From positions 1 to 21,247 of IMG/VR virus record IMGVR_UViG_3300042507_000547: 21,247 nucleotides of DNA; one strand, 5' to 3'. Made by a program: the position numbers and the translations under genes. A model generated the notes under the pieces. The model saw nothing but the letters and a program-made list of their open reading frames with translations, searched no databases and was not told where the DNA came from. Positions 1-21,247 of the stretch are shown piece after piece. This DNA comes from a virus. Each line of letters begins with the position of its first letter. Position 1 is the stretch's first letter.

Positions 1-1535
1 AAAAGGATCGTCTTAAACAACTCCCTCATGCCTTCAGCCATGAGACGCGCAGTCAACTCAATGCGTCCTTGGCTGGCGCTTACTGTGGCAGCCACGGCAG
101 CCTTTGTGCTCGACTGCAACGCATCTGGGTTCAAGCCCATAGATGCCTTGGACATTCCTGTGCGACCTTCCTTGATCTGGTCTAGGTAGTCCAAGACAGG
201 GAAAGCAGCCTGACCCACAAATGGAGTAGTTAAGGCTTGAACCATGTTCGGAGCACGCGCACGAATGATCGCGCCTGTCTCGTTGTTCAAGGCATCGTCA
301 ATGTTGACCTGACCCTCAACGATCACGGTGCGTGGATGGATCGACTGCGCCAGCGAATCCAAGGTATTGCGCATGACTTCGGACTTGATCTCTTGTAAGT
401 CTCTAGTAATGTCAAAGATCGACATCGCCTCAAGTGGTGATGTGTGGGGTTCTGGATCGCAAGGGAATTCAACGAATGGGATGTATGACGCTGGAAGATT
501 GCGAACCATCTTGTAGCCAGCACCCATGAAGCACATCTTCCTCAGCTCAGGGATGCCGTCGCCATCAAAGTCAACCTTGGCGTAGCCCTCAACATACAGA
601 ACTCTCTGCATCATCGGGTTAGCGCTCTCTGTCAAATACTGGTTATTTGCCAATGGTGCGCGAGCTAGAGCCTCTTCGTTGTCGTTCAAGTCGGACGATC
701 CAACATAGTCCATCACCTCGTCTTCGTCGTACCCCATAGAGATCAACTCAGCCACAGTCGCCATCTTGCGGTGACCGATAAAAGGTGCGTCTTTAAACGA
801 CATCGCTTGACGAGAAAGCAGTAATTCTTCTGGCGGTAGGCACGCCACATGGATACGCTTGTCAGTCACCTTGCGTTTGATCTGCACATCATGGATCATC
901 GCTGGGGGCATAGGTTGACCAGTCATTGGATCGATCTGCATCGCGCCTTGCATGGTCTCGTCTGGGTAACTCGCAACGATCTTCACATCTGCGTCGCCCT
1001 CTTGCATGACGATCTGCAATGTCTGGTCATCTAGACCCGAATATTCCTCAATTCGGACAGACTCGGTGTCCTCAATCCACGCCTTGACAATGCCACACTT
1101 CCTGACAAGAGCGTCTTTAAATGTGGCGTATGCCACCATAAAACCGTTGTTGTCATTGTTAAAAACATAGTTGCAATAGTCTGTGGCTTGCTGTGCGTTT
1201 TCCACATCCTCTGGACCACGGGGGACAAACTCCACCGTGTTCTCTGTGGAGAAAAACACACGCATCAAGGACGGCAGCATGGCAGACACGGTGTCTCTCA
1301 CCTCCATCGCCACGACTTGTGAGCGTCCATCTTCCTCGTTACCGAAGGGGTCTCCTCGGTAATACTCAGTACCGCGAGCGCGGATAGGACTCAAATCAGA
1401 GTCAATGTAGCTCACAGCGTCTGTGATCTCTTGACCCATGATCGCTTCTAAGTCGGTGTCTGTCATAGGGGTGAGTGTCGGGTCAACCTGCGACGCGATG
1501 TCTGTGCTCAATCCAAGCTCGTTAGTAATATTCAT
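1..1535 (-). CDS. Portal protein, P22-like type (3' end beyond the window)
   Basis: The portal forms the dodecameric ring at one capsid vertex through which terminase pumps DNA and to which the neck attaches. The frame gives 511 residues from ATG at 1535 and is still open at base 1. The N-terminal part (about residues 40-155) has the pattern I recall from P22-like portals of environmental podoviruses: a GTEYYRGDPFG stretch, then RSQVVAMEVRDTVSAMLPSL, then an FKDALVRKCGIVKAW segment. Residues 322-330 read DFDGDGIPE, a DxDxDG loop like a calcium-binding turn, followed by LRK. The gene overlaps the methyltransferase stop by four bases (ATGA), so translation is probably coupled. It is the last gene of the terL-led cluster in this window; scaffold and capsid genes would be expected further left. 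The family call rests on memory of related proteins, but the position after terL supports it. Confidence 0.88.
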   Translation of the reverse strand, partial: MNITNELGLSTDIASQVDPTLTPMTDTDLEAIMGQEITDAVSYIDSDLSPIRARGTEYYRGDPFGNEEDGRSQVVAMEVRDTVSAMLPSLMRVFFSTENTVEFVPRGPEDVENAQQATDYCNYVFNNDNNGFMVAYATFKDALVRKCGIVKAWIEDTESVRIEEYSGLDDQTLQIVMQEGDADVKIVASYPDETMQGAMQIDPMTGQPMPPAMIHDVQIKRKVTDKRIHVACLPPEELLLSRQAMSFKDAPFIGHRKMATVAELISMGYDEDEVMDYVGSSDLNDNEEALARAPLANNQYLTESANPMMQRVLYVEGYAKVDFDGDGIPELRKMCFMGAGYKMVRNLPASYIPFVEFPCDPEPHTSPLEAMSIFDITRDLQEIKSEVMRNTLDSLAQSIHPRTVIVEGQVNIDDALNNETGAIIRARAPNMVQALTTPFVGQAAFPVLDYLDQIKEGRTGMSKASMGLNPDALQSSTKAAVAATVSASQGRIELTARLMAEGMRELFKTIL

Positions 1536-2065
1536 TTTTTACCCTTAGTCAATACGACATACATGGAGTCCACAGCTCGCGGAGTCCTTAACAGTTCTTC
1601 TTGCGTCAATTTTAGGTCTTGTGCGATGGGATTTAACCTAAATTCCAAGTGCGTCACATAAAACCGATCTTCCCAGCCAAGATACCAATGCCAGTCGGTG
1701 TAATAAAGCCACGACTTTTCGTTAAACGCTCTAAGGTGCGTCGGGTCTTGCCACGCGCCATAAGACAAGTCATAAGGCACATGGATGCGCATCTCGCCAC
1801 CGACTTTGAGTAACTTCTTGCAGCTCGTCATTGCACCCACCAGATCGGGTAAATGCTCAAGCACATCGTTAGCCAGTATTGCGTCAAACATCTCTGGCTG
1901 CACATCGAAGTCTCCGAGCCGTGTGGAGATTGCGTCGCCCCAAGGCACATTGCAGATGTCGAGTAACCAGTCGTGCTTGACGCGCAGTTGAATGTCTGCG
2001 TTGATGCAGTCTTCTCGAAAGTCCTTGCCAGAACCTAAATTAAGTACCAAAGAAGTGTTCGACAT
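1532..2065 (-). CDS. Class I SAM-dependent methyltransferase
   Basis: This 177-aa protein is a small Rossmann-fold methyltransferase of the Methyltransf_11 type. The SAM-binding motif I is LNLGSG at residues 9-13 onward. An acidic residue follows in ADIQ (D24), and NDVLEHLPD (66-74) is the usual post-motif loop. KVGGEMRIHVPY (87-98) is the strand with a GG turn, and DPTHLRAF (107-114) is typical of sugar or small-molecule methyltransferases near glycosyltransferases. No DNA-methylase catalytic motif (DPPY/NPPY or PC) is seen, so DNA is an unlikely target. The start overlaps the glycosyltransferase end by 26 bases; the ATG at 2065 is needed because motif I begins nine residues in. The pair with the glycosyltransferase suggests modification of a glycan on the virion or host surface. 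The substrate is unknown. Confidence 0.85.
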   Translation of the reverse strand: MSNTSLVLNLGSGKDFREDCINADIQLRVKHDWLLDICNVPWGDAISTRLGDFDVQPEMFDAILANDVLEHLPDLVGAMTSCKKLLKVGGEMRIHVPYDLSYGAWQDPTHLRAFNEKSWLYYTDWHWYLGWEDRFYVTHLEFRLNPIAQDLKLTQEELLRTPRAVDSMYVVLTKGKK

Positions 2066-2729
2066 ACTGTGGGCGATTCTCTTTTATCCAAGGTAAAGCC
2101 TCGGCAACAAGTTGCTGTGCGTTCTCGCCAATGGTTTGGCTTCCAACATGATGCACATAGGCGCTAGAGACAAAGTGCCGATAGCCCTGAGTGGTGAGGT
2201 CTGCGCAGCTCACATCGTCTGAATACCAGTTCAAAGGTCCAAACCTACCGTGATGCCATGCGTCTCTGGAAATGTACGCAAAGATGGGTGACACATTGTC
2301 TGTTGGACGAATGAACTGCTCGGACTTAAAGCGATTCATGTAAAGAGGGTCACCGTCTGGGTTGTATCTGATGTTCTGAGATGGTCTCACGCAATCGCTT
2401 CGAGCGCCAACCCATCCAACATTGGGTTCTAACTCCTTGATCACCTGCACATCTTCCAAGAGTCGCTGGTAGCTGTTAGGGGTAAGGACTACATCGTCGT
2501 TGCAGACGATGCAAGCCTGTGCGTACTTCAATGCGTCGTCGATTACTTCGTTGTAATCGTCGCCAAAGTTACGGGGTTCGCCAATGTTAAGCCTTGCGTT
2601 ATTGTTGCCTGAGACGACTCTCTCTGTGCCACGCAAGTAAACAAACGCCTCTGGTGCGTATTGCTTGATGGATTCCAATAGGACGGGAAGACCTTTGCCG
2701 TTAACCGTAGAGATGCAGATAGGGATCAC
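2040..2729 (-). CDS. Family 2-like (GT-A) glycosyltransferase
   Basis: The 229-aa product looks like a compact GT-A glycosyltransferase. It opens with a strand-turn segment (MIPICISTVNGKG) as in GT2 enzymes. CNDDVVLTP at 76-84 carries the metal- and nucleotide-sugar-binding acidic pair (D78, D79). WYSDDVSCADL (168-178) and VHHVGSQT (192-199) match the late acceptor-side region, where GT2 proteins often have a VxHxGSxT motif. No membrane segment is seen, so it is probably cytosolic. The start codon is GTG at 2729, in a GTGA overlap with the upstream gene, with AAGG about ten bases before it inside the end of that gene. It sits with a methyltransferase between small head-region genes and the portal. 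It may add sugar to a virion protein or alter a host surface glycan; neither can be read from sequence. Confidence 0.8.
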   Translation of the reverse strand: MIPICISTVNGKGLPVLLESIKQYAPEAFVYLRGTERVVSGNNNARLNIGEPRNFGDDYNEVIDDALKYAQACIVCNDDVVLTPNSYQRLLEDVQVIKELEPNVGWVGARSDCVRPSQNIRYNPDGDPLYMNRFKSEQFIRPTDNVSPIFAYISRDAWHHGRFGPLNWYSDDVSCADLTTQGYRHFVSSAYVHHVGSQTIGENAQQLVAEALPWIKENRPQYVEHFFGT

Positions 2730-3019
2730 TTCTTAGCCTTATTCCTTGCGGAGATCGCCTTTGCCTTTGCCTTCGCGTCTGCCTTGCTGGACGCGCCCCA
2801 AGCATTGAGACTCAACAAAAGACGGGTCTTTTCACCGTCCTTGTACTCTGGTCCAGCCATGTTTCCCATACGAGCCAAAAAGCTGGCGCGTCTGGGGTTA
2901 TCGCCTGACTTGACAGGGGGCTTCAAGTTCATGCCTTCAGACTTAGCCGAGGCACGACCTTTAGCATTCAAGCCACCAGTCGGTGACTTGCCCTCTTTCC
3001 TCTGCCAAGCTGCACTCAC
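2726..3019 (-). CDS. Small basic phage protein, DUF6321-like
   Basis: This is a 97-aa Lys/Ala-rich protein. Its N-terminal half contains the conserved block WQRKEGKSPTGGLNAKGRAS and then NPRRASFLARMGNMAGP, which I associate with the DUF6321 family of small phage proteins often found near terminase and portal genes. The C-terminus is a run of short K/A repeats ending in KAKK, likely disordered and perhaps nucleic-acid binding. No enzyme motif is present. The start is GTG at 3019 in a GTGA overlap with the 52-aa gene upstream; its own stop overlaps the glycosyltransferase GTG in the same way. Function is unknown. A virion or packaging accessory role is a guess from its position. Confidence 0.75.
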   Translation of the reverse strand: MSAAWQRKEGKSPTGGLNAKGRASAKSEGMNLKPPVKSGDNPRRASFLARMGNMAGPEYKDGEKTRLLLSLNAWGASSKADAKAKAKAISARNKAKK

Positions 3020-3174
3020 TTCTTAGCCTTCGGCTTCTTGGCGGTCTTGGCAGCAGCCTTGAAGTCGGCAGCACTTGGAGCAGCCTTAGAGCCGACCTTG
3101 TTCATCTTCTCGCCTGAGCCAGCAGCAATGCGCTTTTGCTTGGCGTGAATATTTGCGTAAAGACCTGCTTTCAT
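3016..3174 (-). CDS. 52-aa basic phage protein
   Basis: This short gene is easy to miss. Its ATG at 3174 lies in an ATGA overlap with the Cys-rich gene upstream, and its TGA overlaps the next GTG. The protein begins MKAGLYANIHAKQKRIAAGS, continues GEKMNKVGSKAAPSAADF, and ends in a Lys/Ala tail (KKPKAKK). The block AxIHAKQxRIxAGSGEKM is one I recall as recurring in small proteins next to terminase and portal genes in many environmental phages. It is strongly basic, has no cysteine and no membrane segment. The tight overlaps on both sides and the codon pattern make it a real gene despite its size. Function is unknown; DNA or capsid contact would fit its charge. Confidence 0.75.
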   Translation of the reverse strand: MKAGLYANIHAKQKRIAAGSGEKMNKVGSKAAPSAADFKAAAKTAKKPKAKK

Positions 3175-3653
3175 TTCTCGCCCTCCTCGTAGTCTTCGCC
3201 CTCTTCCATGTCCTCGTCCTTGGCTTCGCCAGTATTAGGACCACCAACAATCCATGCCCTACACGAACGATTAGCTGCACATTTAAAATCAAAAATCTGG
3301 CAGTATCCGAGGTCTGCCAACTTGATAGTTCCCCACGGGTCTGCCTCGTTGCCGATGCCGTCAGCAATACATTGCTTGATGTCTTCTGAGACATTGAAGG
3401 CTGCACAGTTACCGCAAAGACTTTTCTTAGCGTCTTCGGTAGATACATCCCACTCGTCAGCCATGCGCTTCCAGTAAGCCTCGTTAGGCAGATTAGGATT
3501 CTCAGGACCGTACTTCGCAGCCGTGATCGCCTTGGCGCGGTTCTTCAGATTAAGGGTGATGTCTTGCGTGGGGAGTGGACACTCGCTGGTGTCGCTGTCA
3601 GACATCATCTGATCCATTGCGCCTTGTAAGCTCTTGGGGTATGAGGTAGCCAT
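3171..3653 (-). CDS. Conserved Cys-rich phage protein with acidic tail
   Basis: This is a 160-aa protein. Its C-terminal half has six ordered cysteines: C80-x2-C83 (LCGNCAAF), C95, C118 (GYC), C125 (FKC) and C131 (NRSC), followed by RAW and a GGPN turn. This layout resembles a metal- or Fe-S-binding mini-domain, and I recall similar CGNCxAF...GYC...FxC...C patterns in marine and freshwater podovirus proteins with no firm function. An earlier cysteine (C25) is outside the cluster. Residues 141-160 form an acidic tail (EDMEEGEDYEEGEK). The start at 3653 is in a small gap after the DUF6496-like gene, and the stop overlaps the 52-aa gene. Alternatives are a zinc-stabilised structural protein or a high-potential iron-sulfur-like fold. 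No catalytic motif is visible. Confidence 0.72.
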   Translation of the reverse strand: MATSYPKSLQGAMDQMMSDSDTSECPLPTQDITLNLKNRAKAITAAKYGPENPNLPNEAYWKRMADEWDVSTEDAKKSLCGNCAAFNVSEDIKQCIADGIGNEADPWGTIKLADLGYCQIFDFKCAANRSCRAWIVGGPNTGEAKDEDMEEGEDYEEGEK

Positions 3654-3655
3654 GA

Positions 3656-3820
3656 TTACTTCTTACCTTTCTGTTTTACGCCAGCAGAGGACAGGGCAAT
3701 AGCCAAGCCCTGAGCCTTGCTCTTGACGACTGGACCACCTTTACCTGAGTGCAGTTTTCCAGCCTTGAACTCGTTGTAAACCTTAGAGATTTTCTTCTCT
3801 GTCTTTGTCTTTTTCATCAT
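3656..3820 (-). CDS. DUF6496-like small phage protein
   Basis: This 54-aa gene starts at ATG 3820 with AAGGAG eight bases upstream. That site favours the first of two adjacent ATG codons. The protein has YNEFKAGKLHSGKGGPVV followed by KSKAQGLAIALSSAG. The pattern EFKxGxLxSGxGxxVxxxxQAxAIALSxAG is the hallmark I know from DUF6496 proteins in phages and bacteria. It ends in KGKK. It lies 30 bases after terL and two bases before the Cys-rich gene, so it is part of the packaging operon. The function of the family is not known; the small size and basic charge suggest a nucleic-acid or capsid-associated role. Confidence 0.75.
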   Translation of the reverse strand: MMKKTKTEKKISKVYNEFKAGKLHSGKGGPVVKSKAQGLAIALSSAGVKQKGKK

Positions 3821-3850
3821 GTCAATGACTCCTTGATTGGGATACCCGAA

Positions 3851-5356
3851 TTATGCAACCCGCGAGAGGTTTCTTTTCAACGGCTGAGACCACTTCTGAC
3901 TCGTATTCGCACCAAACATCGAGACGGCAGCGTCGCTTGAAAAGGTCAGGACGAAGCTATCTGCTTTATCAGGAGACTTCAAGCCACGCTTTCTAATGTC
4001 ATCCTTGCCCTCTACCTGCATCTTTCCGCTAGATGTAAAGAAGTACCTGACAGTCGCCAGTTCAGCCACCAGCTCCTCGTCATTGGGGATACGACAGTCA
4101 CGCGCCTCGAACCATGCCTTTGCCTTGTACCAAAGCTCTGCACGCAAGTTCCTGTAAGTTGTCCCCATCGCTGGAGACTCGGAGACATTGATGCCGCGAG
4201 CTGGCAACCCAAGTTCTCTCAGACGGTCAACGACACCAGCACCCAAACCAATCGAGTCCACCATGATCTCGTGTGGTCTTTGACTCGGTGCTAAGGCTTC
4301 CCACTCTGCGACGACTGCACCAGTCAGTTGCATCAAGTCCAAGTTCTTCCAAGTCTTTGTGGGTTCTATGAGCGCGTTTCCCTGTCTTTTGCTTAGAGCA
4401 CTTCTGTCGCCACCAAAGCGTGCCACATCCAATCCCCAGATCAGCTTGGCGTGCTGAGATGTCTCGACATCCCTGTGCTTTGCCAGCTCCAGTAACTCCA
4501 TCGGGATGATCGTGTCGTCGTCAGACCTTGGAAACTCGCCTAGTACCCTGATCCTGTAAGCGTTCGACTCCTCACCATACCTAGCCTTCATCTCTTCGAC
4601 ATAGGCATCTGAGACCCTTGGAGAGTCCACGCAAGAGACTTTCATCGTCACCCAGTCATTTGCAAGTCGGTTCTGGGTGTCGTAGAAGAATCCGCTAGAG
4701 CGTACAGGGTTGCCCAAAAGTAGGGTCACGGCATTGTGTCCAGACATACTTCCCGCAGCAGCCTCGAAGACAGCCTCTGGGATGCCAGATGCCTCGTCAG
4801 CCACCAGCATCACATTCTCGCTGTGGACACCTTGCAGGGCTTCGGGCTGCTCTGCCCTACTGGTTCTGGCTGAGACAAAGGCTTCGGTTGCTGCCTCCTT
4901 GACCTCGATCCTGTCCTGCTTGACCTCCAACATATCCCTCAAGGTCTCAGGCAACTCTTTGACCCAACGCTTTAGTTCCGCAAAGAGCGCGTCGTATAGC
5001 TGGCTGCTTGTGGGGGCGGTGACGACAACCTTGACGGGGTATCTGAGCAGTAAGTACCAGATGATCGCCCAGCTCGCTGCTGTGGACTTGCCTACGCCAT
5101 GACCTGATCTGACTGAGATTCTGCGGTTTCCCTTTGCGATGTGCATTAGGAATGTCTCTTGCCAAGTGTCGGGGTTCGCTTTTAAGACTTCCTTTACAAA
5201 GAGGACGGGATTGTTCTTGTAGCGGATGGTGAACGCAACAAAGGGATTCTTGCTGAGTTCGTCTTCCCTCTTGTCTTGGATGCGGTCTATCTTTGCCACC
5301 ACATCGGGGTGTAGTTTCTTTTTATCGTTTTCTTGTGGAATTGATTTTGTTGTCAT
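3851..5356 (-). CDS. terL: Terminase large subunit (packaging ATPase-nuclease)
   Basis: The 501-aa product is the motor that drives DNA into the prohead and cuts concatemers. The N-terminal ATPase shows Walker A SGHGVGKS (84-91), a TAPTSSQ motif after the next strand (113-119), and Walker B VMLVADEAS (182-190) with D187 and E188. TLLLGNP (211-217) is the coupling/motif III region. The RNase H-like nuclease domain begins at WGLDVARFGGDRS (307-319, D310), continues with MVDSIGLGAG (365-374, D367) and ends with SPDKADSF (461-468, D466). These three acidic residues form the expected metal site. Length is normal for a podovirus terminase. The start ATG follows a weak AAGG and an unusual A- and C-rich leader. 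TerS lies upstream across a 337-base gap, which is larger than usual. Confidence 0.96.
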   Translation of the reverse strand: MTTKSIPQENDKKKLHPDVVAKIDRIQDKREDELSKNPFVAFTIRYKNNPVLFVKEVLKANPDTWQETFLMHIAKGNRRISVRSGHGVGKSTAASWAIIWYLLLRYPVKVVVTAPTSSQLYDALFAELKRWVKELPETLRDMLEVKQDRIEVKEAATEAFVSARTSRAEQPEALQGVHSENVMLVADEASGIPEAVFEAAAGSMSGHNAVTLLLGNPVRSSGFFYDTQNRLANDWVTMKVSCVDSPRVSDAYVEEMKARYGEESNAYRIRVLGEFPRSDDDTIIPMELLELAKHRDVETSQHAKLIWGLDVARFGGDRSALSKRQGNALIEPTKTWKNLDLMQLTGAVVAEWEALAPSQRPHEIMVDSIGLGAGVVDRLRELGLPARGINVSESPAMGTTYRNLRAELWYKAKAWFEARDCRIPNDEELVAELATVRYFFTSSGKMQVEGKDDIRKRGLKSPDKADSFVLTFSSDAAVSMFGANTSQKWSQPLKRNLSRVA

Positions 5357-5693
5357 GGGGGAATTGTGCCTTGATTTTTTTTATTTTTTTGTGGGGAGAG
5401 TGGTGCTGTGGGGAGGGGTAGTGGGGGGGGTGTTAAGTCGATAACTGTCGGGGTGCAGTTTCAGCGCCACCCGTCGCGCAGATCGAAGGGGGGGGTAAAC
5501 CCGAATCAGTCAGGCAGAATCGGTTAGTGAGTGACCACTATCATTGCACAGCGCATGAAGCCTAGACATTCGCATATCGTCGTATCTGTCTGCTTTACAC
5601 TATGTTCATTATGTAAAGTTATTTTGCTGTTATCCACAGGTTTGTAAGCATAAATGTGGATAACTCTGCCAGTTTTCACGCAACTGTGGATAA
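5357..5693. other. 337-base non-coding gap between terS and terL
   Basis: No plausible gene is found in this stretch. Its left part has T- and G-rich tracts on the plus strand, including two runs of eight G (5423-5430 and 5488-5495). Its right part has a 7-base inverted repeat (CTTTACA at 5593-5599, TGTAAAG at 5612-5618) and three perfect DnaA boxes. On the coding (minus) strand it would be the leader of terL. Candidate roles are a replication origin, a pac site, a terL control region, or a mixture of these. Confidence 0.7.
5393..5430 (+). other. G-rich stretch with G-quadruplex potential
   Basis: The plus strand has GGGG at 5393-5396, GGGG at 5410-5413, GGGG at 5415-5418 and eight G at 5423-5430. 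The part 5410-5430 alone meets the common G3+/N1-7 quadruplex pattern. On the minus strand it is a C-rich leader just upstream of terL. Whether it folds, or only reflects a low-complexity patch, cannot be told here. Confidence 0.4.
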
Positions 5694-5726
5694 CTAGGAC
5701 AACTTCTCGCTGTTTTCTGTGGATAT
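5630..5726. promoter_or_regulatory. Cluster of DnaA boxes (candidate replication origin)
   Basis: Three sites match the 9-base consensus DnaA box TTATCCACA exactly: 5630-5638 on the plus strand, and 5655-5663 and 5685-5693 on the minus strand (read as TGTGGATAA on plus). A fourth, 5718-5726 (TGTGGATAT), differs at one base and lies inside the end of terS. The starts are 25, 30 and 33 bases apart. An AT-rich stretch and an inverted repeat (5593-5618) lie next to them. Three exact 9-mers within 64 bases are very unlikely by chance. This is the arrangement of a DnaA-dependent origin or of a DnaA-regulated leader. Confidence 0.6.
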
Positions 5727-6134
5727 GTCCTCGACCACCTCAATGCGTCGCAATGCGTCCAGCCTCATGCCAGACAGGTTCACTTGCACGCTAGGCATCT
5801 TGTTCTGCGCGTATGCAGCAGGATTCCAGCGCTCTGCCACCCATTGCCTCGTCTGGACGCGCAGACGCGCCTTGTTGACCTCCTCGATGTCCGTTTCATC
5901 GGCAATTTCGATCATTTGCCCTACGATATGATCCGCTGCTCGCGCACGCACGCGAGAAAGGAAGCCTTCCTGCGCTGGTGAGTCCATCCATTCGGTCAGC
6001 GCTTTCTTGCTGACACCGAGCGCCACACATATCCTCGTCTCGCTCATTCCAGCCTCAAACATATTGGTGATCTGTTCAATCGGCAGCGTGTTCAGCAACG
6101 CAATGTCGTGAACCTTCTTTTTATTCCCAGCCAT
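5694..6134 (-). CDS. terS: Terminase small subunit (Sf6-like)
   Basis: This 146-aa protein is the likely DNA-recognition subunit of the packaging enzyme. Residues 18-52 form a helix-turn-helix (IEQITNMFEAGMSETRICVALGV, then SKKALTEWM). This is followed by a helical oligomerisation part with RARAADHIVGQMIEIADE (63-80) and RLRVQTRQWVAERWNPAAY (90-108). The last block, R-x-W-x-A-x-x-x-P-x-x-Y, is typical of Sf6 gp1-like small terminases. The ATG at 6134 has a strong GGAGG seven bases upstream. The C-terminal coding region contains a near-match DnaA box, and its stop lies immediately beside the third perfect box. It sits upstream of terL in the same orientation, as expected, but is separated from it by a 337-base gap. 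Confidence 0.82.
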   Translation of the reverse strand: MAGNKKKVHDIALLNTLPIEQITNMFEAGMSETRICVALGVSKKALTEWMDSPAQEGFLSRVRARAADHIVGQMIEIADETDIEEVNKARLRVQTRQWVAERWNPAAYAQNKMPSVQVNLSGMRLDALRRIEVVEDISTENSEKLS

Positions 6135-6191
6135 TTAAAAGCCCTCCAAGCGATTAAAACCACTTACCCGCCACAAAGTATCAACTCGCAT

Positions 6192-6881
6192 CTAAATCTC
6201 CTCCAAAGCCCGATTAACCCTATTTTTGCCCATCTTGCTGGTATCGAATACCTTTGGCAACGACGAAGCCTCTAACTCGTCCGACTTGACATCATCAAAG
6301 CCTGTCGCACCGCCAAGTGGAAACTCCTTCGCATCCTTGTCCAGTCTGACCATTGCTGCGCAAGGCATCAAAGCCTTGATCTTCATTGTGTCCTTGATGA
6401 CTGGCGAGTCCATGATCAACTCCAGCTCTTCCATCGTCCAGATGTGTCTGTTCTGGACATCGGGTCTGAACTGCTGGTAAAGCGTTGCGTCGTGATGATT
6501 CCCAACAACCACCATCACCGACCCGTCTTGCATCTCATGTTCGACTGCCAAGATTTCTGGCATCTGTGGAACTTGATTCTCAACAGCCCACGATTCGAGC
6601 GCTGCATAAGCCTTGATCATTCCACCGACAGCTCGATCCAGCTTCACCTCGTCCCTTAACTTCGACGCATCGAATACTCGTTCAGCCTGTCGCCAGAACT
6701 TAATCCGAAACTCTGAGTCAACCAAAGCAACCAAGCGATTGATTCCCCAGTTCTTTTCGTGCTCACGCTTGACCGCCAACAGCTCCAACAACCTCGAATT
6801 CATAAATACTTCAAAAGTATTCATCGGAAAATCTGGCTGTTTTAGACCACCAAGTGCTTTACTCAAACTCTTCTTAACCAT
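6192..6881 (-). CDS. Unrecognised phage protein upstream of terS
   Basis: I do not recognise this 229-aa protein. It is soluble, with mixed charge. A helical N-terminal half includes KREHEKNWGINRLVALVDSE and FWRQAERVFDASKLRDEVKL. A middle strand-rich part has GSVMVVVGNHHDATLYQQF, and an acidic C-terminal part ends MGKNRVNRALEEI. The start is placed at ATG 6881 because GGAG lies six bases upstream. The in-frame ATG at 6893 is preceded only by A/T tracts and has no ribosome site. The gene follows a dense repeat region (6929-7041) and precedes terS by 57 bases, so it may be co-transcribed with the packaging genes. Candidate roles are a packaging or replication accessory protein; none is supported by a motif. 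Confidence 0.75.
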   Translation of the reverse strand: MVKKSLSKALGGLKQPDFPMNTFEVFMNSRLLELLAVKREHEKNWGINRLVALVDSEFRIKFWRQAERVFDASKLRDEVKLDRAVGGMIKAYAALESWAVENQVPQMPEILAVEHEMQDGSVMVVVGNHHDATLYQQFRPDVQNRHIWTMEELELIMDSPVIKDTMKIKALMPCAAMVRLDKDAKEFPLGGATGFDDVKSDELEASSLPKVFDTSKMGKNRVNRALEEI

Positions 6882-6928
6882 AGACAACTCCATTTTTTAA
6901 AAATAACCAAATCGGACGCATTGCCACA

Positions 6929-7041
6929 ATGGACAGGTGGTGTGTATTACATACACACACACCCCATCTGTCCATCGTTTTGGCATAGACAAATGGATTT
7001 TTGGTTGTCCATCCATTTGTCCTTGATATGTCCATTTGTCC
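6929..7041. repeat. Repeat array and hairpins between primase and the terS-side operon
   Basis: Short related units fill this gap. TGTCCAT occurs at 6969-6975, 7006-7012 and 7029-7035, with its inverse ATGGACA at 6929-6935. TCCATTTGTCC occurs at 7012-7022 and 7031-7041, with the inverse GACAAATGGA at 6988-6997. Two hairpins can form: ATGGACAG (6929-6936) with CTGTCCAT (6968-6975), which encloses GTGTGTAT-TAC-ATACACAC (6940-6958), and GACAAATGGA (6988-6997) with either TCCATTTGTC copy. No T-run follows, so this is not a normal terminator. Protein-binding iterons or an RNA structure at the 5' end of the next unit are both possible. Confidence 0.7.
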
Positions 7042-7045
7042 ACAC

Positions 7046-9097
7046 TCACTTCTTGATCTGCACAACCACCGAATTAGATGATTTTGCGCCATCATCATCC
7101 GCATATACCGCCCAGCACAATTCACCATAAATGATTACTTTTTGTAAATCAGCAAGATCGGCTTTAACGCGATACCAAGCCTTATTTAGCGTTGCTGGCA
7201 TGACATCGCTGCCCATGCGCTTCTTGAATTCGTCCCTCCATTGGTCAATCTTTATGCACTTATTGCGCATTCCATCGACCACCTGCATCTCGCCAAACTT
7301 CTTAATTGCGTCGTGCAGACAGGACAACGCAAGCCGTTGATTCATTCCAGCGCCTGTCCTGTTTGGTGGTGTTGCTTGGTTAGGACGATCTGTATCCATC
7401 TCCTCATCTGTCTCAACCGCCAGACTGGATGCACCTTCAAAGTCGATAACTCCACTTGATCCAGTCGTGACCTCGACCATCTTGAAGCCTATGCGTTGAC
7501 CGTCTTCCCCGTCCTTCTGCTTGGAGATGTGGAGTATTCCTTTTGGCGGTTGAGCGCCTTCGATCCTGATAATCTCCAGCTCTGTGTCGACAGCGCCTAA
7601 GAGACTGCTGTGACCCCTGAGTCCTTTGGTTGCGTCCTTACCAGCGTGGTGAACCACCAAGAGAGAGCACTCATACTTGCCTTGGATTGCGCCAGCAGCC
7701 GTGATGAATGCACCCATGTCCTCACTTGCGTTCTCGTTACCACCGCCAAACGCTCTCGCCAAGGTGTCGATGATGATCATCTCGAAGTGAATCTCTCCCA
7801 CAGCCTTCAAATCATCAATGGCTTGCACCAAGTCCTTGAGGTCCGTCTGACTACTCCTGAGGTTGACTTGCCGTCTCAGGAAGTAAACAGGTGTTCCTTC
7901 TGGCGTGCCGTGGTGAATCTTCAGCGCCTTGATGCGCGTTCCGATACCGCCATGACCCTCACCCGCGATGTACAGGACTGCACCTTGCTTCGCTATCTGG
8001 TTGCCGAGGAATGGTCTGCCTGTGGCGATGCACTCTGCAATATCGAGTGCGACGAAGCTCTTAAACGAGGCAGGAGGAGCGTACAGAGCAACGAATGACC
8101 GTTGCGGAATAACGCCTTGCACCAGCCACTCGACAGGTTCGTCCTCGATGTCGTCCCACGCCTCGAGCTTGAATCCTTCGCGTTGAAGTGGTGCTTGTGG
8201 CAGCTCCAACTCTTGAGTTTCTTGCGTCTCCACAGAATTATTCAATCTTGCAGGAGTCGTTACATCCAGTTCACTTGCGACTGCTTGCGTGGCTTTTGTC
8301 AGGTCAACCAGCCTATCCTTGTCACCGCCATACTTGTGGACAAACTCGTATGCGTCTTCCTTGATCTCCTCTAACCCAAGGTCTACCACTCGGATACTTT
8401 TTGTAACCGACTTAAGAGCTGCAACTGCCTTCCTTGCGTACTCCCAGCCCACGGTGTCGTTGTCAGGCACTATCGCAATGGTGAGTCCGACTAGGTGCTT
8501 GACCACATCTTCGGGGAAACTGCTTGCACCGTTGTGCGTACAGGTTGCCACCACACCTAGTGACTTGAGAGCGTCGGCTGCCTTCTCGCCTTCGCAAAGG
8601 AATACAGTTCTGCCAGTCTTCCTTGCAAAGTCCACCTCTGGCAAGTTGTAAGGGACGATGTTCGCACCCGTCATTGATGCGTGCCGTCTGCCGTTCTCGT
8701 CCACCCTGTACTGCTTGTATGTCTTTCCCTTTGCGTCGAATGTCTTGTAGCGTTGTTTTATGTGCTGGACTACGCCATCCTCATCGGTGTAGTGCCACTC
8801 CTGTTCTAAAACAGGTTCTTGCTGTTTTGGTAACGGCTTGATCTGGGTGAGGAAGTCTGTCGGATTGGGTAGGTCTGGCAACAACCCAAAGTCCTTCACC
8901 GCATTGAAGACAGACTCCTGAGAGCACCCACTAAAGCACTTGAATAACGGCTTGCCTTCGTCAGTCTCTGACACGCAAAGACTTGGATTCCTGTCCCCGT
9001 TACCCTGCCCGTGACTGCTAACAGGACAGCTCGCCATCCATTGCCCGTTCACCTTCTTTGCGTTGCCAAGCGCTTGCGCTATTTGTTCGGCTTGCAT
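7046..9097 (-). CDS. Primase-helicase (zinc finger, Toprim, RepA-like ATPase)
   Basis: The 683-aa protein likely makes primers and unwinds DNA at the phage fork. The N-terminal zinc module has C24 and H29 (CPVSSHG), GDRNPSL, and C54/C58 (CFSGC). The Toprim domain has FLCEGEKAADAL (167-178, E169) and PDND (211-214), the metal-binding acidic pair. A linker of about 100 residues leads to a RecA-like ATPase: Walker A YAPPASFKS (339-347), IAGEGHGG (377-384), Walker B IIID (441-444), then VVHHAGKD (481-488) and GLRGHSSLLGAVD. This is the AAA_25/RepA-like type. I chose ATG 9097, which has AAGGA five bases upstream and begins right before the zinc module. The frame is open to 9175, but the extra 26 residues overlap a possible small gene and have no site. 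Confidence 0.9.
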   Translation of the reverse strand: MQAEQIAQALGNAKKVNGQWMASCPVSSHGQGNGDRNPSLCVSETDEGKPLFKCFSGCSQESVFNAVKDFGLLPDLPNPTDFLTQIKPLPKQQEPVLEQEWHYTDEDGVVQHIKQRYKTFDAKGKTYKQYRVDENGRRHASMTGANIVPYNLPEVDFARKTGRTVFLCEGEKAADALKSLGVVATCTHNGASSFPEDVVKHLVGLTIAIVPDNDTVGWEYARKAVAALKSVTKSIRVVDLGLEEIKEDAYEFVHKYGGDKDRLVDLTKATQAVASELDVTTPARLNNSVETQETQELELPQAPLQREGFKLEAWDDIEDEPVEWLVQGVIPQRSFVALYAPPASFKSFVALDIAECIATGRPFLGNQIAKQGAVLYIAGEGHGGIGTRIKALKIHHGTPEGTPVYFLRRQVNLRSSQTDLKDLVQAIDDLKAVGEIHFEMIIIDTLARAFGGGNENASEDMGAFITAAGAIQGKYECSLLVVHHAGKDATKGLRGHSSLLGAVDTELEIIRIEGAQPPKGILHISKQKDGEDGQRIGFKMVEVTTGSSGVIDFEGASSLAVETDEEMDTDRPNQATPPNRTGAGMNQRLALSCLHDAIKKFGEMQVVDGMRNKCIKIDQWRDEFKKRMGSDVMPATLNKAWYRVKADLADLQKVIIYGELCWAVYADDDGAKSSNSVVVQIKK

Positions 9098-9195
9098 TCT
9101 TGTCCTTCTAATAGTTCTAATCTCTGCTCCAGTTCGTAGACCCGTTGAGCCAACGCAATAAGTAGCAGCATCCAAAATTCTTGTGTGTTTTCCAT
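9079..9195 (-). CDS. Possible 38-aa leucine-rich small protein
   Basis: A short frame begins at ATG 9195 and ends 19 bases inside the primase gene. The peptide starts MENTQEFWMLLLIALAQRVY, followed by an acidic Leu-rich helix with heptad spacing (ELEQRLELLEG). It could be a short hydrophobic helix joined to a coiled coil. It begins only five bases after the T-run of a strong terminator and has no visible ribosome site, which argues against strong expression. It overlaps the primase start as coupled phage genes do. It could be a leader peptide, a small membrane-linked protein, or chance. Confidence 0.4.
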   Translation of the reverse strand: MENTQEFWMLLLIALAQRVYELEQRLELLEGQECKPNK

Positions 9196-9200
9196 AGAGG

Positions 9201-9235
9201 AAAAAAAACGGGACTGACCTTTCAGCCAGCCCCGT
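9201..9235 (-). terminator. Rho-independent terminator after the SSB-like gene
   Basis: On the minus strand the 12-base arms ACGGGGCTGGCT and GGTCAGTCCCGT pair completely, counting G-U pairs, around a GAAA tetraloop, and eight T follow. The plus-strand positions are 9208-9219, 9220-9223 and 9224-9235. It lies 12 bases after the stop of the 201-aa gene. It should end most leftward transcripts from the HTH operon before the primase-helicase gene. Confidence 0.9.
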
Positions 9236-9247
9236 CTCTCCTAAAAG

Positions 9248-9853
9248 TTAAAACATCTCGTCGTCATTTATTCCGGAAGCAATAGCAGTCTTAGGCGCTG
9301 CTTTTGCTTGCGGTGCTGGAGCTTGCGCTCCCATCGTGATCTTGCCGTCACTATCAAAGTTCTGAGTGCCATCGTCCACAGCGTCCATGCCAGCAGGTCT
9401 CTCGATCCACGACACCACATCAAAGTTAGGAATGCGTGTAGTGCCTTTGCCGATCTTCTCTAGCGTCGAGCCTTTGTACTCAATGACGGGTAACTTATCC
9501 GCATTGGCAGCCTGACCCGCCTCGATTGCCTTCCATAGTTTCTCTAAGCCCATGTTAGGACCTGTCCCGTTCGCGCTCCACTCAGCGAGTCCCATTTCTT
9601 TGTTATACATCTTGATGGAGAAACCGCGCTTATGGTCTGGTGACGGTTGAGCACCCTTCTTTCCAAGACTTGCGTCTGGCTGCCAGTCGCGCACACCTTC
9701 TCCAAGGTGCATCCAACCAGTCTGCAACGAGTCAGTATCCACAACCATTTTCTTTGGTGTGAATTCCTCTTTGTTGCTGTTGAGCCATGCGTTAGCAGAT
9801 GGCATAAAGCGGATGTAGTTACCACCGCCAGATGATGATGAAAGATTAAGCAT
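9248..9853 (-). CDS. Putative single-stranded DNA-binding protein
   Basis: The 201-aa protein lies between a Cas4-like nuclease gene and the primase gene, where many phages encode their SSB. It starts with LSSSSGGGNYIRFMPSANAW, a Gly-rich opening and strand that I recall from uncharacterised phage proteins in the same position. Aromatic and basic residues are spread through the first 150 residues (GWMHLGEGVRDW, HKRGFSIKMYNK, DVVSWIERP), consistent with an OB-like nucleic-acid binder. A linker rich in Pro and Ala (173-192) leads to the acidic tip NDDEMF, like the DDDxxF tail that SSBs use to recruit partners. The ATG at 9853 has AAAGG five bases upstream. The function is inferred from tail and context; no OB-fold motif is diagnostic by eye. 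Confidence 0.6.
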   Translation of the reverse strand: MLNLSSSSGGGNYIRFMPSANAWLNSNKEEFTPKKMVVDTDSLQTGWMHLGEGVRDWQPDASLGKKGAQPSPDHKRGFSIKMYNKEMGLAEWSANGTGPNMGLEKLWKAIEAGQAANADKLPVIEYKGSTLEKIGKGTTRIPNFDVVSWIERPAGMDAVDDGTQNFDSDGKITMGAQAPAPQAKAAPKTAIASGINDDEMF

Positions 9854-9903
9854 TTGAGCCTTTCGAGTTTAAGTGACACATGGTCACGGATTGGGGGAAT
9901 GGA

Positions 9904-11004
9904 TTATTGACCTAAAGAATAGTCACGCGCAAGAGTGAGACCACTAGATTCTTTGCGTGTGAGTGTGTCAATTAAGTCTTTTGATTCTTTGGGCAACAGT
10001 TTGGCTGCCTCAGATGGGCTAATTAGTTCACTAGAGACCAACTTATCTGCTGGGATACCAGCGTCGTGCAATGCGTGCTTTGCTGCTGTCTCGTCAATCC
10101 ACTTGCGGTAGGCACGCTTTGCAGTCATCTGCCAGCCTTTGATAACTGCACCGTCTTCAATGCGTTTGACTGCGTGATCTCTCACGGCATCGATAAACTT
10201 CTCCACAAGAGGAGCGCGATCAAGTAGGTCTGCGATCTGTTCTGGTGTGAGCGTAGTCGCTAAAGACTTCATCTCTTCCTTAGTCATCACCGCAAGGTTT
10301 GGTGTAGCAGCAATGACCTCAAAGCCTTTACGCTGTGCTGGACAAATAGCCTTCGCAGCACACCATTGGCATCCATCCTCTGTTGGCGTGGGTTCGGTGT
10401 CACCTTGTCTGATGGCTTGAATCGCTGGAGTTAACCTCGTCGCTGCCCAGTCGTTCAATTCTTTGAATGTAATCTTGTGAGTGCGAGGTTCACCGTGATG
10501 GGGCTGAATAATCGACAGCTCGATGTTGCTAAATTCAATCTTTGCGTGACGCATAGCACCGATGGCGTATATCTTCATCTGGTCTGAGTCAGCGTCAACA
10601 TAACCTCGTCCAGTTTTGAGGTCTGCAATGACTAAGGTTGACTTCTCGTCGTTCCACGCCACCACATCGGCAGTACCGCCCAGCTCGATGTCCTTGTCCT
10701 TGTACACGGTGACATACTGCTCAACCTTTAGCGTGCCAAGTCTTGACTCCAAGTCCCTGATATGGTTCACATGAGCTGCTGCAAAGTCAGCGTTCTGCTC
10801 GGTGATAAGAATGTCCTTGACCGTCTTACCCACCCAGTCATAGACACTTGAGTTAGTAAGGAATGCAGTCTCAGCCACCTCATGTATCGCAGTACCGATC
10901 TGCGCAGCTTCACCTGCTGTCTGGTAAGGGATGTCTGCACAAAGCCTCACAGATGCAGGACAAGATAGCCAGCGTGTGGCTGCCGATGGGCGTAGTTTGA
11001 TCAT
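9904..11004 (-). CDS. DUF2800 / Cas4-like PD-(D/E)XK exonuclease
   Basis: The 366-aa product matches the DUF2800 group of phage nucleases related to RecB and Cas4. The N-terminus has RPSAATRWLSCPAS with C15, then GTAIHEVAE (37-45) with H41. The nuclease core is GGTADVVAW (109-117, D113), IADLKTG (126-132, D128 and K130) and QMKIYAIGA (142-150, Q142). CQWCAAKAIC supplies C212, C215 and C221, so with C15 there are four cysteines to hold a 4Fe-4S cluster, as in Cas4 and AddB. It likely resects DNA ends for phage recombination, working with the SSB-like protein and the RuvC-like enzyme. Its ATG overlaps the previous stop by one base (TAATG) and has AGGA upstream. The C-terminal third is helical and without known motifs. 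Confidence 0.85.
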   Translation of the reverse strand: MIKLRPSAATRWLSCPASVRLCADIPYQTAGEAAQIGTAIHEVAETAFLTNSSVYDWVGKTVKDILITEQNADFAAAHVNHIRDLESRLGTLKVEQYVTVYKDKDIELGGTADVVAWNDEKSTLVIADLKTGRGYVDADSDQMKIYAIGAMRHAKIEFSNIELSIIQPHHGEPRTHKITFKELNDWAATRLTPAIQAIRQGDTEPTPTEDGCQWCAAKAICPAQRKGFEVIAATPNLAVMTKEEMKSLATTLTPEQIADLLDRAPLVEKFIDAVRDHAVKRIEDGAVIKGWQMTAKRAYRKWIDETAAKHALHDAGIPADKLVSSELISPSEAAKLLPKESKDLIDTLTRKESSGLTLARDYSLGQ

Positions 11005-11201
11005 TATTCTTTTTCCTGTAAATGCAAAAGTGTGTAGATGCGACCGCGAACTTCATTGGTTACTGCGTGACCTAGTTGATCTGGATCAAGTAACTCAGAC
11101 AGCAATTCGTCCCTTATCTTGAGTTTGGTTCTGGTGTCCTCCAGCTCCTTGGTGAGCCAAACAATGTGCTCGCGCATTGCGCCTCGTTCTTCGTCGATCA
11201 T
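11004..11201 (-). CDS. Small coiled-coil phage protein
   Basis: This is a 65-aa protein of unknown function. It begins MIDEERGAMREHIVWLTKEL and continues with a charged helix (EDTRTKLKIRDELLSELL) that could form a coiled coil, then DPDQLGHAVTNEVRGRIYTL. The ATG at 11201 is in an ATGA overlap with the gene upstream. The frame is open to 11327, but those extra residues are Arg/Cys-rich, antisense-like in composition, and lie across the neighbour gene, so I rejected that start. It lies between the resolvase and the nuclease genes in a tight operon. A role as a partner or modulator of one of these is possible but not shown. Confidence 0.65.
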   Translation of the reverse strand: MIDEERGAMREHIVWLTKELEDTRTKLKIRDELLSELLDPDQLGHAVTNEVRGRIYTLLHLQEKE

Positions 11202-11392
11202 TGTTTTGCTCTCAGTTCTCTTATGGCGTTTGCAGCAAATGCAAAGTAGTTGTCCTTGCCAACTCGCGCCTTGTGCAGTTCGTCGCAGATAGCAGCGCAG
11301 GCTTCGCGTTCTTCGTTCATAGCCCAACGAATAGCATCACGGGTGCTTGCATGACCTTGTATAGCCATCTCAATAATTTCATCTTGTGTCAT
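11198..11392 (-). CDS. Small conserved phage protein (CDEL/AIR type)
   Basis: The 64-aa product begins MTQDEIIEMAIQ and contains NEEREACAAICDEL and a C-terminal AANAIRELRAKQ. I recall this EREACAxxCDE...AAxAIRxR layout from many short phage proteins of unknown function, often next to recombination genes. It has two cysteines (in ACAAIC), no membrane segment and a mostly helical look. It overlaps genes on both sides by four bases (ATGA), so translation is probably coupled to that of the RuvC-like gene. No function can be given. Confidence 0.7.
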   Translation of the reverse strand: MTQDEIIEMAIQGHASTRDAIRWAMNEEREACAAICDELHKARVGKDNYFAFAANAIRELRAKQ

Positions 11393-11859
11393 TTAGCCTG
11401 ACTCCCGAAGTAAGCGATCATGGTTGCGTCAGCCCTGCCAGAGTCCTTAACGCGAGAAAACACTTGCTGGTGTTCTGGATGTAGTTCCATGCACCTGTGG
11501 CGTATAGCGTCCTTACCCTTGGCGCAACCCGTAGCCTTCTGCCACACCAAGGGATTGATGTAGGTGATCGGTACTGAGAAAGACGCAAGTGCGCCTTCAA
11601 TGATTCCAGCAGCTCTGCCGAAGGCATACATACTCGCTGTGCCTTGGTTTGGCATTGCGCCTGTGCGTTCTACAAATGCGTGCGTAGGGGCGAATACCTT
11701 AATGATGGATGCAACGCCCTGCGCAGAGACTTGGCGCTTGTTCTTGCCACCTCTAAGCACCTCCACGATGGGCATATCGACGACCTGCTCAAACTTGCCG
11801 TCAACATACAGAGAAAATGCTCCGAGTGCGCCAACATCCACACCCATCACCCTAATCAT
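11389..11859 (-). CDS. RuvC-like Holliday junction resolvase
   Basis: The 156-aa protein has the RNase H-like resolvase fold. The first acidic site is GVDVGALGAF (6-15, D8). The second is FVERTGAMPNQG (62-73, E64), followed by an SMYAFGRAAGIIEG helix (76-89) that is very typical of phage RuvC-like proteins. VWQKATG (105-111) and the final SGRADATMIAYFG (140-152, D144) complete the set. It would cut branched recombination or replication intermediates before packaging. GAGG is placed well upstream of the ATG at 11859. It overlaps the HTH gene by eight bases, so the regulator and this enzyme are made from one transcript. The length is close to that of RuvC, with no extra domain. Confidence 0.87.
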   Translation of the reverse strand: MIRVMGVDVGALGAFSLYVDGKFEQVVDMPIVEVLRGGKNKRQVSAQGVASIIKVFAPTHAFVERTGAMPNQGTASMYAFGRAAGIIEGALASFSVPITYINPLVWQKATGCAKGKDAIRHRCMELHPEHQQVFSRVKDSGRADATMIAYFGSQAK

Positions 11860-12064
11860 TCTTCACCTCAAGCGACTTGATGCGACCAATGATCAAGCGA
11901 TCTGTGGCGGTTCTGAGCTTCTCTATTGAGGTGATCAGGGGTACGGTATGCCCCGCTATCCATCGAGACATTTGAGCCTGATCTATGCCAGCCTCTCGGC
12001 AGATATCGGACATCTTGAACCCCGCCTTGTCAGCGCGTTCAATTATTTCGGTTATGTAGTTCAT
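11852..12064 (-). CDS. Small HTH (XRE/Cro-like) regulator
   Basis: This 70-aa protein is almost only a DNA-binding domain. GFKMSDICREAGIDQAQMSR (15-34) followed by WIAGHTVPLITSIEKL is a clear XRE-type helix-turn-helix. A short tail (IGRIKSLEVKND) has no dimerisation or RecA-cleavage domain, so it is more like Cro than CI. It is the first gene of the leftward operon and stands back to back with the rightward cluster, the usual place for a switch regulator. There is no clear ribosome site before ATG 12064 (ATACTCAGC). A possible promoter (TTGTTG-18-TAACAT) would give a nearly leaderless mRNA, as seen for lambda cI, but this is weak. Candidate operators are at 12086-12098 and 12260-12277. Confidence 0.82.
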   Translation of the reverse strand: MNYITEIIERADKAGFKMSDICREAGIDQAQMSRWIAGHTVPLITSIEKLRTATDRLIIGRIKSLEVKND

Positions 12065-12085
12065 GCTGAGTATGTTAACCTAGAA

Positions 12086-12098
12086 TTGACTACTTCAA
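12086..12098. promoter_or_regulatory. Candidate operator near the HTH gene
   Basis: TTGACTACTTCAA is a short inverted repeat (TTGA/TCAA, 5-base centre) 22 bases before the HTH start codon. Its TTGACTAC half is also present, on the opposite strand, in the palindrome at 12260-12277. Shared half-sites on both sides of the divergent region suggest binding by the HTH protein, but spacing differs between the two sites. Confidence 0.35.
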
Positions 12099-12108
12099 CA
12101 AGACAGAC

Positions 12109-12140
12109 AAAAAAAGGGGTGAGGTTTTACGCTCACCCCT
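12109..12140 (-). terminator. Rho-independent terminator upstream of the HTH gene
   Basis: On the minus strand AGGGGTGAG pairs perfectly with CTCACCCCT (9 bases, 8-base loop) and is followed by seven T. It ends 45 bases before the HTH start codon. It may stop leftward read-through or antisense transcription, or act as an attenuator in the leader of the HTH operon if the promoter lies to the right. There is no T-run on the other strand. Confidence 0.85.
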
Positions 12141-12180
12141 ATAAGGCAACTGCGCCTGTTGCGGAGACATAGGCACAGGT

Positions 12181-12202
12181 GACAGGGAAACTACACCCTG
12201 TC
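12181..12202. repeat. 7-base perfect hairpin in the divergent control region
   Basis: GACAGGG (12181-12187) pairs with CCCTGTC (12196-12202) around an 8-base loop. No clear T-run follows on either strand, so it is not a standard terminator. A smaller stem, GCAAC/GTTGC, lies at 12146-12162. Both would fall in or near a leftward leader RNA. Confidence 0.55.
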
Positions 12203-12204
12203 GG

Positions 12205-12234
12205 TATATATTTTATGGCGGTAATACCCGACAA
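12205..12234 (-). promoter_or_regulatory. Weak candidate leftward promoter
   Basis: On the minus strand TTGTCG (12234-12229) and TATATA (12210-12205) are 18 bases apart and each matches four of six consensus bases. Transcription from here would run through the 12109-12140 terminator before reaching the HTH gene. Other arrangements are possible; this is a tentative call. Confidence 0.3.
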
Positions 12235-12259
12235 AGTTATAGGGTCTAATAAGATAATG

Positions 12260-12277
12260 TTTGACATGGTAGTCAAA
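12260..12277. promoter_or_regulatory. Palindromic operator over the rightward -35 box
   Basis: TTTGACATGGTAGTCAAA has perfect 6-base arms (TTTGAC/GTCAAA) around a 6-base centre and covers the whole -35 box of the rightward promoter. A protein bound here would block RNA polymerase. The adjacent HTH gene is the obvious candidate; this is inferred from position. Confidence 0.55.
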
Positions 12278-12288
12278 CCTGATATGAT
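12261..12288 (+). promoter_or_regulatory. Strong sigma-70-type rightward promoter
   Basis: TTGACA (12261-12266) and TATGAT (12283-12288) are separated by 16 bases, and TG precedes the -10 in the extended position (TGATATGAT). This is the best promoter match in the window. Transcription should start near 12295, about 26 bases before the first plus-strand gene, whose GGAG site fits the leader. Confidence 0.82.
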
Positions 12289-12320
12289 TCACTCATCAAC
12301 AACACAACGGAGTAAACGAA

Positions 12321-12596
12321 ATGACAAACGCAACAATCACTCAGCCAACACAAGCAGAATTCAACATACAAATGTATGGTTTTGCTGACATAGATGCTTA
12401 TGTAGAGTCAGTAAAACAATCTACTACTTATAAATTTACTGGCGCAAGTATGGTTGTCGCTGGTTTATTGTCAGACGCACAAGAATTACTTTCTCATGGT
12501 GACGAAGAGCGCTCACGCCAAACTCTTAATGTTGCTAAAGCAATTTTATTTGAAATCGTTGATGGCAATTTAGTTCTCACAGTAGAGCGCAAGTAA
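12321..12596 (+). CDS. Conserved small phage protein, first gene of rightward cluster
   Basis: The 91-aa product has no function that I can name. After a Gln/Thr-rich start it has GFADIDAYVESVKQSTTYKF, then TGASMVVAGLLSDAQELLSH, GDEERSRQTLNVAKAILFE and a final strand. I recall near relatives in betaproteobacterial phages and prophages, always unannotated. It looks like a small helical, soluble protein. GGAG lies eight bases before ATG 12321, and the strong promoter at 12261-12288 is directly upstream, so this should be among the earliest and most abundant phage proteins. A hairpin (12604-12624) follows it. Its base composition is more AT-rich than that of the replication genes. Confidence 0.8.
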   Translation: MTNATITQPTQAEFNIQMYGFADIDAYVESVKQSTTYKFTGASMVVAGLLSDAQELLSHGDEERSRQTLNVAKAILFEIVDGNLVLTVERK

Positions 12597-12603
12597 AACC
12601 AAC

Positions 12604-12624
12604 GGGGCGCAAGCCCCATCTTTT
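12604..12624 (+). terminator. Short GC hairpin after the first rightward gene
   Basis: GGGGC (12604-12608), a GCAA tetraloop and GCCCC (12613-12617) are followed by ATCTTTT. The stem is only five bases and the T-run is broken, so it may be a partial terminator or an mRNA-stabilising 3' hairpin that keeps the first gene more abundant than those after it. The following gene's AAGGA site lies just beyond. Confidence 0.45.
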
Positions 12625-12636
12625 AAGGACACCACC

Positions 12637-12933
12637 ATGAAAGCAGATAGATTCAACAACCTACACATTACGGAAACAGAAGTCCATCCATTGCGCACAG
12701 AGTATCGTGTCGCAAGCGATACAGATAGATGGTCTGTTACTTTGATTGATAACAAATGGGGTGTTACTCACCAAGGACGCACATATCGTCCAGTTACCTC
12801 AACTCCACAAGGAAAAATAATTTTGAATTTTGTTTATAAGGTGACATCCAAAGCCGACGCATGGAATCACAACGCACCCTATAACTCTCAATTCCTTGGC
12901 GCACAACCCGCACGCGCTGGTCAAGATTATTAA
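12637..12933 (+). CDS. Uncharacterised 98-aa protein
   Basis: I do not recognise this protein. It appears to be a small beta-rich domain: TEVHPLRTEYRVASDTDRW, SVTLIDNKWGVTHQGRTYRP, then KIILNFVYKVTSKADAW and a polar tail ending QPARAGQDY. There are no cysteines, no membrane segment and no catalytic motif. ATG 12637 has AAGGA eight bases upstream and lies after a hairpin that separates it from the first gene. Promoter-proximal place in the rightward cluster suggests early expression. Confidence 0.75.
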   Translation: MKADRFNNLHITETEVHPLRTEYRVASDTDRWSVTLIDNKWGVTHQGRTYRPVTSTPQGKIILNFVYKVTSKADAWNHNAPYNSQFLGAQPARAGQDY

Positions 12934-12946
12934 AGGAGCAAACAGC

Positions 12947-13180
12947 ATGACCGAGACCCTATATAAATTTAACTGCGAAGTGGAAGGTGTAGCACTCACC
13001 TGCCACTTGGAGTATGAACCCGCAGAATTTAATCACGGGGAAGCGCCAGACTTCCCAGCTTGCATGAATCTGGTAAATGCCTTTTGCGGTGACATTGACA
13101 TCGCCCACATTCTTATGCAGTCCATCGTGGATCACATCTGCGAAGAAGCCCTCACACAACTTAACTCTGAAAGCGAATAA
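12947..13180 (+). CDS. Uncharacterised 77-aa protein
   Basis: This small acidic protein begins MTETLYKFNCEVEGVALTCH and contains DFPACMNLVNAFCGDIDIAH and HICEEALTQLNSESE. It has five cysteines, but they are spread without a CxxC pair. ATG 12947 is chosen because GGAG (in AAAGGAGCAAACAGC) precedes it; the frame is open back to 12896, but that would overlap the previous gene and lacks a site. Its stop overlaps the next ATG (TAATG). No function is known; it could be a small early host-interaction protein. Confidence 0.72.
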   Translation: MTETLYKFNCEVEGVALTCHLEYEPAEFNHGEAPDFPACMNLVNAFCGDIDIAHILMQSIVDHICEEALTQLNSESE

Positions 13181-13323
13181 TGAAACATCAAAACTACACC
13201 GAGAACTTTGAAGTCGATGGACCTTATCAAGACAACAAAATCAGCCTTGTGGATTGCGTCTTTATCTTCCTTGCTGGCGTAACCGTCGGTGTCATTGGCT
13301 TTATCTTAACTACGGGAAACTAA
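13180..13323 (+). CDS. 47-aa single-TM protein
   Basis: The gene starts at ATG 13180 in a TAATG junction with the previous gene. A polar N-terminus (MKHQNYTENFEVDGPYQDNK) is followed by a hydrophobic stretch at about residues 22-44 (ISLVDCVFIFLAGVTVGVI, then GFILTT), long enough to cross the membrane. It most likely sits in the inner membrane with a short tail. Size and place do not fit a holin alone, and no endolysin is nearby. It could be an early membrane-active or superinfection-exclusion protein, but nothing in the sequence proves that. Confidence 0.65.
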   Translation: MKHQNYTENFEVDGPYQDNKISLVDCVFIFLAGVTVGVIGFILTTGN

Positions 13324-13324
13324 T

Positions 13325-13585
13325 ATGTCAGTAGAAAAGAAAATCGACGAGATGGTTTTAAAGTACATACTCGCTGCCGAAGGCAAAGCCAGAATCATGT
13401 CGCCACCAGATGTTGGCAAACTGGTTAGAGAGGCAATGCACAAGGGTGCGATGCTTGGTTACGACGCTGGCATGAAGATGTCATTGCGTGCTCATAGCAA
13501 CGAGCTGGAGATCGCAGAGCTGACAGTCAAAGAGTTGACCGAGCGCGTCAAAGAACTTGAGACACAAATGATTGCGCAGCAATGA
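13325..13585 (+). CDS. Uncharacterised coiled-coil protein
   Basis: The 86-aa protein begins MSVEKKIDEMVLKYILAAEG. A middle part has SPPDVGKLVREAMHKGAMLG and GYDAGMKMSLRAH, and the C-terminal third (ELEIAELTVKELTERVKELE) has heptad-spaced hydrophobics typical of a coiled coil. No metal site or enzyme motif is seen. It follows the one-TM gene by one base and its TGA overlaps the next ATG (ATGA), so it is part of a coupled series. An oligomeric adaptor role is possible, but function is unknown. Confidence 0.72.
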   Translation: MSVEKKIDEMVLKYILAAEGKARIMSPPDVGKLVREAMHKGAMLGYDAGMKMSLRAHSNELEIAELTVKELTERVKELETQMIAQQ

Positions 13586-13728
13586 GCGAAGTCAAAACTA
13601 AGTGGGTGACACCGCCACCGTGGGTAACGCTACGCACCAAGTGCGAGACCCTTGGCGTGTGTCAGTCCAAGGAAAAAGTGTTCTGCATAAACTGCCCAAG
13701 GTTAAAACGCAATGCGAAAAAAAAGTAA
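13582..13728 (+). CDS. 48-aa Cys4 mini-protein (putative zinc-binding)
   Basis: This short gene is held by an ATGA overlap with the previous gene and a 17-base overlap with the next. The protein begins MSEVKTKWVTPPPWVTLRTK and has cysteines at 21, 27, 35 and 38, with spacing C-x5-C-x7-C-x2-C, then a basic tail (RLKRNAKKK). Four cysteines with a final CxxC and flanking basic residues suggest a zinc-held knuckle that could touch nucleic acid or a host protein. Small zinc proteins in early phage regions are often host-takeover factors; that role is only inferred here. Confidence 0.62.
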   Translation: MSEVKTKWVTPPPWVTLRTKCETLGVCQSKEKVFCINCPRLKRNAKKK

Positions 13729-14188
13729 ATACAAACCCAAAGGTGTGCGCCTCGATGTCGCCACTTGGGTAATCAATGGCTTTAAGCCAGTCTCCGCTAC
13801 TGGCAGCGCAGTCCTCGATCTAAAGATAAAGAACCATAGTGCCTTGGAAGCGCTCAGGACGGGTCAGGCAAAGAGATATGACATCGACTCCATCATCTCT
13901 GCCCTAAATGTCTCAGAAGCCCTCTCACGCCTTGGCATTGGGCATGAATACAAAGACGAGATAAAAGAAGGTCAGGACGCATTGCTAGAGTTATCGCGTC
14001 GCGGTATCAATCGTGAGGATAGGTTTGTGGCGAAGGCTTCCGAGCTGACAGCGATCAACTATGTCATGGAGCTGCACGACGCAATGCTAGAGATCACCAC
14101 TATTGGCGAACTAGAGAAGGCACTTGACATGGTTATGAATGAGATAAAGTCACGAAGGGCGAGAGCCATTGAGGAGAAGACGGTATGA
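13712..14188 (+). CDS. Conserved phage protein of unknown function
   Basis: The 158-aa protein begins with a basic MRKKSKYKPKGVRLDVATWV and has VLDLKIKNHSALEALRTG, then SIISALNVSEALSRLGIGHE and RGINREDRFVAKASELTAIN. I recall this KYKPKGVRxD...LKIKNHxALxxLxxG pattern as a recurring phage protein without known function. It is soluble and helical. ATG 13712 overlaps the end of the Cys4 gene, with AAGG about ten bases upstream; its stop overlaps the next gene by four bases. A regulatory or nucleic-acid-associated role is possible given the basic N-terminus. Confidence 0.78.
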   Translation: MRKKSKYKPKGVRLDVATWVINGFKPVSATGSAVLDLKIKNHSALEALRTGQAKRYDIDSIISALNVSEALSRLGIGHEYKDEIKEGQDALLELSRRGINREDRFVAKASELTAINYVMELHDAMLEITTIGELEKALDMVMNEIKSRRARAIEEKTV

Positions 14189-14844
14189 GACAAGCATTAG
14201 AACTGGCGCTTGAGGCGTTGCAAGTGGCGACAACACCGCTGGCAAAAGACAGACAAGAAGTTATACGAGCCATCACCGCCATTAAAGAAGCATTGGCACA
14301 ACCAGAGCAAGAGCCTGTGGCGTGGAAACTTATGCCAAAAAAGCCAACAGAAGAAATGCTTAAGGCAATGGATGAGTGCTCAACAGAAGGGTATGACGAG
14401 CGCCTATATGCAGGTCATGCCGCATCTGTTTACATGGCGGCTTGGGATGAAGCACCTACCCCACCACAGCCAGAGCGATACATAACGGATGCCATGAAGG
14501 TACGACAAGCAGTAGCGCAAGCATTGCTTGATGATGTTTATGCCGAAGAATTAGAGCAACCCGAAGCAAAACAGTCTGGCACTATTTCTATAACCACGCC
14601 TGCGCCCGTTGCATACCTTTGTGAAAACGCAGTTGGTCACAAATACTTTAGATGGAAGAAGCCATCAAATGTATATAAACCAATTCCTCTCTACACCACC
14701 CCACCACAGCGCACATGGGTTGGGTTGACAGATGAGGAGATTGCAGATTGCGCTGAAAAAATGGAAGCATCAGACCCGACCGATAGTTTTTGGCGTGAAT
14801 TTTTCAGAGGCCTTGAAGCCAAACTCAAGGATAAAAATCTATGA
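14185..14844 (+). CDS. Modular low-complexity phage protein with WVxLT-type end
   Basis: The 219-aa protein appears to be built from exchangeable parts. The N-terminus is a helical MRQALELALEALQ segment with AITAIKEALAQPEQEPVAW, common in betaproteobacterial phage proteins as I recall. A middle part carries ERLYAGHAASVYMAAWDE. Two Pro/Gln linkers (TPPQPERY and YTTPPQRTW) flank a central piece, and the end is RTWVGLTDEEIADCAEKM plus EAKLKDK. The linkers are encoded by an identical 13-base repeat at 14458-14470 and 14698-14710. The next gene carries a related WVSLTEEEIHKC end. No catalytic site is seen. Function is unknown; the architecture suggests a fast-evolving interaction protein. Confidence 0.72.
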   Translation: MRQALELALEALQVATTPLAKDRQEVIRAITAIKEALAQPEQEPVAWKLMPKKPTEEMLKAMDECSTEGYDERLYAGHAASVYMAAWDEAPTPPQPERYITDAMKVRQAVAQALLDDVYAEELEQPEAKQSGTISITTPAPVAYLCENAVGHKYFRWKKPSNVYKPIPLYTTPPQRTWVGLTDEEIADCAEKMEASDPTDSFWREFFRGLEAKLKDKNL

Positions 14845-15038
14845 CACGACACATAGGCATTTCAGTCCCGCACCGCAAGGTTGTGGACGACGACGACATC
14901 CAGACCTACAAAAGAGCGTGGGTATCCCTCACCGAAGAGGAGATACACAAGTGCATAGCATACGGCAAAGGGGGTTGCGAGATTGAGCAGACCGCCAGAA
15001 ACATTGAGTTAAAACTGAAAGGGCTTAACTATGATTGA
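14841..15038 (+). CDS. Small protein related to the previous gene's C-terminus
   Basis: The 65-aa product begins MTRHIGISVPHRKVVDDDDI and then has RAWVSLTEEEIHKCIAYGKG and ARNIELKLKGLNYD. Its second half aligns with the end of the 219-aa neighbour: WVxLTxEEIxxC, then a helix ending ExKLK. This points to duplication of a small module or exchange between adjacent genes. ATG 14841 is in an ATGA overlap with that neighbour, and the stop overlaps the following gene by eight bases. Two cysteines (in HKC and GGC) are present. No function is known. Confidence 0.7.
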   Translation: MTRHIGISVPHRKVVDDDDIQTYKRAWVSLTEEEIHKCIAYGKGGCEIEQTARNIELKLKGLNYD

Positions 15039-15135
15039 AAACATCCTGACCATCATCGTCTTGCTGGTGATGGGTGCTGCGATTGGAATTGGAGTTATCT
15101 TTGCCATTCTGTACTTTGGGCTTGACGACAAATGA
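15031..15135 (+). CDS. 34-aa single-TM protein
   Basis: The peptide begins MIENILTIIVLLVMGAAIGI and continues GVIFAILYFGLDDK. Nearly all of it is one hydrophobic helix with a Gly-rich face (GAAIGIG), ending in a charged tail. It starts inside the previous gene (eight bases of overlap), and its stop forms ATGA with the next start, so it is probably translated by coupling. It is too short for a classical holin, but it is likely membrane-embedded. It may be a regulator of a membrane protein or a small exclusion factor; neither is shown. Confidence 0.6.
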   Translation: MIENILTIIVLLVMGAAIGIGVIFAILYFGLDDK

Positions 15136-15503
15136 AGTCCACCAGAATGCCTAAGCTGGTTGCCCTGATCTCTCAGAAGGGTTACACCAGCAGAGAGTTG
15201 GCAGACCTTCTACATTGCACGCTACGCTCTAGTAGGGATATGCTGCAAAAGCTCAAGGAAGAAGGTGCTGTCCATATCCAGTCGTGGCGTAAGACCAGCG
15301 TGACGCAATGGTCTGCCGTGTACCGCTACGGCATCGGAGTGGATGCAGACAAACCTGAGCCTGTGAGCAGCAGCTCTCGCTTGCGTAAGCACCGATCCAA
15401 AGAAGATGCCGACACAAAGGAAAGAAGATTAGCCAAGCAAAGACAGCTCAAGCGTAAGGTCAAGCGCGACCCGTTGACTGCTGCTTTTTATGGGGATGTA
15501 TAA
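15132..15503 (+). CDS. Winged-helix-like DNA-binding protein
   Basis: The 123-aa protein has an N-terminal helix-turn-helix of the winged type: KLVALISQKGYTSRELADLL (8-27), then HCTLRSSRDMLQKLKEEGAV (28-47) and a strand pair HIQSWRKTSVTQWSAVYRYG (48-67). After a Pro/Ser linker there is a very basic C-terminus (RLRKHRSKEDADTKERRLAK, then RQLKRKVKRD) suited to DNA or RNA contact. The final YGDV is acidic. It is probably a transcription or DNA-metabolism regulator; the target is unknown. It is the second DNA-binding candidate after the HTH protein at 12064 and sits near the end of the rightward cluster. Confidence 0.72.
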   Translation: MKSTRMPKLVALISQKGYTSRELADLLHCTLRSSRDMLQKLKEEGAVHIQSWRKTSVTQWSAVYRYGIGVDADKPEPVSSSSRLRKHRSKEDADTKERRLAKQRQLKRKVKRDPLTAAFYGDV

Positions 15504-15692
15504 ATGAAAAAATTAGAAGCAATGACTCAAGAAGAAAAACTAGAAGCGCTTAATACGCTTCAACTTTATATTGAGTCTGCCATTGAGTCAGAACAACAAG
15601 AGCCAGCAGAATTCAAATTAGAGACGCAACATAGAGTTGATCTCGTACTTGTCAATCTAAAAGAGATTTTTGGTTTGCTAGATATTGCATGA
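15504..15692 (+). CDS. Small acidic helical protein, last of the rightward cluster
   Basis: The 62-aa protein begins MKKLEAMTQEEKLEALNTLQ and continues LYIESAIESEQQEPAEFKLE, then a final helix with LVLVNLKEIFGLL. It is acidic and helical, with no motif I recognise. ATG 15504 directly follows the preceding stop. Its last 41 bases overlap the end of the converging 465-aa gene on the other strand, so both coding ends share sequence. No function is known. Confidence 0.65.
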   Translation: MKKLEAMTQEEKLEALNTLQLYIESAIESEQQEPAEFKLETQHRVDLVLVNLKEIFGLLDIA

Positions 15693-17049
15693 TGTTATCT
15701 AGCCATTCTTGATTAGTTTGCTGTATTGGATTTGCAAGTTGGAATGATCGTACATCCCCACTTTCTGGTGCTCCAATTTCTCTGCGCATTTTGTACCAAT
15801 CTGGGAACATAATTTCTTTTGGTACTGACTGCTCTAATCCACCTAAATACTCACCAGCAAGTTGCGTGTTATATGTTTTATGAGGAGATACTGGATTAGT
15901 TATCAACTCAGTATTTGGCTTCATTTTGCCTACTGCTAAACCGCCAGAATACATTGGTTCATTCAATAGCAATGGGTCTGTAATTGCAAATCTTGTTTGA
16001 GCAATGTTTGGAAATCCTGCATTTTGGAATTCATCTAACTGCATACGATCAACAAATGCAATGCGCAAAGCACCATTTGATTCAAGTTGATCTCTAGACT
16101 CTGGATTCATTACGCCCTTCCATTCTGGACGCACCGCTTTAACTTGACGATCAAATGCTGCAATACTTTTTTTGCTTATCTTTCCAGCTTTCATCTGCTC
16201 AAGTAAAGCATCAGACATCATGGTGTTGTAATTCATTGATAGCGGACCCATCGATGTATAAGCACCATATACATCACCACCATATTTGGCAGCTTCATTT
16301 ATTTGGTTTAACAAACCTTGCGCAGCACCTTTTTCAGAAGCCCATATTGATCCACTTGGTGAGTTGGCGCGCATAAAATCATAACCACCTCCAAGATATA
16401 CAGGGTTTTCAAACTGCACATCTCCAATTCCTAAAAGATTTTGACCAGTAGCAGACCTATCACCAGCAAGCGATACTATTGATCCACCCTTCATGTTCTC
16501 TGGAGTTATAGAAATCTTTGGCGGTAAGTTCCCTACTGGTTCTAGCGTTGCCCTCATCTCTGATATTGGTATTGGTAACTTTTTACCAGCTCCAATGTCA
16601 TGCCAATATCCAGCAGCTCTCGCTTCGGCAGCACTCATGCGTGGCGCTTTAGGGTTAACTGCAAACATCGCTGCTTGAGGTTCAGCCAACAAATTAGGCA
16701 GCATAGACCTACCAGTTGTAAGTCTGTCCACCATCTCTTGCCCAAGTAGACCACCAGCTCTTTGCACACCTTTTGCGGTAGCCCTTGCAGCAGGACCAGC
16801 CATAGGCGCAACCGTCATCATGGCTTCAGCAGTCTCTGGCTTTAGCAATGGCACATTGGCTTGACCTATATTCGTCAACGGTTCACCGTAGGACATACGC
16901 TCAATGGTCTTAGGTAGACCAGTTGACTCAAGCAGACTAGCCAGACCCTGCATCTGCTGGGTGCGTTGTGGTGACCTTAAATAATCGTAGCCACCATAGA
17001 GCAAACCAAGCAAAGGATTTTGCGGTGTAGCGCCAATGTAATCTGCCAT
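15652..17049 (-). CDS. Large putative internal virion / polyvalent-type protein
   Basis: I do not recognise the family of this 465-aa protein. The N-terminal part has ADYIGATPQNPLLGLLYGGY, a low-complexity region with APMAGPAARATAKGVQRAGG, and resembles linkers found in multi-domain phage proteins. From about residue 150 a more globular domain begins with AAGYWHDIGAG and runs through GDVQFENPVYLGGGYDFMRA and GSIWASEKGAAQGLLNQINE to EIMFPDWYKMRREIGAPESG. AGGA lies seven bases before ATG 17049. It is the last gene of the virion cluster, after two ejection-like proteins, so it may be carried in the virion and delivered with the DNA. The globular part could be an enzyme of unknown type or an injected effector. 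It overlaps a gene on the other strand. Confidence 0.72.
   Translation of the reverse strand: MADYIGATPQNPLLGLLYGGYDYLRSPQRTQQMQGLASLLESTGLPKTIERMSYGEPLTNIGQANVPLLKPETAEAMMTVAPMAGPAARATAKGVQRAGGLLGQEMVDRLTTGRSMLPNLLAEPQAAMFAVNPKAPRMSAAEARAAGYWHDIGAGKKLPIPISEMRATLEPVGNLPPKISITPENMKGGSIVSLAGDRSATGQNLLGIGDVQFENPVYLGGGYDFMRANSPSGSIWASEKGAAQGLLNQINEAAKYGGDVYGAYTSMGPLSMNYNTMMSDALLEQMKAGKISKKSIAAFDRQVKAVRPEWKGVMNPESRDQLESNGALRIAFVDRMQLDEFQNAGFPNIAQTRFAITDPLLLNEPMYSGGLAVGKMKPNTELITNPVSPHKTYNTQLAGEYLGGLEQSVPKEIMFPDWYKMRREIGAPESGDVRSFQLANPIQQTNQEWLDNIMQYLANQKSLLD
15677..15703. repeat. Inverted repeat at the convergent gene ends
   Basis: GCTAGATA (15677-15684) and TATCTAGC (15696-15703) form a perfect 8-base stem with an 11-base loop. 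It lies where the rightward cluster and the leftward virion genes end. No good T-run follows on either strand, so a two-way terminator is possible but weak. Confidence 0.4.
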
Positions 17050-17058
17050 CGTCTTATC

Positions 17059-17415
17059 CTAGTCAAGTAATCCAGCAGGAGCTGGATAGCGTAATTCTGT
17101 CGGTTGTGAGAATGGGCTAAGTCCCTGCTGAAGTCTTTTCATTGCATACTCTTCAGCCTTCTTGTAAATGTCTTCTGTCGGAGGATTATTTGCAAGTAGA
17201 TGGTCTAACTCTTCTTTTGTAAGAGTCGGCACAATCAATGGGTACTCAACATTTTTACCGTTGTGGGTGAACTCGCTTGATATTTCAGTCGAGACACCAC
17301 CAGCAGTATTTGGCAATAAACCAAAGTAACCCTTACCCTTCATGGTGTCGCCACCATGACGAATGCCGTAAGGAGATAAACCTAGATTGCCTGAGTAGTC
17401 AAGTAGTCCAGCCAT
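17059..17415 (-). CDS. Small conserved phage protein between virion genes
   Basis: The 118-aa protein begins MAGLLDYSGNLGLSPYG and has the compact core KGKGYFGLLPNTAGGVSTEI, then EYPLIVPTLTKEELDHLLAN and AEEYAMKRLQQGLSPF. I recall the KGxGFLGxL...GGVSTExS...IPxLVPTLTKxExDxLL pattern from several phage proteins; its function is unknown. The protein ends PAPAGLLD, repeating its own start (MAGLLD). The matching DNA forms a near-identical 17-base direct repeat at the two gene ends. That suggests insertion or duplication of a movable module between the ejection genes. AGGA precedes ATG 17415, and the gene is four bases after the 607-aa gene. Confidence 0.75.
   Translation of the reverse strand: MAGLLDYSGNLGLSPYGIRHGGDTMKGKGYFGLLPNTAGGVSTEISSEFTHNGKNVEYPLIVPTLTKEELDHLLANNPPTEDIYKKAEEYAMKRLQQGLSPFSQPTELRYPAPAGLLD
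17060..17076. repeat. Left copy of 17-base direct repeat flanking the 118-aa gene
   Basis: TAGTCAAGTAATCCAGC here matches 16 of 17 bases of the copy at 17396-17412. It encodes the AGLLD end and the stop of the 118-aa gene. Confidence 0.7.
17396..17412. repeat. Right copy of 17-base direct repeat flanking the 118-aa gene
   Basis: TAGTCAAGTAGTCCAGC here encodes AGLLDY right after the start codon of the 118-aa gene, in the same frame as the left copy. Confidence 0.7.
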
Positions 17416-17419
17416 ATCT

Positions 17420-19243
17420 TTACGGTCCTAAAAGTCCACCGAGTCCGAGACCACCAGTAATTGGAAGTGCTCTCTTTAATGACTCTACTTGTGCTTGCTC
17501 TAGTGCGTTTGGCATTAAGCCAGTACCACCAACAGCTCTGGTCAATACCGATGATGCTGGCGCTGATGTGTAAGCCCTTGCAGCCAAGTTTGTTGGCATC
17601 GACAAAAGCATATTCAATGGCGAGTATTCCATTGAGCGAGTCGCAGTTCCAGAGTCGCCCACGATTGGTCTAAATGCTTGTGCGAACCTTGCTGCCTCAT
17701 ACATTGGTGTCTGGTTAGATCCAAACACAAAGCCTTGTGGGTCTTTGCGTGTCAGGGCAGACGCTAGATTCAAACCAGATACATTGCCTGATGATGGGTT
17801 GACAACACCAGACGCTGTGCGGATTGTCATTAGGTTGCGGTAATTGGTGCGAGCCTGAGAAAACGCTTGTTGCTCTGCCTTGCTGAGTCCAGCAGATAGA
17901 GCGTCGTCAACCATTTCCTTTAACTGGAATAAGGCAGAGCCTAACTCACGGTCACCCATTGCGGTAGTCATCTCATTCTTGGCTTTCTTGCCAATCTTAG
18001 AAGACAGGTTTTGCAGTTGTACGCCACTAGCCTCACCCTTTAGAGCCAAGTCCTGTAATTGCTTTACAAAGATGTTTGTCTTTAACGGCTGATTAGTAAG
18101 ACCTTCAAAGGCATTGTCCACAAGGTCAATGTTGTTCATAAAGGTCATGCCGTCTAACTTGCGTACATCTGGTGTTGCCACCTTCTTGTAAACATCGCTG
18201 ATCTGACGCTGTGCCTGAGCCAATATATCATTGCTCAACTCGTCAGATTTAACGCCAATGGCTTGCGCAGTAGCGCGGTTTAAGACCTTCTGGTTTTCAG
18301 CCTTGATGGTATTAAACGGTGCAGAAGTAAATGGGCTTGACTCCATTCGCGCTTCCATCTGGAGAAGTGAGCGCGATCCTGTCTCTTGTGCTGGCGTAGT
18401 CTTGAACCCCATAGCCTTGCCACGCTCTAAGATAGCCTTTTGAGAAGCAGTAAGGGCAGCGCCAGACTCAGGTGCGACAGAGCCTAAATTGACCCCGCCA
18501 CCAGTAACTTGAGCAGTTGGTGTGGCGCTTACAGTTGCCTGAGCAGAGCTAGGAGCACCAGCACCGCCAACGGCAGGAGCTGCACCGCGACCAAATAAAA
18601 GGTTAGCGATCTTGTCTCCAAGATACCCGCCACCAGCACCAAGCCCAAGACCTAACCCAACTTGCGTAGCCTTTTGCGTACCAAATGAATCTTGTGGTTC
18701 AAGGACGGGTTGTAAGCCACCGCCAATAGCACCAGAGACAGCGCCAGCACGCACAGGTGCAGTTGTTAGTCCAAGAGCCTTCACAGCCGTTGTAGCGGGA
18801 ATTGCGGTAGCAACAGCACCACCAACAGCGCGACCAACATCAAACTCGTCTGGTCTCATCTGACCCATGCGCCAGTCTTGTTGGTAGGCGCGTTCAGCCT
18901 CGCGGTTTATATCCTCAACCTTCTTGCGCTCTGCTTGCATGAACTTCTCCATGCTAGAGCCAGCAGGTGCAACGGCTTCTAAGCCTCGCGTCAACAGTTG
19001 TGCGCCAGCGTCTGGAATGTCACGCAAGCCACGAATAACACCGCCAACAGGAGAAGCCAAGACTTTCTCGGTGACTGTCTTAGGTTGTCTCGGTGCTGGA
19101 GCTGGCACAGGGGCAGACGCTAAGGCAGATGTAACGGGGTCTTGAAGAAGAGTGCCAATAGCTTTCAGTATGTCATCGTCAGACATTGTGTCTGGAAACT
19201 TAACTGCGCCAATGTTTGGAATTTGAACTATTTTGTCAGCCAT
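17420..19243 (-). CDS. Putative internal virion / DNA ejection protein
   Basis: The 607-aa product starts MADKIVQIPNIGAVKFPDTM, followed by SDDDILKAIGTLL. This short FPDxMSDxDIxxAI motif is common at the start of large phage proteins. A Pro/Ala linker follows (35-55). Residues 139-217 form a Gly/Ala-rich stretch with AVGGAVATAIPATTAVKALG and TQVGLGLGLGAGGGYLGDKI, which could be a glycine zipper that inserts in membranes, as proposed for ejection proteins. A long helical C-terminal part holds Gln-rich helices (LQLKEMVDD-like and QQAFSQARTNYRNL). No enzyme motif is present. GGAA precedes ATG 19243 and overlaps the previous stop. It most likely leaves the virion with the DNA to help it cross the envelope. 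Confidence 0.7.
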   Translation of the reverse strand: MADKIVQIPNIGAVKFPDTMSDDDILKAIGTLLQDPVTSALASAPVPAPAPRQPKTVTEKVLASPVGGVIRGLRDIPDAGAQLLTRGLEAVAPAGSSMEKFMQAERKKVEDINREAERAYQQDWRMGQMRPDEFDVGRAVGGAVATAIPATTAVKALGLTTAPVRAGAVSGAIGGGLQPVLEPQDSFGTQKATQVGLGLGLGAGGGYLGDKIANLLFGRGAAPAVGGAGAPSSAQATVSATPTAQVTGGGVNLGSVAPESGAALTASQKAILERGKAMGFKTTPAQETGSRSLLQMEARMESSPFTSAPFNTIKAENQKVLNRATAQAIGVKSDELSNDILAQAQRQISDVYKKVATPDVRKLDGMTFMNNIDLVDNAFEGLTNQPLKTNIFVKQLQDLALKGEASGVQLQNLSSKIGKKAKNEMTTAMGDRELGSALFQLKEMVDDALSAGLSKAEQQAFSQARTNYRNLMTIRTASGVVNPSSGNVSGLNLASALTRKDPQGFVFGSNQTPMYEAARFAQAFRPIVGDSGTATRSMEYSPLNMLLSMPTNLAARAYTSAPASSVLTRAVGGTGLMPNALEQAQVESLKRALPITGGLGLGGLLGP

Positions 19244-19246
19244 GAT

Positions 19247-20743
19247 TTATTCCTGCACATAATTTAAGATGCCTGTCGCTGGATCACGCACAAGTCTTGG
19301 TGTTCTTGCAGCCATTGCTTTTTGTATCTGCTTATAAGCTGGACCAGCTCGCACAGTCATAGCAAGTTCGGTATCGCGTCTTGCGCGAGCTTTTTGCTCA
19401 ATAGTTTCTTTGGTGTCGCTTACTTGCGGGAAATATTTAATAATTTCCTTGTCCATTTCATCTACGCCAATAACAGCGCCAGACTCTGGTCTTAGGTTAG
19501 CAGTCACCCAATTTTGTTGCGCTTGTCGATACTGCTGTCGAAGCCCACTCTCGCTGATATTTGCGATTCCAGTAGTCAATCCAGCACTAGGTATATTTCG
19601 CATGATTGACTGATAGTAATTTGGCTGCCCAACAGCTTGCTCTAAGGTAACAGGCTTGTTTGTCTTAGGGTCAAGAATTGGCTTTCCATCTGCACCAATT
19701 ACAGGCTGATTGAAAATCTCAGTTGATTGCTTCATGCGGAAAGCAAATCCTGCCGACTTGCTTTGATCCTCAGTAGGCTTAGAGCCAGCACCCTCAAGAG
19801 GTTTACCACCTTCTGACATAACTGGTACGGCTGCACCCGTAGGTGCTTTTGGCACATAAACCAAGCCCTCTGGTGTTTCCTTAATCTCAAACGCGCCACG
19901 ATCAAATTCTTGCTGTCGCAAATTAAGGTTACCCATAGCAATGCGATTAGATGCCACCTCAGAAGGTGACATGGTTTTAGCAATACGCTCAACTTCTGCA
20001 TTAGTAGACTTGTCGCGCACACTAACATAAGAGCCAAAGTCTTGATATGTGTAGTCTGGGCTTTTGTTTACATCAAGCAGCTTCATACCGCCAGACTTAC
20101 TCATCACAAAAGATATTGGCGTGCCTTTTGGACTCACACCATATTGCGGTGTGGTGCTAAATTCTTCAGTTGGCTTGATCTTTAGAGCTGACTCTAAATA
20201 CTTCTGCGCCTGTTCTGGCATCCCGTATCTTTCGGCAATTCTGTATTTATTTATTGCGTCTTGATACAACATATCTTGCTCAGACATTTGCGGAGCTGGT
20301 GTTCTGACTTGTTGACCGATTAAGTTTGCACGCGCAACGGTAGGACCAGCAGGTAAACCATCCATAGATATGGCTTGATCTGGCGTGATCGTCGTGACTT
20401 CACCACCACCACCCATTTGCGGTTGCATTTGTTGCGTTTGCAACGCCTTGCGGAAGTCTTCCATACGCTTGGCTTCAGACAGTTTCTGTCTTGTCAACAA
20501 ACTCTGCACAGCACCTGTCTGTGCTTTCTGATAACCCTCAGAACCTGCTTGCAGAGCACCACCAAGGGCTTGACCTATGGAGATTGGTCTCTCGCTTGGA
20601 CCACCAGCAGAAAGCAATGCTGCTGCTGCTTGGAGAAGCGCTTGGTTTCTAATTCCGCTTTGCTGGTCTGCACTCAAATAGTCTTCAAGTCCAGTACCAC
20701 CACCGCCAAAGAGTAAACCGCCAAAGTCTTGCATTGTTGCCAT
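19247..20743 (-). CDS. Putative internal virion structural protein
   Basis: This 498-aa protein has a Gly-rich start (FGGLLFGGGGTGLEDYLSAD) and a helical segment QALLQAAAALLSAGGPSERP, followed by ISIGQALGGALQAGSEGYQK. I recall that pattern in podovirus internal or ejection proteins. A Gln/Met-rich stretch (QTQQMQPQMGGGGE) follows, then a more folded region with EMDKEIIKYFPQVSDTKETI near the end. No enzymatic motif is visible. A GGGGT-type ribosome site precedes ATG 20743, and only three bases separate the gene from the next. Order and composition suggest that it is part of the same ejection set as its neighbours; a tail role is possible. Confidence 0.65.
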   Translation of the reverse strand: MATMQDFGGLLFGGGGTGLEDYLSADQQSGIRNQALLQAAAALLSAGGPSERPISIGQALGGALQAGSEGYQKAQTGAVQSLLTRQKLSEAKRMEDFRKALQTQQMQPQMGGGGEVTTITPDQAISMDGLPAGPTVARANLIGQQVRTPAPQMSEQDMLYQDAINKYRIAERYGMPEQAQKYLESALKIKPTEEFSTTPQYGVSPKGTPISFVMSKSGGMKLLDVNKSPDYTYQDFGSYVSVRDKSTNAEVERIAKTMSPSEVASNRIAMGNLNLRQQEFDRGAFEIKETPEGLVYVPKAPTGAAVPVMSEGGKPLEGAGSKPTEDQSKSAGFAFRMKQSTEIFNQPVIGADGKPILDPKTNKPVTLEQAVGQPNYYQSIMRNIPSAGLTTGIANISESGLRQQYRQAQQNWVTANLRPESGAVIGVDEMDKEIIKYFPQVSDTKETIEQKARARRDTELAMTVRAGPAYKQIQKAMAARTPRLVRDPATGILNYVQE

Positions 20744-20753
20744 GTCTTACCCC

Positions 20754-21247
20754 TTAACCTAAGAATCCAAGCAAACCGCCAAGTCCAGCACCGTAGGCTG
20801 CGTATTCGCTTCCAGACTCCTTGCCACCTATCAAAGAACCTAGTTGAGCGCCACCCAAAGCACCGCCAAAGCCAGACGCTACTGGGTTTGTGTAGATTGG
20901 CTTTGTAGTGCTTTCACCGATCCTTGCTGGTTGCAAGCTCAATGCGCCTTGAGCCACATTCAAACGCTCTACACCGAGACCGCGAGCTGCGTCGAGTCTT
21001 TGCTGTTCGAGCTGGCGACGCAAATCTTCTTGTGAAAGTCCAAGGTTTTGAGCCTGAGTGAAACCACCCTGACGAAGTTGTGCAGCCAAGTTACCTGCAT
21101 TGCGTAGTGCTGCCTCGTCTACCAATGATCTGGTTACTGCTTGGCGTGTACCGCCAAACGCTTTAGCAGCAGTTGCTCTTGCACCTTCAGCAGATATTTG
21201 ACCTTGACGAGCACGCTCAATATCTCCAAGAGTTCCTTGGATAACTT
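20754..21247 (-). CDS. Putative internal virion protein, small type (5' end beyond the window)
   Basis: The frame is open to the right edge; the visible 164 residues begin in VIQGTLGDIERARQGQISAE. The sequence is Ala/Gln-rich and helical (ARATAAKAFGGTRQAVTRSL, NAGNLAAQLRQGGFTQAQNL, LSQEDLRRQLEQQRLDAARG). It ends in a glycine-zipper-like GFGGALGGAQLGSLIGG and AAYGAGLGGLLGFLG. A long amphipathic helix followed by a Gly-rich hydrophobic end is typical of the smallest podovirus ejection protein (P22 gp7 or T7 gp14 type). A TTG at 21125 is in frame but is probably not the start, because the coding pattern continues to the edge. It is first in this part of the module. Confidence 0.65.
   Translation of the reverse strand, partial: VIQGTLGDIERARQGQISAEGARATAAKAFGGTRQAVTRSLVDEAALRNAGNLAAQLRQGGFTQAQNLGLSQEDLRRQLEQQRLDAARGLGVERLNVAQGALSLQPARIGESTTKPIYTNPVASGFGGALGGAQLGSLIGGKESGSEYAAYGAGLGGLLGFLG

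Follow-up and report, generated by a model that had tools for sequence, protein, structure and literature searches.

A conserved DnaA-box array beside a putative XerC/XerD site in the packaging operon of a freshwater tailed phage

Genes and features of the locus

The window, i.e. the whole stretch of DNA analysed (21,247 nt), is a 21-kb fragment of a tailed phage from freshwater. The genes for the helicase-primase fusion, the DUF2800 exonuclease and the RuvC-like resolvase lie upstream of the terminase genes terS and terL, which are separated by a noncoding region (Table 1). The window and phage C72C1 have in common a CCCCCCC-TTCG motif with a G-rich stretch behind it; this motif or the G8 runs could be a packaging or termination element. 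The named phages showed no DNA-level match to the window. Rfam matched no RNA element in the window or in six relatives, and a known RNA element was thereby ruled out as a reading of the region.

Table 1. Positions of genes and sequence elements in the window.
Feature	Position	Strand	Description
terL	3851-5356	-	PHROG terminase large subunit, E 3.5e-43
terS-terL noncoding region	5357-5693		337 bp; includes the exact boxes, the putative Xer site and both G8 runs
G8 runs	5423-5430, 5488-5495		C8 on the terL coding strand
Putative XerC/XerD (dif-like) site	5592-5619	+	28 bp; GCTTTACACTA-TGTTCA-TTATGTAAAGT
XerC arm	5592-5602		GCTTTACACTA
Spacer	5603-5608		TGTTCA
XerD arm	5609-5619		TTATGTAAAGT
Exact DnaA box	5630-5638	+	TTATCCACA; 10 bp from XerD arm
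Exact DnaA box	5655-5663	-	TTATCCACA; TTATGCACA or TCATCCACA in some relatives
Exact DnaA box	5685-5693	-	TTATCCACA; directly after terS stop codon; TTGTCCACA in some relatives
Fourth DnaA-box-like 9-mer	5718-5726	-	ATATCCACA, one mismatch; inside terS C-terminus; relatives have GTATCCACA or TTACCCACA, and clade L066-L080 the exact TTATCCACA
terS	5694-6134	-	Sf6-like small terminase subunit; Pfam Sf6_terminase, E 9e-14
Primase-helicase fusion (AAA_25)	7046-9175	-	Likely replicative helicase
DUF2800 / PD-(D/E)XK exonuclease	9904-11004	-	Exonuclease
RuvC-like Holliday junction resolvase	11389-11859	-	phrog_1770

The DnaA-box array and its conservation

The initial annotation described three exact copies of TTATCCACA between terS and terL and a one-mismatch copy inside terS, and all four were recovered at their positions. 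Base counts predict 0.16 exact copies for the window, and it holds no further exact copy and no second cluster. With one mismatch allowed the window contains 12 matches, compared to 4.23 ± 1.93 expected from shuffled sequence, and none of the 100 shuffles reached 12. Neither was a box cluster of comparable density detected elsewhere in nine near-complete relatives. The AT content across the first box and the adjoining palindrome is about 0.65-0.70.

The TerL search of viral contigs confirmed at least 596 relatives, and 80 loci were retained. Among the matches listed, 70 loci including the window had enough upstream sequence and a locatable palindrome beside the boxes. All 70 contained two to four DnaA-box-like 9-mers (at most one mismatch) within 150 bp of the palindrome, a count conditional on the loci having been picked by first finding that palindrome. 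Four boxes were present in 49 loci, three in 20 and two in one. The suggestion that relatives might keep the boxes while their spacing varies was borne out by the clade L066-L080, where the boxes are spaced differently and retained. In 14 non-redundant sequences of the window clade the box columns were 0.954 identical against 0.864 between the boxes, a value for the boxes that 50 of 5000 random placements equalled or exceeded, and in the second clade the corresponding identities were 0.988 and 0.759. Chance origin of the boxes was ruled out by the shuffles, the expected count and this conservation, and the array is under selection.

The distance between the boxes and the dif-like site ranges from ten to a few tens of bp and is steady within tens of bp, while that between the boxes and terL varies from about 200 to 990 bp owing to insertions in the interval. 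The exception found, L058, has lost boxes and Xer site together; this otherwise close relative carries a different terS-like gene (positions 1927-2355).

Several loci (L023, L034, L036, L042, L045-L047, L049-L052, L054, L055, L058 and L065) have an insertion just before terL, with a conserved stem of the type ACACGCATGGGGATTG...AGTCCCCAGCCGTGTTGGTG; its loop is hypervariable, and terL is usually preceded by CACCAACAAC. The insertion, which the window lacks, resembles a structured RNA or a small mobile element; no Rfam match was obtained in the six loci searched. L041 and L043 have extra coding sequence between the Xer site and terL, e.g. an ORF of 129 aa in L041. Contig breaks 45-75 bp before terL were considered as genome ends and rejected: their positions and sequences differ, they fall in a C-rich region, and they are read as assembly breaks. 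The first 60 positions of L068 resemble an Illumina adapter (CAAGCAGAAGACGGCATACGAGAT) and are probably an assembly contaminant.

The initial annotation had suggested either a DnaA-dependent phage origin or a reading of host replication state that would control terL or packaging. The boxes do form a cluster above chance and are conserved, but the GC skew does not reach a minimum or shift at the array, and any origin here is a putative one. After detrending, the minimum is found 4-7 kb upstream of the array, close to the divergent early region, or at a fraction of 0.81-0.90 of the genome when counting starts at the site, so that an origin marked by GC skew is unsupported here. In three genomes checked for the host oriC one or two boxes were found within the 4 kb around dnaA, oriC itself not being located.

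The dif-like site and the recombinase genes of relatives

The inverted repeat noticed earlier beside the boxes is real, with 12-nt arms at 5593-5604 and 5607-5618 that are 83% complementary, but a 28-bp site of the Xer type is the better interpretation. This predicted Xer-type site was missed by the initial annotation and changes the interpretation of the locus; by sequence comparison it is conserved more strictly than the boxes and has a wider distribution.

When the window was scanned with a weight matrix of the arms only, built from the published table of proteobacterial dif sites (Carnoy and Roten), positions 5592-5619 gave the top match with 15.2 bits. The best score in 60 Markov sequences of the same length was 12.5 bits and the mean 6.6. 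The site was likewise the top-ranking match of ten other relatives, with 12.2-20.3 bits, and of C72C1 (20.9 bits). Among the 14 non-redundant relatives the XerD arm was invariant (pairwise identity 1.000), and it was thus more conserved than the XerC arm (0.869), the identity of the following 32 bp being 0.617. The site has the 11-6-11 layout, and its arms match the dif of the probable host.

A pattern scan of genome contigs gave 96 stretches, of which 80 were examined as chromosomal dif loci. Nearly all of these are titled Comamonadaceae or other Burkholderiales, many of them from freshwater, and their consensus is ACTT[ACGT]ATAC[GA]A TGTATA TTATGT[TA]AAGT. The spacer TGTATA is present in all 80 (the scan pattern left the second spacer position free), and the phage spacer differs from it in every listed phage site. 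The dif of Rhodoferax ferrireducens is ACTTGATACGA TGTATA TTATGTTAAGT, and a Bordetella XerD arm is TTATGTAAAGT (both Carnoy and Roten, PMC2731167). The XerD arm of the window equals the chromosomal dif arm of freshwater Comamonadaceae at 11 of 11 positions and the XerC arm at 8 of 11, which leaves three mismatches over 22 arm positions to the closest chromosomal site (chance 0.0008 over the window). The arms of L046/G407 match one chromosomal dif at 21 of 22 positions (XerC arm 10/11; chance 2e-6). Clade L066-L080 has five mismatches over the 22 positions (chance 0.23) and an exact XerD arm. From the arms only, the host of the window clade is taken to be Comamonadaceae-like.

Also more distant phages have such sites. 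In C72C1, the TerL of which is 51% identical, AGATTACATAA TGGACG TTATGCGACAA lies between terS and terL and is not accompanied by boxes. The core CATAA-N6-TTATG (at most one mismatch, within 1 kb upstream of terL) was searched in 149 distant loci, i.e. relatives of C72C1 and of MW202879, with windows inside terL as controls. It was present in 74 of the 149 loci and in 0 of the 149 control windows. Since cores occur in lineages that lack the array, the site is more widely distributed than the array. Thirteen C72C1-like loci have one exact DnaA box at a distance of 47-48 bp from the core, so the pairing of box and putative Xer site recurs in a second lineage.

As the window is only a 21-kb fragment, gene absences were checked in near-complete relatives. 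PF00589 matched neither the window nor any of 13 relatives, of which ten are near complete (34-38 kb); like IMEX, these phages thus have no integrase of their own by this search. PF00239 was absent from 12 of the 13, and C72C1 has neither family. The ten near-complete relatives bearing the site yielded neither a tyrosine nor a serine recombinase. Conversely, the whole genomes of MW202879, phiM5, MW202496 and MW202711 lack a dif-like site, and three of these four named relatives encode a recombinase. In MW202879.1 (L087), which lacks the Xer site, the stretch between terS and terL holds a gene for a serine resolvase (966-1634), and phiM5 and MW202496 have tyrosine integrases. Across these few lineages one recombination system looks to have been replaced by another. 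MW202711, with neither a recombinase match nor a dif-like site, counts against the main explanation below. In MW202496.1 (L223), where an integrase is present and the dif-like site absent, the gene at 28052-28519 is annotated as a DnaA helix-turn-helix protein.

Interpretation and comparison with known systems

The locus combines a box array and an Xer-type site that are conserved and coupled, with host-like arms, a spacer differing from the host's and no recombinase family match in the relatives searched. From this combination we infer DnaA binding, XerCD catalysis and a role in circularisation or resolution, which suggests that the phage borrows two DNA-maintenance systems of its host at one spot. 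The preferred reading, with a probability of about 0.5, is a host-dependent maintenance module in which the boxes would be an origin or control element, and XerCD would circularise the phage DNA or resolve its multimers. Host DnaA would bind the three or four boxes and form or control a phage origin. Host XerCD would recombine copies of the site on phage DNA, so that terminally redundant genomes are closed to circles after injection or multimers are resolved, and the phage would then need no recombinase of its own. The genome of phiM5 has 357-bp direct terminal repeats immediately before terL, where the window group has its Xer site; with a repeat located as in phiM5, each end of the linear genome would carry one Xer site ready for closure. 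A spacer unlike the TGTATA of the host would limit recombination with the chromosome. The assemblies of four relatives have end overlaps of 121-127 bp in unrelated places, and that of C72C1 one of 225 bp; these fit circular or redundant DNA and may also be an assembler effect. Against the module stand the GC-skew minimum 4-7 kb away, the phage exonuclease and RuvC-like genes, which could circularise DNA by homologous recombination, and the poor overall match of clade L066-L080 to the Comamonadaceae dif arms.

The main rival is that the Xer site is an attachment site, by which an integrase-less temperate phage would integrate at the host dif via XerC/XerD as IMEX do, the boxes then being the origin of the excised form. 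The arms match Comamonadaceae dif, some relatives carry integrases, and the window spacer TGTTCA has TGT in common with the host TGTATA next to the XerC arm; CTXphi attP, too, resembles dif on the XerC side (review PMC5357621). This spacer start is common to the window clade and host dif, but the other clades begin with CGT or CAT, and their spacers CGTCCA or CATTCA have little XerC-side homology. The scan of genome contigs with two short peptide patterns found no TerL relative, 401 genomes of the family and 90 of the genus Limnohabitans gave only distant TerL matches (at most 40% identity over long matches), and no window protein was encoded near the 80 chromosomal dif sites (about 3.5 kb on each side). 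The site-plus-flank pattern was found in 0 of the 401 genomes, and no integrated copy at host dif was found, although with one genome per species absence is not proof. Neither a close prophage nor a plasmid form was found in the genomes searched, and an integrated prophage was rejected after the contig, family, genus and dif-neighbourhood searches. Stable integration is disfavoured, and the rival as a whole is possible but rather unlikely.

An unlikely variant makes host DnaA an accessory factor controlling XerC/XerD recombination of the phage genome, which would tie circularisation or dimer resolution to the replication state of the host. A joint complex would require box and Xer site to lie close together at a constant distance, as is seen here and for the single box 47-48 bp away in the second lineage.

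Somewhat less likely still is a plain origin, with the AT-rich palindrome as an unwinding element or a phage-initiator site and no Xer role. Conserved boxes, the AT content over palindrome and first box and a noncoding position adjoining replication genes agree with it, but it leaves the 11-6-11 layout, the host dif arms and the invariant XerD arm unaccounted for. Dif-like sites also occur apart from the box array in C72C1-like and MW202879-like lineages, and the skew minimum is absent here.

That the region is mainly a pac or cos site, the boxes and palindrome being recognition elements of the terminase, seems improbable. Its position between terS and terL, the terminal repeat of phiM5 just before terL and the C-rich and G-rich motifs common to C72C1 would suit packaging, but the repeats are copies of the universal consensus for DnaA and variants of DnaA type, which are as unexpected for a terminase as a dif-like palindrome, and the G-rich hairpin is no more stable than shuffled sequence (fold z -0.11). 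A packaging role of the neighbouring sequence is compatible with the maintenance module. Control of terL or terS transcription by host replication state, which the boxes upstream of terL and overlapping the end of terS would allow, is highly improbable, as terL lies anywhere from about 200 to 990 bp away whereas the Xer site is always within tens of bp.

If the maintenance module works, these phages leave the recombinase function and perhaps that of the initiator to their host, and host XerCD and DnaA would be direct targets for studying phage genome circularisation. The Xer arms could also help in host prediction for uncultured phages.

Filamentous phages, plasmids and genomic islands are well known to carry dif-like sites. 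No report of one in the packaging operon of a tailed phage was found in the open literature as searched in one library. Bacterial and plasmid origin arrays likewise have several TTATCCACA boxes, not all in the same orientation, next to AT-rich sequence, but here the origin is a predicted one, with no adjacent initiator gene recognised and no GC-skew minimum. In P1, Cre/loxP is a recombination site on a tailed-phage genome that serves circularisation and dimer resolution. This is like the role proposed here and, as with cer and psi, an analogy of function; unlike in P1, no phage recombinase was found, no P1-like plasmid prophage was seen, and host enzymes would act. The chromosomal dif of Betaproteobacteria shares with the phage site the 11-6-11 layout and the identical XerD arm TTATGTAAAGT, whereas the phage-borne site has the spacer TGTTCA or TGTCCA instead of TGTATA and is coupled to a DnaA-box array. 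At the plasmid sites cer and psi, ArgR and ArcA are accessory factors, and such resolution sites are recognised by accessory sequences for ArgR, PepA or ArcA. IMEX such as CTXphi, VGJphi, TLCphi and the gonococcal genetic island (GGI) are likewise integrase-less with a dif-like site, but the phages studied here have the packaging genes of tailed phages, no integrated copies found and a spacer that varies by clade. The sites of IMEX, cer and psi have been described (PMC5357621). The plasmid Xer sites cer, psi and pdif have dif-like arms and another spacer too, on elements without a recombinase of their own, whereas here the neighbours are DnaA boxes and the element is a tailed phage.
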